DNA from: Streptomyces sp. NBC_00271
Lineage (GTDB): Bacteria > Actinomycetota > Actinomycetes > Streptomycetales > Streptomycetaceae
NCBI RefSeq assembly: GCF_036178845.1
Contig: NZ_CP108070.1
Location: 9,238,001 to 9,302,000, forward strand
Direction of reading: 5' to 3'
DNA length: 64,000 nucleotides
In this document: piece after piece, positions 1 to 64,000 of the stretch
Layout of the letters: every line of letters begins with the position of its first letter
Numbering within the stretch: the stretch's first letter is position 1
Position numbers and translations under genes: made by a program
The notes under the pieces: generated by a model
Databases searched by the model: none
The model's input: only the letters and a program-made list of their open reading frames with translations
What the model was told of the DNA's origin: nothing

Positions 1-227
1 TCCTTGGAGCGGAAGTGGCGGAAGAACGTGCGGCGGGCCACCCCGGCCCGGGCCGCGATCTCGTCGACGGTGGTCGCCTCGTACCCCTTGGTCGCGAACA
101 GCTCCATGGCCGCGGCCGCCAGTTCTCGGCGCATCTTGAGCCGTTGGGCGGCGGCGCGACTGCCCGCGGCGCTCTCCGGAGCGTCGGGCGTGGCTGGTGT
201 ACGTGAGGACTTGGCGGGCTGGGACAT
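1..227 (-). CDS. TetR/AcrR family transcriptional regulator (N-terminal part)
   Basis: The gene starts at the ATG complementary to 225-227 and runs off the left edge, so only about 75 codons are visible. After a disordered, Ala/Ser-rich tail of about 28 residues comes a classic TetR DNA-binding domain: a first helix ending ELFATKGYEATTVDEIA, then the helix-turn-helix ending GVARRTFFRHFRSK. The ligand-binding domain lies outside the window, so the inducer and targets cannot be judged. It lies upstream of, and on the same strand as, the acyl-CoA dehydrogenase gene, but a strong hairpin separates the two, so it is probably not in one transcript with it. Confidence 0.88.
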   Translation of the reverse strand, partial: MSQPAKSSRTPATPDAPESAAGSRAAAQRLKMRRELAAAAMELFATKGYEATTVDEIAARAGVARRTFFRHFRSK

Positions 228-270
228 GACCCGAACGTACTGCATGTGCGCAGGGGAACGCGCATGTCCG

Positions 271-305
271 GGGAACCCCCCACCCTCGACGGGTGGGGGG
301 TTCCC
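271..305 (-). terminator. Strong hairpin, likely terminator of the hydroxyacyl-CoA dehydrogenase gene
   Basis: A perfect 15-bp stem (271-285 with 291-305) closes a 5-nt loop. It lies 59 bp past the stop codon of the dehydrogenase gene and before the TetR start. There is no U-tract, as is usual in Streptomyces. Confidence 0.75.
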
Positions 306-363
306 GGCCGGGCCGAGCAGTCCGCCCCAGTCGGCGGTGTCGGCCAGCCGGTCGCCGGGACGC

Positions 364-2169
364 TCAGCGGCGGGCATATTCGCGGAAGCCGCGGCCCGTC
401 TTGCGGCCGAGGCAGCCCGCGGCCACCAGGTGCTCCAGGAGCGGCGCGGGGGCGAGACCCGGGTCGCGGAACTCGCGGTGCAGGACCTTCTCGATGGCGA
501 GCGAGACGTCCAGACCGACGACGTCGAGGAGTTCGAACGGCCCCATCGGGTAGCCGCCGCCCAGCTTCATCGCGGCGTCGATGTCGTCGAGGGTGGCGTA
601 GTGCTCCTGGACCATCTTGATCGCGTTGTTCAGGTACGGGAAGAGCAGCGCGTTCACGATGAAACCGGCCCGGTCCCCGCAGTCCACCGGGTGCTTGCGG
701 ATCTTCCCGCACAGCTCGCGGACCGTGGCGTGCACGTCGTCCGTGGTCAGGACGGTCCTGACCACCTCGACCAGCTTCATCGCCGGGGCCGGGTTGAAGA
801 AGTGCATGCCGATCACGTCCTGGGGGCGTGAGGTGGCACGGGCGCAGGCGACCACGGGCAGCGAGGAGGTGGTCGTGGCGAGGATCGCGCCGGGCTTGCA
901 GACCTTGTCGAACACCCCGAACAGCTGCTGCTTGACCTCCAGGTCCTCGGCCACCGCCTCCAGGGCGAGATCGACGTCGGCGAAGGCGTCGTACGAGCCC
1001 GCCGGGACGATCAGGTCCAGGGTGCTCGCGGCGGCCTCGGCGGTCATCCGGCCCTTGTCGACCGAGCGGGCCAGCGACTTGCCGATGCGGGCCTTCGCGG
1101 CCTGTGCCTTCTCCTCGGTGCGGGCGGCGAGGACGACCTCGTACCCGGCCTTCGCGAAGACCTCGGCGATGCCGGAGGCCATGGTCCCCGAGCCCGCGAC
1201 GCCGACGGAGCGGACCGTGCGGCCGGGGACCTCGGGGCCGCCGGAGAGGGGGGTCAGCGCGTCCCGCACGACCGTCGCGCTGCCGGGCGCCTCGTAGGAG
1301 TAGAAGCCCCGCCCCGACTTGCGGCCGGTCAGGCCCGCCTCGCTGAGCTGCTTGAGGATGGGCGCGGGGGCGTGCAGCCGGTCGCGGGACTCGGCGTACA
1401 TGGCCTCCAGGACCGTCCGCGCGGTGTCGACGCCGATCAGGTCGAGCAGCGCGAGCGGGCCCATGGGCAGCCCGCAGCCGAGCTTCATCGCGGCGTCGAT
1501 GTCCTCGCGCGAGGCGTACTTGGCCTCGTACATCGCGGCGGCCTGGTTGAGGTAGCCGAACAGCAGCCCGTCGGCGACGAAGCCGGGGCGGTCGCCGACC
1601 GCGACGGGCTCCTTGCCGAGGTCGAGCGCGAGGTTGGTGACCGCGCTCACGGCCGTGGGCGCGGTCAGCACCGACGACACGACCTCGACCAGCTTCATCG
1701 CCGGGGCCGGGTTGAAGAAGTGCAGGCCGAGGACGCGCTCGGGGCGGGCCGAGTCGGCGGCCAGGCGCGTCACCGAGAGCGCGTTGGTGCCGGTGGCCAG
1801 GATGGTGTCCGGACGCACGATGCCGTCCAGCGCGCGGAAGACCTGCTGCTTGATCTCGTACGACTCCGGGGTCACCTCGATGACCAGATCGGCGTCGGCG
1901 GCGGCCGCGAGGTCGGTGAAGGTGCGGAAGCGGGGCAGGGCGTCGGCGCGCTCCTGCTCGCTGAGGCGCTCGCGTCGCACGGCGCGGGCGGTGGAGGCTT
2001 CGAGGGCGGAGACGGCCTGGGCGGCCGCGGCCTCGCTGATGTCGATGCCGATGACGTCGAGGCCGGCCCGGACGAGGACCTCGGCGATGCCGGTGCCCAT
2101 CGTGCCGAGGCCGACGACGGCGACGGTCTTGATGGGGGACAGAGGGGTGTCGGACAGGGGAGTTGCCAT
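364..2169 (-). CDS. 3-hydroxyacyl-CoA dehydrogenase, duplicated two-domain form
   Basis: This 601-aa enzyme should oxidise 3-hydroxyacyl-CoA (probably 3-hydroxybutyryl-CoA) with NAD in fatty-acid or butanoate metabolism in the cytoplasm. It is an internal duplication. Residues 14-295 and 320-601 each carry a Rossmann fold (GLGTMG at 20-25, GSGTMA at 326-331), the HFFNPAPAMKLVEVV catalytic block (His150 and His456) and a C-terminal 3HCDH domain (DRPGFV and DRAGFI blocks). Single-domain enzymes are about 290 aa. The start at 2169 is chosen because GGAG lies 7 nt upstream; an upstream in-frame extension of 35 residues has no homology-like character. The second dinucleotide motif ends in Ala rather than Gly, so the two halves may differ in cofactor use. 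Confidence 0.9.
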   Translation of the reverse strand: MATPLSDTPLSPIKTVAVVGLGTMGTGIAEVLVRAGLDVIGIDISEAAAAQAVSALEASTARAVRRERLSEQERADALPRFRTFTDLAAAADADLVIEVTPESYEIKQQVFRALDGIVRPDTILATGTNALSVTRLAADSARPERVLGLHFFNPAPAMKLVEVVSSVLTAPTAVSAVTNLALDLGKEPVAVGDRPGFVADGLLFGYLNQAAAMYEAKYASREDIDAAMKLGCGLPMGPLALLDLIGVDTARTVLEAMYAESRDRLHAPAPILKQLSEAGLTGRKSGRGFYSYEAPGSATVVRDALTPLSGGPEVPGRTVRSVGVAGSGTMASGIAEVFAKAGYEVVLAARTEEKAQAAKARIGKSLARSVDKGRMTAEAAASTLDLIVPAGSYDAFADVDLALEAVAEDLEVKQQLFGVFDKVCKPGAILATTTSSLPVVACARATSRPQDVIGMHFFNPAPAMKLVEVVRTVLTTDDVHATVRELCGKIRKHPVDCGDRAGFIVNALLFPYLNNAIKMVQEHYATLDDIDAAMKLGGGYPMGPFELLDVVGLDVSLAIEKVLHREFRDPGLAPAPLLEHLVAAGCLGRKTGRGFREYARR

Positions 2170-2363
2170 CGCGGGACTCCAGGAAGAGGGTGACGACTGA
2201 GGAGCGCACGCAGGTACGCCGAGGAGGCGCACGGAGTGCGGAGAGTGCGGGTGTTGCCGGGCTGACGAGCGCACACGCCCGGTGCCGTCCAGAGGGGGTG
2301 CCCGCGAGGGCGCACCCGGGGAACGGTGAAGCCGACCGGCCCTGTCCCGGAGCCGTGTCGCAC

Positions 2364-2381
2364 TGAGGTACCTGAGGTACC
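2364..2381. repeat. Tandem 9-bp repeat TGAGGTACC x2
   Basis: Two exact adjacent copies of TGAGGTACC lie about 195 bp upstream of the dehydrogenase start, in the 375-bp gap 2170-2544 between divergent genes. The only other thing seen in this gap is a TAGGCT hexamer before the HEAT gene. The copies could be regulator half-sites, but nothing in the sequence proves it. Confidence 0.5.
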
Positions 2382-2544
2382 GAACCGACTGCTCTCACGG
2401 CGGCTGCGTCACCAGGCCACCGCAAGCAAAACGCGAGTGGGTAACTCGCTCGTCTGAGCTTAACCCGCCGGTAACGAGCGCGCCAGCCCCCGAGTTTGTG
2501 ATGTAGGTCCCGGAGCGACGGGGGCCGCGCCTAGGCTCGGCTTC

Positions 2545-3114
2545 ATGGACGAAGAGTTGCGATCACTCACGGAGCGTCTACGAAACGAGGCGGGGGCTTC
2601 GCCGGTGTACGAGCGACTCGTGGCGACCGAGGATCCGAAGGTGCTGGCCGACGCGCTGACCGCGCCCGGACAGCCTTTGTGGGCCCGGGAGTTGGTCGCC
2701 TTCCGGCTCGGACTCGCCGGGGACCGGCGGGCCTTCGAGGCCCTGGTCCTGCTGCTGAACCACCGCGACCCACAGCGCTGCGCGTCCGCAGCGCACGCGC
2801 TCGCCCGCCTCGGCGATCCGCGCACGGCCCGCGCGGCGGCCGCGCTCGCGACCAACGAGCTGCGCGTCGCCTACGCGCTGCATCCCGTACGACTCCTGGT
2901 CGAGCTGCGCGCCCCCGAGGCCGTACCGGCGCTGATCACCACCCTGGGGCGCAGGCTGCGCCCCCACGACCCCTACCGCGTGGTCGCCCTGGCCTGTGTG
3001 GAGGGGCTCGGAACGCTGGGGGACGTACGCGCGAGACCCGTCCTGAACGAGGCGCTCGCCCATCCGGCACTCGCCGAGGCGGCGGTGCACGCGCTGGCCC
3101 GACTGCCCGGGTGA
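2545..3114 (+). CDS. HEAT-repeat domain protein
   Basis: This 189-aa protein is built of short Ala/Leu-rich helical pairs, for example DPQRCASAAHALARLGDPRTA and ALACVEGLGTLGDVRARPVL, the pattern of HEAT or PBS-lyase-type repeats. Such proteins are scaffolds or binding partners; no catalytic motif is seen. No Shine-Dalgarno sequence precedes the ATG. Instead TAGGCT lies 7 nt upstream, so the mRNA is probably leaderless. It is divergent from the dehydrogenase gene. Its partner and role are unknown. Confidence 0.82.
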   Translation: MDEELRSLTERLRNEAGASPVYERLVATEDPKVLADALTAPGQPLWARELVAFRLGLAGDRRAFEALVLLLNHRDPQRCASAAHALARLGDPRTARAAAALATNELRVAYALHPVRLLVELRAPEAVPALITTLGRRLRPHDPYRVVALACVEGLGTLGDVRARPVLNEALAHPALAEAAVHALARLPG

Positions 3115-3255
3115 CACGGCGGGCGGCCGACGGGCCGCCTCCCGCAGCGCCTCGTCGACCGTGCTCACCGTGTCGTCGCGCTCCGGACCCGGCCCTTCGA
3201 GCGTAGTCCGTGACGTCCGCACGGGAACGGTCATAACCGCAAAGATGTTCCCCCG

Positions 3256-3822
3256 CTACGGGCGCGCCCCGGTATCGGCGCCGGGGCGCGTGAGGGTGCG
3301 GGCGTACCGGACCTCGGGCACCGCGACACCGTCCACATCGAAAGGTTCCTCGCCACCGTCGGGACCGAACCCGGCCTGTGCGTAGAACCGACGCGCCCTG
3401 GTGTTTCCCTCGAGCACCCACAGCAGCATGCGCTCGTGCCCCGCGGCGGTGCAGCGGGCGATCGATTCCGTGAGAAGCGCGCGGCCCACTCCGGCCCCGA
3501 TCCGCTCGGGATCGACGTAGATCGCGTACAACTCGGCCGCCCCGATGCCGTCGCCGCGGGCTTCGTCGTCCCGGTACGGGCCATGGCAGGCCCAGCCGAC
3601 CACCTCGCCGTCCCGCTCGGCGACCAGGTTCACGATCGCGCCGCCGCCCCGCCCGAAACGCTCGCGCCGCCGGGCCGCGTCCTCGGCCACGCTGAGCGCG
3701 TCGAGGTACGACTGGGGCAGCAGCCCCCGGTACGCGGTCCGCCAGCCGCGGATACGGATCTCGGCCACCCGCTCGCAGTCCGAGAGGACCATCTCCCGGA
3801 TCCGGACCGGGAGTGCGCTCAC
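3256..3822 (-). CDS. GNAT family N-acetyltransferase
   Basis: The 188-aa protein has the GNAT fold order: an N-terminal IREMVLSDCERVAEI strand-helix, the ELYAIYVDPERIGAGVGRALL acetyl-CoA-binding motif A (variant of QxxGxG/A), then NTRARRFYAQAGF motif B. It should transfer an acetyl group from acetyl-CoA to an amine; the substrate is unknown. It starts at a GTG that overlaps the stop codon of the upstream RidA-like gene by 4 nt (GTGA), so translation of the two is probably coupled. Confidence 0.88.
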   Translation of the reverse strand: MSALPVRIREMVLSDCERVAEIRIRGWRTAYRGLLPQSYLDALSVAEDAARRRERFGRGGGAIVNLVAERDGEVVGWACHGPYRDDEARGDGIGAAELYAIYVDPERIGAGVGRALLTESIARCTAAGHERMLLWVLEGNTRARRFYAQAGFGPDGGEEPFDVDGVAVPEVRYARTLTRPGADTGARP

Positions 3823-4217
3823 TCGCCCACCACCGCATATGCCTCGATCTCCATCAGGAACTCGGGGCGGACCAGCGCGGCGACCTGGACCGCCGACGCG
3901 GCCGGGAGTCGGTCCGCGGGTATGTGGGCGTCGCGGGCCGCGCGGACGGCCGGCATGTGGGCCATGTCCGTGACGAAGAAGGTGAGTTTGACGACGTCGT
4001 CGAAGGTCGCCCCGGCGGCGGCCAGACAGCGGCGCAGGTTCTCGAACACCTGGCGGGCCTGCGCGGCCGGGTCGCCCGCGCCGACGAGCTTGCCGTCCTC
4101 GTCCAGGGCGAGCTGCCCCGAGACCGCGACGAAGCGGCCCGTACCGAGGACGACATGCGAGTACGCGGCGGCGGGGGCGACCCCGTCGGGGGCGGGAATG
4201 CGGGTCAGCTCACTCAT
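3819..4217 (-). CDS. RidA family (YjgF/YER057c/UK114) protein
   Basis: The 132-aa sequence shows the RidA pattern: AYSHVVLGTGRFVAVSGQLALD near the N-terminus, QARQVFENLRRCLAAAGATFDDVVKLTFFVTD in the middle and MEIEAYAVVGE at the end. RidA proteins form trimers that hydrolyse reactive enamine/imine intermediates. The canonical C-terminal Arg of the RidA subgroup (usually in an R-x-E context) is not evident, so it is better called family than RidA proper. The start MSELTR is preferred over an in-frame ATG 18 nt upstream; neither has a strong ribosome site. First gene of a two-gene operon with the acetyltransferase. Confidence 0.85.
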   Translation of the reverse strand: MSELTRIPAPDGVAPAAAYSHVVLGTGRFVAVSGQLALDEDGKLVGAGDPAAQARQVFENLRRCLAAAGATFDDVVKLTFFVTDMAHMPAVRAARDAHIPADRLPAASAVQVAALVRPEFLMEIEAYAVVGE

Positions 4218-4273
4218 GCGTCCATGGTGGACCATGGGTCTGACAACGCCCCCGACGGGCCGTCAGGGCGTGC

Positions 4274-5878
4274 TCAGCCGCGGTGGCCGAGCAGCCCGTG
4301 CAGCGTCGCGCCTGCCGAGGACGCACCGCCCGAGGTGGTGGACAACGCAGCCTTCGTGCTCTTCGGCTCCGGGTCCGGCAGCTTCTTGCACACCGCGTCG
4401 GCCACGCCGCTGCCGTGCGGCACCTTGCCGTTGGTGAGGTACGCCGCCAGGTACTTGTCCAGGCAGGCGTTTCCGCTCAGCGTGATGCCGTGGTTCCCGC
4501 CGCCCTGCTCGACCACCAGGCTGGAGCCGCGCAGTGCGTGATGAACAGTCACGCCGCCCTGGTAGGGAGTGGCCGCGTCGTTCGTGGCCTGGAAGAGCAG
4601 CGTCGGCGGCAGCGCCTTGTTGGCGATGTTCACCGGCCGCAGCGTCTTCGTCGGCCAGAACGCGCACGGCGCGTTGTACCAGGCGTTGTTCCAGGTCATG
4701 AACGGCGCCTTGCCGTACACCGCCCAGTTGTCCTTGCGCCACTGGTTCCAGTCGCGCGGCCAGGACGCGTCACGGCACTGCACCGAGGTGTAGATGCTGT
4801 AACCGTTGTCGCCGGAGGCGTTGACGGCGCCGAGGTTCTCGTAGGCCGCGACGAGCGGGGCCGTCTTCTTGTCGTTCACGTAGGCCGCGAACGCGTCGGC
4901 GAGGGAGGGCCAGTAGCCGTTGTAGTAGCCGCCCGGGATGAAGGTGTCCTCCAGTTCGGAGGCGCCCACCTTGTTGCCCGCGGGGTTCTTGGCGAGCGCC
5001 CCCCGCATGGCGTACCACTTGGCCTCGACCTTGGCCGGGTCCGTACCGAGCTTGTAGGTCGCGTCGTGCTTGGCGACCCAGGCCATGAACGCCTGGTGGC
5101 GGTCGTTGAAGGCGTAGTCCTGGCCGATGTTGTCCTCGTACCAGACACCGCTGGGGTCGACGATGGAGTCGAGCACCAGACGGCGTACGCGCTGCGGGTA
5201 GAGCTTCGCGTACACGGCACCGAGGTAGGTGCCGTACGAGTAACCGAAGTAGTTGATCTTCTTGGCGCCGAGCGCGGCGCGGATCGAGTCCATGTCCCGG
5301 ACCGCGCTCACCGTGTCGATGTACGGCAGCAGGTCGGCGTACTTCTTGCCGCACGCCTTGGCGAAGGCCTTGGCGCGGTCGAGGTTGGCCTTCTCGATCG
5401 CGGCCGTACTGGGCACGGAGTTCGGGCGCACCGGGTTGAAGGACCCGGGCCTGCAGTCCAGGGCGGGCTTGCTGGCGCCGACACCGCGTGGGTCGAAGCC
5501 GATGACGTCGTACTGCGCCGCCACTGCCTTCGGCAGCGAGGAGGCGACGAATCCGGCCAGCGAGAGCCCGCTGCCGCCGGGACCGCCCGGGTTCACCAGC
5601 AGCGGCCCCTGGTACGTCTTCGCGGTGTGCGGCACGCGTGAGAGGGCGAGGGTGATCTGCCGGCCGTGGGGCTTGGAGTGGTCCAGCGGCACCTTCAGGG
5701 ACGCGCATTGGAGCTTTGGATAGCTGCTGGTCCCGCACTTCTTCCAGGTGGGTTTCGCGGTGGTGAGGGTGGTGCGCGGTGCGGTCGCGGAACCGGCGCT
5801 CGCGTCGGCGGGGATCGACGTGATCATCCCGGCCAGCACGGCCGCCGCCCCGCACAGAGCAGCTGCGCGTTTCTTCAC
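4274..5878 (-). CDS. Secreted tripeptidyl-aminopeptidase, alpha/beta-hydrolase (S33-like)
   Basis: This 534-aa exported serine peptidase resembles Streptomyces Tap/SlpD/SlpE enzymes that remove N-terminal tripeptides. The GTG start at 5878 has GGGAGG 4 nt upstream and gives a proper signal peptide (KKRAAALCGAAAVLAG..., Ala-x-Ala near residue 28); an ATG 42 nt upstream lacks this logic. Oxyanion-loop NPGGPGGSG lies near 96-104, the nucleophile elbow GYSYG at 212-216 (Ser214), and a C-terminal TAP-like domain supplies Asp434 (TNDAATP) and His463 (GGNHG). Several Cys residues suggest disulfides. The C-terminal tail of about 30 residues is Ser/Ala/Gly-rich. Monocistronic. Confidence 0.9.
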   Translation of the reverse strand: MKKRAAALCGAAAVLAGMITSIPADASAGSATAPRTTLTTAKPTWKKCGTSSYPKLQCASLKVPLDHSKPHGRQITLALSRVPHTAKTYQGPLLVNPGGPGGSGLSLAGFVASSLPKAVAAQYDVIGFDPRGVGASKPALDCRPGSFNPVRPNSVPSTAAIEKANLDRAKAFAKACGKKYADLLPYIDTVSAVRDMDSIRAALGAKKINYFGYSYGTYLGAVYAKLYPQRVRRLVLDSIVDPSGVWYEDNIGQDYAFNDRHQAFMAWVAKHDATYKLGTDPAKVEAKWYAMRGALAKNPAGNKVGASELEDTFIPGGYYNGYWPSLADAFAAYVNDKKTAPLVAAYENLGAVNASGDNGYSIYTSVQCRDASWPRDWNQWRKDNWAVYGKAPFMTWNNAWYNAPCAFWPTKTLRPVNIANKALPPTLLFQATNDAATPYQGGVTVHHALRGSSLVVEQGGGNHGITLSGNACLDKYLAAYLTNGKVPHGSGVADAVCKKLPDPEPKSTKAALSTTSGGASSAGATLHGLLGHRG

Positions 5879-6048
5879 AGAGCCTCCCAAGGACGGAGGA
5901 TTTTGAGCCGTGCACGCCACGGCCTTCGCCGCATCGTCCCGGAAAGCGGCCCCGGAAGAACTCGTTCTGGAAAGTCTTGACCCGATTGAGCCGTGTGATG
6001 CGCTCGGATGCCGTCAGGAACGGGCCGGACAACGGCCGTTCGCCGTGG

Positions 6049-7101
6049 TCAGAGCAGGGTGAGCTGGGTCGGCTCCGGCGTGGCGGGCGCCATGGGCTCG
6101 GCGGGCTCCGCGGGCGCGGCGATCCTGCGGGGCATCCCCGCGCGCGTGGGACCGATGCCGTACTCCTGGGCGAGCTCGTGGACCTGACGGGTGATCCGGC
6201 GCTGGTACCACTTCGGGGCGTAGGCGCCCTCCGCGTACAGCCGCTCGTAACGCCGTACGAGATACGGGTGGTAGTGCTCCAACCAGGCCATGAACCACTC
6301 GCGGGCGCCGGGCCGCAGATGCAGTACGAGCGGGGTCACCGAGGTGGCCCCGGAGGCCGCTATCGCCCGTACGGTGGCGCGTAGTTGGGCCGGGCTGTCG
6401 CCCAGGAAGGGGATCACGGGGGCCATCAGGACCCCGCAGCCGATGCCGTGGTCCGTGAGGGTGCGCACGACGTCCAGACGGCGCTCCGGGGCCGGGGTGC
6501 CCGGCTCGACGGTGCGCCACAGCTGGGAGTCGGTGAAGCCCACGGAGACCGAGATCCCGACGTCGGTGACCTCGGAGGCCTGCTTCAGCAGGTCGAGGTC
6601 GCGCAGGATCAGCGTGCCCTTCGTCAGGATCGAGAAGGGGTTCGCGTGGTCGCGCAGGGCCGCGATGATGCCGGGCATCAGCCGGTAGCGGCCCTCGGCC
6701 CGCTGGTAGCAGTCGACGTTCGTGCCCATCGCGATGTGCTCGCCCTGCCAGCGGCGTGAGCCGAGCTGGCGGCGCAGCAGTTCCGGCGCGTTGACCTTCA
6801 CCACGATCTGGGAGTCGAAGTCGAGTCCCGTGTCGAGGTCCAGATAGCTGTGGGTCTTGCGCGCGAAGCAGTACACACACGCGTGTGTGCAGCCCCGATA
6901 GGGGTTGACCGTCCACTCGAAGGGCATGCGCGAGGCCCCCGGTACCCGGTTCACGATCGAGCGGGCCCGGATCTCATGGAACGTGATGCCACGGAACTCC
7001 GGGGTGTCGAACGTACGGGTGGTCACCGCGTCCGCGCCGAACAGCGCGGCGTCCCGGGCGCGGTCCCCGGCGGGGTCCGCTGTGAGGTTGTCCCAGCGCA
7101 T
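6049..7101 (-). CDS. Radical SAM protein, Rv2578c / spore-photoproduct-lyase-like family
   Basis: The 350-aa protein has a CxxxCxxC cluster motif (Cys71, Cys75, Cys78 in CTHACVYC) that would hold a 4Fe-4S cluster and cleave S-adenosylmethionine, followed by a TIM-barrel-like body with GTNVDCYQRAEG and SILTKGTLILRDLDLL segments typical of SplB-like proteins. Related actinobacterial proteins are of unknown substrate, possibly DNA repair. The start at 7101 has GAGGAGG 4 nt upstream. A good match to a LexA/SOS box lies 33 nt before the start, which supports a DNA-damage role. The last 25 residues are a Pro/Ala tail. Confidence 0.88.
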   Translation of the reverse strand: MRWDNLTADPAGDRARDAALFGADAVTTRTFDTPEFRGITFHEIRARSIVNRVPGASRMPFEWTVNPYRGCTHACVYCFARKTHSYLDLDTGLDFDSQIVVKVNAPELLRRQLGSRRWQGEHIAMGTNVDCYQRAEGRYRLMPGIIAALRDHANPFSILTKGTLILRDLDLLKQASEVTDVGISVSVGFTDSQLWRTVEPGTPAPERRLDVVRTLTDHGIGCGVLMAPVIPFLGDSPAQLRATVRAIAASGATSVTPLVLHLRPGAREWFMAWLEHYHPYLVRRYERLYAEGAYAPKWYQRRITRQVHELAQEYGIGPTRAGMPRRIAAPAEPAEPMAPATPEPTQLTLL

Positions 7102-7133
7102 GACGCCTCCTCGATAGCACTGGCCACAGAATA

Positions 7134-7145
7134 GAACACATGTTC
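7134..7145. promoter_or_regulatory. Candidate LexA/SOS box
   Basis: GAACACATGTTC fits the Gram-positive Cheo/SOS box core GAACN4GTTC. With flanks it matches 13 of 14 positions of the published Bacillus consensus CGAACRNRYGTTYC. It sits between the divergent radical SAM and SRPBCC genes, nearer the radical SAM start. Confidence 0.65.
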
Positions 7146-7250
7146 CCTTGATCGTGCGACCGCAATTTCGGGGCCCCGATTTGGGGGGTCGGGCCGCCGG
7201 GTGGTTGGCTTGCCGCACACCCCGAGTCACCAAGTGCTGGAGGAAGTGCA

Positions 7251-7694
7251 ATGGCGCAGGTCGAGGCCACGACGGAGCGGGTCATCGCGGCGAACGCGGA
7301 GGCGGTGTTCGACGCCCTGGCCGACTACAGCGGCACGCGCGCGAAGCTGCTGCCCGAGCACTTCAGCGAGTACGAGGTGCGCGAGGGCGGCGACGGCGAG
7401 GGCACCCTCGTCCACTGGAAGCTCCAGGCCACCAGCAAGCGCGTGCGCGACTGCCTGCTCGAGGTCACCGAGCCCACCGACGGCGAGCTCGTCGAGAAGG
7501 ACCGCAACTCCTCCATGGTCACCACCTGGCGGGTCACCCCGGCCGGTGAGGGCAAGTCCCGCGTCGTCGTCACCACCGTCTGGGACGGCGCGGGCGGCAT
7601 CGGCGGCTTCTTCGAGAAGACCTTCGCGCCCAAGGGCCTCGGCAGGATCTACGACCTGGTGCTCGACAAACTCGCCACCGAGACGCAGAAGTAG
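7251..7694 (+). CDS. SRPBCC (START/Bet v1-like) family protein
   Basis: The 147-aa protein begins QVEATTERVIAANAEAVFDALADY, the usual first strand and helix of the SRPBCC hydrophobic-ligand cavity fold, and continues with the expected antiparallel strands and a long C-terminal helix (EKTFAPKGLGRIYDLVLDKL). Proteins of this type bind or transform lipids, polyketides or other hydrophobic molecules; the ligand is unknown. GGAGGAAG lies 4 nt upstream of the ATG. The end of the gene and its stop codon lie in a 14-bp tandem duplication. It is divergent from the radical SAM gene and shares its SOS-box region. Confidence 0.85.
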   Translation: MAQVEATTERVIAANAEAVFDALADYSGTRAKLLPEHFSEYEVREGGDGEGTLVHWKLQATSKRVRDCLLEVTEPTDGELVEKDRNSSMVTTWRVTPAGEGKSRVVVTTVWDGAGGIGGFFEKTFAPKGLGRIYDLVLDKLATETQK

Positions 7695-7707
7695 AGACGC
7701 AGAAGTA
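7680..7707. repeat. 14-bp tandem duplication across a stop codon
   Basis: GAGACGCAGAAGTA occurs twice without gap (7680-7693, 7694-7707). The first copy supplies the last codons and the TAG stop of the SRPBCC gene. Confidence 0.85.
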
Positions 7708-7892
7708 GCCCGGACGTACGCCTCTTTGGCAGTCGCACGGCCCAAGAGGCAACTCTCCGGGGCGCGTTGTCACCCTCACCGGTTCGAGTGGATGTCCTCG
7801 TGAAGCGGTGGTACGCCGTAACTCGTCGTGCTTGCTCACAGTTGTCGCGATAAGCGGGAATTGTGCGGTGGGCGCGACGAGGGGAGCGGTAC

Positions 7893-10277
7893 GTGGGCGG
7901 GATCACTCTGGTGCAGGACGAACCGGCTGCCGCGCCTGCGCAGCAGTCCCCTCCACCGGTCCCCGGGACCGCCCGCCTGAGCCCGCGCCAGGTACGGCTG
8001 GTCTTCTTCGGGCTCATGCTCGCGCTGCTGCTCGCCGCCCTCGATCAGATGATCGTGGCCACCGCGCTCCCGAAGATCGTCGGTGAGCTGCACGGCCTGG
8101 GCAGGATGTCCTGGGCGATCACCGCCTATCTGCTCACCTCCACCGTCGGACTCCCCGTCTACGGCAAGCTCGGCGACCTCTTCGGCCGCAAGGGCGTCTT
8201 CCAGTTCGCGATCGTCGTCTTCGTGGCCGGTTCGGCGTGCTCGGGACGCGCCCAGAGCATGGACCAGCTGATCGCCTTCCGTGCGATCCAGGGCGTCGGC
8301 GCGGGCGGCCTCATGATCGGCGTGCAGGCGATCATCGCGGACATCGTGCCGCCTCGCGAGCGCGGCCGCTTCATGGGCCTGATCGGCGCCGCCTTCGGCC
8401 TCGCCTCGGTCGCCGGGCCCCTCCTGGGCGGCTATTTCACCGACCACCTCTCCTGGCGCTGGTGCTTCTACATCAACGTGCCCTTCGGCCTGCTCACCCT
8501 GGCCGTCGTCACCGTCGTACTGAAGCTGCCCAGGCCCCCCGCGCGCGGACGCGTCGACGTACTCGGTGTGCTGCTGCTGGCCGCCGCGTCGACCTGCCTG
8601 GTCCTGCTGACCAGCTGGGGCGGCACCGAGTACGCCTGGGGCTCACGGGTCATCATGGGGCTCGGCGCGGGCGCGCTCGTCGCGACCGTCCTCTTCTTCG
8701 TCGCCGAGCGCTTCGCCACCGAACCCCTCATCCCGCCGAGGCTGTTCAAGGACGGCGTCTTCAACATCACCGCCCTGGTGGGGCTCGTCATCGGCGTCGC
8801 CCTCTTCGGAGCGGCCAGCTATCTGCCGACCTTCCTGCAGATGGTCGACGGGGCCAGCGCCACCGAGTCCGGACTCCTGATGCTCCCCATGATGGGCGGC
8901 ATCGTCGGCGCCTCCGTCGTCTGCGGACAGCTGATCAGCCGCACCGGCCGCTACAAGATCTATCCGATCCTCGGCAGCGCCCTGTCGGCCCTCGGCATGT
9001 GGCTCCTGTCCCGCCTCGAAGTCGACACGCCCCGACTGCAGTACAGCATCTGGATGGCCGTCCTCGGCGCGGGCATCGGCATGGTGATGCCGGTCCTGGT
9101 CCTCGCCGTGCAGAACTCCGTACGCCCCGCCGACCTCGGCACCGCGACCAGCGCCAACAACTACTTCCGGCAGATCGGCGGCAGCGTCGGCGCCGCCATC
9201 TTCGGCACGCTGTTCGCCCACCGGCTCTCGGACGCGCTCGCCGACCGCCTGCCCCCGCGCACCGGCCTGCCCGACCCCGAGTCCATCACCCCGCAGCTCG
9301 TCCACTCCCTGCCCGGGGCCCTGCGCGACGCCTACGTCCGCGCCTACGCGGACGCCATGCCGCGGATCTTCCTCTATCTCGTCCCGGTGCTCGTCCTGGG
9401 CCTGCTCATCGCCTGCTTCCTCAAGGAGAAACCGCTGGTGTCCCACAACGCCCCCATCGCCGACCCGGAAGCCGCACGGGTGAACGCCCCGATCCCGCAG
9501 GCCCGTTCGTCCTGCGCCGCCGGGATCCCCGTCTGCGGCACCGTGCAGCACCCCGACGGGACCGTCGTGCCGCGCGCCGCGCTCACCCTCATCGACATCG
9601 CCGGACAGCAGATCGGGCGGGGCGCCAGCGGCGAGGACGGCCGGTACGCGCTGTCCACGCCCGGATCGGGGTCGTACGTCCTGATCGCCGCGGCCGGCGG
9701 CCACCAGCCGCAGGCCGTCTCGGTGACCATCGGCGAGCGCCCCGTGGAACTGGACGTCGTCCTCGGCGGCGCCGGACGCCTCGCCGGGAGCGTACTGACC
9801 GCGGACGGCAGCCCCGTGCGCGACGCCACCGTCACGCTCACCAACGTCCACGGGGAAGTCGTGGCCGCCACCCGCAGCGGGCGCGAAGGCGGCTATGTCA
9901 TCACGGAGCTGGTGGCGGGCGAGTACACCCTCGCCGCCAGCGCGCCCGCGTTTCGCCCGGCCGCCCTGCCCGTCAGCGTGCAGGCCTCGCGCGAGACCCG
10001 CCAGGACGTCGAACTCGCGGGCGGCGCCGTGCTGCGCGGCACCGTGCGGGCGGGCGGCGGCCGGCCCGTCGAGGACGCGCGGGTGACGCTCCTGGACGCC
10101 GCGGGGAACGTGGTGGACACCCTCACCACCGGTGCGGACGGGGCGTTCCGGTTCGTCGACCTGTCCTCCGGCGAGTACACCGTCATCGCGGCGGGCTATC
10201 CGCCGGTGGCCACCGTGCTGCAGGTGGCCGGTGGGGGGCGCACGGAGCGGGATCTGCAGCTCGGCCACGAGGACTGA
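7893..10277 (+). CDS. DHA2-type MFS drug exporter with three C-terminal carboxypeptidase-regulatory-like repeats
   Basis: Residues 1-530 form a 14-helix major-facilitator exporter: [20 protein letters not shown] in the first helix, [11 protein letters not shown] loop motif [12 protein letters not shown] and [10 protein letters not shown] (motif C, antiporter). It probably expels drugs in exchange for protons. Residues 550-794 are unusual: three repeats of about 80 aa, each with a V-x-G-x-V ... V-x-A-x-V-x-L-x-D ... DGxYxxxxLxxGxYxxxA pattern, matching CarboxypepD_reg beta-sandwich domains. In a 14-helix topology these would sit in the cytoplasm, although such domains are usually extracellular. 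The GTG at 7893 is chosen because GGGGAG lies 6 nt upstream; a GTG 30 nt earlier has no ribosome site. Confidence 0.88.
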
Positions 10278-10437
10278 ACGGCCGCCGCGGGCACCTTCGC
10301 GGAGGCGGCCGGTGCGCCGGAGCCGCCCCCCTGGAAAGGTCAATTCCCGTATTGCCACACATCGCGACGGGCCGCAGCCGTACGGTAGTGAAGGCGGCAC
10401 AGATCTTGCGGAGCCGTGGGGAGGAAGGGCCTCGGCC

Positions 10438-12930
10438 ATGGACAGCGGCACAGCAAGTGGCACGGAAAGTGGCACCGCGAGTTGCACCGAAGCGGGCGCA
10501 CCGCACAGCCGCGGAGCTGGGGACGACGCGGTGGAGCACACCGGGGCCGGGCGCATCCCGCTGGCCGTGGTGGTCGTCGACCGCGACGGACTGGTGTCGC
10601 ACTGGAGCACCGGCGCCCGGCGCCAGTTCGGCGTGCCCAAGGAGGACGCGGTGGGGCGCCCCGCCGTCGACCTGCTCCCCGTCTCCGGCGCGCTCCCCGA
10701 AGAGGACGAGATCGCGCCCTACGGGGCGTACGCGGCGTACGACGGACTCGGCCCCGGCCTGGAGTCCTCCCTCGGCGGACGCTTCTCCTACCCGGCCGCC
10801 GGACGCGCCCGGCTCACCGTGCCCGAGCGGGACCGCGTGGACGTCCTGTGGTGGGCGTACCCGCTGGTCGGCCCCGGACCGGAGCGGCTGCTCGTGCTCG
10901 TCGCCGACGCGGACGCGCTGCGCCACGAGGACGAAGAGGTGGCCATCGAGCGCATCGCGCCCGGCTTCGCGCTGCACACCGACTTCCCCGGCGCCGAGGA
11001 ACTGGCCCGCGGACTGCCCGAGATCCTGCCCAGCATGAGCGTGGGTGACGGCGCCCGCATCGTCGCCCAGGTCCTCGAACTGGGCTACCCCGTCCTGGAG
11101 TTCAGCCAGAACGACCGGGTGCCGGTGACTCCCGACTGGGGCGTGCCCCGGCGCGCCGAACGCAAGGCGCGCCGTGAGCGGGCGGCGCGCGCGGCGGCCA
11201 CTGGCGAGCTCCTGCCGCAGGAGCTCCAGGACGAGGAGGGCGAGGACCTCGAGTACGTCGCCGTCCGCGAGCGCCTGGAGTTCCTCAACGAGGTCAGCGG
11301 GCGCATAGGTACCTCGCTCGACCTCGCGCAGACGATCCTCGAGGTCAGCCGGGCCGTGGTGCCGCGCTTCACGGACGTGGCGGGCACCTATCTGCGCGAA
11401 CAGGTCGTCGCCGGTGAGGGCTTCCCCGACGGGGTGCCCGACACGACCACCATGTGGCACCGCGTCGCCGTCGAACACACCGACGAGCCGGGCCGCTGGG
11501 ACGACGTCGTGCCGGTCGGCGAGGCCATGCCGTTCCCCGCGCACACACCGTTCTTCCAGTGCATGACCACCGGCGAACCCGTCCTCGTGCCGCGCATCAG
11601 CGAGCAGATGGGGCACATGATCGCCGCGCAGTTCGAGAAGCGCGACATCAGGCCGCTGATCACCCACCGCTCCATGCTGGTCGTGCCCCTGAAGGCCCGC
11701 AACGTGGTCCTCGGGTTCATGATCCTGCTGCGCCACCCGGAGCGCGTCGAGTTCAACGACATGGACCGGGTCACCGGCGCCGAACTCGCGGCCCGCGCGG
11801 GCCTCGTCCTCGACAACGCGCGCATGTACACCTACCAGGAGAGCGTCGCCGAGACCCTCCAGGACAGCATGCTGCCGCACATCGCGCCCCGCATGGCCGG
11901 CTGCGACATCGCCACCCGCTATCTGCCCGGCACCCTGCTGGGACGTGTCGGCGGCGACTGGTTCGACTCGGTGAAACTGCCCGGCTCCCGCACCGCCCTC
12001 GTCGTCGGCGACGTGATGGGCCACGGCCTCAACTCGGCCGCGATGATGGGCCAGTTGCGTACGGCGGTGCAGACCATGGCGGCGCTCGACCTGCCGCCCG
12101 CCCAACTCCTGCGCAACCTCGACGATCTGGCCCAGCGGCTCGGCGAGCACTACCTCGCGACCTGTCTGTACGCGGTTTACGACCCCATCGCCGGCGAGCT
12201 GCAGATCGCCAACGCGGGCCACATCCCGCCCGTCCTGGTCCGTGCCGAGGACGGCCACAGTGAACTGCTCGACCTGCCGACCGGCGCGCCCATAGGGGTC
12301 GGCGGCGTGCCCTTCGAGGCGGTACGCGTGCCGGTGGCGCCCGGCGACCGGCTCGTGATGTGCACCGACGGCCTGGTCGAGGTGCGCGGCGAGGACATCG
12401 GCGTCGGCCTCGCCACGCTCTGCGAGTCCGCCGCCCACCCGGCCGCGTCCATGGACGACGCCTGCGACACGATCATCCGCGCCCTCAACACCCGTGGCGG
12501 CCGCAAGGACGACGTGGCGCTGCTGATGGCCCGACTCAACGGCATCGAACCCGAGGACGTCGCCGAGTGGCGGCTCTCGCTCGACCCGGTCGAGGCCCGC
12601 CGTGCCCGCACCGTGGTCCGCGAACAGCTTCACGACTGGGGCCTGGCCCGGCTGGCCGACCCGGCCGAGTCGATGGTCAGCGAACTGGTGACCAACGCCG
12701 TACGGCACGCGCACAGCCGCCGGATCGAACTGCGGCTCGTACGCGGCGACACCCTGCTGTGCGAGGTGGCCGACGACGACCACACCCTGCCGACGCTGCT
12801 CAGCGCGAGCCCCGGCGACGAGTTCGGCCGCGGTCTGCGTATCGTCAGCACGCTGGCCCGCGAGTGGGGCACGAGCCGCACCAGCGCCGGCAAGACCGTG
12901 TGGTTCGAACTGACCCTGCCCAGGCGCTGA
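10438..12930 (+). CDS. PAS-GAF-SpoIIE phosphatase-HATPase multidomain stress regulator
   Basis: This 830-aa protein combines a PAS-like sensor (about 38-180), a GAF domain (about 285-465), a PP2C/SpoIIE serine phosphatase (about 480-700; GDWFD at 506-510, GDVMGHG at 524-530, TDGLVE at 643-648) and a C-terminal RsbW-like histidine-kinase-type ATPase (about 715-830; ELVTNAVRHA N-box at 749-758, GRGLRIV G-box). Such proteins switch anti-sigma-factor antagonists by dephosphorylation, and the ATPase domain may act as anti-sigma kinase in the same chain. GGGGAGGAAGG precedes the ATG by 9 nt. The N-terminus has a repeated SGTASGTESGTAS stretch. No anti-sigma antagonist is next to it; a SigB-type sigma gene lies 26 kb away. 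Confidence 0.9.
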   Translation: MDSGTASGTESGTASCTEAGAPHSRGAGDDAVEHTGAGRIPLAVVVVDRDGLVSHWSTGARRQFGVPKEDAVGRPAVDLLPVSGALPEEDEIAPYGAYAAYDGLGPGLESSLGGRFSYPAAGRARLTVPERDRVDVLWWAYPLVGPGPERLLVLVADADALRHEDEEVAIERIAPGFALHTDFPGAEELARGLPEILPSMSVGDGARIVAQVLELGYPVLEFSQNDRVPVTPDWGVPRRAERKARRERAARAAATGELLPQELQDEEGEDLEYVAVRERLEFLNEVSGRIGTSLDLAQTILEVSRAVVPRFTDVAGTYLREQVVAGEGFPDGVPDTTTMWHRVAVEHTDEPGRWDDVVPVGEAMPFPAHTPFFQCMTTGEPVLVPRISEQMGHMIAAQFEKRDIRPLITHRSMLVVPLKARNVVLGFMILLRHPERVEFNDMDRVTGAELAARAGLVLDNARMYTYQESVAETLQDSMLPHIAPRMAGCDIATRYLPGTLLGRVGGDWFDSVKLPGSRTALVVGDVMGHGLNSAAMMGQLRTAVQTMAALDLPPAQLLRNLDDLAQRLGEHYLATCLYAVYDPIAGELQIANAGHIPPVLVRAEDGHSELLDLPTGAPIGVGGVPFEAVRVPVAPGDRLVMCTDGLVEVRGEDIGVGLATLCESAAHPAASMDDACDTIIRALNTRGGRKDDVALLMARLNGIEPEDVAEWRLSLDPVEARRARTVVREQLHDWGLARLADPAESMVSELVTNAVRHAHSRRIELRLVRGDTLLCEVADDDHTLPTLLSASPGDEFGRGLRIVSTLAREWGTSRTSAGKTVWFELTLPRR

Positions 12931-13084
12931 CCCGAGCCGCTGACCCAGGGGCGCGTACCGGCGTACACGGATCGAAATGAACCGTGCAGTTATGCGCCGC
13001 ACGCTTGTCGACGCACGCGTGGCGCGATAGACCGATCCCGCCCGCCATCGTCGGCGGGCCGCGGTGGCGACCTGGGGAGCGGGC

Positions 13085-13813
13085 ATGAGCGTGACACATC
13101 GGTACAGGGAAGCCTGGGAGGGCTTCTGGCGCGAGGCCCCCGACGAGCAGGGAGCCGTCTTCTGGGACGCGGACCCCGCACTGACCGCGGGCGTCCACCT
13201 CGCCCTCTTCGAGCCGTACCTGTCGGCTCAGGATCTGCCGGTCGTGGACCTGGGCTGCGGCAACGGCACCCAGACCCGCTTCCTGGCCGATCGCTTCCGG
13301 CATGTGGTCGGCGCCGACCTCTCGGCCGCCGCTCTCGAGCACGCCCGCCTCGCCGATCCGGCGGGCCAGGCGACGTACCGGCTGCTCGACGCGGCCGAGA
13401 AGACCGAGGCGCAGACCCTGCACGCGGAGCTGGGCGACGCCAACGTCTATATGCGGGGCGTGCTCCACCAGTGCGAGCCGGACGACCGCCAGCCGCTGGT
13501 GGACGCCCTCGCCACCCTGGTGGGGGAGCGCGGCCGGGCCTTTCTCGTCGAACTCTCCGAAGCCGCCCGGCCGGTCCTGATGGGCCTGGCCCGGAGCTCC
13601 GAGGGACCGCCGCCCAAACTGGCCCCCATCTTCCGGCACGGCATCGCGCCCGGCGAGGTGTCCGACGACGCGGTCCCCGACTACCTTCGCGCGGCGGGCC
13701 TCACCGTCCTCGCGAGCGGCGAACTCCCTCTCGTGACCACCGAGTTCACGCCTGAGGGTGCGCGGATCGAGCTGCCGTCGAAGTGGCTGGTGGCAGGACG
13801 CACGTCCGGCTGA
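13085..13813 (+). CDS. Class I SAM-dependent methyltransferase
   Basis: The 242-aa protein has the Rossmann methyltransferase motif I PVVDLGCGNGTQTRFLAD (near 54-71), then VVGADLSAAALEHAR (motif II) and a later NVYMRGVLHQC segment equivalent to motif IV. It should methylate a small molecule; the substrate is unknown. GGGGAG lies 5 nt before the ATG, which decides the start over a GTG 21 nt upstream. It converges on the secreted protein gene of the peptide/M50 locus, with a perfect terminator hairpin between. Confidence 0.85.
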   Translation: MSVTHRYREAWEGFWREAPDEQGAVFWDADPALTAGVHLALFEPYLSAQDLPVVDLGCGNGTQTRFLADRFRHVVGADLSAAALEHARLADPAGQATYRLLDAAEKTEAQTLHAELGDANVYMRGVLHQCEPDDRQPLVDALATLVGERGRAFLVELSEAARPVLMGLARSSEGPPPKLAPIFRHGIAPGEVSDDAVPDYLRAAGLTVLASGELPLVTTEFTPEGARIELPSKWLVAGRTSG

Positions 13814-13824
13814 GCCGCACGTAC

Positions 13825-13862
13825 GGGTACGGCGTCACCTGCCGGTCGGTGACGCCGTACCC
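13825..13862. terminator. Bidirectional terminator hairpin
   Basis: A perfect 15-bp stem (13825-13839 with 13848-13862) closes an 8-nt loop in the 68-bp gap between two convergent genes. It marks the end of the peptide/M50 operon. Confidence 0.75.
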
Positions 13863-13881
13863 CTTCATGGTGGCCGTTGGG

Positions 13882-14580
13882 TCAGTGGCCGGGCCAGCCG
13901 TCCAGGTGACGGTGGACCGCGACGGCGGGCGCGTCCGGGGCCTTCGGTGCGCCTGCCACCGCGTCGTGCAGGACGTCGGTGACCTCCGCGGCCAGCGAGT
14001 CGGCCTGCGTCTTGAGGTCGGTCGCCGGGATCTTGGACCGGGTCAGGTCGTCCAGCCTGCGGTGGATGTCGGCGAGCTTGCGCTGCGCGGTGGCGTCCAG
14101 GGTGAACGGGCGGGCGGTGGACACCACGAACTGGTAGGCGCCGGCAAGGGTTTGGCAGCCGTCGCAGTGCTCGTTGGTCGCGTCGCTGAGGTTCACCGCG
14201 TTCAGGTGGGTGTTCTGGCCGGCCAGCGTGACGATCTGGAAGGACAGTGCGACCGACCGGCAGTGCGCGTCGACCGAGCAGCCGACGGAGACCGCGCCTG
14301 CCTGGTTGCGTACACCGACCGCCTTCGCCGTGCCGAGCTGCCGCACGGTGAAGGAGTCCTTGACCTGGGTCGGATGTGCCCGGTCGGCGTGACTGAAGGT
14401 GTGGTCCTCCGCGACGGCGTGGCGGGCGACCGAGCCCGCCGCCGCGGTGGCGGCCTGGGCCGGGACCGCCGCGGCGATACCGGCCGCGCCGGCCGCGAAC
14501 AGGCCTATGCGCATGGCCCGTTGGGAGAGGATTCGGCCGGCTGGGCGTGGCTTGCGGTGCGTGTTGGGATGGGTACTCAC
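13882..14580 (-). CDS. Secreted cysteine-containing protein of the peptide/M50 locus
   Basis: The 232-aa protein is not recognised. The GTG start at 14580 has AGGAG 7 nt upstream and gives an N-terminus with Arg/Lys (THRKPRPAGRILSQRAMR), a hydrophobic stretch and an Ala-x-Ala site (PAQAATAAAG), so it is probably exported. The mature part contains four Cys in two pairs (CSVDAHC, CDGC) that probably form disulfides, a beta-rich centre and a C-terminal amphipathic helical region (about 165-215). It is the last gene of the operon, 65 bp after the M50 protease gene. It could be a partner, substrate or receptor of the processed peptides; this is inference from position only. Confidence 0.82.
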   Translation of the reverse strand: MSTHPNTHRKPRPAGRILSQRAMRIGLFAAGAAGIAAAVPAQAATAAAGSVARHAVAEDHTFSHADRAHPTQVKDSFTVRQLGTAKAVGVRNQAGAVSVGCSVDAHCRSVALSFQIVTLAGQNTHLNAVNLSDATNEHCDGCQTLAGAYQFVVSTARPFTLDATAQRKLADIHRRLDDLTRSKIPATDLKTQADSLAAEVTDVLHDAVAGAPKAPDAPAVAVHRHLDGWPGH

Positions 14581-14645
14581 ATGGGTCTCCTGCGGTCGTG
14601 GTTCGGCGGGACGACGGCCACCGGGCTGGTGATCGCCGAGGGCGG

Positions 14646-16559
14646 TCACGGGGTGGCCGGGCTCGGTGCGCCGGTCGCGCTGACGGATTCGGTCGGCGTC
14701 GGCGGATCCGTCGAGGGCGCCGGTGCGGACGACGAGACGGACGGCGACGGGCCGGGCGGCTCGGACGGACCCGCGGGCGGACCGGCCGAGACGGAACCCG
14801 TCGTGCCCGGACCGCCGGCCGGTGTGGTCGGCTTCGTGGACGGGGAGGCGCCGGGTGACGTGGAGGCGGAGGCGTCCGCGCTGGGCGAGGCCGACGCGCT
14901 CGGCGCGGTGGCGGCCGTGGAGCCGGAGGACGCGGCGCCGGACGGCAGGGCCGCCGAGGTGTCGGACGGTGACGTGTGCGGCTGGGGCGCGGTCGCGGGC
15001 CGGGCGGGCGGCTGGGCCGTGGACACGCCGGGCTGGAGGATCGGCGCGATCGGCGGACGCTTCGGCAGCGGCTCGGGTGTCACACCGGACACCCACGCGT
15101 AGCTCAGCGAGCCGAGGCCCAGCAGTGCCAGCGCGCACAGTGCCACCCGCAGCCGGGGCTTGTCCGCCGTCGACCGCTTCGCGGCGCGGAAGACCCGGCC
15201 GCCCACCTTGAGCGACAGATAGACCACGCCGGCCATCGGGCACAGCAGCATGAAGCAGCCGATCACGCCCATCAGGGCCGCGGCGATCTGACCGCCCGCG
15301 AAGGCGTCCCCGGTTCCCACGACCTGGTCGGTGAGCGAGCGGACCATCGTCGCGACGATCCGCGGCAGGTTCCACAGCGCGTATCCGAGCTCGCCGATCA
15401 GCAGCGGCACCATGGTGAGGACCCAGGTGGTGATGATGGTCCGGGACGACTTCTTGAGCCCGACGACCTCGGCGCGCGCCGCCTTGCCGCGCCGACCCGG
15501 AACCGTGCTGAGCAGAATCGGTTTGATCTTGCCGTAGAGGTCCGGGACGCCGGCGAGGTCGCCCAGGATGTAGTAGCCGTCCAGCCGGACGGCCGGCATC
15601 AGCTGCTCCAGGATCTCGAAGTGCCCGAGATAGACCGCGGCCAGGAAGAACTGCTGCCCGGTGGCGAAGTACGCGCCCGCCATCCCGAGCATGAAGACGA
15701 CGTTGAAGTACACCCCGCCCAGGTCGGTACGGAGCCGTCCGGCCCGGCCGATCCGGTAGATGTCCGTCACGTCGGTGTACATGGACGGCCAGATGAGGAA
15801 GAGCCCGCAGCCGATGCAGCCCGGCCGTGCGCCCCCGTATCTGCACGCCGAGGCGTGGCCGAACTCGTGGAAGACCAGCGAGGCCACGGTGAGCGCGAAC
15901 ACGACGAGCATCAGGATCGGCTGGTCGAGGACCTGGAGCACGGGTTCCACCGCGCCGAAGAAGCCGAACAGCCAGACGTCCATGGCCACGGCCGACGCCA
16001 GCATCAGCACGACCACCGTGGGGCGGTGCAGCCAGGCCAGCGAGCGGGCGATCCGGCCCGACCGGCGCTCGTTGAAGATGATCCGGTGCCCCTTGAGGGC
16101 GAGGAGCAGGTCGGAGCGTGGCGCAGAGACCTCGTCCTCCTCCTTGCCCTCGGGCACGGTGACGCCGAGCGGGTCGAGTTTCTCCTCGACCAGGAAACGC
16201 ACGTTGTCGGCGCTCAGCTCGCGGCCGTAGCGGGCGCTGACCCGGTGCGAGATGGTCTCGATGTCGTTCACGCCGTCGATCGCGGAGGCGACCAGGTACA
16301 GCAGCCGTGACAGCTGCACGACCTGGCCGTCTCCGCGGCGCGCGATGTACTTCGGCTCGGTGAAGCCCGAACCCTGGTACTCCCCGTGCAGTTTGAGCCC
16401 GGAGCTCAGCCGAGGCACCGGCAGCGCCTCGACGCCGGCGCCGACAACCGGCAGGCTTCCCGTGGCGAACTGCTCGTAGGTGACCGGGATTCCCCCCGGC
16501 CCCGGCACCGGCGACCCGGTGTCGTACAGCAACGTGGGCCCGTCCCCCAGTGCCGTCAT
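14646..16559 (-). CDS. M50 site-2-protease-like membrane metalloprotease with N-terminal PqqD-like domain
   Basis: This 637-aa protein belongs to the putative peptide zinc metalloprotease group (YydH-like). Residues 78-135 (VVQLSRLLYLVASAIDG... to DPLGVTV) look like a PqqD-type winged helix, the fold used to bind leader peptides. The S2P core has HEFGH at 231-235 in one membrane helix and the third zinc ligand in RLDGYY (Asp327). About six or seven hydrophobic segments lie between 180 and 515. The last 125 residues are a Pro/Ser/Thr/Ala-rich disordered tail after a final helix, probably outside the cell. AAGGA lies 6 nt before the ATG. The neighbouring small peptides are the obvious candidate substrates. 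No radical SAM, lanthionine synthetase or ABC exporter is next to it. Confidence 0.88.
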   Translation of the reverse strand: MTALGDGPTLLYDTGSPVPGPGGIPVTYEQFATGSLPVVGAGVEALPVPRLSSGLKLHGEYQGSGFTEPKYIARRGDGQVVQLSRLLYLVASAIDGVNDIETISHRVSARYGRELSADNVRFLVEEKLDPLGVTVPEGKEEDEVSAPRSDLLLALKGHRIIFNERRSGRIARSLAWLHRPTVVVLMLASAVAMDVWLFGFFGAVEPVLQVLDQPILMLVVFALTVASLVFHEFGHASACRYGGARPGCIGCGLFLIWPSMYTDVTDIYRIGRAGRLRTDLGGVYFNVVFMLGMAGAYFATGQQFFLAAVYLGHFEILEQLMPAVRLDGYYILGDLAGVPDLYGKIKPILLSTVPGRRGKAARAEVVGLKKSSRTIITTWVLTMVPLLIGELGYALWNLPRIVATMVRSLTDQVVGTGDAFAGGQIAAALMGVIGCFMLLCPMAGVVYLSLKVGGRVFRAAKRSTADKPRLRVALCALALLGLGSLSYAWVSGVTPEPLPKRPPIAPILQPGVSTAQPPARPATAPQPHTSPSDTSAALPSGAASSGSTAATAPSASASPSADASASTSPGASPSTKPTTPAGGPGTTGSVSAGPPAGPSEPPGPSPSVSSSAPAPSTDPPTPTESVSATGAPSPATP

Positions 16560-16580
16560 TTCTGGTCCTTCCCCCCCAAG

Positions 16581-16615
16581 GGCGGACCGCGCCCGCCCCC
16601 CGGGCGCGGTCCGCC
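16581..16615 (-). terminator. Strong hairpin between peptide genes and protease gene, possible attenuator
   Basis: A perfect 15-bp GC stem (16581-16595 with 16601-16615) closes a loop of five C. It lies 26 nt after the second peptide stop and before the M50 gene on the same strand. It probably lets most transcripts stop after the peptide genes, so peptide exceeds protease. Confidence 0.75.
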
Positions 16616-16640
16616 GAACTGCCGTTGTGCGCGGCGGGTG

Positions 16641-16859
16641 TTACTGCGTGACGTTGATCGCCTGGTTGGCGCTGGACTCCGCCACCGACCAGCTGGAGTG
16701 GTCGTTCAGGGCGGCCGACTCGTTGTGGGCGCTGATGTTGGCGACGTGCTTGGTCACGTTGGTGGTGCGGCCGAAGCTGAACTTCAGGCGGCCCAGGGCC
16801 TCACGGCCGGGGAGGAGCTCGGCGGACTCGGACTGCAGCTCGTTCATGTCCATGCTCAT
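16641..16859 (-). CDS. Small paralogous peptide 1 (candidate precursor peptide)
   Basis: This 72-aa protein has no known family and no signal peptide. It is a paralogue of the 71-aa peptide just upstream; the shared core is AELLPGREALGRLKFSFG, then NVTKHVANI, SAALNDHSSWS and QAINV.Q. The N-terminal third is acidic and leader-like (MNELQSESAELL), the rest is rich in Asn, Ser, Ala and His, with no Cys. AAAGGA lies 6 nt before the start at 16859; later in-frame ATGs are at 16853 and 16847. Position before a PqqD-like/M50 gene suggests a precursor that is cut by that protease. A structural (amyloid-like) or regulatory peptide is an alternative. Confidence 0.85.
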   Translation of the reverse strand: MSMDMNELQSESAELLPGREALGRLKFSFGRTTNVTKHVANISAHNESAALNDHSSWSVAESSANQAINVTQ

Positions 16860-16941
16860 GGGATGTCCTTTCGGGACGTGGTTCGTTGATGCGGGTGTGG
16901 TGATGGCACAGAGGCGGATGCGGGCGAGCACCCGGTGATGT

Positions 16942-16959
16942 GGAGGCGGGCGAGCCTCC
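16942..16959 (-). terminator. Small hairpin between the two peptide genes
   Basis: GGAGGC (16942-16947) pairs with GCCTCC (16954-16959) over a 6-nt loop, just past the upstream peptide stop codon. Weak on its own; perhaps an mRNA-stabilising end. Confidence 0.4.
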
Positions 16960-16967
16960 GGTGCCGA

Positions 16968-17183
16968 TTACTGGTGGACGTTGATGGCCTGCGAGGCGCC
17001 CGACGACGCGTCCGACCAGCTGGAGTGGTCGTTCAGGGCGGCCGACTGGTTGGAGGCGTCGATGTTCGCGACGTGCTTGGTCACGTTGACGGTCTTGCCG
17101 AAGCTGAACTTCAGCCGACCGAGGGCCTCGCGACCCGGCAGCAGCTCGGCGGTCTCGGTGTCGAGTTCACGGTTGTCCATCAT
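16968..17183 (-). CDS. Small paralogous peptide 2 (candidate precursor peptide)
   Basis: The 71-aa protein is the first gene of the operon and a paralogue of peptide 1, with roughly 70 per cent identical positions by eye over the aligned length. Conserved blocks are AELLPGREALGRLKFSFG, NVTKHVANI, SAALNDHSSWS and QAINV.Q; the variable positions are the first 10 residues and single residues between blocks (IDASNQ against ISAHNE, SDASSGAS against SVAESSAN). No Cys, no signal peptide. Translation starts at a double ATG (17183 or 17180) with GAGGGGGA 7 nt upstream. The promoter region contains several TGTCCAA-type sites, probably bound by the divergent Xre protein. Confidence 0.86.
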   Translation of the reverse strand: MMDNRELDTETAELLPGREALGRLKFSFGKTVNVTKHVANIDASNQSAALNDHSSWSDASSGASQAINVHQ

Positions 17184-17245
17184 GATCAATTCCCCCTCAG
17201 GGATGGGCATTTCCGATCGGACAGAGGCTGGTTCCCCCCAAACTC

Positions 17246-17286
17246 TGTCCAATCTGGTCGGACGTGCTGTCCAACGAGATTGGACA
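17246..17286. promoter_or_regulatory. Operator-like TGTCCAA inverted repeats between peptide operon and Xre gene
   Basis: TGTCCAA (17268-17274) and TTGGACA (17280-17286) form a perfect 7-bp inverted repeat with a 5-nt spacer. A second, degenerate copy 22 bp away (TGTCCAA 17246-17252 facing TCGGACG) has the same spacing. A further TCGGACA half-site lies near 17217. The region is the only promoter space for the peptide operon and the Xre regulator. Confidence 0.7.
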
Positions 17287-17413
17287 GTAGTAGCCCCGGA
17301 GCTCGCCGCGCAAGCGGTTCGGGAAAAGACTTCTGGGGCCGGAGCGAAGCCCCCCGTAGAATCGATCCCGCTTGGAAGAGTTCCGCCCGGCGGCGAGCAG
17401 GAAGTGACCATCG

Positions 17414-17809
17414 GTGGCCAACGCACTGCAGCAGATCATCAGAGATCGCCTCGACCGCGAAGGCTGGTCCTACGGCGAAGTGGCACGTCGGGGCGGCATT
17501 CCGCGCTCCACCGTCCACCACTTGGCCACGGCCGAGCGCGTGGTGCGCATGCCCCAGCCCAGCACGCTGGAAGGGCTGTCCAAGGGGCTTGGACTGTCGT
17601 TGGACACCGTGCGGCGGGCCGCCGCGGAGGCGTGCGGCATTCATGTCTACGCGGCCGACGCCCCGCCCGCCGAAGGCGCGCCCGGCGCGCCGGCCGACCC
17701 CGAGGTCGACCTGCTCATCGCCAGCGTCCAGCAACTCTCGGCCGACGACCGCCGCCATGTCGCCGCCCTGGTCCAGTCCTTGCTGGGCCGCGACGCACGA
17801 CGCGGCTAG
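17414..17809 (+). CDS. Xre/Cro family regulator of the peptide/M50 locus
   Basis: The 131-aa protein has an N-terminal helix-turn-helix (about 5-65): LQQIIRDRLDREGWSYGEVARRGGIPRSTVHHLAT, then STLEGLSKGLGLSLDTVRRAA, typical Cro/CI. The C-terminal half has a Pro/Ala linker and a helical segment (DLLIASVQQLSADDRRHVAALVQSLL) that may dimerise. It starts at GTG with AGGAAG upstream and is divergent from the two peptide genes across 230 bp that hold palindromic sites, so it most likely represses or activates that operon and itself. Confidence 0.88.
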   Translation: MANALQQIIRDRLDREGWSYGEVARRGGIPRSTVHHLATAERVVRMPQPSTLEGLSKGLGLSLDTVRRAAAEACGIHVYAADAPPAEGAPGAPADPEVDLLIASVQQLSADDRRHVAALVQSLLGRDARRG

Positions 17810-18246
17810 AGCCTGCCGGGGCGCGACACCGGGCGCCAGTGGCCGGGCCGCCGGGGTCGACGGGGCGCGGCGTGCGCGGTGGGTGGTGCGTCCGCGTCTA
17901 CGGGGGTGGCTTGCATTCGGGTGATGGGCGGCGGAGTCGCGTCGTAGGGGCGGGTGGACCTGGGCGGCGGCGGTGCTGCGGGGGTCTGCGTCGGATGTCG
18001 GAGCCCCACGTCAAGGGGACATTGACCTCGGTTCGGTCCGTACGGTTGCTCCGTCGGAGGCACCCCGGAGGCTTTGGCCCGGTCAAGGGCCGTACGGCGA
18101 AGACGCCCGTCCGAGTGCTCCGGTTCCGCTTCCCGGGGTTCCCGGTAAAAGAATCCAGAACGGCCGAAACCCCCAAGATCCACAGCTAGTCTCTCATTCT
18201 GCTCGGGGCACGTGAGCCGCACGACCCCTGTGTCACCCAGGGGGAC
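17810..18246. other. Gene-free stretch
   Basis: I see no supported gene in these 437 bases. Open frames on either strand are Arg/Pro-rich and lack ribosome sites. A possible promoter element is TAGTCT near 18187, ahead of the small downstream gene. The stretch could be remnant sequence, since a methyltransferase fragment follows soon after. Confidence 0.5.
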
Positions 18247-18248
18247 AT

Positions 18249-18509
18249 GTGCTGTTCGTGCACGGAGGACCCACCACCGCAGTGGTGCGGGGCAGTACAG
18301 GAGAGTCCGTCGTCCTCCTCTCCGGTGAGCTGCCCGACATACTGACCGAGGGCGCACTCACCGAACTCCTCGACCTCGCCGCGGCCGTCCTCGACGAGGA
18401 GGAGCTGAAACTCTTCCGGCGCTGCCTGGACGCCCTCGTCCGGGGCGAGGGCGGCACTCCGCGCCGCATCGAACTCGACGGCGTCGTACTGACCGTTTAC
18501 GAGGACTGA
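18249..18509 (+). CDS. Small acidic conserved-looking protein
   Basis: This 86-aa protein is not recognised. It starts at GTG (18249) with AGGGGGA about 4 nt upstream; a nested ATG two bases earlier is out of frame. It is strongly acidic, with a predicted helical middle (TELLDLAAAVLDEEELKLFRRCLDALV) and a short beta end (RRIELDGVVLTVYED). Codon use is normal for the region. The remnant of a DUF574-type methyltransferase follows directly, overlapping its stop codon. Confidence 0.6.
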   Translation: MLFVHGGPTTAVVRGSTGESVVLLSGELPDILTEGALTELLDLAAAVLDEEELKLFRRCLDALVRGEGGTPRRIELDGVVLTVYED

Positions 18510-18735
18510 TCCGGGCGTCCGGAACTACTGGATCGGCGGCCGGGACAACCACCCCGCCGACCAGGCGGTCGGCGAGCAGGTCGCCACGATGTTCCCGGTG
18601 ATCCGCGCCGTGGCCCGGTCCGACCGCGACTTCCTGGGGGGCGAGGGCAACGTCGCGGCCATGAGGTTCCGGAACGAGAACGCGACCCCGCCGATCATCC
18701 TCGCGCAGTACGGCGCCGTCGCCGTGAAACCCTGA
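18508..18735 (+). pseudogene. Remnant of a DUF574 (Methyltransf_19) SAM methyltransferase
   Basis: The reading frame 18508-18735 begins without a start codon and encodes NYWIGGRDNHPADQAVGEQ followed by PVIRAVARSDRDFL, the characteristic N-terminal block of DUF574 methyltransferases. It then jumps to a RNENATPPIILAQYGAVAVKP-like ending that resembles their C-terminus. The roughly 180 residues with the SAM site are missing, so this is an internal-deletion relic of a gene normally near 270 aa. In Streptomyces such genes often lie beside Xre/Scr1-type regulators. Confidence 0.7.
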
Positions 18736-18868
18736 CGGGACCGCTCGGGGCGGTCGGGTCCGGGCGGCGTGGTGACGTCCGTGGACGGCCTCCTGGCCCG
18801 GCCGTGCGGCGCCACGTAACGTGACACGACATGGAGACAGCCGCTGACCTGTGCCGGAAGGGTGTGTC

Positions 18869-19702
18869 GTGAAGATCCTCATCAGCGCCGACATGGAGGG
18901 CGCCACCGGGGTGACCTGGCCCGCCGACGTGTTGCCGGGGACCCCGCAGTGGGAGCGCTGCCGGCCGATGTTCACCTCGGACGTCAACGCCGCCGTCCTC
19001 GGCTTCTTCGACGGCGGCGCCGACGAGGTACTGATCAACGAGGCCCACTGGTCCATGCGCAATCTGTTGCTGGAGCAGCTCGACGACCGGGCCGAGATGA
19101 TCACCGGACGCCACAAGACACTGTCCATGGTGGAGGGCGTCCAGCACGGAGACGTCGACGGGATCGCGTTCGTCGGCTACCACACGGGCGCCGGCACGGA
19201 GGGCGTGCTCGCCCACACCTACCTCCCCAACTCGATCACCGGCGTGTGGGTGAACGACGTACGGGCCAGCGAGGGACTGCTCAACTCCCACGTCGTCGCC
19301 GAGTACGGGGTGCCCGTCGTGCTCGTCACCGGCGACGACCTGACCTGCGAGGACGCGCTCGGGTACGCGCCGGAGGCACTCAAGGTCGCCGTCAAGGACC
19401 ATGTGTCGCGGTACACGGCGGTCTGCCGCACACCGACCAGGACTGCCGCCGACATCCGGGCCGCGGCCAAGGCGGCGGCAGCCCTGGCGGTGCGCCAAGA
19501 ACCGCTGGCGTGCGGCCCGTTCACGGTGGAACTCGAATTCGACGCCGAACACCTGTCGATGGCGGCCACCGTCGTGCCGGGCGTGCGGCGCGTCGGAGAG
19601 CGCAAGGTGGTGTACACCAGCGACACCATGTACGAGGGCATTCGCACCTTCAAGGCGGTCACCACGATCGTCTCGGCCGCGGTGGAGGAGCAGTATGGCT
19701 GA
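18869..19702 (+). CDS. D-aminopeptidase, M55 family (DppA-like)
   Basis: The 277-aa protein begins MKILISADMEGATGV; Asp8 and Glu10 are the first zinc ligands of M55 peptidases. Further ligand regions are NEAHWSM (His), GYHTGAG (His) and the NSHVVAEYGVPVVLVTGDD block. DppA-type enzymes cleave D-Ala-containing dipeptides and tripeptides. The GTG at 18869 has GGAAGG 7 nt upstream and gives the family's exact N-terminus. It is the first gene of a four-peptidase operon and overlaps the next gene by 8 nt. Confidence 0.92.
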   Translation: MKILISADMEGATGVTWPADVLPGTPQWERCRPMFTSDVNAAVLGFFDGGADEVLINEAHWSMRNLLLEQLDDRAEMITGRHKTLSMVEGVQHGDVDGIAFVGYHTGAGTEGVLAHTYLPNSITGVWVNDVRASEGLLNSHVVAEYGVPVVLVTGDDLTCEDALGYAPEALKVAVKDHVSRYTAVCRTPTRTAADIRAAAKAAAALAVRQEPLACGPFTVELEFDAEHLSMAATVVPGVRRVGERKVVYTSDTMYEGIRTFKAVTTIVSAAVEEQYG

Positions 19703-21074
19703 GCAGAGAGCCATGAACGAGTGGGCTGTGGACGCACGGGCCACGGGCGAACGGGCCACGCACGAACGGGCCGTGGACGAGCAGGCGTTGGACGAGGTCG
19801 TACGGTTCACCTCCGATCTCATCCGCTTCGACACCACCAACCGGGGCGGCGGCGACTGCCAGGAGCGCCCCGCCGCCGAGTACGCCGCCGCGCGCCTCGC
19901 CGAAGCGGGCCTCGAACCCACACTGCTGGAGCGCACCAAGGGCCGTACGAACGTCGTCGCCCGTCTCGAAGGCACCGACCCGTCCGCCGACGCGCTGCTC
20001 GTCCACGGTCACCTCGACGTGGTGCCCGCGCAGGCCGACGACTGGAGCGTGCACCCGTTCTCCGGGGAGATCCGCGACGGGGTTGTGTGGGGCCGTGGCG
20101 CGGTAGACATGAAGAACATGGACGCGATGATCCTTGCGGTCGTACGCCTGTGGTCGCGCCTCGGCGTCAGGCCCCGGCGCGACCTGGTGATCGCGTTCAC
20201 GGCCGACGAGGAGGCGAGCGCGCAGGACGGCTCCGGGTTCCTCGCCGACCGGCATCCGGAGTTGTTCGAGGGCTGTACCGAGGGCGTCAGCGAGTCCGGG
20301 GCGTTCACCTTCCACGACGGCGCGGGCCGGGAGCTGTACCCGATCGCGGCGGGGGAGCGCGGCACCGGCTGGCTCAAGCTCACCGCGCGCGGGCGGGCGG
20401 GCCACGGCTCCAAGGTGAACCGGGCGAACGCGGTGACCCGGCTGGCCGGGGCGATCGCGCGGATCGGTGCGTACGAGTGGCCCCTCAGGCTCACTCCGAC
20501 CGTCCGCGCCGCTCTCACCGAACTCGCCACGCTGTACGGCGTCGACGCGGACCTGGACGACGTCGACGGGCTCCTCGACAAGCTCGGGCCCGCCGCCGCG
20601 CTCGTCGAGGCGACGGTCCGCAACAGCGCCAACCCGACCATGCTCAGCGCCGGTTACAAGGTCAACGTGATTCCGGGGGAGGCCGTCGCCCACGTGGACG
20701 GCCGCTATCTGCCGGGCGGCGAGGAGGAGTTCCGCACGACCCTCGACCAGCTCACCGGACCGGACGTGGAGTGGGAGTTCGACCACCACGAAGTGGCCCT
20801 CCAGTCGCCGGTGGACTCGCCGACGTACGCCAAGATGCGTGCCGCCGTCGAGGAGTTCGCGCCGGAGGGGCACGTGGTGCCGTACTGCATGTCGGGCGGT
20901 ACGGACGCCAAGCAGTTCTCGCGCCTCGGCATCACCGGCTACGGCTTCGCCCCGCTCAAGCTCCCCGAGGGCTTCGACTACCAGGCCCTCTTCCACGGAG
21001 TCGACGAACGCGTTCCCGTAGAGGCGCTGCACTTCGGTGTCCGCGTCCTCGACCGCTTCCTGCGTACGGCCTAG
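19695..21074 (+). CDS. M20/M25/M40 family metallopeptidase
   Basis: This 459-aa dinuclear zinc hydrolase shows LLVHGHLDVVP (ligand His106, Asp108), GRGAVDMKNMDA (bridging Asp138) and FTADEEASAQ (Glu172 general base, Glu173 ligand), then the RAGHGSKVNRANAV dimerisation-domain entry and a late SGGTDAKQFSRLGI ligand region. It probably removes N-terminal residues or splits dipeptides. The N-terminal 35 residues are an added segment of ERA/DEQA-type pentapeptide repeats from a 15-bp tandem DNA repeat. The ATG overlaps the M55 stop; GGAGG lies 6 nt upstream. Confidence 0.92.
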   Translation: MAEQRAMNEWAVDARATGERATHERAVDEQALDEVVRFTSDLIRFDTTNRGGGDCQERPAAEYAAARLAEAGLEPTLLERTKGRTNVVARLEGTDPSADALLVHGHLDVVPAQADDWSVHPFSGEIRDGVVWGRGAVDMKNMDAMILAVVRLWSRLGVRPRRDLVIAFTADEEASAQDGSGFLADRHPELFEGCTEGVSESGAFTFHDGAGRELYPIAAGERGTGWLKLTARGRAGHGSKVNRANAVTRLAGAIARIGAYEWPLRLTPTVRAALTELATLYGVDADLDDVDGLLDKLGPAAALVEATVRNSANPTMLSAGYKVNVIPGEAVAHVDGRYLPGGEEEFRTTLDQLTGPDVEWEFDHHEVALQSPVDSPTYAKMRAAVEEFAPEGHVVPYCMSGGTDAKQFSRLGITGYGFAPLKLPEGFDYQALFHGVDERVPVEALHFGVRVLDRFLRTA

Positions 21075-21084
21075 AGAGGACAGG

Positions 21085-23121
21085 ATGCAGAACCTGGCGT
21101 ACGGATCGTGGCCCTCGCCCATCGACGCGGCGCTCGCCGCCGCGCACGACGGGCTTCCCGAGTTCGTCGGCTTCGTCGGCGACGAGGCGTGGTGGACCGA
21201 GCCCCGGCCCGCGGAGGGCGGACGGCGCACGCTCGTACGCCGACGGGTCGACGGCACGGAGGAGCCGGTACTGCCGGCCCCCTGGAACGTGCGCAGCCGG
21301 GTCATCGAGTACGGCGGACAGCCCTGGGCCGGCGAGATGCGCCCCGAGGGGCCGTTCGTGGTGTTCGTGAACTTCGCCGACCAGCGACTCTACGCGTACG
21401 CGCCCGACGCCCCGGATGCGCGGCCCCGCCCGTTGACCCCCGTGTCCCCGGTGGGCGGCGGACTGCGCTGGGTGGACCCTCAGTTGCGCCCCGAACTGGG
21501 CGAAGTGTGGTGTGTGCTGGAGGAGTTCACCGGGGACGGACCCACCGACGTACGACGGGTCGTGGCCGCGGTGCCGCTCGACGGGTCGGCGGCGCAGGAC
21601 CGCGACGCGGTGCGCGAACTCAGCGACGGCAGCCACCGGTTCGTCACAGGACCCCGGCTCTCGCCCGACGGCGCGCAGGCGGCGTGGCTCGCCTGGGACC
21701 ACCCGCGCATGCCCTGGGACGGCACCGAACTGATCCTCGCCGACGTCACCGAGCACGGCACCCTGCGCGGCGCGCGGCCCGTCGCGGGCGGACCGGAGGA
21801 GTCGATCGCCCAGGCGGACTGGACCCCCGACGGCACCCTCCTGTACGCCAGTGACCGCACCGGCTGGTGGAACCTCTACCGGCTCGGGGAGGACACGCCG
21901 GTCTGCCCCCGGGAGGAGGAGTTCGGCGGGCCGCTGTGGAAGATCGGGTACCGCTGGTTCGCGCCGCTGGAGAACGGGCTCGTCGCCGTCGTGCACGGCC
22001 GGGGCGCCACCGCGCTCGGGATACTCGACCCGGAGACCGGCGAGGTCGTCGACGCGGCCGGCCCCTGGACCGAGTTCACCCCGACACTCGCGGTCCACGG
22101 CAGCCGGATCGTGGGCGTCGCCGCCAGCCCCCGCAGCGCGTACGAGGTCGTCGAACTGGACGCCCGCACCGGCCGCGCCCGGGTGATCGGCGCCGGCCAC
22201 GCCGACCCGGTGGACCCCGCGCACTACCCGGAGCCGCAGATCCGCACCTTCACCGGCCCCGCCGGGCGCGAGGTCCACGCCCACATCTACCCGCCGCACC
22301 ACCCCGACCACGTGGCACCCGGCGACGAACTGCCGCCCTACGTCGTGTGGGCGCACGGCGGACCCACCGGTCGGGCGCCCCTCGTCCTCGACCTGGAGAT
22401 CGCCTACTTCACCTCGCGCGGCATCGGCGTCGCCGAGGTCAACTACGGGGGATCGGCGGGGCACGGGCGGGAGTACCGCAACCGGCTGCGCGAGCAGTGG
22501 GGCGTCGTCGACGTCGAGGACTGCGCGGCCGTCGCGCTCGCCCTCGCCGAGGAGGGCACCGCCGACCGGCGCCGGCTCGCCATCCGCGGCGGCAGCGCGG
22601 GCGGCTGGACCGCCGCCGCCTCCCTGACCAGCACCGACGTCTACGCCTGCGGCACGATCCTCTATCCGGTCCTCGACCTCGGCGAATGGGGCTCGGGGGA
22701 GACCCACGACTTCGAGTCGCAGTACCTGGAGACGCTGATCGGGCCGATCGCCGAGGTGCCCGGCCGCTACGTGGAACGCTCGCCCACCGAGCGCGCCGAC
22801 CGCATCGCCGCGCCCTTCCTCCTCCTCCAGGGGCTGGACGACGTCATCTGTCCGCCCGCGCAGTGCGAACGGTTCCTGGCCAGGCTGGCCCGGTCGACCG
22901 GGCGACGCGTACCGCACGCCTACCTCACCTTCGAGGGAGAGGGGCACGGGTTCCGGCGGGCCGACACCATGGTGCGGGCCCTGGAGGCCGAACTCTCCCT
23001 GTACGCCCAGGTCTTCGGCCTGCGTCCGCCCGGCATCCCCACCCTGCGTCTCACCGCCCAGGAAGAGCCCGTCGCGGCGCCGACGGGATCCGCCCCACCG
23101 ATCGTGGAGTCCACCCAGTGA
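21085..23121 (+). CDS. Prolyl oligopeptidase family (S9) serine peptidase
   Basis: The 678-aa protein has an N-terminal beta-propeller-like region (SPDG repeats such as PRLSPDGAQAAWLAWDHP and DWTPDGTLLYASDRTGWWNLY) and a C-terminal alpha/beta hydrolase. The nucleophile is Ser504 in IRGGSAGGW, Asp lies in QGLDDVICPP and His in EGEGHGFRR. It should cut short peptides, acylaminoacyl- or dipeptidyl-type. Start at ATG 21085 with GAGAGGACAGG directly before it, 10 nt after the M20 stop. No signal peptide, so cytoplasmic. Third gene of the peptidase operon. Confidence 0.92.
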   Translation: MQNLAYGSWPSPIDAALAAAHDGLPEFVGFVGDEAWWTEPRPAEGGRRTLVRRRVDGTEEPVLPAPWNVRSRVIEYGGQPWAGEMRPEGPFVVFVNFADQRLYAYAPDAPDARPRPLTPVSPVGGGLRWVDPQLRPELGEVWCVLEEFTGDGPTDVRRVVAAVPLDGSAAQDRDAVRELSDGSHRFVTGPRLSPDGAQAAWLAWDHPRMPWDGTELILADVTEHGTLRGARPVAGGPEESIAQADWTPDGTLLYASDRTGWWNLYRLGEDTPVCPREEEFGGPLWKIGYRWFAPLENGLVAVVHGRGATALGILDPETGEVVDAAGPWTEFTPTLAVHGSRIVGVAASPRSAYEVVELDARTGRARVIGAGHADPVDPAHYPEPQIRTFTGPAGREVHAHIYPPHHPDHVAPGDELPPYVVWAHGGPTGRAPLVLDLEIAYFTSRGIGVAEVNYGGSAGHGREYRNRLREQWGVVDVEDCAAVALALAEEGTADRRRLAIRGGSAGGWTAAASLTSTDVYACGTILYPVLDLGEWGSGETHDFESQYLETLIGPIAEVPGRYVERSPTERADRIAAPFLLLQGLDDVICPPAQCERFLARLARSTGRRVPHAYLTFEGEGHGFRRADTMVRALEAELSLYAQVFGLRPPGIPTLRLTAQEEPVAAPTGSAPPIVESTQ

Positions 23122-24047
23122 AAGCCCTGACCCGTCCCGCCCGTCTCGCCCCCGGGGCCCGCGTCGCCGTCGTCGCTCCCAGCGGGCCCGTGGTCGAGGA
23201 ACGGCTGGCCGCGGGCCTCGACATCCTGCGCGGCTGGGACCTCGACCCCGTCGTGGCACCACATGTCCTGGACCGGCACCCCGAGTTCAGCTACCTCGCG
23301 GGCACCGACGCCGACCGGGCCGCCGACTTCCAGGCCGCCTGGTGCGACCCGGACGTGGCCGCGGTGCTCTGCGCCCGCGGCGGCTACGGCGTCCAGCGCA
23401 TGGTCGACCTCCTCGACTGGGACGCGATACGGGCCGCCGACCCCAAGGTGCTCCTCGGCTTCAGCGACATCACGGCACTGCACGAGGCGTTCGCCAACCG
23501 GGCGGGGCTGGCGACGCTGCACGGGCCGATGGTCGCCGCCGTCGACTTCGTCAAGAACGCGCGGGCACAGGAACACCTGCGCGCGACGCTCTTCGAACCG
23601 GAGACGGTACGGGTGATCGAATCCGGCGGGGACGCGGCACCGCTCGTGCCCGGCCGCGCCTCGGGTGTCCTGCTCGGCGGATGCCTGAGTATGCTCGCCG
23701 CCGACCTGGGCACCCCGCACGCCCGGACCTCCGCGCGCGGCGGCCTGCTCTGCCTGGAGGACGTGGGCGAGGAGACGTACCGCCTGGACCGGGCGCTCAC
23801 CCAACTCCTGCGGGCCGGCTGGCTGGACGGGGTCACCGGGATCCTGCTCGGCTCCTGGGCGCGCTGCTCGCCGTACGAGCACGTGCGGACGCTGCTCACC
23901 GACCGGCTCGGCGGGCTCGGGGTGCCGGTCGTCGAGGAGTTCGGATTCGGGCACGGCGAGGGCGCGTTGACGATTCCCTTCGGGGTACGGGCCGAACTCG
24001 ACGCGGACGCGGGGACCCTGACGCTGGAGGAGCCGGCGCTCACCTAG
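23118..24047 (+). CDS. LD-carboxypeptidase, S66 family (LdcA-like)
   Basis: The 309-aa protein matches S66: start block RVAVVAPSGPV, then AVLCARGGYGVQRMVDLLDW, the nucleophile region VLLGFSDITALHEA (Ser116), CLEDVGEETYRLDR (Glu) and FGFGHGEGALTIPFG (His). LdcA removes the terminal D-Ala from murein tetrapeptides during cell-wall recycling; some relatives cut microcin C-like compounds. The GTG start overlaps the S9 stop by 4 nt. Last peptidase of the operon; it supports a murein-peptide role for the whole unit. Confidence 0.9.
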   Translation: MKALTRPARLAPGARVAVVAPSGPVVEERLAAGLDILRGWDLDPVVAPHVLDRHPEFSYLAGTDADRAADFQAAWCDPDVAAVLCARGGYGVQRMVDLLDWDAIRAADPKVLLGFSDITALHEAFANRAGLATLHGPMVAAVDFVKNARAQEHLRATLFEPETVRVIESGGDAAPLVPGRASGVLLGGCLSMLAADLGTPHARTSARGGLLCLEDVGEETYRLDRALTQLLRAGWLDGVTGILLGSWARCSPYEHVRTLLTDRLGGLGVPVVEEFGFGHGEGALTIPFGVRAELDADAGTLTLEEPALT

Positions 24048-24085
24048 GACCTGGCGTGATGGCCGCCGTCGCGTACTGTGTCGGG

Positions 24086-24637
24086 ATGCCTGAGAACGCC
24101 TCCGTCTATCTTGCCGAGGGCCCCCGCGTCGGCATCCGGCACTTCACCCACGAGGACGGTCCCGAGTTCACCGCACGGGCCCGGGAGAGCAAGGCGCTGC
24201 ACCAGCCCTGGCTCTTCCCGCCCCGTAGCGTCGACGCCTACGCCGCCTACGCGGGGCGGCTCATCGAGGACCGTACGAAGGCCGGGTTCCTGGTCTGCGA
24301 ACGGGACAACGGGGCCATCGCCGGCTTCATCAACATCAACAACATCGTCGAGGGCGGTTTCCTGTGCGGGGCGCTGGGCTACGGCGCCTTCGCACACGCC
24401 ACGGGGCGCGGGCTGATGGCCGAGGGACTCGGGCTCGTGGTCCGGTACGCCTTCGGGGCGATGGGGCTGCACCGGCTGGAGATCAACGTCCAGCCCCGGA
24501 ACGCGGCCTCGATCGCCCTCGCCCGGCGCTGCGGATTCCGGCTCGAGGGGTTCTCGCCGGACTTCATCTACATCGACGGGGCGTGGCGCGACCACGAGCG
24601 ATGGGCGATCACCTCGGAGATGCTCCCGCCGAGCTGA
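24086..24637 (+). CDS. GNAT N-acetyltransferase, RimJ/RimL-like
   Basis: This 183-aa acetyltransferase shows VGIRHFTHEDGPEFTARARES at the N-terminus, GALGYGAFAHATGRGLMAEGLGLVVRYAF (motif A, RGLMAEGL acetyl-CoA loop) and RNAASIALARRCGFRLEGF (motif B), the order of RimJ/RimL ribosomal-protein acetyltransferases. The start at 24086 is preferred because TACTGT lies 7 nt upstream, a -10 for a leaderless mRNA. An in-frame ATG 27 nt earlier would read through that element. A short 38-bp gap separates it from the LD-carboxypeptidase gene. Confidence 0.86.
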   Translation: MPENASVYLAEGPRVGIRHFTHEDGPEFTARARESKALHQPWLFPPRSVDAYAAYAGRLIEDRTKAGFLVCERDNGAIAGFININNIVEGGFLCGALGYGAFAHATGRGLMAEGLGLVVRYAFGAMGLHRLEINVQPRNAASIALARRCGFRLEGFSPDFIYIDGAWRDHERWAITSEMLPPS

Positions 24638-24699
24638 ACCTCTCTTCGGCCTGAACCTCCCTTCGACCTGAACCTGCCTGCGAGCTGAACCCCCTGCGA
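24633..24699. repeat. 17-bp tandem repeats, four copies, starting at a stop codon
   Basis: Units of the type SCTGAACCTCCCTTCGA begin at 24633, 24650, 24667 and 24684; the last is degenerate. The TGA stop of the acetyltransferase gene lies in the first unit and each unit repeats CTGAACC. Confidence 0.8.
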
Positions 24700-24736
24700 C
24701 GAGGGCCTCTTGCGGGCGGACACGGCCGAGAGGCGC

Positions 24737-25639
24737 TCAGCCCAGGTAGAAGTCCCTGCGGGCGGCCACGAACGCCTCGATCGTCTGGGCGGGTACGCCC
24801 GTCACCCGTTCGACGCCGTCGGCGGTGCGGTCGTAGCGGTTCTCACGGTGCAGTCGGCCCATGACGGCGACGTGCTGTTCGAGGTGCGGCGGCATCCCCA
24901 GCTTCGGGAGCTCGGCCTCCCACCTCTCCGGGGGCACGTCCACGTAGGTCACCGGTCGTCCCAGCGCCCGCGAGAACTCCCCGGCCAGCTCCTTCATGTC
25001 GACCGAGCGGGGTCCGGTCAGCTCGTAGACCTGCCCGACGTGCGGAGCCGGGTCCCGGAGCACGGTGGCGACCACCCGGGCGACGTCCTCCACGGCGACC
25101 GGCGACGTGCGCCCGGTGCCGAACGGCAGCGCGAGCGTGCCGTTCTGCCGGATCGACCGCGCCGCCAGCGAGGTGAACAGCGGAGTGTCCAGGAACGCCG
25201 TCGGCCGGATGTGCACCACGGGCAGGCCGGACCAGTTCAGTACCTGCTCCGCCAGCCAGTGCAGCCGCTGCTGGTGCGACTCCTCGGTGCTGGTGGCGGT
25301 CATCTGCGACACCGTCAGCTGGGACAGCCCGACCAGGGCGTCCAGCTTCCCGTACTCCCTCGCGACGGAGGCCACCACGGTTGCCGCCAGCAGGTGGTCC
25401 GGCGACACGGGCATCGCGAAGTACATCCGCCCGACACCCTCCAGCGCGGCGGCGACGGTCTCGGGTCGGGTCAGATCGCCGATGACGACCTCCGCGCCGA
25501 GTGCGCGCAGCCCGCCGGCACGATCGTCGTCGCGGCGGACCATCACGCGCACCGGTACGCCCTGTGCGCGCAGTTGCTCGAGGACCGTGCGGCCCACGCC
25601 ACCGGCGCCGGCGATGAGAACAAGGTTGCTGGCATCCAT
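24737..25639 (-). CDS. NmrA/SDR-type NAD(P)-binding protein
   Basis: The 300-aa protein begins with a Rossmann fold (LVLIAGAGGVGRTVLEQLRAQG, motif GxxGxxG), then VMVRRDDDRA and EVVIGDLTRPETVAAAL, as in atypical short-chain dehydrogenases of the NmrA family (QorB-like quinone reductases or redox sensors). The Tyr-x3-Lys catalytic pair is not evident. AGGAG lies 8 nt before the ATG. It follows the membrane protein gene by 70 bp on the same strand, and a TetR gene is divergent, so these two are probably one regulated unit. Confidence 0.88.
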   Translation of the reverse strand: MDASNLVLIAGAGGVGRTVLEQLRAQGVPVRVMVRRDDDRAGGLRALGAEVVIGDLTRPETVAAALEGVGRMYFAMPVSPDHLLAATVVASVAREYGKLDALVGLSQLTVSQMTATSTEESHQQRLHWLAEQVLNWSGLPVVHIRPTAFLDTPLFTSLAARSIRQNGTLALPFGTGRTSPVAVEDVARVVATVLRDPAPHVGQVYELTGPRSVDMKELAGEFSRALGRPVTYVDVPPERWEAELPKLGMPPHLEQHVAVMGRLHRENRYDRTADGVERVTGVPAQTIEAFVAARRDFYLG

Positions 25640-25709
25640 CAGTCGATCTCCTTCGGAGTAAGGGAACATCTGGGTTGAGGTGTGTGGAGATGTGTTGAGG
25701 TAAAGAGCG

Positions 25710-26783
25710 TCAGCGGGCGGCGACCCGCCGGGACCGCAGGCCCACCAGCAGCGCCCCGATCACGGCCCACAGCGCGAGGGTGATCAGCGGGCCGGAGACG
25801 TGGGCACCGCCGAAGTAGCTGAGGTCGGCGACGGCCCGTATGGCGGCGCCGGGCGGGAGCAGACCCGAGACGACGCGGGCCAGACGGGGCAGCAGGACGA
25901 CGCCGATGGTGGCGCCGCTGGTCGAGTTGCCGACGGTCAGGAGCAGCAGGGTGGCCACCGGGACGCCGAGCGGGCCCAGCCAGGTGCCGAGCAGCTTGGT
26001 GGTGAACGCTGCCGCGGCCGCCAGCAGCGCGAGCGTGCCCGCCAGGGGCAGGAAAGGTGCCGGCAGGGCTCCCATGACGGGTCCGGCGATGACGGCCGCG
26101 ATGGTGCCGCAGGCCGCGGAGAAGCCCCAGATCAGCCGGAACCGGTGGCGCAGGGCCAGCACGTTGCCGAGGCCCAGGGTGCTCTGGGCGAGGACGAACC
26201 CGGCGAGGGTCACACCGAAGGCCACATAGAAGCCGCACAGCCCACGACTGTCGAACTTGGCCAGCGGGACGACGTCCGCGGTCTCCAGGTGCTGCCCCGC
26301 CCGGTTCGCATAGGTGGCGGCGAGGCCGGTCACGGCGTTCGTGGTGGACAGGCCGTTGGCTCCGGCCACGTCCAGCCGCAGTCCGCCGTCACCGCTGGGG
26401 CCGAGGGCTGCGACGGCGTCACGGTGGAGCACCGCACGGCGCGCCGCGCCGGCGTCGGCTGCCTGGTGTACGTCGACGCGGTCGCCGAGCGTCTGCCGGA
26501 CCTCGGTGGCGAGCTGCTGCCCGGTCACGGCCAGCGGCACGCCGTGCGGCTCGGGGTCGCGCTGGAGGCCCACGTAACAGGCGACGAAGGCCGATACCAC
26601 GATCAGTCCGACGATCGCCGGCTGCAGCCAGGCTCGTACCGGCACCGACCGGCGGGCCGACGGTCCGGGCGGCACGGTGGGCGTGGACGCCGCGGGCGTC
26701 GAGGACTCGGTGGGGGCGGGTGGCGATGCCAAAGGGGTCTCCAGTGCTGTCGGTGCTTCCGCGGTTGCGGGGCGGAGGAGCAT
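25710..26783 (-). CDS. Integral membrane protein, YhgE/ABC-2-permease-like
   Basis: The 357-aa protein has a Pro/Thr-rich cytoplasmic N-terminus (1-50), one helix (about 55-73), an exported domain (about 75-165) and five hydrophobic helices from about 185 to 350. This layout is that of YhgE/Pip and ABC-2 type membrane components. No ATPase gene is adjacent. The role could be export of a toxic compound under control of the divergent TetR protein. No Shine-Dalgarno sequence precedes the ATG; a TAGATT element lies about 25 nt upstream. Confidence 0.75.
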   Translation of the reverse strand: MLLRPATAEAPTALETPLASPPAPTESSTPAASTPTVPPGPSARRSVPVRAWLQPAIVGLIVVSAFVACYVGLQRDPEPHGVPLAVTGQQLATEVRQTLGDRVDVHQAADAGAARRAVLHRDAVAALGPSGDGGLRLDVAGANGLSTTNAVTGLAATYANRAGQHLETADVVPLAKFDSRGLCGFYVAFGVTLAGFVLAQSTLGLGNVLALRHRFRLIWGFSAACGTIAAVIAGPVMGALPAPFLPLAGTLALLAAAAAFTTKLLGTWLGPLGVPVATLLLLTVGNSTSGATIGVVLLPRLARVVSGLLPPGAAIRAVADLSYFGGAHVSGPLITLALWAVIGALLVGLRSRRVAAR

Positions 26784-26802
26784 GAAATAGATGTCGTCAG
26801 CA

Positions 26803-26826
26803 ATCTAAACAGCGGCTAGGATAGAT
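26803..26826. promoter_or_regulatory. Possible TetR operator between divergent genes
   Basis: ATCTA (26803-26807) faces TAGAT (26822-26826) across 14 bp in the 76-bp divergent promoter region; ATAGATG also occurs twice (26787, 26821). Arms are short, so this is tentative. Confidence 0.35.
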
Positions 26827-26859
26827 GGCAAGTGACATCCAATAGAGGAGAGTGATTCC

Positions 26860-27456
26860 GTGGGCCGCGTGTCCCAGGCGCAAGCACAGGAGAACCGGCA
26901 GCGCGTCGTAGCCACCGCCTCCCGGATGTTCCGCGAGAAAGGCACCGCGGTCAGCGTCGCCGACCTGATGAAGGCCGCCGGGCTCACCCACGGCGGCTTC
27001 TACAAGCAGTTCGGCTCCAAGGAGGACCTGGTCGACGAGGCCATCGCGCACGCCTTCGACGAACAGGCGGCACACTCGGCGGTGGCGTCCGAGGAGCAGG
27101 CAGGGGAGCACGAGGCCGCCCGCCGGACGCTGATCGAGGACTACCTCTCGGTCTGGCACCGCGATCACCCCGGGGAGGGCTGCCCCGTCTCCGGATTCGC
27201 CGCCGACCTCGGGCGCGAGCCCGGCCAGGCCGCCCGCGCCCAGGACGTCTACATCAACGGGGTACGCAACCGCGCCGCTCGGCTGGCCACCGGCGACGAC
27301 GACGGCATGGCCCAGCTCTGCACCATGGTCGGTGCCCTCGTCCTCGCCCGCGCCACCCGGGACAACCCGATCTCCGACGAACTGCTGCAGGCCGCGCGCA
27401 CGGCTCTCACCGAGAGCGGCACCGGGCAGTCCGCACCGCAGCGGCGCACGGACTGA
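26860..27456 (+). CDS. TetR/AcrR family transcriptional regulator
   Basis: The 198-aa protein has an N-terminal TetR helix-turn-helix: RQRVVATASRMFREKGTAVSVADLMKAAGLTHGGFYKQFGSKEDLV (about 12-57). The ligand-binding half contains a GCPVSGFAADLGRE segment seen in regulators of oxidoreductase genes. It starts at GTG with GAGGAG 9 nt upstream and is divergent from the membrane protein/NmrA unit, its likely target. TetR proteins usually repress and are released by a small ligand. Confidence 0.92.
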   Translation: MGRVSQAQAQENRQRVVATASRMFREKGTAVSVADLMKAAGLTHGGFYKQFGSKEDLVDEAIAHAFDEQAAHSAVASEEQAGEHEAARRTLIEDYLSVWHRDHPGEGCPVSGFAADLGREPGQAARAQDVYINGVRNRAARLATGDDDGMAQLCTMVGALVLARATRDNPISDELLQAARTALTESGTGQSAPQRRTD

Positions 27457-27602
27457 CCGGGGGCGGCCGACGGGGTTACCGACTTGTTGCCAGTTCCCTG
27501 CCGTCGGCACGGCGGGCGCGCTGTTCACCGATGTGGTCGTCGTCGCCTTTGCGGAATCCTGACGAGCGGACACCCTGGTCAGGTGGCCGATGTCGCTGTT
27601 CC

Positions 27603-29576
27603 ATGGTCATCGTGACGACGATCCGACGTGACGTACTGACCCTGCCGGTCGCGGAGTTGGGCCCGGACAACCCGCTGCCACCCCTGCGGCCGCTCGACGA
27701 GACACACCGCATCGACGACCGGGTGAGCGCCGACCTGCCGCGCGACATGGCCCGGCAGATCCGCTACGAGCCGCTGCGGAGCGTCCTGCCCGAGCGCATC
27801 CGGGACGGATACGACAGACGGCGCGAGCCGCGCGGGATCGACACGATCGTGATCGAGAACGACCGGCTGCGGGCGGTGGTGCTGCCGGGCTACGGCGGCC
27901 GAGTGGTCTCGCTGTTCCACAAGCCCTCGCAGCGCGAACTCCTCTACCGCAACCCGGTGGTGCAGCCCGCCTGCTTCGCCCTCAACGGAGCCTGGTTCTC
28001 CGGCGGCATCGAGTGGAACATCGGCGCGACCGGCCACACCACCCTGTCCTGCGCCCCCGTGCACGCCGCCCGGGTCCCCGCCCCCGACGGCGGCGAGATG
28101 CTCCGCCTGTGGGAGTGGGAGCGGCTGCGCGACGTGCCCTTCCAGGTCGACCTGTGGCTCCCGGACGGCTCCGACTTCCTCCATGTCGGCGTCCGTGTCC
28201 GCAATCCGCACGAGAGGCCCGCGCCCCTGTACTGGTGGTCCAACATCGCCGTCCCCGAGGAACGCCGGGTGCTGGCCCCCGCGGACGAGGCCTGGCACTT
28301 CGGGTACGAGCGGCGGCTGCGGAGGGTGCCGGCAGCGGAGTACGAGGGGGTGGACCGCACGTATCCGCCGCGCAGCGTCTTCCCCGCCGACTACTTCTAC
28401 GAGGTGCCCGACGGGCAGCGCCGCTGGATCGCCGCGCTCGACGACAACGGCGACGGGCTCGTGCAGACCTCCACCGACGTGCTGCGCGGGCGCAAGCTGT
28501 TCGTCTGGGGCTCCGGTCCGGGCGGACGGCGCTGGCAGGAATGGCTCACCGAACCCGGCACCGGCGGCTACTGCGAGATACAGGCCGGGCTCGCCCGTAC
28601 CCAGCTGGAGCATGTCCGGCTGGAGGCGGAGAGCGAGGTGTCCTGGCTGGAGGCGTACGGGCCGCTCGCGACGGACGCGGGAGTGGTGCACGGGACGGAC
28701 TGGGCGCTCGCGCGCGCGGAGACGGATCGCCGGCTGTCGGAGGTCCTGCCGCGCAGGGACGTCGACGCGGCGTACGAGGCGTGGCTGCCGTACGCCGACA
28801 CCGAGCCCGGTGAGGTGCTGGCCGTCGGGTCCGGCTGGGGTGCGCTCGAAGTGCTGCGCGCCTCCCACAAGTTGCCCGGGACGCCGTTCGAGGAGTCCAC
28901 GCTGGGGGAGCCGCAGGCGCCCTGGGTGGAACTCCTGCGGACCGGCGCCTTTCCCGAGCCGCGGCGGGTCGGGCCACCCGGTGAGAGCCTGGTCGCTCCG
29001 CACTGGCGGGACATGCTGGAGACCGCGCCCGCCAAACCGCTCACCGAGTACCACCTCGGCGTCGCGCAGTGGCACGCCGGAGACCTGGCGCAGGCCGTGC
29101 GCAGTTGGGAGCGGGCGCTCGAACTCGCCCCGTCGCTCTGGCCGTTGCTGCGGTGTCTGGCCGTCGCCGATCAAGAGGCCGGCAACCGGGAACGGGCCGC
29201 CGACCGGTACGCCGAGGCCTTCGACGACCTGTGCCAGGAGCGGCGTGACGACGGTCCGGCCTGGACCGCGGCCACGGCCGCGCTCGGGCGGGAGGCGGTG
29301 GGGGCGCTGCTCGCGGTGCGGCGTACGGGGGAGGCGCGGCGGGTCTGGGACCGATTGCGGCCCGCCACGCGGGCGCGCGGCCGGTTCCGTCTGCTCGAGG
29401 TGGAGCTGCTTCTCGCGGAGGGGGACCGGGACGGGGCGCGGGCCGTCTTCGACGAGGCGTTCGAGGTCGCCGACCTGCGGGAGGGGGCGGAGACCATCAC
29501 CGCCCTGTGGACCCGTCTGACGGACGAGCCACTCCCGCCCCACTACGACTTCCGCATGCGCCCGACCCCCAACTAG
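27603..29576 (+). CDS. DUF5107 domain protein with C-terminal TPR region
   Basis: The 657-aa protein has an N-terminal beta-sandwich domain (about 80-360) with NDRLRAVVLPGYGGRVVSLFHK and FSGGIEWNIGATGHT, the look of DUF5107/galactose-mutarotase-like folds that bind sugars, and a C-terminal region of tetratricopeptide helices (EYHLGVAQWHAGDLAQAVRSWERALELAP, then AGNRERAADRYAEAF). It may be a carbohydrate-processing enzyme, but no catalytic residues can be assigned. Start is uncertain: ATG 27603 or GTG 27612, the latter with a CATGGT -10 five nt before it. Confidence 0.82.
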   Translation: MVIVTTIRRDVLTLPVAELGPDNPLPPLRPLDETHRIDDRVSADLPRDMARQIRYEPLRSVLPERIRDGYDRRREPRGIDTIVIENDRLRAVVLPGYGGRVVSLFHKPSQRELLYRNPVVQPACFALNGAWFSGGIEWNIGATGHTTLSCAPVHAARVPAPDGGEMLRLWEWERLRDVPFQVDLWLPDGSDFLHVGVRVRNPHERPAPLYWWSNIAVPEERRVLAPADEAWHFGYERRLRRVPAAEYEGVDRTYPPRSVFPADYFYEVPDGQRRWIAALDDNGDGLVQTSTDVLRGRKLFVWGSGPGGRRWQEWLTEPGTGGYCEIQAGLARTQLEHVRLEAESEVSWLEAYGPLATDAGVVHGTDWALARAETDRRLSEVLPRRDVDAAYEAWLPYADTEPGEVLAVGSGWGALEVLRASHKLPGTPFEESTLGEPQAPWVELLRTGAFPEPRRVGPPGESLVAPHWRDMLETAPAKPLTEYHLGVAQWHAGDLAQAVRSWERALELAPSLWPLLRCLAVADQEAGNRERAADRYAEAFDDLCQERRDDGPAWTAATAALGREAVGALLAVRRTGEARRVWDRLRPATRARGRFRLLEVELLLAEGDRDGARAVFDEAFEVADLREGAETITALWTRLTDEPLPPHYDFRMRPTPN

Positions 29577-29580
29577 CCTT

Positions 29581-29673
29581 CCTCGTCCTCAAACGCCGGA
29601 CGGGCCGAAAGATGCGCGCCAGCGCTCTTGAGGGGCGCGGGGAACCGCGCGATCAGCCCCCACCGGCCCGCAG
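29581..29673 (-). repeat. Dispersed intergenic repeat, copy A
   Basis: This stretch is the reverse complement, with few mismatches, of the element at 34389-34476, and related to one at 57292-57362. It carries GGGGCGCGGGGAA and AGCCCCCACCGGCCCGCAG. It lies directly after the DUF5107 gene. Confidence 0.8.
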
Positions 29674-29697
29674 TCATGCGATTCGGGGCGGGGGCGG

Positions 29698-30054
29698 TCA
29701 GAGTGTCGGGGATCCGCGGTCGACGTACTCGTACACCGCGCCGTCCGGATGCATGGCGATCAGGTTGCGTCCGACCGGCGTCCCCACCGGACCCGCCAGA
29801 ATCCGCGCGCCCAGCTCACTGAGCACCCGATGCGCGTCCTCGACGTCCTTGACGGCGATGGTCGCGGAGACCTTCCGCAGGACCTCCAGATCGGCCTCGG
29901 GTCCACTCATGAGCAGAAAACAGCCCACCGCCGCCACCGACACACCGCCGCGCTCGAACCGCAGGGCCCGCCCACCCGCAAGTCTTTCGTAGAAGGGGAC
30001 CGAAGCCTCCAGGTCGTCGACGCAGATCCGCAACGTGGCTCCCAGAATCTCCAT
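29698..30054 (-). CDS. VOC (glyoxalase/bleomycin resistance) family protein
   Basis: The 118-aa protein is a single vicinal-oxygen-chelate module pair: MEILGATLRICVDDLEASVPFYERL starts the first beta-alpha-beta unit and VSATIAVKDVEDAHRVLSELGARI the second, ending NLIAMHPDGAVYEYVD (metal-ligand Glu position). Function could be lyase, dioxygenase or antibiotic-binding. TAAGCT lies 7 nt before the ATG with no ribosome site, so the mRNA is probably leaderless. Confidence 0.85.
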   Translation of the reverse strand: MEILGATLRICVDDLEASVPFYERLAGGRALRFERGGVSVAAVGCFLLMSGPEADLEVLRKVSATIAVKDVEDAHRVLSELGARILAGPVGTPVGRNLIAMHPDGAVYEYVDRGSPTL

Positions 30055-30123
30055 GCGGACGAGCTTAGTTGGGCGCGCCGGAGGGTGAGATCGATTCGGA
30101 CGTCTCCTGCAGACGGCGGAGCG

Positions 30124-30161
30124 ACCCCGGGGGGAGGAGGAAACACCGGAGCCCCCGGGGT
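30124..30161. terminator. GC-rich hairpin
   Basis: ACCCCGGGGG (30124-30133) pairs perfectly with CCCCCGGGGT (30152-30161) over an 18-nt loop, followed by TTTGGG. It lies between the VOC gene and the NADH dehydrogenase remnant. Confidence 0.45.
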
Positions 30162-30246
30162 TTGGGCGCCCCGACCATGGGGACGCGGAAAGCCCGTACG
30201 AGGTACGAGCGACATTGCCGGAGGCGAAACCGTGAGTCGACCCCGA

Positions 30247-30606
30247 CATCACCCTGGCGACCCGACCGACTACTTTCTGTATCCGCCCCTGCTGCCGCAG
30301 GTCCCGCCGACATCCTGGAGCCACGTCGTGTCACCACGCGGACGTACGATCGTCTTGTGCTGGCCGTCGGCGGCGTGAACAAGCTGCTGCCCGTGCCCGG
30401 TGTCGCCGAGTGCGCGCACGGCTTCCGTGGACTGCCCGAGGCGCTGTACCTCCGGGACCACGTGACCCGACAGGTGGACCCGGCCGCAATGTCGCCGCCA
30501 ACCCCCTGGGCATGCCCCTGTCCGGCCCCCTCGTCGGGGCCGTCACCCGCGGCGCTGGACACCGCCTCGCCGGAGCCGGCACGGGTGGCCGGTTTCCCCG
30601 GTGACT
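30247..30606 (+). pseudogene. ndh: Decayed type II NADH dehydrogenase (NDH-2) fragment
   Basis: Three reading frames each carry pieces of one NDH-2 protein. First PTDYFLYPPLLPQV (around 30262-30303), then after a frameshift ADILEPRRV and YDRLVLAVGGVNKLLPVPG, followed by CAHGFRGLPEALYLRDHVTRQV (to about 30480), then in a third frame NPLGMPLSGPLVGAVTRG (about 30494-30550), which fits the C-terminal membrane-associated part. Most of the NADH-binding domain is missing, and no start or FAD GxGxxG motif survives. The intact family is about 400-450 aa. Confidence 0.75.
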
Positions 30607-30631
30607 TGGCGAGCCGTCCGGAAGGAGAGTC

Positions 30632-32500
30632 ATGAACACCACCGTGAACGCCATGGAAACCCGTCAACTCAAGGAACTTGCACAACAGTTGCGTGTCGAC
30701 AGCGTGCGCGCTGCCGCCGCCGCGGGATCCGGGCACCCCACGTCCTCGATGTCGGCGGCCGACCTGATGGCGGTCCTGCTGGCCAAGCATCTGCGCTACG
30801 ACTTCGAGCGCCCCCAGCACCACGGCAATGACCGTTTCATCCTCTCCAAGGGTCATGCCTCACCGCTCCTGTACGCCGCCTACAGGGCGGCCGGGGCCAT
30901 CAGTGAGGCCGAACTGCTCACCTTCCGCAGGCTCGGCAGCCGCCTCGAAGGGCATCCGACACCCCGGCGGCTCCCGTGGGTCGAGACCGCCACCGGCTCG
31001 CTCGGCCAGGGGCTGCCCGTGGCGGTCGGCGTCGCACTGGCCGGCAAACGGCTCGACCACACCGGCTACCGGGTGTGGGTGCTGTGCGGCGACAGCGAAC
31101 TCGCCGAGGGATCCGTCTGGGAGGGCGCCGAGCACGCCGGATACGAGCACCTCGACAACCTCGTCGCGATCATCGACGTCAACCGGCTGGGCCAGCGCGG
31201 CCCGACCCGGCACGGCCACGACCTCGACGCGTACGCGCGCCGGTTCCAGGCCTTCGGCTGGCACACCGTGGAGATCGACGGACACGATGCCGACGCCATC
31301 GACCGCGCGTACGCCGAGGCCGAGTCCACCGCGGGACAGCCCACCGTGATCATCGCCCGCACGCTCAAGGGCAAGGGTGTCGCGTCCGTCCAGGACCGCG
31401 AGGGCCTGCACGGCAAACCGCTGCCGGACGCCGAGGAGGCGATCGCCGAACTCGGCGGAGTGCGCAACCTGCATGTGGAGGTCCAACAGCCGCCCCCGGC
31501 AAGGGTGTTGCACGCCGTCCGCTCCGGCCACCTCGAACTGCCCCGCTACGACACCGGGGACAAGGTCGCCACCCGCGACGCCTACGGACAGGCGCTCGCC
31601 GCGCTCGGCACCGCCCGTGGTGACGTCGTCGCCCTGGACGGCGAGGTGAGCGACTCCACCCGCACCGAACTCTTCGCCAAGGAACACCCCGACCGCTTCT
31701 TCGAGTGCTACATCGCCGAGCAGCAACTCGTCGGGGCCGCCGTCGGTATGGCCGCGCGCGACTGGGTGCCGTACGCCACCACGTTCGCGGCGTTCCTCAC
31801 CCGGGCCCACGACTTCATCCGGATGGCGGCGATCAGCGGCTCCGGCATCAACCTCGTCGGCTCGCACGCGGGCGTCTCGATCGGCCAGGACGGCCCCTCG
31901 CAGATGGCCCTGGAGGATCTGGCGATGTTCCGGGCGCTGTACGGCACGACCGTGCTCTACCCGTGCGACGCCAACCAGACGGCCAAGCTCGTCGCCACGA
32001 TGGCGGACCGCGAGGGCATCCGCTATCTGCGCACCTCACGCGGGGAAACCCCGGTGATCTACAGCCCCACCGAGGAGTTCCCCGTCGGCGGCAGCAAGGT
32101 ACTGCGCGCCAGTGACGAGGACCGGCTGACGCTCGTCGCCGCGGGCGTCACCCTGCACGAGGCGCTGGCCGCCGCCGAGTCGCTCGACCGCGAGGGCATC
32201 CAGGTCAGGGTCATCGATCTCTACTCGGTCAAGCCCGTCGACCGCGACACCCTGCGCGAGGCCGCCGAACAGACCGGCTGCCTCGTCACCGTCGAGGACC
32301 ACCGCGAGGAGGGCGGCATCGGTGACGCGGTCCTCGACGCCTTCCTCGACGGCCGTCCGGTGCCGCGCCTGGTCCGCCTCGCCGTCCGTACGATGCCGGG
32401 TTCGGCGACCCCCGCCGAGCAACTGCACGCCGCGGGCATCGACGCGGAGTCGATCGCGGCGGCGGCGCGGCTGCTGGTGGAGACGGCGATCGTGCGCTGA
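30632..32500 (+). CDS. Transketolase, short (animal/archaeal-type) form
   Basis: The 622-aa protein contains all three transketolase domains: TPP-binding (RVDSVRAAAAAGSGHPTSSMSAADL, LSKGHASPLLYA, CGDSELAEGSVWEGAEHAGYEHLDNLVAIIDVNRLG as the GD...N motif), pyrimidine-binding (about 325-500; ECYIAEQQLVGAAVGMA with the catalytic Glu, TFAAFLTRAHDFIR) and a C-terminal domain (LYSVKPVD). It transfers two-carbon ketol units in the pentose phosphate pathway. Length matches the 620-aa type rather than the 660-700-aa bacterial housekeeping type, so this is probably an accessory enzyme. GGAG lies 4 nt before the ATG. Confidence 0.93.
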   Translation: MNTTVNAMETRQLKELAQQLRVDSVRAAAAAGSGHPTSSMSAADLMAVLLAKHLRYDFERPQHHGNDRFILSKGHASPLLYAAYRAAGAISEAELLTFRRLGSRLEGHPTPRRLPWVETATGSLGQGLPVAVGVALAGKRLDHTGYRVWVLCGDSELAEGSVWEGAEHAGYEHLDNLVAIIDVNRLGQRGPTRHGHDLDAYARRFQAFGWHTVEIDGHDADAIDRAYAEAESTAGQPTVIIARTLKGKGVASVQDREGLHGKPLPDAEEAIAELGGVRNLHVEVQQPPPARVLHAVRSGHLELPRYDTGDKVATRDAYGQALAALGTARGDVVALDGEVSDSTRTELFAKEHPDRFFECYIAEQQLVGAAVGMAARDWVPYATTFAAFLTRAHDFIRMAAISGSGINLVGSHAGVSIGQDGPSQMALEDLAMFRALYGTTVLYPCDANQTAKLVATMADREGIRYLRTSRGETPVIYSPTEEFPVGGSKVLRASDEDRLTLVAAGVTLHEALAAAESLDREGIQVRVIDLYSVKPVDRDTLREAAEQTGCLVTVEDHREEGGIGDAVLDAFLDGRPVPRLVRLAVRTMPGSATPAEQLHAAGIDAESIAAAARLLVETAIVR

Positions 32501-32543
32501 GCCGCACCCGCTGAATCCGGCGCCGAAGAGAGGCGCAGGCGGA

Positions 32544-33365
32544 TCACGCTTCCTTGCGGCAGAGGATCTCTCCATGGAGGACGGAGAACCAGCCGTCCTC
32601 CTGCCGCGCCCACTCCCGCCACGCCTCCGAAACGGCCCGCAGTTGCGCGGTGGTCGCGTGTCCGCCCTCCGTGGCGCGCTCCGCGTAGGCCGAGGCCTGT
32701 GTGCGATCGGCCCACAGCCCGCCCCACCACTCCCGCTCGTCCTCGGTGGCGAAGGTCCAGGTGTCCGACGTCGCCGTGATGTCCTTGATGCCGGCCGCCA
32801 GTGCCCACGACTTGAGACGGCGGCCGGCCGTCGGTTCGCCGCCGTTGGCTCGGGCGACGCGCAGGTACAGGTCCAGCCAGTCGGGCAGGCCCGGCACCTC
32901 GGGGTACCAGGCCATCGCCGAGTAGTCCGCGTCGCGGGCGGCGATGAAACCGCCCGGCTTGGTGACCCGGTGCATCTCGCGCAGCGCCTGCACCGGGTCG
33001 CCCACGTGCTGGAGCACCTGATGGGCGTGGACCACGCAGAAGGTGTCGTCCGGGAAGTCCAGGGCGTGCACGTCCGCGACCCCGAACTCGACGTTGCCCA
33101 GGCCGCGTTCGGCGGCCACGGCGCGGGCCTGGTCCAGGATTCCCGGGGCGTGGTCGACGGCGGTGACGTGGCCTTCGGGGACCAGCGCCGCCAGGTCGGC
33201 GGTGATGGTGCCCGGGCCGCAGCCGATGTCCAGGATCTTCATGTGGGGCTTCAGCGAGTCGAGCAGGTAGGCGGCCGAGTTGGCGGCCGTGCGCCAGGTG
33301 TGCGAACGCAGTACGGACTCGTGGTGGCCGTGTGTGTAGACGGCGGTCTCCTGCGACTTCGACAT
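32544..33365 (-). CDS. Class I SAM-dependent methyltransferase (UbiE-like)
   Basis: The 273-aa protein has MKILDIGCGPGTITADLAALVP (motif I, about 44-65), VTAVDHAPGILDQARAVA (motif II), VADVHALDFPDDTFCVVHAHQVLQH (motif III/IV) and EMHRVTKPGGFIAARD (motif V), the UbiE/COQ5 pattern. Substrate unknown. The N-terminal THGHHESVLRSHTWRTAANSAAYLL block is shared by many actinobacterial homologues. GGGGA lies before the ATG. It converges on the transketolase gene with 43 bp between. Confidence 0.9.
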   Translation of the reverse strand: MSKSQETAVYTHGHHESVLRSHTWRTAANSAAYLLDSLKPHMKILDIGCGPGTITADLAALVPEGHVTAVDHAPGILDQARAVAAERGLGNVEFGVADVHALDFPDDTFCVVHAHQVLQHVGDPVQALREMHRVTKPGGFIAARDADYSAMAWYPEVPGLPDWLDLYLRVARANGGEPTAGRRLKSWALAAGIKDITATSDTWTFATEDEREWWGGLWADRTQASAYAERATEGGHATTAQLRAVSEAWREWARQEDGWFSVLHGEILCRKEA

Positions 33366-33505
33366 GACCGTTTCCCCTTCGCGTCGTCTCGTCGGTTGAG
33401 CATCACCGTACGCCTGCATGTCGCATGCTGAGACCCACGTCTTGTTATGTGGACAACTCGAGTGGTGGGGCTCGGGCGTTGACGGGGGTGAGGTGTCCGG
33501 ACGGG

Positions 33506-34099
33506 TCACGGTCGGTGGTGGCGTGCGAGAAGGCCTCGTACGGCGTACGCGGCTGCCGTGCCCAGCGCCGCGCCCGCGAGGACGTCGCTCGGGAAGTGGG
33601 CGCCGGTGTAGACGCGGGACAGGGCCACGGCGGTGGCGAGCGGTACCACCGCGGCGCCCCAGCCGCGCGACTCCAGTGCCACGCCCGTGGCGAAGGCGGC
33701 GGCCGACGCGGAGTGGCCCGAGGGGAACGAGGTGGTGATCGGCTGTCGCTTCAGTTGTCGGGCCAGGGGGACCGGGGCGAGGGGTGGGCGGGGGCGGCGC
33801 ACCGAGCGCTTGCCCACGGTGTTGATCGTGGCGGAGGCGAGAGTGAGGGAGGCGAGGCCGGTTGCGGCGGCTCGGCGGGCGTGGGGGGTGCGGGTGGCTG
33901 TGAGTGCGGCCGCCGTGGCGAACCACAGCAGGCCGTGGTTCGCGCTGCGGCTCAGTTTGGGCAGGAGGGGGTCGCAGCCCGGCCAGTGGCGGGATGCGAT
34001 GGCTTCGAAGAGGCGGGAGTCGGCTGTGAGGAAGTGGTTGCGGAGGGTGCGGTGGTTCGGGGGGCGGGTGGTGAGGTCGATGTCCGGGGTGACGGTCAT
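33506..34099 (-). CDS. PAP2-family membrane phosphatase
   Basis: The 197-aa protein has the three acid-phosphatase motifs: KRSVRRPRP (KxxxxxxRP), PSGHSAS (PSGH) and SRVYTGAHFPSDVLAG (SRxxxxxHxxxD). Hydrophobic stretches fit four or five membrane helices. It probably dephosphorylates a lipid such as undecaprenyl pyrophosphate or phosphatidic acid at the membrane. GGGGAG lies just before the ATG at 34099. Upstream of it is the repeat-rich gap. Confidence 0.9.
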   Translation of the reverse strand: MTVTPDIDLTTRPPNHRTLRNHFLTADSRLFEAIASRHWPGCDPLLPKLSRSANHGLLWFATAAALTATRTPHARRAAATGLASLTLASATINTVGKRSVRRPRPPLAPVPLARQLKRQPITTSFPSGHSASAAAFATGVALESRGWGAAVVPLATAVALSRVYTGAHFPSDVLAGAALGTAAAYAVRGLLARHHRP

Positions 34100-34129
34100 G
34101 AACTCCCCGTACCCGCCGAACCGCACTTT

Positions 34130-34549
34130 CCTCGCCCCCGCCGCCCCTACCCGTCCCATCCCGAACCTGGGGGCTCCGCCCCCAGACCCCCGGGTGGGTT
34201 TGTCGGCTGCGGGCCGGTGGGGGCCGGTCGCGCAGTTCCCCGCGCCCCTGAGGCGGGGCTGCGCCCCGCGTCCCCCGCGCGCCCGGTTCGTTTGGCTGCG
34301 GGTGGGTGGGGGCTGGTCGCGCAGTTCCCCGCGCCCCTGAGGCGGGGCTGCGCCCCGCGTCCCCCGCGCGCCCGGTTCGCTCGGCTGACGGCCGGTGGGG
34401 GCTGGTCGCGCAGTTCCCCGCGCCCCTTGAGGGCGCTGGCGCGCATCTTTCAGCCTGTCCGGCGTTTGAGGACGAGCCCTTTGGGTGATGCGGGGGCGAA
34501 GGGGCGGAGCCCCTGGGGGATGGGACGGGTAGGGGCGGCGGGGGCGAGG
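34130..34549. repeat. 33-bp inverted repeat enclosing a repeat-rich gap
   Basis: Arms at 34130-34162 and 34517-34549 are exact reverse complements over 33 bp. Inside lie three copies of an 89-bp unit and two GC hairpins (around 34168 and 34500). The 523-bp gap 34100-34622 between the PAP2 and ABC-F genes contains no gene that I can support. Confidence 0.9.
34205..34478 (+). repeat. 89-bp tandem repeats, copy B of the dispersed intergenic element
   Basis: The landmark GCGCAGTTCCCCGCGCCCC starts at 34230, 34319 and 34408, exactly 89 bp apart. The last unit runs on into GAGGGCGCTGGCGCGCATCT and GTTTGAGGACGAG, which is the reverse complement of copy A at 29581-29673. Each unit can fold as a GC hairpin. 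Confidence 0.9.
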
Positions 34550-34622
34550 AGAGCCGGGGTGTGGGGGCTCGGTGGGGATATGCGTTTGCTCCGTGGGCCG
34601 GGTGGCCGGAGAATGCCTCCCC

Positions 34623-36242
34623 ATGGGACATCTCGAAGCCGCACATCTTGAGTACTACCTTCCCGACGGGAGGGCGCTGCTCGGCGATGTGTCGTTTCGG
34701 GTGGGCGAAGGGGCCGTCGTCGCCCTGGTGGGCCCCAACGGAGCGGGCAAGACCACGCTGCTGCGACTGATCTCGGGGGAGCTGAAGCCGCACGGGGGCA
34801 CCGTCACCGTGACCGGCGGCCTCGGCGTGATGCGTCAGTTCGTGGGGTCCGTGAGAGACGAGACGACCGTGCGGGACCTGCTCGTCTCCGTGGCGCCGCC
34901 CCGCATACAGGAGGCCGCCAAGGCCGTCGACGCGGCCGAGCACGCCATGATGACCGTGGACGACGAGGCCGCCCAGCTCCGCTACGCGCAGGCGCTCTCC
35001 GACTGGGCCGAGGTACGCGGATACGAGTCCGAGACGCTCTGGGACATGTGCACGATGGCCGCGCTCGGCGTCCCGTACGAGAAGGCGCAGTGGCGACAGG
35101 TACGCACCCTCTCCGGAGGAGAGCAGAAGCGGCTGGTGCTGGAGGCCCTGCTGCGCGGCACCGACGAGGTACTGCTCCTCGACGAGCCGGACAACTACCT
35201 CGACGTCCCGGGCAAGCGCTGGCTGGAGGAGCGGCTCAAGGAGACCCGCAAGACCGTTCTCTTCGTTTCCCACGACCGGGAGCTGCTGTCCCGCGCCGCC
35301 GAGAAGATCGTCAGCGTCGAGCCCAGCCCCACCGGCGCCGACGCATGGGTGCACGGCGGCGGCTTCGCGACGTATCACGAAGCGCGCCAGGAGCGGTTCG
35401 CCCGCTTCGAGGAGCTGCGCAGGCGCTGGGACGAGAAGCACGCCCAGCTGAAGAAGCTCGTGCTGAATCTGCGGCAGGCGGCCTCCATCAGCCATGAGTT
35501 GGCGTCCCGGTACGCGGCGGCGCAGACCCGGCTGCGGAAGTTCGAGGAGGCCGGCCCGCCGCCGGAGCCGCCGCGCGAGCAGGACATCAAGATGCGTCTG
35601 CACGGCGGGCGTACCGGCGTACGGGCCATCACCTGCAAGGGACTTGAGCTCACCGGGCTGATGAACCCGTTCGACCTGGAGGTCTTCTACGGCGAGCGGG
35701 TCGCCGTGCTCGGCTCCAACGGCTCCGGCAAGTCGCACTTCCTGCGCCTGCTCGCCGGTGACACCGTCGCGCACACGGGCGAGTGGAAGCTCGGCGCGCG
35801 CGTCGTGCCCGGACACTTCGCCCAGACGCACGCCCACCCGGAGCTCCAGGGCCGCGCCCTTCTCGACATCCTGTGGAGCGAGCACTCCCAGGACCGGGGC
35901 GCCGCCATGGCCCGGCTGCGCCGCTACGAGCTGACCGCCCAGGCCGAGCAGCGCTTCGAGAAGCTCTCCGGCGGCCAGCAGGCACGCTTCCAGATCCTGC
36001 TGCTGGAGCTGGAGGGTTCCACGGCCCTGCTGCTGGACGAGCCCACCGACAACCTCGACCTGGAGTCGGCCGAGGCGCTCCAGGAGGGCCTGGAGGCATA
36101 CGAGGGGACGGTGCTCGCGGTCACCCACGACCGCTGGTTCGCACGCTCCTTCGACCGCTATCTGGTCTTCGGCTCGGACGGCAGGATCCGGGAGACGGCG
36201 GAGCCGGTGTGGGACGAGCGGCGCGTCGAGCGGGCCCGGTAG
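34623..36242 (+). CDS. ABC-F family ATPase
   Basis: The 539-aa soluble protein has two ABC cassettes and no membrane helix: Walker A GPNGAGKTT and GSNGSGKSH, signatures LSGGEQKR and LSGGQQAR, Walker B VLLLDEPDNYLD and LLLDEPTDNLD, H-loops SHDR and THDR. The inter-domain linker (about 250-330) is helical and charged. ABC-F proteins act on the ribosome as translation factors or antibiotic-resistance protectors. Start at 34623; GAATG-type -10 sequence 7-8 nt upstream suggests a leaderless mRNA. An upstream extension of 17 codons is not supported. Confidence 0.92.
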   Translation: MGHLEAAHLEYYLPDGRALLGDVSFRVGEGAVVALVGPNGAGKTTLLRLISGELKPHGGTVTVTGGLGVMRQFVGSVRDETTVRDLLVSVAPPRIQEAAKAVDAAEHAMMTVDDEAAQLRYAQALSDWAEVRGYESETLWDMCTMAALGVPYEKAQWRQVRTLSGGEQKRLVLEALLRGTDEVLLLDEPDNYLDVPGKRWLEERLKETRKTVLFVSHDRELLSRAAEKIVSVEPSPTGADAWVHGGGFATYHEARQERFARFEELRRRWDEKHAQLKKLVLNLRQAASISHELASRYAAAQTRLRKFEEAGPPPEPPREQDIKMRLHGGRTGVRAITCKGLELTGLMNPFDLEVFYGERVAVLGSNGSGKSHFLRLLAGDTVAHTGEWKLGARVVPGHFAQTHAHPELQGRALLDILWSEHSQDRGAAMARLRRYELTAQAEQRFEKLSGGQQARFQILLLELEGSTALLLDEPTDNLDLESAEALQEGLEAYEGTVLAVTHDRWFARSFDRYLVFGSDGRIRETAEPVWDERRVERAR

Positions 36243-36460
36243 GACTCGGGCCCGTTACGACTCGGGGCCACCAGGACGCGGTCCCGGTCCCGGTCGTCCC
36301 GCGCTTCCCGGAGGACCGGGGGCCCGGAAGTTCGTAGAGTGGAGGGAGGACGGCGAGATCCACGGCTCCCTCCCGGACGCCGCTCGGGCGCCGCGTACGG
36401 CAGCGCCTGCCCGGCGGCTGCCCGGACCGCGCCGCAGGACACGACGAGCGGGGTACCACC

Positions 36461-36697
36461 ATGACCGGAGTCGACCCGGACCGGCTGGACGACCAGCAGC
36501 TGATGAAAGAGCTGGAGACGATCCACCGCACCCGCCACGACACACTGCTGCACGGTTCGAACGACGCCCTGCGGACCCACAACATGCGCATGGCGCAGCT
36601 GGAGGGCGAGTACCTGCGCCGCCATCCGCGCCGCCCCATCGCCGCGGGCCGCACGCGCGAGGGGGCCCGGGAGCGGGGCCTCGCGGCGGAGTGCTGA
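36461..36697 (+). CDS. DUF6158 family protein
   Basis: The 78-aa protein reads MTGVDPDRLDDQQLMKELETIHRTRHDTLLHGSNDALRTHN and RMAQLEGEYLRRHPRR, the conserved helical pattern of a small actinobacterial family (DUF6158). It is basic at the C-terminus and predicted to be all helical. Function unknown. A TAGAGT -10 candidate lies about 120 nt upstream (near 36336). Confidence 0.8.
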   Translation: MTGVDPDRLDDQQLMKELETIHRTRHDTLLHGSNDALRTHNMRMAQLEGEYLRRHPRRPIAAGRTREGARERGLAAEC

Positions 36698-36878
36698 ACG
36701 ACGGGTCGGGGCGACATGACGGGTCGGGGTGTCAGGGAGGGCGCGAGAGACGACATCGGGTCAACTCGCCCAGCCCGCACACCCGTTGCCGCCCGCACCC
36801 GTCGCCCTCGGTCCCCGCTGTCGCCGGTGAACCGAGGTGCGCCGGATGGTGCCGGATTCCGCGGGAGCGGACACTCCG

Positions 36879-37421
36879 TCAGGCGGCCTGCCGCGCGAAC
36901 GCTTCCAGGAACGCCTCGTCGAACGCCTTGAGGTCGCCCGGCTTGCGGCTGGTGATCAGGGTGTTGGGCCCCTGCTCGCACACCTGCACCTGCCGGTCGA
37001 CCCAGGTGCCGCCCGCGTTGCGGATGTCGGTGCGCAGACTCGGCCAGGACGTGAGGACCCGGCCCGAGACCACGTCCGCCTCGACGAGCGCCCAGGGGGC
37101 GTGACAGATCGCGGCGACCGGACGGCCGCGCTCGAAGAACGCGCGGACGAACGCCACGGCCCGTTCGTCGAGGCGCAGCGCGTCCGGGTTGGCCACACCG
37201 CCCGGCAGCACGAGCCCGTCGAAGGACTCGGCCGACACGTCGGTGACCACCTCGTCGACAGGGAAGGTGTCCGCCTTGTCCAGGTGATGGAAGGCCTGGA
37301 TCCGGCCGGGCTTCGTGGACACGAGGACCGGCTCGCCACCCGCGTCCAGTACCGCCTGCCAGGGATCGGTCAGCTCGACCTGCTCGACGCCCTCGGGCGC
37401 CATCAGGAACGCGATACGCAT
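36879..37421 (-). CDS. DJ-1/PfpI family protein (type 1 glutamine amidotransferase-like)
   Basis: The 180-aa protein has the PfpI order: MRIAFLMAPEGVEQVELTDPW, SFDGLVLPGGVANPDALR, then the nucleophile elbow PVAAICHAPWALVEA (Cys followed by His) and RKPGDLKAFDEAFLEAF. Such proteins are stress-protective: deglycase, protease or glyoxalase activities are reported in the family. GGAGG lies 5 nt before the ATG. Confidence 0.9.
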   Translation of the reverse strand: MRIAFLMAPEGVEQVELTDPWQAVLDAGGEPVLVSTKPGRIQAFHHLDKADTFPVDEVVTDVSAESFDGLVLPGGVANPDALRLDERAVAFVRAFFERGRPVAAICHAPWALVEADVVSGRVLTSWPSLRTDIRNAGGTWVDRQVQVCEQGPNTLITSRKPGDLKAFDEAFLEAFARQAA

Positions 37422-37479
37422 GATTCCTCCGTTTCCTTTCCCGGCCCCCGAGCGGTGGTGAACAGCGCCGGGGCGCTGT

Positions 37480-37866
37480 TCACTGCGTGCGCCGGGCGCG
37501 TACGACGGATTCGGCCAGCTCGTGCACCGTGGCGTAGCGCGCCTTGTGCGGGCGCCGCTCCACGGCCTCGACCAGGGGGTCGGGCGCGTGTTTGTCGCGC
37601 AGGGTGTCGGCCAGGTCGCGGGGACCCGCGGGGAAGGCGGTACGGCTCAGAAACCGGGCCAGTTCCAGGCGCACCGTCTCGATGGAGTCGGGCGCGCGGT
37701 TCGGTGCCACGGGGCCGCGCGCGATCTCCGGGTCGTCGTCGGCGGTCGGCTCCGGGTCCTGCCACTCCTCGGTCCGGGTGGGGTGACCCGACCTGAGCAG
37801 GCCCCGCAGTTCGTGTTTCATCTCTTCGTCCCGGTGGACGCTCAGCCGGTCGCTGCCTCGCTGCAT
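37480..37866 (-). CDS. DUF2795 family protein
   Basis: The 128-aa protein has a basic N-terminus (MQRGSDRLSVHRDEEMKHELRGLLRSGHPTR cut here), an acidic middle (DPEPTADDDPE) and a DUF2795-like C-terminal domain (LARFLSRTAFPAGPRDLADTLRDKHAPDPLVEAVERRP). Function unknown; the domain looks like a small helical nucleic-acid-binding fold. GGAGGGAG lies before the ATG. Divergent from the broken HEAT-like gene, with an 18-bp palindrome between them. Confidence 0.85.
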   Translation of the reverse strand: MQRGSDRLSVHRDEEMKHELRGLLRSGHPTRTEEWQDPEPTADDDPEIARGPVAPNRAPDSIETVRLELARFLSRTAFPAGPRDLADTLRDKHAPDPLVEAVERRPHKARYATVHELAESVVRARRTQ

Positions 37867-37977
37867 GACTCCCTCCAGGGGATCGGGGACGGTGATCGCG
37901 TACCCATGGACCCGGCGTCGACACGTCCGTGGGAAAACGGCACGACGAGCTCCACCGCCAGGCGGCAGGATGACGGC

Positions 37978-37995
37978 CGGAGAACCGGTTCTCCG
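37978..37995. promoter_or_regulatory. 18-bp perfect palindrome, operator candidate
   Basis: CGGAGAACCGGTTCTCCG is an uninterrupted palindrome 5 bp before the ATG of the broken HEAT-like gene and about 110 bp upstream of the DUF2795 gene. Confidence 0.6.
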
Positions 37996-38000
37996 CGGTC

Positions 38001-38847
38001 ATGGGGGCGGAAGTGACCGCGATATCGCTCGAGGCGCTGGACGCGGCGCCGTGGGACCCGCTCGAGTCGGCGCTGCCCCAGCACCCGGTCGAGGGGGTGC
38101 CGCTTGCGCTGCGGCGACCGGCACTCGGGGGCGGGGCCCCGACGGAGGAGCACTGCTACCCGCTGTCCTTCTGCCTGGCCGCGGGCTACGGCCGGGTGCC
38201 CTCCGCGGCGACCGCCGCACTGCCCTTCCTGGTCGCGCTCGCCGCCGACCCGGGGACCCTCGCGGACGGTGTCGTACCGCTCCTGGAGCGGTGGCGGGCC
38301 GAGACGGACCCGGCGATGCGTCTGCCGGTGCTGCTGCAGCTGGGATGAGTGGCCGCCGAGGCGGCGCAAGCGGATGGCCGGTCGGTCGAGGAGGTACGGG
38401 CGGTGCTCGACGGCTTTCTGCGTGACGGCGAGCCCGTCATGAAGGTCGCGGCCGTGATCGCCTGGGCGCCGTTCGATCCGCAGGAGCCGGTCCGGCGGAT
38501 CGACCTGCTGGTGGAGACACTCTCCGACCTCGCCGTACGGCCCAGGTTCGAGGAGATCTGACACCGAACTGTCCGAGGCGGTGCTCGACGAGGCATGGCG
38601 GCTGCTGGTGCTCAGGCCGTCCGCGGCGCCCGCGCTGCTGCCGGTGGCGGGCCGACTGCTGGAATGGCTCTTCGGAGAGGCGCTGCGAGCCCTGGCCCGG
38701 ATCGGCACCCTCACCCCCGCGACACGCGCCGCACTGCGGACGGTACGGGGCTTCGACGGCCGCCTGGCACAGGAACGGAACTACGAGGCCTTCCTCCAGG
38801 ACGAGGAGCTGCGCGCCGCGATCGAGTACCTGCTCGCCCTTCCCTGA
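38001..38847 (+). pseudogene. Broken HEAT/armadillo-like protein gene (in-frame TGA plus frameshift)
   Basis: From ATG 38001 the frame runs MGAEVTAISLEALDAAPWDPLESAL and on to PVLLQLG, stops at TGA 38346-38348, continues in the same frame as VAAEAAQADGRSVEE up to a second TGA at 38559, and resumes in the next frame as DTELSEAVLDEAWRLLVLRP to 38847. Helical Ala/Leu-rich character and normal GC3 continue throughout. So one gene of about 280 codons has acquired a nonsense codon and a +1 shift. Family resembles Streptomyces HEAT-repeat proteins starting LEALDAAPW. Sequencing error is possible for the shift but less so for the stop. Confidence 0.7.
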
Positions 38848-39049
38848 GCCCAACGCGCCGACAGGCGCGGGTATTTGCCTCGGTGTTTGCCTCGCACAGG
38901 CCGGGGCAGGCGGAATTCAAGTGCTTCGGACAGGAGGCACGTCCGTGGGAGCGGGGAAGTCCTCGCCACGGGTGTGCCGTTCGACGCACCCGTGCGCTCC
39001 CACGGTGACCGTCCAACCCAAGGCACCTGCAAGGGAGTTGCGACGCACC

Positions 39050-39844
39050 ATGCGAAACCAAGTGAGCGCGAAACGCCATCCGCACGACGACGCCCCCGAC
39101 ACCACGGAGGCATTCCGCAGGCTCGCCTCGCTCCCTCCGGGCCAGCAGCACGACTCGCTCCGCGAGCAGATCGTCGAGGCCTGGCTGCCGATGGCCAACC
39201 GGCTCGCGGGCCGGTTCCGCAACCGCGGTGAGAGCCTGGAGGACCTGCGCCAGGTCGCGGCGCTCGGTCTGGTCAAGGCCGTGGACCGCTACGACCCCGA
39301 GCTCGGCAACGCCTTCGAGAGCTACGCCGTGCCGACCGTCACCGGCGAGATCAAACGGCACTTCCGCGACCACATGTGGACCCTGCACGTGCCGCGCCGC
39401 GTCCAGGACCTGCGCAACCGTGTGCGGTTCGCCGTCCAGGAGCTCTCGGGGACCATCTCGGGCCGCGGGCCCACCGTCGCCGAGATCGCCGAGCGCGCCC
39501 GGATGAGCGAGGAGGACGTCAAGGCCGGCCTGGAGGCCCTGGAGAGCTTCACCGCGCTCTCCCTGGACGCCCAGGTCTCCGGCAGCGACGACGGCTACTC
39601 GCTCAGCGACGCCCTCGGCTCGGCCGACCCCGCGCTCGACGTCGTCATCGACCGCGAGGCCGTCAAGCCCCGGCTGCAGGCCCTGCCCGAGCGTGAACGC
39701 ACCATCCTCTACATGCGGTTCTTCGGCGACATGACGCAGAGCCGGATCGCCGACGAACTCGGCATCTCGCAGATGCACGTGTCGCGGCTGATCAGCCGGT
39801 GCTGCCACCGGCTGCGCGACCAGGTGATGCGCGACGCGGCCTAG
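39050..39844 (+). CDS. SigB/SigF-type RNA polymerase sigma factor
   Basis: The 264-aa protein has regions 2-4 of a group 3 sigma factor: EAWLPMANRLAGRFRNRGESLEDLRQVAALGLVKAVDRYDP (region 2), TVAEIAERARMSEEDVKAGLEALES (region 3) and LPERERTILYMRFFGDMTQSRIADELGISQMHVSRLISRC (region 4). It would direct stress or development genes. Start is uncertain: ATG 39050 has AGGGAG 12 nt upstream, while an in-frame GTG lies at 39005. A GGGTAT hexamer at 38869 resembles a SigB-type -10, but no clear -35 precedes it. Its stop overlaps the stop of the convergent PAS/GAF gene. Confidence 0.92.
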   Translation: MRNQVSAKRHPHDDAPDTTEAFRRLASLPPGQQHDSLREQIVEAWLPMANRLAGRFRNRGESLEDLRQVAALGLVKAVDRYDPELGNAFESYAVPTVTGEIKRHFRDHMWTLHVPRRVQDLRNRVRFAVQELSGTISGRGPTVAEIAERARMSEEDVKAGLEALESFTALSLDAQVSGSDDGYSLSDALGSADPALDVVIDREAVKPRLQALPERERTILYMRFFGDMTQSRIADELGISQMHVSRLISRCCHRLRDQVMRDAA

Positions 39845-40980
39845 GTCCTGGCCGGCGCGCTCATCGCCAGGGACAGGTGGCGGGACATCATGTCCATCGC
39901 CTGGGCCTCCGCCATCGAGAACGCCCGGCGGGCACCGCTGCGGAACAGGGTCAGCACGCCTTGTACGGGACCGGGCGAGGTGGTCAGGGGCACGCACAGC
40001 AGCGACGTCACGTTCGCGCGTACGAGGATCGGGGCGCCCGAGGTGTCACGGCCGAAGGCGTCCGGATCCTCGGGGCGCACCGGCAGCGCCGTGGATCCGC
40101 CACGGGCCGCCTCGACGACGAGCGGACACGCGGCGGGATCCTGTGCGGCCACGCCCCGGGCCCCCTCCACGCTGTCGGAGGGGGCCAGCACCGTCGTACG
40201 GGACAGCCGCGCCGCTCCCGCTCCCGCCACGTCGGCCACCACCCAGTCGGCGAACCGCCCGTGCAGCACCCCGGCCGCCCGCTCCAGTACCCCGGACGGA
40301 TCGCCGACCGGACCGCTGAGCAGCGCCGTGATCATGGCGTCCACCAGGTCCATCAGCGCCGCGTGCCGGGTCGTCTCGGTCAGGGTCGGTACCGGGCCCG
40401 GCACGCGCTCGGGGGACGGCACCCGGCTGTCCGCGGGCTGCAGGACGACGAGGACGGCGGTGCGGGGTTCGCCGCTGGGCCGCAGCGCGGTGAGCGTCGC
40501 CCGCACCGGCACCGCGGGCTGCTGCTGGAGGTGCACGGTGAGACTGCGGTCGCCCTCGCCGCGCGCCACCGCCGCCGCCTGCGAGCGGAACGCGGCACGG
40601 TCGGCGTGCGCGAGGAAACCGGTGAGCGGCCGACCCGTCGCGTAGCCGGCCCGTACGCCGGTGAACGAGGTCGCCGCGAAGTTCAGCCTGCGCACCACCG
40701 TCTCGCGGTCCACCAGCGCGACGGGCACCGGCACCCGCTGGAAGAGCGCCTTGAGGAGCTGTTGCTCCTGGCGGTCGATCGAGGCGACGCCGGACGGGCC
40801 CGTCGAGGACAGACTCTCGTACCAGGGCCACAACTGGCCCGCCACGTGGTCGAGTTCGAAGATCGCCGCGTCGAGCACCGTCGGCAGGTCGTCGGCCGGT
40901 ACCGATCGAGCCGCCTTGAGCTCCGCCACGCGGCGCACGAAGTCCGCGAGTTCCTCACCGAATTCGTCCGTCTGCGCCAT
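39841..40980 (-). CDS. PAS and GAF domain sensor protein
   Basis: The 379-aa protein has a helical N-terminus (1-70), a PAS domain (about 75-180; RVPVPVALVDRETVVRRLNFAATSFTG) and a GAF domain (about 215-370; RHAALMDLVDAMITALL through TSLLCVPLTTSPGPVQGVLTLFRS). No kinase, phosphatase or DNA-binding domain follows, so it is a sensor that must act through a partner. The overlapping convergent sigma gene and the divergent ANTAR gene suggest one stress circuit. No ribosome site; TTACGT lies about 11 nt upstream, so probably leaderless. Confidence 0.85.
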   Translation of the reverse strand: MAQTDEFGEELADFVRRVAELKAARSVPADDLPTVLDAAIFELDHVAGQLWPWYESLSSTGPSGVASIDRQEQQLLKALFQRVPVPVALVDRETVVRRLNFAATSFTGVRAGYATGRPLTGFLAHADRAAFRSQAAAVARGEGDRSLTVHLQQQPAVPVRATLTALRPSGEPRTAVLVVLQPADSRVPSPERVPGPVPTLTETTRHAALMDLVDAMITALLSGPVGDPSGVLERAAGVLHGRFADWVVADVAGAGAARLSRTTVLAPSDSVEGARGVAAQDPAACPLVVEAARGGSTALPVRPEDPDAFGRDTSGAPILVRANVTSLLCVPLTTSPGPVQGVLTLFRSGARRAFSMAEAQAMDMMSRHLSLAMSAPART

Positions 40981-41091
40981 GCGATGAACGTAACCCGAAG
41001 GATTGGTTCCAGGTGTGGCGGGGGTGTAACCCCGCCGGGTCCGTTTTCCGCGCAGGTGAGCGGGAAGGCGCGGAGGGAGGAGGGGTGAACC

Positions 41092-41853
41092 ATGCGGGAT
41101 GCGGGGCGACTTGAGCAACGCGGTCACAACGATCGGAGCGGTCGAGGCGGCCAACTCGGGCACCTGGGAACGCGGTCGCCGGAATCCACGCTTCCGGGCA
41201 GGCGGCTGTCGGAGCTCGCCGAGCAGGCCGCCCGCTGCACCACCGACTGCTGCGGCGCCAGCTGCATGGTCGCCGAGGGCGGCCCGGAACGCCCCGCCGC
41301 GGTCACCCACCCCGACCTCGCCGCACTCGTCTCGGTCCAACTCCGCTCCGGAGACGGTCCGATCCCCGCCGCGCTGGAACGCGGTGAGCCCGTCGACTCG
41401 GCGGACCTGCTGCGCGAGGAGCGCTGGCCGGCGTACCGCGCGATGGCCCTCGACTCGGGTGTCCGCTCCAGTGTCACGATTCCCTTCCGGCGTTCCGGTC
41501 TGACCGTGACCCTCAGCCTCTACAGCTTCCGGCCCGGCGCCCTGGAGGACGCCCCGCATGGACCCGCCCGCGCGCTCGGCGACCTCGCCGTCACCTGCCT
41601 GGTCCGTGACCGCTCCTACCGGGCCGCCCTCACCGAGCTCGACCAGCTCGGCGCCGCGCTGCGTACCCGGCCCGTCGTCGACCAGGCGTGCGGGATCGTC
41701 ATGCACGTACTGGGCTGCGACGCGGACGCGGCCTTCGGCGTACTGCGCCGCGTCTCGCAGGCGACCCAGCGCAAACTGTCCGACGTGGCCTCGGCCGTCG
41801 TGGACAAGCGTGGACGCGGCCTGGAACGGGAGCTCGCCTCCCTGGCGAACTGA
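41092..41853 (+). CDS. GAF and ANTAR domain regulator
   Basis: The 253-aa protein combines a GAF-like sensor (about 38-165; SELAEQAARCTTDCCGASCMV) with a C-terminal ANTAR domain (about 178-245: LDQLGAALRTRPVVDQACGIVMHVLGCDADAAFGVLRRVS cut here), the RNA-binding antiterminator fold. It should release transcription from terminators in target leaders when the sensor is activated. The GAF part has several Cys (CTTDCCGASC), possible redox or metal sensing. GGAGG lies 8 nt before the ATG. Divergent from the PAS/GAF gene by 111 bp. Confidence 0.88.
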   Translation: MRDAGRLEQRGHNDRSGRGGQLGHLGTRSPESTLPGRRLSELAEQAARCTTDCCGASCMVAEGGPERPAAVTHPDLAALVSVQLRSGDGPIPAALERGEPVDSADLLREERWPAYRAMALDSGVRSSVTIPFRRSGLTVTLSLYSFRPGALEDAPHGPARALGDLAVTCLVRDRSYRAALTELDQLGAALRTRPVVDQACGIVMHVLGCDADAAFGVLRRVSQATQRKLSDVASAVVDKRGRGLERELASLAN

Positions 41854-41980
41854 CTCGGTCGGCCGAGCCGCCGCTGTCACCCGCTCGGGCGCCCGTGTCG
41901 CGCGAATGGTGTCCGGCCGCGCGCGCCCCGCGCCGGGGCGGGCTGTGATGGGGTGGGGGGCGCGACGGCCGTGCCCCCTT

Positions 41981-41993
41981 CAGACAGTGTCTG
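41981..41993. promoter_or_regulatory. Small inverted repeat CAGACA-G-TGTCTG
   Basis: Six-base arms around one central base, ending 18 nt before the start of the repeat-rich surface protein; it overlaps the expected transcription start or leader. Confidence 0.4.
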
Positions 41994-42011
41994 TCCGAAG
42001 GAGTCCGACCC

Positions 42012-43211
42012 ATGTGCCGTACCGTCCGTGTCCTGTCCGCCACCGCCCTGGCCTGTGCCGCCCTGGGGGCGGCCGCCACGGCCGCGTCCGCGGATCCGGG
42101 CGCGGAGGTCGATCCCCGTTCCGTGGGCCCCGGTGGCCTCCTCTCCATCTCCGTCACCTGCGACGCGATCGGCGGCACCCCGCCCGAGTCCATCGACGCC
42201 CACTCCCAGGGCTTCGAGGGAGGCACGGTCCAGCTGCACCGGATCACCGGCGGCGACGAGAAGACGGACGGCGCCACCTCGTACCGCGGGACGGCCCGCA
42301 TCCCGGCGAGTGGGACTCCCGACGCTGGATCCGGAGCGGTCGATGGATCCGGAGGGGTCGGTGGGTTCGGAGTGGCATCCGCGGCCGGCGAGCAGTTCAC
42401 GAGCGATTCCGTCGACGGGGACCGTGAGGCCCAATGGGGCGTCAACGGCGTGTGTCCCGTCGCGCCGGGTGGCCAGGAGCGGCCATGGAACGCCTCGTAC
42501 ACCGTGTCCCACGGCACCGGCACCGGCGCCAGCACCGGTACGGGCACGGGCACGGGCGCCAGCACCGGTACGGGCATCGGCACCGGCACGGGTACGGGCA
42601 CGGGCGCCAGCACCGGTACGGGCACCGGCACGGGCACGGGCCCGGGCACCGGCACAAGTGCCGGGCGTGACACGGCTACGGGGCGCGAGACCGGTGCACC
42701 TCATGACACGGGTGTGCCTCATGACACGGGCGCGGGCCGTGACACCGGTGCGACCCACGACACCGGCACGGGGCGTGACCCGGGTACGGGTCGTGACACC
42801 GGTGCGACGCACGACACCGGTACGGGGCATGACACGGGCGCCGGGCGCGAGACCGGTGCGGCTCACGACACCGGCACGGGGCGTGACCCGGGTACGGGTC
42901 GTGACACCGGTGCGACGCACGACACCGGTACGGGGCATGACACGGGCGCCGGGCGCGAGACCGGTGCGGCTCACGACACCGGCACGGGGCGTGACCCGGG
43001 TACGGGTCGTGACACCGGTGCGACGCACGAGACCGGCACGGATCACGACAGCGAGGAGCGCCCCACCGGTGCCCAGTACGGAGTACAGGGCGGCGCGGGC
43101 GGCACCTTCACCGATTCCGTCCCGGCCCTGATCACCGGCGGCGTCCTGATCGTGGGCGCGCTGGGCGCGGCCCTCCACCGGCTGCGCCAAAGGGGCTCCT
43201 CCCACCGCTGA
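42012..43211 (+). CDS. Secreted membrane-anchored protein with Gly-Thr and DTGxGR hexapeptide repeats
   Basis: The 399-aa protein has a signal peptide ([19 protein letters not shown], cut near ASA-DPGAE), a small N-terminal domain (about 30-160, one central CDAIGG and one CPVAPGG Cys), a Gly-Thr-Ser low-complexity stretch (166-217), then 16-20 hexapeptides of the form D/E-T-G-A/T-x-R/H up to about residue 345, and a C-terminal helix with basic tail ([21 protein letters not shown]). The hexapeptides are grouped in a 36-residue super-repeat. It looks like a cell-wall-spanning stalk presenting the N-domain. The end is sortase-like in layout but lacks LPxTG or LAxTG. AGGAG lies 8 nt before the ATG. 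Confidence 0.82.
42759..43034 (+). repeat. 108-bp tandem repeats inside the surface-protein gene
   Basis: Units begin at 42759, 42867 and 42975 (last one partial), each encoding six hexapeptides. A GC-rich Gly-Thr coding stretch (42509-42660) lies just upstream. Both are likely to vary in copy number. Confidence 0.9.
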
Positions 43212-43305
43212 CGCTGTGACGGGCGCACCCCGGCCGGGCGCCCATGGCGGGTCGGGAGCCCGGGTAACGACAGGGCACGGCACCACGGACTGCACGGAGG
43301 CACGT

Positions 43306-44553
43306 ATGCGGCGGACGGTTCCGGAAGGACACGGTCCGGTCCGCTACGGGCCGCCCCTTCCCGATCAGGGCCTGCCGGTACTGGCCGAGCTGCGCGCCGT
43401 GCTCGCCGACGCGGCGGGCCACGCCCACGCCGAGCCCTCCGGCGGCGGCCCCGCGCTTCTCGACGCCGCCTGCGGCTACTGGACCCGGCGGGGCCTGGCC
43501 GCCGACCGCGACCGGGTGGTCGCCGCCCCCGGCGCCCCCGCGCTGCTCCTCGCGCTGACCGGCGCACTCGGCGGCGACGTCCTGGTGCCGCGCCCGTGCG
43601 CCGCCTGGTGGGCACCGCAGGTCCGCCTCCTGGGCCGGTCCGTGTTCCACGCGGCGACGCCCGCGGAGTGCGGCGGCCTACCGGATCCGTACGCACTCCT
43701 GGAGACCGTCCGCCGGGTCCGCGCCGAGGGCGGCGACCCGCGCCTGCTCGTGCTCTCCGTCGCCGACGACCCCACCGCCACCGTCGCACCGCCCGAGGTG
43801 GTGCACGAGACCGTGGAGGCCGCGGTGGGCGAGGGACTGCACGTGGTCAGCGACGAGACGTGGCGCGACACCCTGCACCGGCCGCACGACACCGTTCTGC
43901 TCAGCCCCGCCGAGATGCTCCCCGGCGAGGTCACTGTTCTCACGGACCTCGCGGGCGCCTTCCTGCCGCAGGGCTGGCCGGCCGCCGTCGCCCGTTTCCC
44001 GGACACCGACGAGGGCCTTCGGCTGCGCGCCCGCGTCCTCGACGTGCTCACCGTGCTCGGTGCCCGGGTCGCCGAACCGGTCGCGGCGGCGGCCGCGTAC
44101 GCGCTCGGTGAACCGGACGCGGTCACGGAGCGGTTGACCGCCGCCGTACGCCTGCACGCGCGTGTGGCTCTCGCCGCGCACCGCGCGGTGGTCGGGTCAG
44201 GCGCTCTCGCGCGGCCGCCGCGGGCGGGTCGGCATCTGTACGTGGATCTCGGCCCGTTGAGCTCCGCGCTGACCGCCCTCGGCGTCGGGGACGCACAGGA
44301 ACTGGAGGACTTCCTCACCGCCCGGCTCGGCATGCCCGCGCCGGGCGGCCACCGCTTCGGGGACGACCTCGAGGCGCTGCGCGTGCGGTTGGAGACCGGA
44401 CCGCTGCTCGGCGCCACCGACGAGGAGCGGGCGGAATGCCTCAGTTCACCCTCGCCGTTGGAACTGCCGCAGGTGCAACGCGCGTTGACCCTCCTGGGGT
44501 CGGCGTTCGACGATCTCCGTGACGACGCTCAGCGATGGGAGCCTCCTCGATGA
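43306..44553 (+). CDS. Aminotransferase class I/II-fold protein lacking any lysine
   Basis: The 415-aa protein has the fold-type I pattern: VVAAPGAPALLLALTGAL (cofactor loop region), LVLSVADDPTATVAPPEVV (NPTG region, here DDPT), VVSDETWRD (usual DExY/W Asp) and RVRLETGPLLG (substrate Arg region). Where the PLP-binding SxSK is expected, the sequence reads LTDLAGAFLPQGWP. The whole protein contains no Lys, so it cannot form the internal Schiff base. It may bind PLP or a ligand without catalysis. GGAGG lies 5 nt before the ATG. The last four bases overlap the start of the metallo-hydrolase gene (ATGA), so the two are translationally coupled. Confidence 0.82.
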   Translation: MRRTVPEGHGPVRYGPPLPDQGLPVLAELRAVLADAAGHAHAEPSGGGPALLDAACGYWTRRGLAADRDRVVAAPGAPALLLALTGALGGDVLVPRPCAAWWAPQVRLLGRSVFHAATPAECGGLPDPYALLETVRRVRAEGGDPRLLVLSVADDPTATVAPPEVVHETVEAAVGEGLHVVSDETWRDTLHRPHDTVLLSPAEMLPGEVTVLTDLAGAFLPQGWPAAVARFPDTDEGLRLRARVLDVLTVLGARVAEPVAAAAAYALGEPDAVTERLTAAVRLHARVALAAHRAVVGSGALARPPRAGRHLYVDLGPLSSALTALGVGDAQELEDFLTARLGMPAPGGHRFGDDLEALRVRLETGPLLGATDEERAECLSSPSPLELPQVQRALTLLGSAFDDLRDDAQRWEPPR

Positions 44554-45647
44554 CGCAGCAGTCCCAGTCGACCACGAGCACGAGTACGTCCATATCCCCG
44601 AGCACGTCCATATCCACGAGTACGTCCGTGTCCACGAACACGCAGGACGCCGTTCCTCTTCGTCCGCTCGTCGATCCCCCACCTCTCGCCGAACCCCGTC
44701 CGCTCGGTGAGCGCCGTGCGTGGCCGCGGTCGTTCGTCGACCGGCTGACCGCGCCGTTGCCGGGACTGCGGGCCTTCGCGCGGTTCGCTCGTGAGGGGGC
44801 GCTGCGGCCGGGGCCCGAGGGGCTCGCCGACATTCCCGTGCTGCCCTTCGAACCGGGGCCGCTGCCACGGGTAGGCACCCGAACCGTCGCCGTCTCCTGG
44901 GCAGGGCACGCGAGTTGGGTGATCCGCATGGGCGGGCTCACCGTCCTCACCGACCCGGTCTGGTCCCGCAGGATCCTCGGCACCCCGGCCCGGATCACCC
45001 CGGTCGGCGTGGCCTGGAGCGCGTTGCCGCGCGTCGACGCGGTCGTCATCAGCCACAACCACTACGACCATCTCGACGCGCCGACGCTGCGCCGACTCCC
45101 GCGCGACACACGGGTGTTCGTGCCGGCCGGACTCGGGCGCTGGTTCCGGCGCCGCCGGTTCACCCGGGTCACCGAGCTGGACTGGTGGGAGGCGGTCGAA
45201 CTCGACGGCGTGCGCTTCGACTTCGTCCCCGCGCACCACTGGTCCAAGCGCGGTCTCACCGACACCTGCCGCACGCTGTGGGGCGGCTGGGTGCTGACGG
45301 CGCCCGAAGGACAGCGGGTGTACTTCGCGGGGGACACGGGGTACGGGCACTGGTTCGCGGCCATCGGGCAGCGCTACCCGGGGATAGACCTGGCCCTGCT
45401 CCCCATCGGGGCGTACGACCCCCGGTGGTGGTTGAGTGACGTCCACTGTGACCCGGAAGAGGCCGTTCGGGCGGCCGTCGACCTGGGGGCTCGTCGGATG
45501 GCGCCGATGCACTGGGGGACGTTCGTGCTGTCCGCGGAGCCCGTGCTGGAGCCGTTGACCCGGGTGAAGGCGGCTTGGGAGCGGGTGGGGTTGGAGCGGG
45601 GGAATCTGTGGGATCTGGCGGTGGGGGGTTCTCGGGTCCTGGCGTGA
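44550..45647 (+). CDS. Metallo-beta-lactamase-fold hydrolase (NAPE-PLD/UlaG-like)
   Basis: The 365-aa protein has VSWAGHASWVIRMGGLTVLTDPVW, the metal motif SHNHYDHLD (HxHxDH), FVPAHHWSKRG (His), YFAGDTGYGHWF (Asp) and PMHWGTF (His), the set of N-acyl-phosphatidylethanolamine phospholipase D-like enzymes. It probably hydrolyses a phosphodiester or lactone. The first 38 residues are Ser/Thr repeats (STSTSISPSTSISTSTSVST) from a degenerate DNA repeat. The ATG at 44550 has GGGAG 8 nt upstream; an ATG 15 nt earlier is less likely. Coupled to the aminotransferase-like gene. Confidence 0.9.
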   Translation: MTQQSQSTTSTSTSISPSTSISTSTSVSTNTQDAVPLRPLVDPPPLAEPRPLGERRAWPRSFVDRLTAPLPGLRAFARFAREGALRPGPEGLADIPVLPFEPGPLPRVGTRTVAVSWAGHASWVIRMGGLTVLTDPVWSRRILGTPARITPVGVAWSALPRVDAVVISHNHYDHLDAPTLRRLPRDTRVFVPAGLGRWFRRRRFTRVTELDWWEAVELDGVRFDFVPAHHWSKRGLTDTCRTLWGGWVLTAPEGQRVYFAGDTGYGHWFAAIGQRYPGIDLALLPIGAYDPRWWLSDVHCDPEEAVRAAVDLGARRMAPMHWGTFVLSAEPVLEPLTRVKAAWERVGLERGNLWDLAVGGSRVLA

Positions 45648-45665
45648 CGGCGGTGGTGGGGGTGC

Positions 45666-46358
45666 CTACCGAGGCGCGGTTCCGCGTACCCTCCGCCACA
45701 CTCCCGGCGCCGCGCTGATCGCCAGTGTCAGGGCCACCGCCGCCACCACGCCCTCCCACGGCTCGTCGAAGAGGGAGCCGCCGAGGATGCCGATGACCTG
45801 GTAGGTGGCCGCCCAGGCGAGGCAGGTGGGGAGGTCGCCGCGGGCGAAGGTGCGCAGGGGCATCTTCGCCAGCAGGCAGGCGAGCATCACCGGTATGCGG
45901 CCCGCCGGGACGAGGCGGGACAGGACGAGGACGGCGACGCCGTGGTCGTCCAGTTTTTCCTGGGCCTGGGTGAGGCGGTCCTCCGGGGCGCGCACCCGGA
46001 TCGCCTCCAGCCAGCGCGAGCCGTTCTTGGATCCCATGCCGCGCCGGCCGAGCCAGTAGAGCGCCACGTCACCGAGGAACGCCGCGAGCGAGCCCACCGC
46101 GAAGACCAGCAGCAGGGCGAACGGCGCGGTCTCGTGAAAGGCCACCACGGCCGCGGAACTGACCAGCGCACCCGTCGGCACCACCGGGACGAGCGCGCCG
46201 ATCAGCACCAGCACGAACAGCGTCGGATAGCCGATCGCCTGCTGCGTGCTCTCCGGTGACACGGCCGCGCCCGTGGCGGACAGGAACAGGGCGGGGGCGG
46301 CGCTCTTGGCGGACAGGAATATCGCGGGGGCCGCGCCCATACCGGTCAGAGGCGTCAC
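45666..46358 (-). CDS. DedA family membrane protein
   Basis: The 230-aa protein matches DedA/SNARE-associated proteins: helical N-terminal re-entrant loop, AFLGDVALYWLGRRGMGSKNGSRWLEAIR (glycine-rich loop), then LVLSRLVPAGRIPVMLACLLAKMPLRTFARGDL cut short here, and two more helices. DedA proteins flip undecaprenyl phosphate or phosphatidylethanolamine across the membrane. It starts at a GTG with GGAGG 7 nt upstream and overlaps the stop of the upstream metallo-hydrolase gene by 4 nt. Its N-terminus contains a 33-bp tandem duplication (APAIFLSAKSA / APALFLSATGA). Confidence 0.9.
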   Translation of the reverse strand: MTPLTGMGAAPAIFLSAKSAAPALFLSATGAAVSPESTQQAIGYPTLFVLVLIGALVPVVPTGALVSSAAVVAFHETAPFALLLVFAVGSLAAFLGDVALYWLGRRGMGSKNGSRWLEAIRVRAPEDRLTQAQEKLDDHGVAVLVLSRLVPAGRIPVMLACLLAKMPLRTFARGDLPTCLAWAATYQVIGILGGSLFDEPWEGVVAAVALTLAISAAPGVWRRVRGTAPR

Positions 46359-47128
46359 CGCGCGACCTCCGGGCGCACGCTCTCGCCGTGTTCGAGCCGG
46401 TGCACCGCCACCTGGGGCGCACGCTCCCCAGCCAGGCGCACGAACTCATCACCCGGCGCATGGAATTCATGGGGGCGCACGCTGTCCATGCCGATGGGCC
46501 AGTACGTGCCGTAGTGCACCGGCACCGCGCTCCTCGGCATCAGCCGGGCCAGCGCCTCGGCGGCCCGCCCCGCGTCCAGGTGTCCCTCCCCGAGGAAGGG
46601 GCCCCACCCGCCGACCGGCAGCAGCGCCACGTCGACCGGTCCGACCTCCTCGGCCATCGACTCGAACAGCCCGGTGTCCCCGGCGAAATAGGTCCGCGCC
46701 TCGCCCTCCACCACGAAGCCCAGCGCGGGGGAGCGGTGCGGTCCGACCGGCAGTCGCCGCCCGTCGTGCCGCGCCGACACCGTACGTACGACCAGGTCGC
46801 CGACCTCGGTCAGGTCCCCGGGCGCCACTTCGACGAACCGCAGATGGTCCAGCCTGCGCAGCGCCGGCACCACGCGCGGCGCGCCCTTCGGCACCAGGAC
46901 CAGGGTGCCCGGCGCGAGCCGCTGCAAGGAGGGCAGATGGAGATGGTCGGCGTGCAGATGCGAGACCAGCGCCACGTCCGCGACCGCCGCCTCGGGAGGG
47001 GGCGGCGCCCCGCGCCTGCGCCGCAGGTGCGCGAGCCGGCGCGCGAAGAGCGGATCGGTGAGGACGCGTGTGCCGGAGTCCTCCAGCGTGCAAGTGGCGT
47101 GCCCCCACCAGGTGATCTCCACCGGCAC
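46355..47128 (-). CDS. Metallo-beta-lactamase-fold hydrolase
   Basis: The 257-aa protein begins VEITWWGHATCTLEDSGTRVLTDPLF and has the metal motifs SHLHADHLH (HxHxDH), SARHDGR (His), YFAGDTGLF (Asp) and VHYGTYWP (His). It is UlaG-like, so hydrolysis of a lactone or phosphodiester is likely. The GTG start at 47128 has AGGAGG 7 nt upstream. It is the first gene of a two-gene operon with the DedA protein, which suggests a membrane-lipid substrate. It is distinct from the other metallo-hydrolase at 44550. Confidence 0.9.
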   Translation of the reverse strand: MPVEITWWGHATCTLEDSGTRVLTDPLFARRLAHLRRRRGAPPPPEAAVADVALVSHLHADHLHLPSLQRLAPGTLVLVPKGAPRVVPALRRLDHLRFVEVAPGDLTEVGDLVVRTVSARHDGRRLPVGPHRSPALGFVVEGEARTYFAGDTGLFESMAEEVGPVDVALLPVGGWGPFLGEGHLDAGRAAEALARLMPRSAVPVHYGTYWPIGMDSVRPHEFHAPGDEFVRLAGERAPQVAVHRLEHGESVRPEVAR

Positions 47129-47213
47129 TTCTTTGCCTCCTCCGTGCGACTCCCCCCGAGCCTACGTGCAGGAGTAGGGTCGGCGGCGAAACCCGGAGGT
47201 GAGGGGGGACGCC

Positions 47214-47648
47214 ATGGGACACGCACGCAGCGCCTCCGCAGTGCCGACCTTGGTCCGCGTCACGGCCATCGCGAGCCTGACGCCCCTGGAGGAGCTCGAC
47301 GCGGACCCCTTCCTCGTGGACTCCCGCAGCCAGTACGCGATGTGCGCCCGCTGGGCCGCCGAGCGCGGTTACGTCGTCACCCGCGAGCTCCTCGTCCGCG
47401 GTCTGCGCCCCGACCACCGCACCCTGTGGGCGGACGTCGAGGCGGGCCTCGTGGACCTGTTCGTCGCGCCGAGCCACCGCGTCCTGGAGCGCGCCCTCGC
47501 CTCCGTGGACGAGTTCACCGCCGAGTGCGTCCGCCGCGGCGTACGGATCGAGACGGTCGGGCGCGCGGAACCGTCGTACGACGCCCAGATGAAGGCCCGG
47601 GTCCACCGTCGCCTGTCGATGCCGACCGCGGGCTACGACGGCCGCTGA
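47214..47648 (+). CDS. Small protein resembling the N-terminal fold of serine recombinases, without the active serine
   Basis: The 144-aa protein is not an annotated family that I recognise. Its pattern SQYAMCARWAAERGYVVTREL ... RPDHRTLWADVEAGLVDLFVAPSHRVLERALASVDEFTAECVRRGVRIETV follows resolvase N-terminal domains (helix, GYxV, RPxxxxxLxDVxxGxVDxxVV, VLxR, GVxxxxV). The catalytic YxRVS motif is absent and there is no DNA-binding domain, so recombination is unlikely. Start MGHARSASAV at 47214 has GGGGGG/GAGG purine-rich sequence upstream; a GTG 15 nt earlier is possible. The function is unknown. Confidence 0.65.
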   Translation: MGHARSASAVPTLVRVTAIASLTPLEELDADPFLVDSRSQYAMCARWAAERGYVVTRELLVRGLRPDHRTLWADVEAGLVDLFVAPSHRVLERALASVDEFTAECVRRGVRIETVGRAEPSYDAQMKARVHRRLSMPTAGYDGR

Positions 47649-47736
47649 GGGGGACACCGGGGGCCGCTCGACCGTTGTGACAGGGTGGGAGCAGGCCTCG
47701 CACACCGGGCGGGCCGGGACGTGAGGTGGACAGGGC

Positions 47737-49821
47737 GTGGGCGGAAGGCGTTGGCGGCGACTTCTCAGCGGAGTGTGGCGGAGCCTCGCGGTGTGGGCCG
47801 TGTCCACGGTCACCATGCTCGTCCTCGCCGGTGTGCTGCCCGACTTCCAGCTGGAGTCCACCAACGGCGACAGCGCCACGCGGATAGCCGTCACCGCCGG
47901 GGTCGGCGCGGCCGTCTTCGGTCTGCTCTCCTCGCTCGTGTGGCCCCTGCTCGTACGGGCACTGCTCCTGGTGCCCGCCCTCGTGCTCGGTCTGCTCGTC
48001 TTCTTCCTGAACGGGTCCTTGCTGCTGATAGCCCTGCGCATCAACCCCTCGGGGCAGGGCGAGGCCGCGCCCGAGACCGCCGTGGTCGTCGCCGCCGTGA
48101 TGTCCGCGGTCGCCTCGGCCACCGGGGGTGCCCTCGCCGTCCGGGACGACGACGCCTACCGGCGCAGGCTCTACCGGCTCGCCGACCGGCGCCGCAGGCG
48201 CGGTGACGGGCAGGCCTGGCCCTCGACCCCCGGTGCCGTCTTCCTCCAGCTCGACGGTGTCGGCCACGACGTGCTGCAGGAGGCGGTCGCCAAGGGGCTG
48301 ATGCCCACCGTCGCGCAGTGGCTCGGGGGCCCCGGGGAGGGCGGCTGTCCCACCCACCGGCTCACCCCGTGGCGCACCGACTGGTCCAGTCAGACCGGCG
48401 CCAGCCAGCTCGGCATCCTGCACGGCAGCAACCACGACGTGCCGGCCTTCCGCTGGTACGAGAAGGACACGCACGAGGTCATGGTGTGCAACCGGCCCTC
48501 CAGCGCCGCCGAACTCCAGCGTCGGGCCGTCGAGTACACCGGCGACGGGGGCCTGCTCACCGTCGACGGCGCCAGCCGCGGCAACCTCTTCAGCGGCGGC
48601 GCCGACCAGCTGGCTCTGGTGCTGTCCATGGCCGCGCGAAGGGGCCGGGAGAACCGTTCCCGCTCCGGCTACTTCGCCTACTTCAGCGACCCCGCCAACG
48701 CCGTCCGTACGGCCATGTCCTTCGTCGCCGAGGTGCTGCGCGAGATGGGCCAGTCCACGTGGGCCCGGATGAAGAAGCGGCGGCCCCGGGTCAAGCGCGG
48801 CGGGCTGTACCCCTTCGTGCGCGCCTTCGCGACCGTCGTCGAGCGGGACGTCGTCGTCGCCGCGGTGATCGGCGACATGCTCGCCGGACGCAACGCGGTC
48901 TACGCGGACCTGGTGGCGTACGACGAGGTGGCCCACCACTCCGGGCCGCGCAGCCGGGACGCCGAGAAGGTCCTGGAGCGTCTCGACCGGTCCCTCGCCC
49001 TGGTGGCCAAGGTCGCCGAACACGCCCCGCGGCCCTACCGGATCGTGGTGCTGTCGGACCACGGCCAGAGCCCCGGCGAGACCTTCCTGACCCGCTACGG
49101 CCTCAGCCTCGGCAACCTGGTCCGGGCCGGCTGCGGGCTGCCCGTGCCGCGCAGGGCGCAGCGTACGCACAGCGGCACCGAGGCGCGGGCGGCGGTGCGG
49201 GCCGCGCTGCGCAGACCCGTCGAGGAGCGCGGTGAGCGTCACCGTCCCTCGCGCCGTTCCGAGCCCATCGTGCTGGCTTCAGGCAACCTCGGCCTGGTCT
49301 CCTTCCCCGACATGCCGCACCGGATGAGCCGGGAGGAGATCGACCGCCGCCACCCCGCGCTGCTGTCCACCCTCGCCAACCACCCCGGCGTCGGCTTCGT
49401 GCTGGTCCGCAGCGAGGAGTACGGCGGACTCGTGCTGGCCGCGAACGGCGCGGAGGTGCCGGTCGACAAGCTCGACGACGCGCGCCCGGGCCCGCTCGCC
49501 GACTTCGGCCCCGGCGCCGCCGACGCCGTACGACGTACGCACTCCTTCCCGCACGTCGCCGACATCATGGTCAACTCCTCGTACGACCCGCAGGAGGGCG
49601 AGGTCCTCGCCTTCGAGGAGCAGATCGGCTCGCACGGCGGACTCGGCGGGGCCCAGGCCCGCCCCTTCCTGCTGTCACCGGTGGCCCTGTCCGTCCCGGT
49701 CGAGGACGACGCGGATCTCGTGGGCGCCGAGCAGGTGCACCGCGTACTGCGGCGCTGGCTGCGCGAGTGCGACGGCCCCCAAGTGCCGCTGGCGGCGCCC
49801 GCGGACGAGCGCGCCGCCTGA
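47737..49821 (+). CDS. Membrane protein fused to an alkaline-phosphatase-superfamily phosphodiesterase
   Basis: The 694-aa protein has four hydrophobic segments in the first 135 residues (PHB/phage-holin-family-like: WAVSTVTMLVLAGVLPDF, GVGAAVFGLLSSLVWPLLVRALLLVPALVLGLL) and then a large enzyme domain of the alkaline phosphatase/phosphodiesterase superfamily: AVFLQLDGVGHDVL (metal Asp), NHDVPAFRWYEKDTHE, VYADLVAYDEVAHHSGPRS (metal Asp and His), VLSDHGQSPGETF (Asp, His) and SHGGLGGAQ. It probably hydrolyses a phosphodiester or a phosphonate-type lipid at the membrane. It starts at GTG with GAGG 10 nt upstream. Confidence 0.85.
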   Translation: MGGRRWRRLLSGVWRSLAVWAVSTVTMLVLAGVLPDFQLESTNGDSATRIAVTAGVGAAVFGLLSSLVWPLLVRALLLVPALVLGLLVFFLNGSLLLIALRINPSGQGEAAPETAVVVAAVMSAVASATGGALAVRDDDAYRRRLYRLADRRRRRGDGQAWPSTPGAVFLQLDGVGHDVLQEAVAKGLMPTVAQWLGGPGEGGCPTHRLTPWRTDWSSQTGASQLGILHGSNHDVPAFRWYEKDTHEVMVCNRPSSAAELQRRAVEYTGDGGLLTVDGASRGNLFSGGADQLALVLSMAARRGRENRSRSGYFAYFSDPANAVRTAMSFVAEVLREMGQSTWARMKKRRPRVKRGGLYPFVRAFATVVERDVVVAAVIGDMLAGRNAVYADLVAYDEVAHHSGPRSRDAEKVLERLDRSLALVAKVAEHAPRPYRIVVLSDHGQSPGETFLTRYGLSLGNLVRAGCGLPVPRRAQRTHSGTEARAAVRAALRRPVEERGERHRPSRRSEPIVLASGNLGLVSFPDMPHRMSREEIDRRHPALLSTLANHPGVGFVLVRSEEYGGLVLAANGAEVPVDKLDDARPGPLADFGPGAADAVRRTHSFPHVADIMVNSSYDPQEGEVLAFEEQIGSHGGLGGAQARPFLLSPVALSVPVEDDADLVGAEQVHRVLRRWLRECDGPQVPLAAPADERAA

Positions 49822-49845
49822 GCCACGGCCAGGGGGCCGGGCCGG

Positions 49846-49897
49846 GGCGGCGGAAACGGGCTGCGGTCGGTGGCGGCGGAAAATGGGCTGCGGTCGG
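49846..49897. repeat. 26-bp tandem duplication
   Basis: GGCGGCGGAAACGGGCTGCGG-type units at 49846-49870 and 49872-49897 differ by one substitution and one inserted base. They lie between the phosphodiesterase and MoxR genes. Confidence 0.8.
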
Positions 49898-49972
49898 CGA
49901 GCCCCGCGCACACACTGTTCGCATGGAGCACCGCGCACCCGCGGGGCACTTCCCGACCCCCGAGGATGCTGC

Positions 49973-51034
49973 GTGCAGGCAGTCGTGACCGTCACCCCCG
50001 CCCGGATACCGGAACTGCTGCTCGGTCTCGCGACCGTGCGGCCGGTCTTCCTCTGGGGCGCCCCCGGTATCGGAAAGTCCTCCTTGGTGAGGGAGTTCGC
50101 CGAGTCGCTGGGACTGGAGTGCGTCAGCCTGCTCGGCACCCAGCTCGCCCCCGAGGACCTGATCGGCGTCCCGCAGATCCGCGACGGGCGCTCGGTGTTC
50201 TGCCCGCCGGAGGCGATCGCCCGGGACGAGCCGTACTGCCTCTTCCTGGACGAGCTGAACGCGGCGACGCCGGATGTGCAGAAGGCGTTCTACTCGCTGA
50301 TCCTGGACCGCCGCATCGGCAACTACGAGCTGCCCAAGGGCTCGATCGTGATCGGCGCGGGCAACCGCGCCACCGACAACGCGCTGGCCCGTCCGATCGC
50401 CTCCGCGCTGATCAACCGCCTCACGCACGTGCACCTGGAGGCCTCCTCCAAGGACTGGCTCGGCTGGGCCGCCGGCAACGGCATTCACCCCTGGGTCGTG
50501 GACCACCTCACCGACCGGCCCGACCATCTGTGGTCCAAGCCGCCGAAGACCGAGGAGCCGTTCTCCACGCCGCGCTCCTGGCACATGCTCTCCGACGCGC
50601 TGCACTCCTTCGGGCCGGCCCTCGACGAGCCGACCCTGAAGGTGATCGCGCACGGCACCCTGACCCCCGCGCACGCGGTCGCCTTCTGCGGCTATGTGAA
50701 GATCGTGCGCAGCCGGTTCGGCATCGAGGCGATCGTCAAGGGCGACGCCCGCTGGCCGCACCGCCCCGAGGACCGCGACCTGCTCTACTACCTCGCCGAG
50801 TCCTTCCGCGGCCGGCTCATCAAGGAGCTGCCCGCCAGCAAGGAGCACCTCTCGACGAGCGGACAGCAGACCGCGTACCGCGCCAAGTCGCTGCTCGTGC
50901 AGCTCGCGGAGATCTCCGTGGAGGTCGCGCAGGGCGTCATCGCCCCGGACACCGACGGCAATCCCCTCCTGCCCGCCTGGTTCCTGGTGGAGGCGGCCCG
51001 CGACATGCCCCGGCTGGTCGAGGCGCGGCAGTGA
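49973..51034 (+). CDS. MoxR-type AAA+ ATPase
   Basis: The 353-aa ATPase has Walker A GAPGIGKSS, Walker B CLFLDELNAATPDVQKAFYSLILDRR, sensor 1 VIGAGNR and a late Arg-rich region (SALINRLTHVHLEASS). It should act as a chaperone with the VWA protein encoded directly downstream. Start at GTG 49973 has GAGGA 6 nt upstream; earlier codons encode low-complexity shadow sequence. The stop overlaps the next gene's start by 4 nt (GTGA), so the pair is coupled. Confidence 0.9.
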   Translation: MQAVVTVTPARIPELLLGLATVRPVFLWGAPGIGKSSLVREFAESLGLECVSLLGTQLAPEDLIGVPQIRDGRSVFCPPEAIARDEPYCLFLDELNAATPDVQKAFYSLILDRRIGNYELPKGSIVIGAGNRATDNALARPIASALINRLTHVHLEASSKDWLGWAAGNGIHPWVVDHLTDRPDHLWSKPPKTEEPFSTPRSWHMLSDALHSFGPALDEPTLKVIAHGTLTPAHAVAFCGYVKIVRSRFGIEAIVKGDARWPHRPEDRDLLYYLAESFRGRLIKELPASKEHLSTSGQQTAYRAKSLLVQLAEISVEVAQGVIAPDTDGNPLLPAWFLVEAARDMPRLVEARQ

Positions 51035-52842
51035 GCCGCACCCCGACGAGCCGCGGCAAGGGACAGCCGAAGAAGGACCTGGCGGCGGAGGCCTTCGCGG
51101 AGGGCATGCGGCTGGTGCGGGCCAACCGGGCGCTCGCCGCCATCGGGTTCAGCACCTGCCGCCAGGAGGACTGCCCCGACTCGCCCCGCGACGGTCTCGT
51201 CCGCGTCGACTCCAACGGCGTGCTGCACGTCCACCCCACCCGCCGCGCCGAGCCCGTCGAGTGGGCCTGGGCGGTCGCGCACGCCGTCATCCACCTGGGC
51301 TTCGGCCATGTCCCGGCGGCGCCGAAGACGCGTGAGCAGCCCGACCGTCACGCCCTCGCCGCCCGCTGCGCGGTCGTCAACCGCTTCCTGCTCGGCTTCC
51401 CCATCGGCCTCACCCCCGAGGACCTGCCGCGCACGTACCCCGACGGCGACGAGGAGCAACTCGCCGCCCGCTGGCGGCGCGAGGGCACTCCGGCCCCGTA
51501 CGAGCGCTGCGGTACGGCCGGCGGCGAGCCGGACCAGCTGCTGGTGCCGTGGGACACCTGGAAGGGCGGCCAGGCCCCGGACTGGCAGCTCGAGTTCGCG
51601 CACGCCCTGACCCGCACCGTGGCCACGGCGATGGACATGGCCGGCGGCCGCCGCGGCTCGATGCGCGGCGGGCCCACCCGGCTGCAGCCCTGGGAGCGGG
51701 CGCTGAGCTGGTTCATCTCCTCCTACCCGCTGCTCGGCGGCATCGCGGCCGGCATCACGCTGGTCGCCGACGCCGAACTGGCCCGCGCCCACGACATCTC
51801 CGTCGCCGCCGTGAACGCGGAGGCGGGCGAGATCTACATCAACCCGCTGCGCCAACTGGAGGACGAGGAATGGCGGTTCGTCCTCGCCCACGAGATGCTG
51901 CACGCCGCCCTGCGGCACGGCGACCGCTGCGGCCCCCGCGACCCCTACCTCTTCAACATCGCGGCCGACTACGTCATCAACGGCTGGCTGTGCGAGATGC
52001 AGGTCGGCACGATGCCCGAAGGCCTCCTGTACGACGCGGAGTTGAAGGACCTCTCGGCGGAGGAGGTGTACGACCGGATCGCGAAGGACCTGCGCCGGAT
52101 GCGCCGGCTGTCCACGCTGCGCGGCAAGGGCGCGGGTGACATCCTCGGCGCCCCGCTCGGCTCCCCGCGCGACTACGTGGACCTGGACGAGCTCTACCGG
52201 CGCGGGCTGAGCCACGGCTTGGACCTGCACCAGCAGCTGGAGAGGGGCTATCTGCCGGGCGGTCTGGTCGAGGAGATCCGCGCGCTCGACCATCCACCGC
52301 TGCCCTGGGACGCCCGCCTGGCCCGCTGGTTCGACGAGTTCGTGCCCCGCCCCGAGCCGGTACGGACGTACGCGCGCCCCTCGCGTCGTCAGGCGTCCAC
52401 CCCCGACATCCCGCGCGCGGGACGGTACTTCCCGCCCGAGGAGATCGCCCGCTGCACCTTCGGCGTCGTCCTGGACACCTCCGGCTCCATGGACCGCACG
52501 CTGCTCGGCAAGGCGCTGGGTGCCATCGCCTCGTACGCCGAGGCCCGGGACGTACCGGCCGCTCGGGTGGTGTTCTGCGACGCGGCGCCGCACGACGCGG
52601 GCTATCTTCCGGTCACCGAGATCGCCGGTCGCGTACGAGTGCACGGGCGCGGCGGTACGGTGCTGCAGCCCGGCATCGATCTGCTGCACCGCGCGGACGA
52701 CTTCCCGCCGGGCGCGCCGCTGCTGGTCATCACGGACGGCTGGTGCGACGTGCTGCGGGTGCGGCGCGAGCACGCGTATCTGATTCCGCAGGGCGCGCGG
52801 CTCCCGTTCACGGCGCGGGGACCGGTCTTCCGGGTGCGGTGA
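51031..52842 (+). CDS. VWA-domain metallopeptidase-like protein (DUF2201), MoxR partner
   Basis: The 603-aa protein has an N-terminal domain with a zinc-peptidase-like helix HEMLHAALRHGD (HExxH, about residue 289) and a following NIAADYVINGWL segment, as in DUF2201 putative metallopeptidases, and a C-terminal VWA-like domain with the metal site DTSGSM (about 478) and ITDGWCDVL. With the MoxR-type ATPase it forms a two-gene unit of the MoxR/VWA class, proposed to assist folding or metal insertion. It starts at GTG, overlapping the ATPase stop. A 22-bp tandem repeat follows its stop codon. Confidence 0.88.
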   Translation: MSRTPTSRGKGQPKKDLAAEAFAEGMRLVRANRALAAIGFSTCRQEDCPDSPRDGLVRVDSNGVLHVHPTRRAEPVEWAWAVAHAVIHLGFGHVPAAPKTREQPDRHALAARCAVVNRFLLGFPIGLTPEDLPRTYPDGDEEQLAARWRREGTPAPYERCGTAGGEPDQLLVPWDTWKGGQAPDWQLEFAHALTRTVATAMDMAGGRRGSMRGGPTRLQPWERALSWFISSYPLLGGIAAGITLVADAELARAHDISVAAVNAEAGEIYINPLRQLEDEEWRFVLAHEMLHAALRHGDRCGPRDPYLFNIAADYVINGWLCEMQVGTMPEGLLYDAELKDLSAEEVYDRIAKDLRRMRRLSTLRGKGAGDILGAPLGSPRDYVDLDELYRRGLSHGLDLHQQLERGYLPGGLVEEIRALDHPPLPWDARLARWFDEFVPRPEPVRTYARPSRRQASTPDIPRAGRYFPPEEIARCTFGVVLDTSGSMDRTLLGKALGAIASYAEARDVPAARVVFCDAAPHDAGYLPVTEIAGRVRVHGRGGTVLQPGIDLLHRADDFPPGAPLLVITDGWCDVLRVRREHAYLIPQGARLPFTARGPVFRVR

Positions 52843-52850
52843 ACCGTGAT

Positions 52851-52893
52851 CGCGGTCTCGGTGAGCCGTCTTCGCGGTTCGGTGAGCCGTCAT
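52851..52893. repeat. 22-bp tandem repeats after a stop codon
   Basis: Units CGCGGTCTCGGTGAGCCGTC and CGCGGTTCGGTGAGCCGTC lie at 52851-52872 and 52873-52893. A degenerate partial copy at 52835-52850 includes the stop codon of the VWA gene, and another begins at 52894. Confidence 0.75.
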
Positions 52894-52971
52894 TCTGGGT
52901 GAGTCGCGCGCAGGTGTGATCGGATGGTGCGCACGGACCCCGAAAACGGGACCCCATCGAAGGGAATCATC

Positions 52972-53397
52972 GTGGCAACCACGCGCACCGCGCACACCGT
53001 GTGGGAAGGCAACCTGCTCGAGGGCAGCGGCGTCGTCACCTTCGACTCCTCCGGCATCGGCCAGCAGCCGGTGACGTGGGCGTCGCGGGCGCAGGACGCC
53101 AACGGCAAGACCAGCCCCGAGGAACTGATCGCGGCCGCCCACTCCAGCTGCTTCTCCATGGCGCTGTCGCACGCCCTCGCGGGCGCGGGCACCCCGCCCA
53201 CCAAGCTCGTCACCAACGCCGACGTCACCTTCCAGCCCGGCGAGGGCATCACCGGCATCCACCTGACGGTGGAGGGCACGGTGCCGGGCCTCGACAACGA
53301 CGGCTTCGTCGCGGCGGCCGAGGACGCGAAGAAGAACTGCCCGGTCAGCGCGGCGCTGACCGGCACGACGATCACCCTGACGGCCAAGCTGGCCTGA
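52972..53397 (+). CDS. OsmC/Ohr family peroxiredoxin
   Basis: The 141-aa protein has the OsmC layout: HTVWEGNLLEGSGVV, WASRAQDANGKTSPEELIAAAHSSCFSMALSHAL (first redox Cys) and AEDAKKNCPVSAAL (second redox Cys). These enzymes reduce organic hydroperoxides using paired cysteines. It starts at GTG (VATTRTAHTV) with GAAGGG 7 nt upstream, matching OsmC proteins. Monocistronic. It lies next to a DnaK gene, so both may be stress-induced. Confidence 0.92.
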   Translation: MATTRTAHTVWEGNLLEGSGVVTFDSSGIGQQPVTWASRAQDANGKTSPEELIAAAHSSCFSMALSHALAGAGTPPTKLVTNADVTFQPGEGITGIHLTVEGTVPGLDNDGFVAAAEDAKKNCPVSAALTGTTITLTAKLA

Positions 53398-53461
53398 CGT
53401 CCGGGAGCAGTACGGCGCCGCGGTCCCCGTGCAGGGCCCGCGGCGCTGTCATGTCCGCCCC

Positions 53462-53496
53462 ATTGACAAGAACGCACTCAAGTTTTGTGCTTGAAG
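53462..53496 (+). promoter_or_regulatory. Candidate HspR (HAIR-type) operator over the dnaK promoter
   Basis: ACTCAAG (53476-53482) matches a HAIR half-site exactly. Seven bases upstream is ATTGACA (53462-53468; TTGA core of CTTGAGT, and a -35-like TTGACA). Seven bases downstream is CTTGAAG (53490-53496). Three half-sites thus occur at 14-bp steps, 32 nt upstream of the dnaK start. Confidence 0.55.
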
Positions 53497-53527
53497 GTGG
53501 GCATCGCCCTGGCGGAAGGGGACGGAC

Positions 53528-55396
<1,869 letters not shown>

Positions 55397-55409
55397 GGAC
55401 CCTCGAGGT

Positions 55410-55432
55410 GAGGGGCTCTCGGAGAGCCCCTC
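55410..55432 (+). terminator. Terminator hairpin after dnaK
   Basis: GAGGGGCTCTC (55410-55420) and GAGAGCCCCTC (55422-55432) form a perfect 11-bp inverted repeat with one central base. The gap holds a repeated CCCCTCCCTGG and separates dnaK from the convergent Xre gene. Confidence 0.75.
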
Positions 55433-55472
55433 CCTGGAAACTCCTCGCCAAGAACCCCTCCCTGGGAACTTC

Positions 55473-56339
55473 TCAGTAGGAGTCCCGGATCTCCCGCAGG
55501 ATCTCCTTGGTACGGGGCACGGAGGCGGCGTGGGCGGACATGTGGTCCAGCACTTCCAGGTGCGTGGCCACCTCGGCGCGCGAGTCGAGGTAGATGGCAC
55601 CGGTCAGGTACTCGCTGTAGACCATGTCGGGCAGTTCCGGCTCCGCGAAGCGGAACAGCGCGAAGGAGGTGTACGTCCCCGGATGCGGGCCGCTCGCGTA
55701 CTCGGCTACTTGGACGGAGATGTCGTCGCTCTCCATCTCCCGCAGCAGCCGGTCGATCTGGTCCCGCATGACCTCGCCCCGGATGCTCACCGGACGCCGC
55801 AGGGCGGTCTCGTCCATGATCACCCAGAGGTGGGGCCGGTGCTCGCGCCCCAGCAGCAGCTGCTGCCGCGTCATGCGCAGCGTCACATGCCGCTCGATGG
55901 CCTCGGGCCCCGTCTGGCCCACCGTGCCCGCCTCCAGCACGGCGCGGGCGTAGTCCTCGGTCTGCAGCAGCCCGGGCACGAAGTGCGGCTCGTACGAGCG
56001 GATCAGACGGGCGGCGCCCTCCAGGCTGACGTGCATGCTGAACCAGTCCGGCAGCACATCGTGGAACCGCTGCCACCAGCCCGGCTGGTTCGCCTCCTCG
56101 GCGAGCGCGACGAAGGCGGCCACCTCGTCGTCGGCCACGCCGTACGTCGTCAGCAGCACCTGGAGGTACGGGATCTTGAGGGCGACCTCGGCCATCTCCA
56201 TCCGCCGCACCGTCGCCGGGGCGACACGCAGGACACGCGCGGCCTCTTCCCGCCTCAGCCCGGTGGCCTCCCGCAATTCCTGCAGCCGCCGCCCGAGCAC
56301 CACTTGCCCCACGGTGGGCGCAGCCCGCCGCTCACTCAC
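55473..56339 (-). CDS. Xre family regulator with DUF5753 (Scr1-type) domain
   Basis: The 288-aa protein starts with a helix-turn-helix (about 10-65; LGRRLQELREATGLRREEAARVLRVAPATVRRMEM) and continues with the DUF5753 region (about 100-285; SYEPHFVPGLLQTEDYARAVL, TLRMTRQQLLLGR, MDETALRRPV, YSEYLTGAIYLD). Such genes are abundant in Streptomyces and usually pair with a DUF397 gene; here none is adjacent. They are implicated in antibiotic and development control. Starts at GTG with GGAGG 7 nt upstream. Confidence 0.92.
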   Translation of the reverse strand: MSERRAAPTVGQVVLGRRLQELREATGLRREEAARVLRVAPATVRRMEMAEVALKIPYLQVLLTTYGVADDEVAAFVALAEEANQPGWWQRFHDVLPDWFSMHVSLEGAARLIRSYEPHFVPGLLQTEDYARAVLEAGTVGQTGPEAIERHVTLRMTRQQLLLGREHRPHLWVIMDETALRRPVSIRGEVMRDQIDRLLREMESDDISVQVAEYASGPHPGTYTSFALFRFAEPELPDMVYSEYLTGAIYLDSRAEVATHLEVLDHMSAHAASVPRTKEILREIRDSY

Positions 56340-56394
56340 GCCACGCCCTCCCCAAGCGCCGAAGCCCCCACTCAAACGGATCAGCGACGCTCCG

Positions 56395-57246
56395 TCAAGA
56401 CACCAGTGACTGAAGGTATTTGACCGTCGCAGGATCCGCGGGCAGAAACGTCTCGATGGCCAGCTCGGCGACGGTGACGTCCATCGGGGTGTTGAAAGTG
56501 GAGATGGAGGAGATGAAGGACAGCACGCGCCCGCCGTGCTCGATCTGCAGGGGGAGCGCGAAATAGGGAACGGTCTCGACGCCGCCGTCCACATCCCCTT
56601 CCCCTGCCCCTTCCTGTTCCTGCTCCGGTACCGGGTAGGCCGCCACCTCCTCGTAGAGCGCGCGCAGTGGCTCGGAGCGGTCCAGGGCGATCTGCCGTTC
56701 CATCTGCGCGAGCAGGTGGTCGCGCCACTCGCGGTGGTTGCGGATCCGCGGCGCCAGGCCCTCAGGGTGGAGGGTCAGCCGCATCGCGTTCAGCGGCGGC
56801 GTGAGCAGCGACTCGCAGACGCCCTCCAGGAGCATGGCGATGCCACGGTTGGCGGCGAGCACGGTGTACGTGGCGTCGACCACCAGCGCCGGGTAGGGCT
56901 CGTAGCCCTGGATCAGCCGCTCCATGCCCTGGCGCAGGGCGTCCATCGAGGGGTCGTCGAGGGGGGTCTCCGGGTAGTGGGGCGCGTAGCCGGCGGCCAG
57001 CAGCAGCGCGTTGCGTTCCCGTACGGGGACGTCGAGGTGTTCGGCCAGCCGCAGCACCATCTCCTCGCTCGGGCGGGAGCGGCCGGTCTCGATGAAGCTG
57101 ATGTGGCGGGCCGAGGAGTCGGCCCGCAGTGCCAGTTCCAGCTGGCTGACCCGGCGCTGCTCCCGCCAGCCGCGCAGCAGCGGGCCGACGCCCTTGCCGA
57201 CGGGGTGGGTTGAGGGTCTGGTCGGACCGGACGCGACGATGGACAT
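56395..57246 (-). CDS. Xre-type regulator with MmyB-like ligand-binding domain
   Basis: The 283-aa protein has a helix-turn-helix (about 20-75; VGPLLRGWREQRRVSQLELALRADSSARHISFIETGRSRPS cut here) and a PAS-like C-terminal domain (about 100-280) starting GYEPYPALVVDATYTVLAANRGIAMLL, the MmyB-like MLTR ligand-binding fold, proposed to bind fatty acids. Regulators of this kind control adjacent oxidoreductases in other genomes; here only the pterin dehydratase is divergent. TACGGT lies 6 nt before the ATG, so the mRNA is probably leaderless. A Glu-rich insert (EQEQEGAGEGD) is present. Confidence 0.88.
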   Translation of the reverse strand: MSIVASGPTRPSTHPVGKGVGPLLRGWREQRRVSQLELALRADSSARHISFIETGRSRPSEEMVLRLAEHLDVPVRERNALLLAAGYAPHYPETPLDDPSMDALRQGMERLIQGYEPYPALVVDATYTVLAANRGIAMLLEGVCESLLTPPLNAMRLTLHPEGLAPRIRNHREWRDHLLAQMERQIALDRSEPLRALYEEVAAYPVPEQEQEGAGEGDVDGGVETVPYFALPLQIEHGGRVLSFISSISTFNTPMDVTVAELAIETFLPADPATVKYLQSLVS

Positions 57247-57291
57247 ACGCCGACCGTAACCGAGGAAGACCGTGGGTGGAGCGTGGGTGCC

Positions 57292-57362
57292 CTCGAACGC
57301 CGGACGGCCCGGGTTTCCAGGGGCGCGGGAAGCTGCGCGACCGGCCCCCACACACCCGCAGT
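57292..57362 (-). repeat. Dispersed intergenic repeat, copy C (degenerate)
   Basis: CTCGAACGCCGGACGG..., AGGGGCGCGGGAAGCTGCGCG and CCCCCACACACCCGCAG follow the order of copy A (29581) with more changes and a missing middle portion. Confidence 0.7.
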
Positions 57363-57469
57363 CGAAGACGGGGCGCCGGAGAGCCCTGGTCGAGGGACTG
57401 TGGCAGGCTGAGAAACAGCCCTCACCACACCCCACCGCATCCCCACCGCACGAAGAACGGAGCGAGATC

Positions 57470-57775
57470 ATGCCCGTCGAACCCCTGTCGCAGAAGGAGA
57501 TCGAGGATCAGCTCGCGGAGCTGCCCGGCTGGTCCCTGGACGGCGACCACCTCGCCCGCTCCTACCGCCTCCCCTCCCACTTCGCCGCGACCGCGATGGT
57601 CGTACACGTCGCCCAGGTACAGGAGGAGCTCGACCACCACTCCGACCTCACCCTCGGCTACAACACGATCTCCCTCACCGTGAACACCCACAGCGTCGGC
57701 GGCGCCGTCACCGAGCTCGACCTCAAGCTCGCCCGCAGGGTGGAGGCACTCGCTCCGGGACATGGCGCACACTGA
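57470..57775 (+). CDS. Pterin-4-alpha-carbinolamine dehydratase
   Basis: The 101-aa protein fits the family: LSQKEIEDQLAELPGWSLDGDHLARSYRL, then MVVHVAQVQEELDHHSDLTLGYNTISLTVNTHSVGGAVTELDLKLARRV. The catalytic His pair lies in LDHHSDL and the later His in THSVGG. It dehydrates 4a-hydroxytetrahydropterin in cofactor recycling, or serves in pterin or molybdopterin metabolism. GGAG lies 7 nt before the ATG. The methyltransferase gene starts 5 bp after its stop. Confidence 0.92.
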   Translation: MPVEPLSQKEIEDQLAELPGWSLDGDHLARSYRLPSHFAATAMVVHVAQVQEELDHHSDLTLGYNTISLTVNTHSVGGAVTELDLKLARRVEALAPGHGAH

Positions 57776-57780
57776 TTCAC

Positions 57781-58539
57781 ATGCTGGACTACGACAAGGA
57801 AGCCGACGCATACGACGCCAGCAGGGGCGGTGAGCCCAGAGCGGCCGCTGCCGCGGACGCCGTACTCGGCCTCGTCCCCGACGACATACAGGCCCTGCTC
57901 GACGTCGCCTGCGGCACCGGAATCGTCACGCGCCGCCTCGCCGCCGCCCGCCCGACGCTCCGGGTGACGGGCGCGGACGCCGCGCAGGGCATGGCCCGGA
58001 TGGCGGCGGCACGGCTCCCGGGCGCGGTGATCCGCGCCGACAGCCGCCGACTGCCCTTCCCCGACGCCTCGTTCGACGCCGTCACCAGCGTCTGGCTGCT
58101 CCATCTGGTCGACGGCGCCGAGGACGTCCGCGCCATCGTCGCCGAGTGCGCGCGGGTCCTGCGCCCGGGCGGGGTGTACGTCACCACCGTGGACAAGGCC
58201 GCCGCGCACGACGTGGGCAGCGACATCGACGCCGTACTCGCCTCCCGCCCGCGCCGCCCCGCCCAGGACCGCCCCGAGGACGTCGAGGCGTACGCCGTCG
58301 AGCACGGCCTCACCCCGGCCGGCGGGGCCCGTTTCCGGGGCCACGGCCAGGGCCGCAGCCCGCGCAGCACCGTGGCGGACCTGCGCCGCGGCTGGTTCAC
58401 CCGGATCGCCCCGGACGACCCGCTGGCCGAGCGTTTCGTCACGCTGCTCGAGGCGCTGCCCGATCAGGAAGTCCCGCGCCCCGACCCGCGGTTCGCGCTC
58501 CGCGCGTTCAGAAAGATCCCCGCCGCGCGAACTCCATGA
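57781..58539 (+). CDS. Class I SAM-dependent methyltransferase
   Basis: The 252-aa protein has LLDVACGTGIVTRRLAAARP (motif I, about 39-58), VTGADAAQGMARMAAARLP, IRADSRRLPFPDASFDAVTSVWLLHLV (motifs III-IV) and CARVLRPGGVYVTTVD (motif V), UbiE-like. The substrate is unknown. It follows the pterin gene by 5 bp and is probably co-transcribed, though no ribosome site is clear. Its 3' end overlaps the convergent DUF1579 gene by 32 bp. Confidence 0.88.
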   Translation: MLDYDKEADAYDASRGGEPRAAAAADAVLGLVPDDIQALLDVACGTGIVTRRLAAARPTLRVTGADAAQGMARMAAARLPGAVIRADSRRLPFPDASFDAVTSVWLLHLVDGAEDVRAIVAECARVLRPGGVYVTTVDKAAAHDVGSDIDAVLASRPRRPAQDRPEDVEAYAVEHGLTPAGGARFRGHGQGRSPRSTVADLRRGWFTRIAPDDPLAERFVTLLEALPDQEVPRPDPRFALRAFRKIPAARTP

Positions 58540-58978
58540 CCCAGTTGATCACCCACGTCTTCTCCCCGTCCACGGAGAAGCCCTGCTCCCAGCGGGCCGT
58601 GGTCGGGGAGATCCCCGACCACACGAACCGCACCCGCACGTCCTTCCCGTCGTGCGTGTCGTCGCCGTGGAACTCACCGCGCCCGTCGGGCCCGAACCGC
58701 CCCACCACCGGCGGAAACAGCTTCCCGCTGCGGCTCGACGACCAGTTCAGCGACCACACCCGCGCCGCGGGGTCGAAGAGCCGCAGGGTGAGCCCCTGCC
58801 AGCCCTGACCGGGCACCGTCATCTCGTCGATGTTCGCGGCCCCGTCGAACAGGCTCCAGCAGCGGTTCGTGGCACCGAACTCCTCCCAGCCGCTGTCGGG
58901 GTCGAGGAAGTCGGTCAGACGCCTGTGGCGGACGTCCCACTCGCCGTGGAAGAAGTCGAAGTCGTGCGGGCTGCTCAT
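58508..58978 (-). CDS. DUF1579-like small protein
   Basis: The 156-aa protein begins SPHDFDFFHGEWDVRHRRLTDFL and continues WSLFDGAANIDEMTVPGQGWQGLTLRLFDPAARVWSLNWSSS, the HGxWxV/beta-barrel pattern of DUF1579 proteins. These resemble lipocalin-like barrels and may bind a small ligand. GGAG lies 7 nt before the ATG. It overlaps the upstream gene by ATGA (4 nt), so both form an operon divergent from the WYL regulator. Confidence 0.82.
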   Translation of the reverse strand: MSSPHDFDFFHGEWDVRHRRLTDFLDPDSGWEEFGATNRCWSLFDGAANIDEMTVPGQGWQGLTLRLFDPAARVWSLNWSSSRSGKLFPPVVGRFGPDGRGEFHGDDTHDGKDVRVRFVWSGISPTTARWEQGFSVDGEKTWVINWVMEFARRGSF

Positions 58979-59517
58979 GAGCGGTCTCCAGTCGTGCCCT
59001 CGGGGAGGGAGTCGGCAAGGTAGGCGTCCAGGTCGGGGGCGTCGGGCACGAGCATGTGCCGCACCCAGGCGTCGCGTTCGTGCAGGATCGGCGGCAGCTC
59101 CCAGACGCAGCCGATCCAGGGGAGGTCGGGTGTGATGAAGTGCGTGGGGTCCCGGTCCGGGCAGCCCAGGACCGGCTGGCCCGCCGACGCGCCGCGGAAG
59201 TGCAGGACGTTGTCCCACACCCAGCTGTACGCGTTGAGGTAGGCGCCGTCGTCGCCGCCCCGGTGCAGTACGACGAAGGTCGCGGGCGGTGTGCCGTCGG
59301 GCTGCGGCAGCAGCTTCGGCAGCATCGCGTACGCCGCCGCCTCGACGTCGGGCGCGATACCGGCCGGGTCCGCGGTGACGTGGTAGCGCTTGATCCGACG
59401 CCCCGCCACCTCGATGGGCGGCGGCACGGTCAGCAGTTTCTCCCTGAAGTCCGAGGAGTTCGGTTCGTTCCGTTCGTTCGGGGAGTGCGAGGAGTTCGGC
59501 AAGGTCGTGGAAGCCAT
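58975..59517 (-). CDS. Conserved-looking hypothetical protein
   Basis: The 180-aa protein is not recognised. A short Ser/Asn-rich, acidic N-terminus (NSSHSPNERNEPNSSDF) is followed by a compact domain: IEVAGRRIKRYHVTADPAGIAPDVEAAAYAMLPKL, ATFVVLHRGGDDGAYLNAYSWVW, CPDRDPTHFITPDLPWIGCVWELPPILHERDAWVRHML. Two Cys and many Trp residues suggest a folded enzyme or binding protein. Start at 59517; an in-frame ATG 9 nt upstream is possible. It is coupled to the DUF1579 gene, and its promoter overlaps the WYL operator. Confidence 0.75.
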   Translation of the reverse strand: MASTTLPNSSHSPNERNEPNSSDFREKLLTVPPPIEVAGRRIKRYHVTADPAGIAPDVEAAAYAMLPKLLPQPDGTPPATFVVLHRGGDDGAYLNAYSWVWDNVLHFRGASAGQPVLGCPDRDPTHFITPDLPWIGCVWELPPILHERDAWVRHMLVPDAPDLDAYLADSLPEGTTGDRS

Positions 59518-59536
59518 GACGCGCACGCTAGGCCGA

Positions 59537-59563
59537 CTTCACTGACATCCTGTGTCAGTGAAG
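59537..59563. promoter_or_regulatory. Perfect 11-bp inverted repeat over the WYL regulator start
   Basis: CTTCACTGACA (59537-59547) and TGTCAGTGAAG (59553-59563) are exact reverse complements with a 5-nt spacer TCCTG. The repeat covers the GTG start of the regulator and lies 20 bp from the divergent start, so one protein bound here would control both. Confidence 0.75.
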
Positions 59564-60502
59564 TCCAGTCGGCTCGTCTCGATCCTCCTGCTGCTCCAGA
59601 CCCGCGGCCGGATGACCGCCGCCGACCTCGCCGAGCAACTCGACGTCTCGGTGCGCACGGTCTACCGGGACGTCGAGGCTCTGAGCGCGGCGGGCGTCCC
59701 GCTGTACGGCGACGCGGGGCACGCCGGCGGCTACCGCCTCCTCGACGGCTACCGCACCCGTCTCACCGGCCTCACGGAGGGGGAGGCCGAGGCCCTCTTC
59801 CTGGCCGGCGTCCCCGGCCCCGCCGCCGAGCTGGGCCTCGGCCCGGTCCTGGCCGCCGCCCAGCTGAAGGTGCGCGCCGCCCTCCCGCGCGAGCTGCGCA
59901 CGCACGCCGACCGGATCAGCGGCCGCTTCCACCTGGACGCCCCCGGCTGGTACGCGGACGCCGACGACACCCCGTACCTCCCCGCCGTCGCCGACGCCGT
60001 CTGGAACGCGCGGGTGCTGCACGTCCTGTACCGCCGCTGGCGCGAGCCCACGGAGGTGCGGCGCCGCCTGGAGCCGTACGGCCTGGTCCTGAAGGCGGGC
60101 CGCTGGTACGTCGTCGCGGGCCCCGGTCCGCGCACGTTCCGCGTCGACCAGATTCTCGAACTCACCCTGACAGAAGAGGAGTTCAGCCGCCCCGAGAGGT
60201 TCGACCTGGCCGCGTACTGGACGGCGTACCAACAGGAGTTCCACGACCGGCTGCACCGCGCCGAGGCCGTGATCCGGATCGCGCCGGGAACCGTTCTCAC
60301 CGGCCCGGCGGCCCGGGCTGTCGAGGTCAACGGCCACACAGATGGAGACGGTTGGACGCGCGCCACCGTCCCCATCGAATCCATCGACCAGGCCCACGAC
60401 GCATTCCTCGGACTGGGTGCGGCGATCGAGGTGCTGGAGCCCGCCGAACTGCGGGAGCGCATCGCGCGCACGGTGACGGCACTGGCCCGCCTGTACGCGT
60501 AG
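59552..60502 (+). CDS. WYL-domain transcriptional regulator (YafY/DeoR-type)
   Basis: The 316-aa protein has an HTH_11-type winged helix at the N-terminus (SSRLVSILLLLQTRGRMTAADLAEQLDVSVRTVYRDVEALSAAGVPLYG) and a WYL domain (about 135-215: VLYRRWREPTEVRRRLEPYGLVLKAGRWYVVAG). The usual W-Y-L is partly conserved as RWY-VV. It probably senses a small ligand or nucleic acid. Start is GTG 59552 or 59558; the first lies inside the palindrome, with no ribosome site, so the mRNA is probably leaderless. It likely controls the divergent DUF1579 operon and itself. Confidence 0.9.
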   Translation: MSVKSSRLVSILLLLQTRGRMTAADLAEQLDVSVRTVYRDVEALSAAGVPLYGDAGHAGGYRLLDGYRTRLTGLTEGEAEALFLAGVPGPAAELGLGPVLAAAQLKVRAALPRELRTHADRISGRFHLDAPGWYADADDTPYLPAVADAVWNARVLHVLYRRWREPTEVRRRLEPYGLVLKAGRWYVVAGPGPRTFRVDQILELTLTEEEFSRPERFDLAAYWTAYQQEFHDRLHRAEAVIRIAPGTVLTGPAARAVEVNGHTDGDGWTRATVPIESIDQAHDAFLGLGAAIEVLEPAELRERIARTVTALARLYA

Positions 60503-60600
60503 AGAGCGCTTGCGAATGCTTGCCGGAAGACGGCAACCCACCTGCCCGCCGCGGCAACTGAGGGGACAGAAGCAGTCTGTCCTCCCAGGAGGTAACCATC

Positions 60601-62475
60601 GTGCAGCACCCGCACAGGCAGCACCGCAGACGCGCCATCGGCTCGGCCCTAATGGCCACGGCCGCCCTCATCGCCGCCGGACTCACCGCCCTCGGCACCG
60701 GAACGGCCCATGCGGCCACAGCCCGACAGGTGGAGGCCCTCGACCGGGGCGTCGTCAGTGTCCACACCGACAGCGGCAACCTGGTCAGCTGGCGATGGCT
60801 CGGCACCGACCCGAACGACGTGTCCTTCAACGTCTACCGGGCCGGGACGTTGGTCAACCCGACGCCGATCACCGGCTCCACGAACTACTTCCACTCGGGC
60901 GCGCCCGCCCAGGCCGACTACACGGTCCGCGCGATCGTGAACGGCGTCGAGCAGGCCGACTCGGTGCACGCCATCCAGTTCCGTACCGGATACAAGGACG
61001 TGCCCATCACCCCGCCCGCGGGCGGTACCACTCCCGACGGGGTCGCCTACACCTACGAGGCCAACGACGCCTCCGTCGGCGACCTCGACGGGGACGGCCA
61101 GCTCGACTTCGTGCTCAAGTGGCAGCCCACCAACGCCAAGGACAACTCCCAGTCCGGCTACACCGGCAACACGATCGTCGACGGCATCAAGCTCGACGGT
61201 ACCCGCCTGTGGCGCATCGACCTGGGCAGGAACATCCGCTCGGGCGCGCACTACACACAGTTCCAGGTGTACGACTACGACGGCGACGGCAAGGCCGAGG
61301 TCGCCATGAAGACGGCGGACGGGACGACGGACGGCCGGGGCACCGTGATCGGCACTTCCTCCGCCGACTACCGGAACTCCAGCGGATACGTGCTGTCCGG
61401 GCCCGAGTACCTGACCATGTTCAACGGGCAGACGGGCGCCGCCATGGGCACCGTCGACTACGTTCCGGCGCGCGGCACGGTCTCCTCCTGGGGCGACTCG
61501 TACGGCAACCGGGTCGACCGATTCCTAGCGGGAACGGCCTACTTGGACGGCTCCCGGCCCTCCCTCATCATGGCGCGCGGCTACTACACCCGTACCGTCA
61601 TCGCCGCCTGGGACTGGCGGGGCGGCGCCTTCACCCGACGCTGGACCTTCGACACCAACTCCTCGACCAACAGCGGCAAGGGCTACGACGGCCAGGGCAA
61701 CCACCAGTTGTCGGTCGCGGACGTCGACGGGGACGGCAAGGACGAGATCGTGTACGGCTCGATGGCCGTGGACGACAACGGCAACGGCCTGTGGACCACC
61801 AAGAACGGGCACGGGGACGCCATGCACGTCGGCGACCTCGACCCTTCCCGTCCCGGCCTGGAGGAGTTCAAGGTCGACGAGGACTCCTCGAAACCGGCGT
61901 CCTGGATGGCGGACGCCAAGACGGGCGCGATCCTCTGGTCCACGGCGGCCGACGGCGACAACGGCCGAGGCGTCTCCGGTGACATCTGGGCGGGCAGCGC
62001 GGGCGCCGAGTCCTGGTCCTCGCACGCCGACGGCGTCCGCAACCCGCAGGGCACGGTGGTGGCGACCCGCAAGCCGGGCAGCATCAACTTCCTGTCCTGG
62101 TGGGACGGCGACCCCGTCCGCGAACTCCTCGACGACACCCACATCGACAAGTACGGCACCTCGTCCGACACCCGCCTGCTGACCGGCTCGGGCGTCCACT
62201 CCAACAACAGCACCAAGGCGACTCCGTCACTGTCGGGCGACATCCTCGGAGACTGGCGCGAGGAGGTCGTCTGGCCGACGACCGACAACACGGCCCTCAG
62301 GATCTACTCCACCCCGTACGAGACGACCACAAGGATCACCACCCTCCTCCACGACACCCAGTACCGCACGGCCCTGGCCTGGCAGAACACCGCCTACAAC
62401 CAGCCCCCGCACCCGAGCTTCTTCATCGGCAACGGGATGGCGACGGCACCCCGGCCGACGGTGTACGTGCCCTGA
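60601..62475 (+). CDS. Secreted rhamnogalacturonan lyase, PL11 family
   Basis: The 624-aa protein has a signal peptide (RRRAIGSALMATAALIAAGLTALGTGTAHAA, Ala-x-Ala about residue 39), with twin Arg that might use the Tat route. The body is the eight-bladed propeller of PL11: VVSVHTDSGNLVSWRWLGTDP, DLDGDGQLDFVLKW, DYDGDGKAEVAMKTADG, DVDGDGKDEIVYGSM (Ca2+-binding DxDGDG repeats), and the PL11 ending RTALAWQNTAYNQPPHPSFF. It cleaves the rhamnogalacturonan I backbone of pectin. AGGAGG lies 8 nt before the GTG start. Two CTTGC-type motifs lie in the 98-bp upstream gap. Confidence 0.92.
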   Translation: MQHPHRQHRRRAIGSALMATAALIAAGLTALGTGTAHAATARQVEALDRGVVSVHTDSGNLVSWRWLGTDPNDVSFNVYRAGTLVNPTPITGSTNYFHSGAPAQADYTVRAIVNGVEQADSVHAIQFRTGYKDVPITPPAGGTTPDGVAYTYEANDASVGDLDGDGQLDFVLKWQPTNAKDNSQSGYTGNTIVDGIKLDGTRLWRIDLGRNIRSGAHYTQFQVYDYDGDGKAEVAMKTADGTTDGRGTVIGTSSADYRNSSGYVLSGPEYLTMFNGQTGAAMGTVDYVPARGTVSSWGDSYGNRVDRFLAGTAYLDGSRPSLIMARGYYTRTVIAAWDWRGGAFTRRWTFDTNSSTNSGKGYDGQGNHQLSVADVDGDGKDEIVYGSMAVDDNGNGLWTTKNGHGDAMHVGDLDPSRPGLEEFKVDEDSSKPASWMADAKTGAILWSTAADGDNGRGVSGDIWAGSAGAESWSSHADGVRNPQGTVVATRKPGSINFLSWWDGDPVRELLDDTHIDKYGTSSDTRLLTGSGVHSNNSTKATPSLSGDILGDWREEVVWPTTDNTALRIYSTPYETTTRITTLLHDTQYRTALAWQNTAYNQPPHPSFFIGNGMATAPRPTVYVP

Positions 62476-62508
62476 GCGGTGTAGGAAGCGCCCACAACTG
62501 AACGAAAA

Positions 62509-62539
62509 GGCGGCCGTTCATCACCTCGGAACGGCCGCC
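62509..62539. terminator. Bidirectional terminator hairpin
   Basis: GGCGGCCGTTC (62509-62519) pairs with GAACGGCCGCC (62529-62539) over a 9-nt loop in the gap between the convergent lyase and lipoprotein genes, with AAAA just before it. Confidence 0.8.
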
Positions 62540-62566
62540 GATGGTCCTCTGCGCGCGCTGCCTCTT

Positions 62567-63226
62567 CTACGGGCACGTCTCGTCGAACTTGACCGCGTTC
62601 AGCGTCACCGGCTGCCCCTCGAGCGCCGTGCCCGTGGACGGCGACTGCGTGCACACCTTCCAGTTGCTCTCCACCAGAATCCAGCGATCGGAGCCCGAAG
62701 CGTCGTTGACGGTGAGCGACGTGCTCGGGTCCAGGGCGGCTCGGGCCGCCTTCACGGACTTGCCCCCGAAGTCCGGCATCGTGCCCTGGGCGGCCTCGGG
62801 CGCCTTCTCGTCCTTGGCTGGGCAGCTCTCGGCGAGCTTCACTGCCGCGAAGTCGAGGCGCGTGCTGGTCGGGATCGTCTTGCCCGCCCCGTAGTTCTGG
62901 CCGCACACCTTCCAGTTCCGGTCGAACACCTGGAGCCGATCGCGGCCGAGCGCGTCATGCGACGTGAGCGCGTAGAAGCCCGCTGCCTGCGCCGCGTCCT
63001 GTGCCGACTGAAGGCCCATGCCGACGAAGTCCGGCACCGCCTTCCGCTCGGCTTCGGTCGGCTTGTCGTCCGTCGTCTCCTTGGCCTCAGTGGCCGGAGT
63101 AGCCGGAGTGGCCGATGCGGTGGGTGTGGAGTCGGGCCGCGCGTGGCCGGTCGTGTCCGGATCGCAGCCGACGAGCGCGCCGGTGGCGGCACACAGCACG
63201 GCGGCACTGATGATGTGGAAACGCAT
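62567..63226 (-). CDS. PASTA-domain lipoprotein
   Basis: The 219-aa protein has a lipobox (TGALVGC, Cys about residue 21) after a short signal sequence, a Thr/Pro-rich linker and two PASTA-like repeats: VPDFVGMGLQSAQDAAQAAGFYALTSHDALGRDRLQVFDRNWKVC and MPDFGGKSVKAARAALDPS...WKVCTQSPSTGTAL. PASTA modules bind peptidoglycan or beta-lactams. Each repeat has a pair of Cys, probably disulfide-linked. GGGGA lies 5 nt before the ATG. It probably sits in the outer leaflet of the membrane facing the wall. Confidence 0.88.
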   Translation of the reverse strand: MRFHIISAAVLCAATGALVGCDPDTTGHARPDSTPTASATPATPATEAKETTDDKPTEAERKAVPDFVGMGLQSAQDAAQAAGFYALTSHDALGRDRLQVFDRNWKVCGQNYGAGKTIPTSTRLDFAAVKLAESCPAKDEKAPEAAQGTMPDFGGKSVKAARAALDPSTSLTVNDASGSDRWILVESNWKVCTQSPSTGTALEGQPVTLNAVKFDETCP

Positions 63227-63340
63227 GGTTTTCCCCAGGGTGATGCAGGTACAGGCGGATCGTGGTGGACCACTCGTGGACGGGTAACGAACGCTGTGCC
63301 GCTTGGTGACGGCGGCCGCGCTCCGGCCGAAGACGCGGCA

Positions 63341-63370
63341 GCGCCCCGCTCTCCACGGCGGGCGGGGCGC
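63341..63370 (-). terminator. Terminator-like hairpin
   Basis: GCGCCCCGC (63341-63349) pairs with GCGGGGCGC (63362-63370) over a 12-nt loop, 12 bp past the stop of the MmpS-like gene. Confidence 0.6.
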
Positions 63371-63382
63371 GGCGCTGACCTG

Positions 63383-63997
63383 CTAGCTCCAGCCGCCGAA
63401 AAAGTCGCTGCTCAGCTGCGCGGAGCAGATGTTGTAGCCGCCGGACGCGTGCCCCTTCTTGGTCTGGCCATCCACCGTCACCGAACAGTTGATGTCGCCG
63501 CCCCCCTGCAACTGGGCGGTCACCTGGAAGTACATGGCATCCGAATCCGCGGTCAGGGTCTTCGTCATCGGCAGACCGGACCCCTGACGACTGTCGCTGT
63601 CGCTGCCGTAGGTGATGTCCGTTCCGGACGGGGCCGATCCCCAGACCTTGAACACGACCTTGCCGTCCGCGGCCGCGTCGTCCGAAGTCGTTGCTTCCTT
63701 CTTCGGTGTCGCCTTCGGTGTCGCCTTCGGCTTCGCGGTCTTCGTGACCGTCACCGTCGGAGCGGGCTTCGCCTCGGCCGTCTTCGTGACGGTCACCTGG
63801 GGCGTCGGTTTGTCGCTCGCCGTCGCCTTCTGGTCGCTGCCCGACGAGCCGATACCAACACCGACGAACAGCAGAACGATCGCGGCGGGTATGGCCACTC
63901 GCTTACGCGCCCACCGCGGCCGAGCTGTCGTCGGCGGCTGCGGCGGTACGGGTCCCCAGCCTGGCTGTTCGGGCATCGGCGGCTGGTTGTGCGACAT
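63383..63997 (-). CDS. Membrane-anchored MmpS-like protein
   Basis: The 204-aa protein has a Pro-rich cytoplasmic N-terminus (MSHNQPPMPEQPGWGPVPPQPP), one membrane helix (about 34-52, VAIPAAIVLLFVGVGIGSS), a Thr/Lys/Pro linker with VTVTKTA repeats and a C-terminal beta domain (about 115-204; VVFKVWGSAPSGTDITYGS, YFQVTAQLQGGGDINCSVTVDG, GGYNICSAQL). This domain layout fits MmpS-family transport accessory proteins. Two Cys may pair. The ribosome site lies beyond the window edge. It resembles many Streptomyces surface proteins of unknown partner. Confidence 0.82.
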   Translation of the reverse strand: MSHNQPPMPEQPGWGPVPPQPPTTARPRWARKRVAIPAAIVLLFVGVGIGSSGSDQKATASDKPTPQVTVTKTAEAKPAPTVTVTKTAKPKATPKATPKKEATTSDDAAADGKVVFKVWGSAPSGTDITYGSDSDSRQGSGLPMTKTLTADSDAMYFQVTAQLQGGGDINCSVTVDGQTKKGHASGGYNICSAQLSSDFFGGWS

Positions 63998-64000
63998 ACG

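Follow-up and report, generated by a model that had tools for sequence, protein, structure and literature searches.

The window, i.e. the whole stretch of 64,000 nucleotides of Streptomyces sp. NBC_00271 that was analysed, carries two small peptide genes (pepA and pepB) in front of genes encoding a membrane metalloprotease (M50) and a predicted exported protein (SEC), and, on the opposite strand, the gene of an Xre-type regulator and a further small gene (SMALL1). The features are as follows:

13882..14580, minus strand: SEC, 232 amino acids, predicted exported, with four Cys and two imperfect repeats that contain Cys; would act as assembly partner (nucleator or anchor)
14646..16559, minus strand: M50, membrane metalloprotease of 637 amino acids with an RRE/PqqD-like N-terminus and a C-terminal tail rich in Ser, Pro and Thr
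15855..15869, minus strand: HEFGH zinc motif of M50 (residues 231-235)
16137..16424, minus strand: M50 residues 46-141, RRE/PqqD-like domain, predicted to bind leaders
16581..16616, minus strand: hairpin between pepA and M50, perfect 15-bp stem (16581-16595 / 16602-16616) with a 6-nt loop
16641..16859, minus strand: pepA, 72 amino acids, leader and beta-repeat core, Gln as last residue
16968..17183, minus strand: pepB, 71 amino acids, paralogue of pepA
17246..17286, no strand assigned: operator predicted for Xre, made up of the half-site TGTCCAA at 17246-17252 and the palindrome TGTCCAACGAGATTGGACA at 17268-17286
17414..17809, plus strand: Xre-type regulator, 131 amino acids, divergent, Pfam HTH_3 and HTH_31 above cut-off
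18249..18509, plus strand: SMALL1, 86 amino acids, 3' of Xre

From gene order and strand we infer that pepB, pepA, M50 and SEC form one operon. A sequence-only reading of this DNA had placed the four genes, the hairpin and a divergent Xre gene sharing the promoter space, and all these positions were confirmed in the sequence; SMALL1 and the palindromic operator in the promoter space went unmentioned in it. The two peptides of 71-72 amino acids, which it took for paralogues, are 77% identical. That the small open reading frames are genes is shown by 80 loci in which the proteins are conserved, with identities of 51-100%. The leader motif is EL..ES.ELLPGREAL, and Gln is the last residue in 143 of the 144 distinct peptides, the remaining one being cut by a contig end. 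The sequence-only reading had named annotation of the peptides in a known, unrelated system as an outcome that would refute it; those of the window have no match in Pfam or NCBIfam at E 1, and the peptide profile (alignment A4) found no sequence relatives in the PDB at E 10.

Gene calls came from a home-made ORF caller, and the Streptomycetaceae loci are the 80 best out of 94. M50 lies behind the peptides in 76/80 loci, and by tblastn SEC comes after M50 in 65 of these 76, the other 11 loci stopping at contig ends; owing to the home-made caller, clustering of ORFs gave a lower count for SEC (56/80). Xre is present in 73/80 loci and SMALL1 in 75/80 by ORF cluster (74/80 by tblastn); SMALL1, which has no match at E 10 in Pfam or NCBIfam, belongs to the module as its sixth gene. 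Only five families, namely peptide, M50, SMALL1, Xre and SEC, recur in over half of the 80 loci; no modification enzyme or exporter is conserved next to them, in agreement with the earlier statement that neither a maturase nor an ABC exporter was seen. ABC genes were rejected as parts (ATPase cluster in 33/80 loci, permease cluster in 28/80): for 27 of 28 loci, the permease sits in one and the same block of chromosomal genes. Likewise rejected was the methyltransferase at 13085-13813, whose cluster has three members including that of the window and which scores 19.1 bits to daptide_MTase (cut-off 175). Rodlin-type genes adjoin the module in 8/80 loci.

Outside Streptomycetaceae, a profile search of 396 Actinomycetota genomes found the peptide in 20 genomes and SEC in 16, of which 15 are common to both; the Fisher tests do not allow for phylogeny, and database proteins in alignment A4 may stem from further genomes among the 396. 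M50 adjoins the peptide in 18/20 distant loci, so the pairing of M50 and peptide, whose conservation the sequence-only reading had set as its own test, holds in both groups, and in seven distant loci SEC is fused to the C-terminus of M50. Profiles of Xre and SMALL1 gave zero matches in 21 distant loci. The data show that the genes stay linked throughout Streptomyces and that peptide, M50 and SEC also do so in distant Actinomycetota; the peptide/M50/SEC core is phylum-wide in Actinomycetota, while the part comprising Xre and operator has been found in Streptomycetaceae only so far. One distant peptide has 7269 relatives (90% clusters), and all names among the 120 listed are 'hypothetical protein'; no named family covers the peptides or SEC. 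Literature searches of openly licensed PMC papers found no description of the module.

The hairpin between pepA and M50, described earlier as strong, was also measured with its 15-bp stem in the near-identical locus L041, where the DNA is GC-rich and the fold-energy z was only -0.9. Stems of at least 10 bp follow the last peptide gene in 39/74 loci versus 18/225 random windows, and the z of the fold energy behind the peptides is -2 or lower in 45/74 loci. The hairpin is probably a partial terminator or a processing site. Upstream of the peptides, the palindrome TGTCCAACGAGATTGGACA occurs once in the 12.28-Mb genome. In 59/80 loci the calls place Xre and peptide in divergent orientation no more than 900 bp apart, and 57 of these 59 intergenic regions carry at least one TGTCCAA/TTGGACA heptamer, the misses being L069 and L071 with short extracted intervals; a spaced pair of heptamers is found in all 21 regions from L041 to L061. 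The palindromic element in the shared promoter space is thus predicted to be the operator of Xre, through which Xre probably controls the module.

In M50, H231, E232 and H235 of the HExxH motif and D327, the Asp of the LDG motif, are invariant in an alignment of 36 sequences (A1), and five sequences show 5-7 hydrophobic segments in the M50 part; this fits M50 (S2P-type) proteases, which have the HExxH and a distal LDG Asp inside membrane segments. Its N-terminus, read before as a PqqD-like domain, models as an RRE/PqqD domain, in keeping with the beta3-alpha3 winged-helix fold of about 80 residues typical of such domains, and the predicted model together with fold comparison supports an RRE/PqqD-like domain predicted to bind leaders. 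M50 has no sequence relatives in the PDB at E 1.

SEC had been described as an exported four-Cys protein; the four Cys are conserved, and export is predicted from an N-terminus that resembles a signal peptide by eye. Within each lineage the peptide core aligns in register with the Cys-repeat of SEC, with Ser in place of Cys (2/2000 and 1/2000 shuffles, column shuffles that ignore the relatedness of rows), and the common unit reads N-x3-A-x-N-x2-[S/C]-x2-[S/C]-x-[A/T]-x-A-x-A-x-Q, a putative strand-turn-strand. In this register, SEC offers no invariant residue opposite the last invariant Gln of the peptide (62 in A4). The Streptomycetaceae peptide alignment scores 25.1 against SEC, with 1/100 shuffles above it. 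Tests across lineages fail: the mixed-lineage peptide alignment reaches only E 0.094 against SEC in profile comparison, and the profile of distant cores (126 rows, one of seven hand-picked rows being left out) reaches SEC proteins only at E 0.11-0.22. By the within-lineage matches, the repeat of the peptide cores appears to be present in SEC as well. Against the PDB, SEC profiles gave a mid-cell-anchored protein at E 0.17 and, by way of their helices, helical bundles of designed as well as natural origin (best E 0.0012). A Foldseek search with SEC was weak; its 35 rows include 15 beta-helix or beta-solenoid proteins, none with a significant score.

We propose, at a probability of about 0.48, that M50 removes the leader by means of its predicted leader-binding domain and that the cores assemble on the predicted exported SEC into a surface fibre or coat. 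The RRE would bind the leader EL..ES.ELLPGREAL, and M50 would cleave between leader and core, probably right after the REAL/REEM motif; the hydrophilic core may then exit the cell at or through M50, as proposed for EpeP. Given the strand-turn-strand unit apparently common to core and SEC in the within-lineage test, SEC, which is a separate protein here and forms the C-terminus of M50 in other lineages, would offer the template or anchor that CsgB offers CsgA, and the freed subunits may stack on it by a curli-like logic. The sequence-only reading had the peptides cut by M50 and acting outside the cell or on the envelope; the SEC-M50 fusion in seven distant loci and the apparently shared repeat back this inference, and its interpretation is supported and sharpened.

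Alternatively, the peptides may be a RiPP-like bioactive pair, in which M50 strips the leaders from secreted antimicrobial or haemolytic peptides and SEC provides immunity or delivery. The best NCBIfam match of M50 is daptide_HExxH (76.7 bits, cut-off 300), the daptide leader peptidase (PMC10036551), and RiPP clusters commonly have paired paralogous precursors, RRE-leader logic and a regulator of their own. However, neither a modification enzyme nor an ABC exporter is among the five families that a majority of loci have, and no separate immunity gene is conserved. The cores are highly conserved, weakly charged, nearly Cys-free and Gln-ended, unlike diversifying toxins, and long multi-repeat precursors and the apparent repeat in common with SEC also argue against this reading, which we consider unlikely.

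Still less probable is that the cores are pheromones, freed by M50 and sensed through Xre and SMALL1 at development. Eep releases pheromones in enterococci, and small peptides next to an M50 enzyme and a divergent regulator with its own predicted operator would fit. Yet cores of 35-50 residues with repeats, and repeat precursors of 200-300 amino acids in other lineages, are unlike pheromones, the distant loci lack matches to Xre and SMALL1, and no importer is found among the conserved families. A similarly low probability is given to an envelope-stress sensor, in which SEC would be the extracytoplasmic sensing domain of M50 and the peptides would be regulatory substrates whose regulated intramembrane proteolysis reports on the state of the envelope. 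Signalling is a role of some M50 enzymes, SpoIVFB and RseP among them, and the SEC-M50 fusions are consistent with this; but none of the 144 Streptomycetaceae peptides has a transmembrane-like window and only 2/126 distant peptides reach a window value of 1.5, whereas up to four tandem copies (L133, L176), the long repeat precursors and the repeat apparently common to core and SEC suit a structural subunit better. Finally, SEC may bind the peptides one to one as a coat that does not polymerise, e.g. as wall-bound adhesion or metal-binding ligands via conserved His/Asn and the four SEC Cys, to which the His-rich cores of the Streptomycetaceae branch (6%) and the conserved Cys would point, but His is absent from distant cores, and the repeat precursors and the alternative cores of chaplin type speak for stacking, making this improbable as well.

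Returning to assembly on SEC, a broader and somewhat more tentative reading, which we rate a little below the first, is that of a phylum-wide line in Actinomycetota in which RRE-M50, and not Sec with signal peptidase, frees beta-repeat subunits. An extracellular nucleator of the same repeat would partner or be fused to the protease, with cleavage, export and templated polymerisation at one site, and differing cores, including chaplin-like ones, could be loaded. If true, a large unseen class of small proteins gains a function, leader recognition of the RiPP type builds an extracellular structure and not a natural product, and Gram-positive bacteria have a curli-like logic whose template is fused to the protease. 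The searches of openly licensed papers brought up no account of such a route to a fibre or coat. The proposal makes testable how surfaces of Streptomyces and little-studied actinobacteria are coated beyond chaplins and rodlins.

Among known systems, daptide biosynthesis (MpaA/MpaP, Microbacterium paraoxydans) has an RRE fused to an intramembrane peptidase, a precursor leader with an E-L-x-P..E motif and several precursors per cluster (PMC10036551). The module, with its predicted RRE, resembles daptides (NCBIfam NF041824) in all three, the leader EL..ES.ELLPGREAL being similar to the daptide motif. Membership was rejected, since genes of the MpaB/C/D/M type (oxidative decarboxylase, aminotransferase, methyltransferase) are not conserved in the 80 loci and the precursors end in Gln, whereas daptide precursors end in Thr. 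The M50 protease EpeP/YydH is thought to cleave and export the small peptide EpeX/YydF (PMC10885120), a pairing like that seen here; unlike epipeptides, the module has no radical-SAM epimerase among its five families and has an extracytoplasmic partner, SEC. The corresponding NCBIfam model, NF058609 LiaK, scores 37.5 bits with M50 (cut-off 225).

Chaplins are exported by Sec. Chaplins and rodlins are small actinobacterial surface proteins that are secreted and self-assemble, and sortase signals are present in ChpA-C (PMC5618241). The window peptides match neither chaplins (PF03777) nor rodlins (NF041022), and in the distant loci L177, L178 and L182 chaplin-like cores with a leader adjoin M50; PF03777 scores 15.5 bits with the L178 precursor (cut-off 21) and does not match those of L177 and L182. 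The curlin family of Pfam matches neither the peptides of the window (E 1) nor those distant precursors that were scanned (E 10), and, unlike curli, the module shows no CsgG/E/F-like exporter, no Sec signal on the subunits and a different repeat, and its leaders would be removed by RRE-M50. In curli, the subunit CsgA and the surface-bound nucleator CsgB share a strand-turn-strand repeat with Asn/Gln/Ser ladders, and the core and SEC would likewise be a subunit and a partner with a common repeat of this kind.

The window spans positions 9238001-9302000 of a chromosome that named relatives place in Streptomyces. The module lies on the minus strand of the window, its regulator being transcribed divergently, and the gene coordinates proposed in the sequence-only reading matched those found here:

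minus strand, in order of transcription: the leader-plus-core peptide genes pepB (71 aa) and pepA (72 aa), a perfect 15-bp hairpin, the M50 protease gene (637 aa) and SEC (232 aa), encoding a predicted exported partner
opposite direction: the Xre regulator gene
18249-18509: SMALL1 (86 aa, no known family), downstream of Xre by about 440 bp, present in 75 of 80 Streptomycetaceae loci by ORF clusters and a possible co-regulator

Pfam (E 1) gave no match for M50, the peptides or SEC of the window, and the NCBIfam matches of M50 were both below threshold, at 76.7 bits for the daptide protease (cut-off 300) and 37.5 bits for the LiaK protease (cut-off 225). A profile search found M50 to be single-copy in the source genome. 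A close relative, S. olivochromogenes (locus L041), carries identical peptides (100%) with M50 and SEC each 98% identical. Elsewhere in the window (7863-10277), a DHA2-type MFS transporter matches the EmrB subfamily above cut-off, and by eye its last ~250 residues resemble repeated carboxypeptidase-regulatory-like domains.

The 144 distinct Streptomycetaceae peptides share a leader-core architecture, in which a common leader (EL.AESAELLPGREALG) precedes a core rich in Ala, Ser, Val, Asn, Thr and Gln. The 41-residue core holds ~1.4 Lys+Arg and almost no Cys, no membrane-like window was found in any of the 144, and 143 end in Gln, the remaining one being cut by a contig end. Differences between peptide genes fell mostly at third codon positions (893/666/1284 for positions 1, 2 and 3; 64 comparisons), as would be expected for a coding gene.

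Among 199 Streptomyces genomes, 19 carry the peptide, source genome counted, and a scan of GTDB species genomes yielded 94 loci, the best 80 of which were kept for counts. The module genes are inherited together: 76 of the 80 loci have M50 no more than 1.6 kb downstream of a peptide, three of the four misses stopping within 211 bp of a contig end and one (L119) being real. SEC follows M50 in 65 of these 76, and the 11 loci without it all have an M50 match that stops at most 508 bp from a contig end. At least two peptides occur in 69/80 loci, and by tblastn Xre was found in 73 and SMALL1 in 74. The only ORF clusters in more than half of the loci were peptide (80), M50 (76), SMALL1 (75), Xre (71) and SEC (56), followed by an ABC ATPase (33/80), which leaves the loci without a conserved maturase, exporter or immunity gene; the sequence-only reading, too, saw neither maturase nor ABC exporter in the window. 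A second M50 paralogue (45-46% identical) lies near the module of Streptacidiphilus jiangxiensis (L102:5732 onward, minus strand). The chromosome record of Streptomyces sp. DHE7-1 has a module copy close to each end (L106, L107); the two are perhaps in terminal inverted repeats, though their M50 matches differ. A second locus type carries IS3-like orfA/orfB (12/80; 123.5 bits in L114, cut-off 160) and an 80-90 aa gene (cluster c21, 11/80), convergent with Xre among the loci displayed, possibly a domesticated transposase cassette:

IS3-like/c21 loci: L097, L104, L105, L109, L111, L113, L114, L115, L117, L118, L120

The Xre-peptide intergenic regions carry conserved operator-like sites, with at least one TGTCCAA/TTGGACA heptamer in 57 of 59 and a spaced pair in all 21 regions listed. 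The 12.28-Mb genome has a single copy of the palindrome TGTCCAA-N5-TTGGACA, and it sits in the Xre-peptide promoter, so the regulator probably acts mainly at the module. Strong stems after the last peptide (39/74 loci, compared with 18/225 in random windows) suggest that more peptide than M50 is produced. Xre and SMALL1 were not found in distant loci, so regulation of the module appears, from gene content, to be lineage-specific.

With the Streptomycetaceae SEC profile, distant relatives were detected in 11 of 396 Actinomycetota genomes, spread across the phylum, most of them adjoined by M50 genes and tandem peptides with the leader 'L..EEL..Q..E.LP.RE.MSLINAN' and the core 'APVNAAVAANVLSDDSVAYANAEQDVDIDQS'. 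Refined profiles found the peptide in 20 of the 396 genomes, SEC in 16 and both in 15; SEC stood without peptide in G243, and peptide without SEC in G320, G325, G376, G428 and G517, the G428 loci lacking SEC although their contigs are long. M50 accompanies 18 of the 20 distant peptide loci; the 18 kb of L136 hold none, and the L181 peptides are located at a contig end. In seven distant loci (L139, L140, L141, L171, L172, L175, L179) a single ORF has matches to M50 and to SEC alike, SEC forming the protease's C-terminal domain. Each of the seven encodes a single long precursor; in those of L139 and L141, two strong core copies were measured. Of all the evidence, the fusion ties protease, SEC and substrate together most strongly. 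For one distant peptide, 7269 relatives were counted among 5.8 billion proteins, and all names given among the 120 matches listed were 'hypothetical protein'. A lipoprotein-like gene (258-281 aa) follows SEC at L134:4997-5842, L137:7665-8441 and L138:7960-8763, the last product having zero Pfam matches. Two leader-bearing precursors (L174:2992-3555, L180:9201-9638) carry Asn/Gln-rich stretches (EQNNF...) of prion-like composition between two core copies. Small leaderless proteins beside peptides, which combine a 'GxVNAVVAANV'-like motif with a basic, Q-R-rich tail, are perhaps relatives of the core:

L133:6606-6896, leaderless protein
L137:11827-12054, leaderless protein
L176:1783-2061, leaderless protein

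In three distant loci (L177, L178, L182) a leader of the peptide type precedes a different, chaplin-like core, with M50 adjacent. The L178 core scored 15.5 bits against Pfam ChpA-C (cut-off 21), and the L177 and L182 precursors had no match to it. The source genome was found to have 13 chaplin domains; aligned with 11 of these by hhalign, the three cores gave E 2e-4, and E 2e-5 together with eight leaderless relatives (0/200 shuffles each). The leader-RRE-M50 unit, RRE being the predicted PqqD-like N-terminal domain of M50, thus seems to serve several self-assembling-type cores. Two loci (L197, L198) combine this leader type with a further, two-Cys core, M50 being adjacent in L197. Rodlin-type genes lie within ~110 bp of SMALL1 in 8/80 loci, as a pair in seven, and the rodlin-type pair of L036 scored 180.7 and 168.9 bits (cut-off 75); rodlin-bearing loci may simply be syntenic relatives:

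rodlin-type genes near SMALL1: L079, L086-L091, L099

We propose that the leader would be captured by the predicted RRE fold of M50, and that M50, which carries a catalytic motif, would cleave near the leader-core border, where a 12-residue gap separates the Streptomycetaceae and distant families. The core would then be exported by or beside M50, by analogy with the export by the protease that a passage of PMC10885120 proposes for EpeP, and would assemble on SEC, itself predicted to be exported, at the cell surface. We hold this fibre mechanism tentatively, at just under even odds (about 0.48), slightly lowered in view of the missing Pfam match for two of three chaplin-like precursors and of the SEC-less G428 loci.

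Passages of PMC10036551 describe an RRE-dependent intramembrane peptidase that takes off the daptide leader, whose motif E-L-D-P-M-E is similar to the E-L-L-P-G-R-E of the window peptides. Features that define daptides, epipeptides, curli (curlin repeats in the subunits) and chaplins were looked for in the window and not found there, and the module is assigned to none of these systems; no published description of it was found in the openly licensed PMC literature. The M50 protease belongs to a known superfamily, but neither the peptide family nor SEC has a name, and nor does the combination of genes. The proposed logic of the module is likened to that of curli but with RiPP-type processing.
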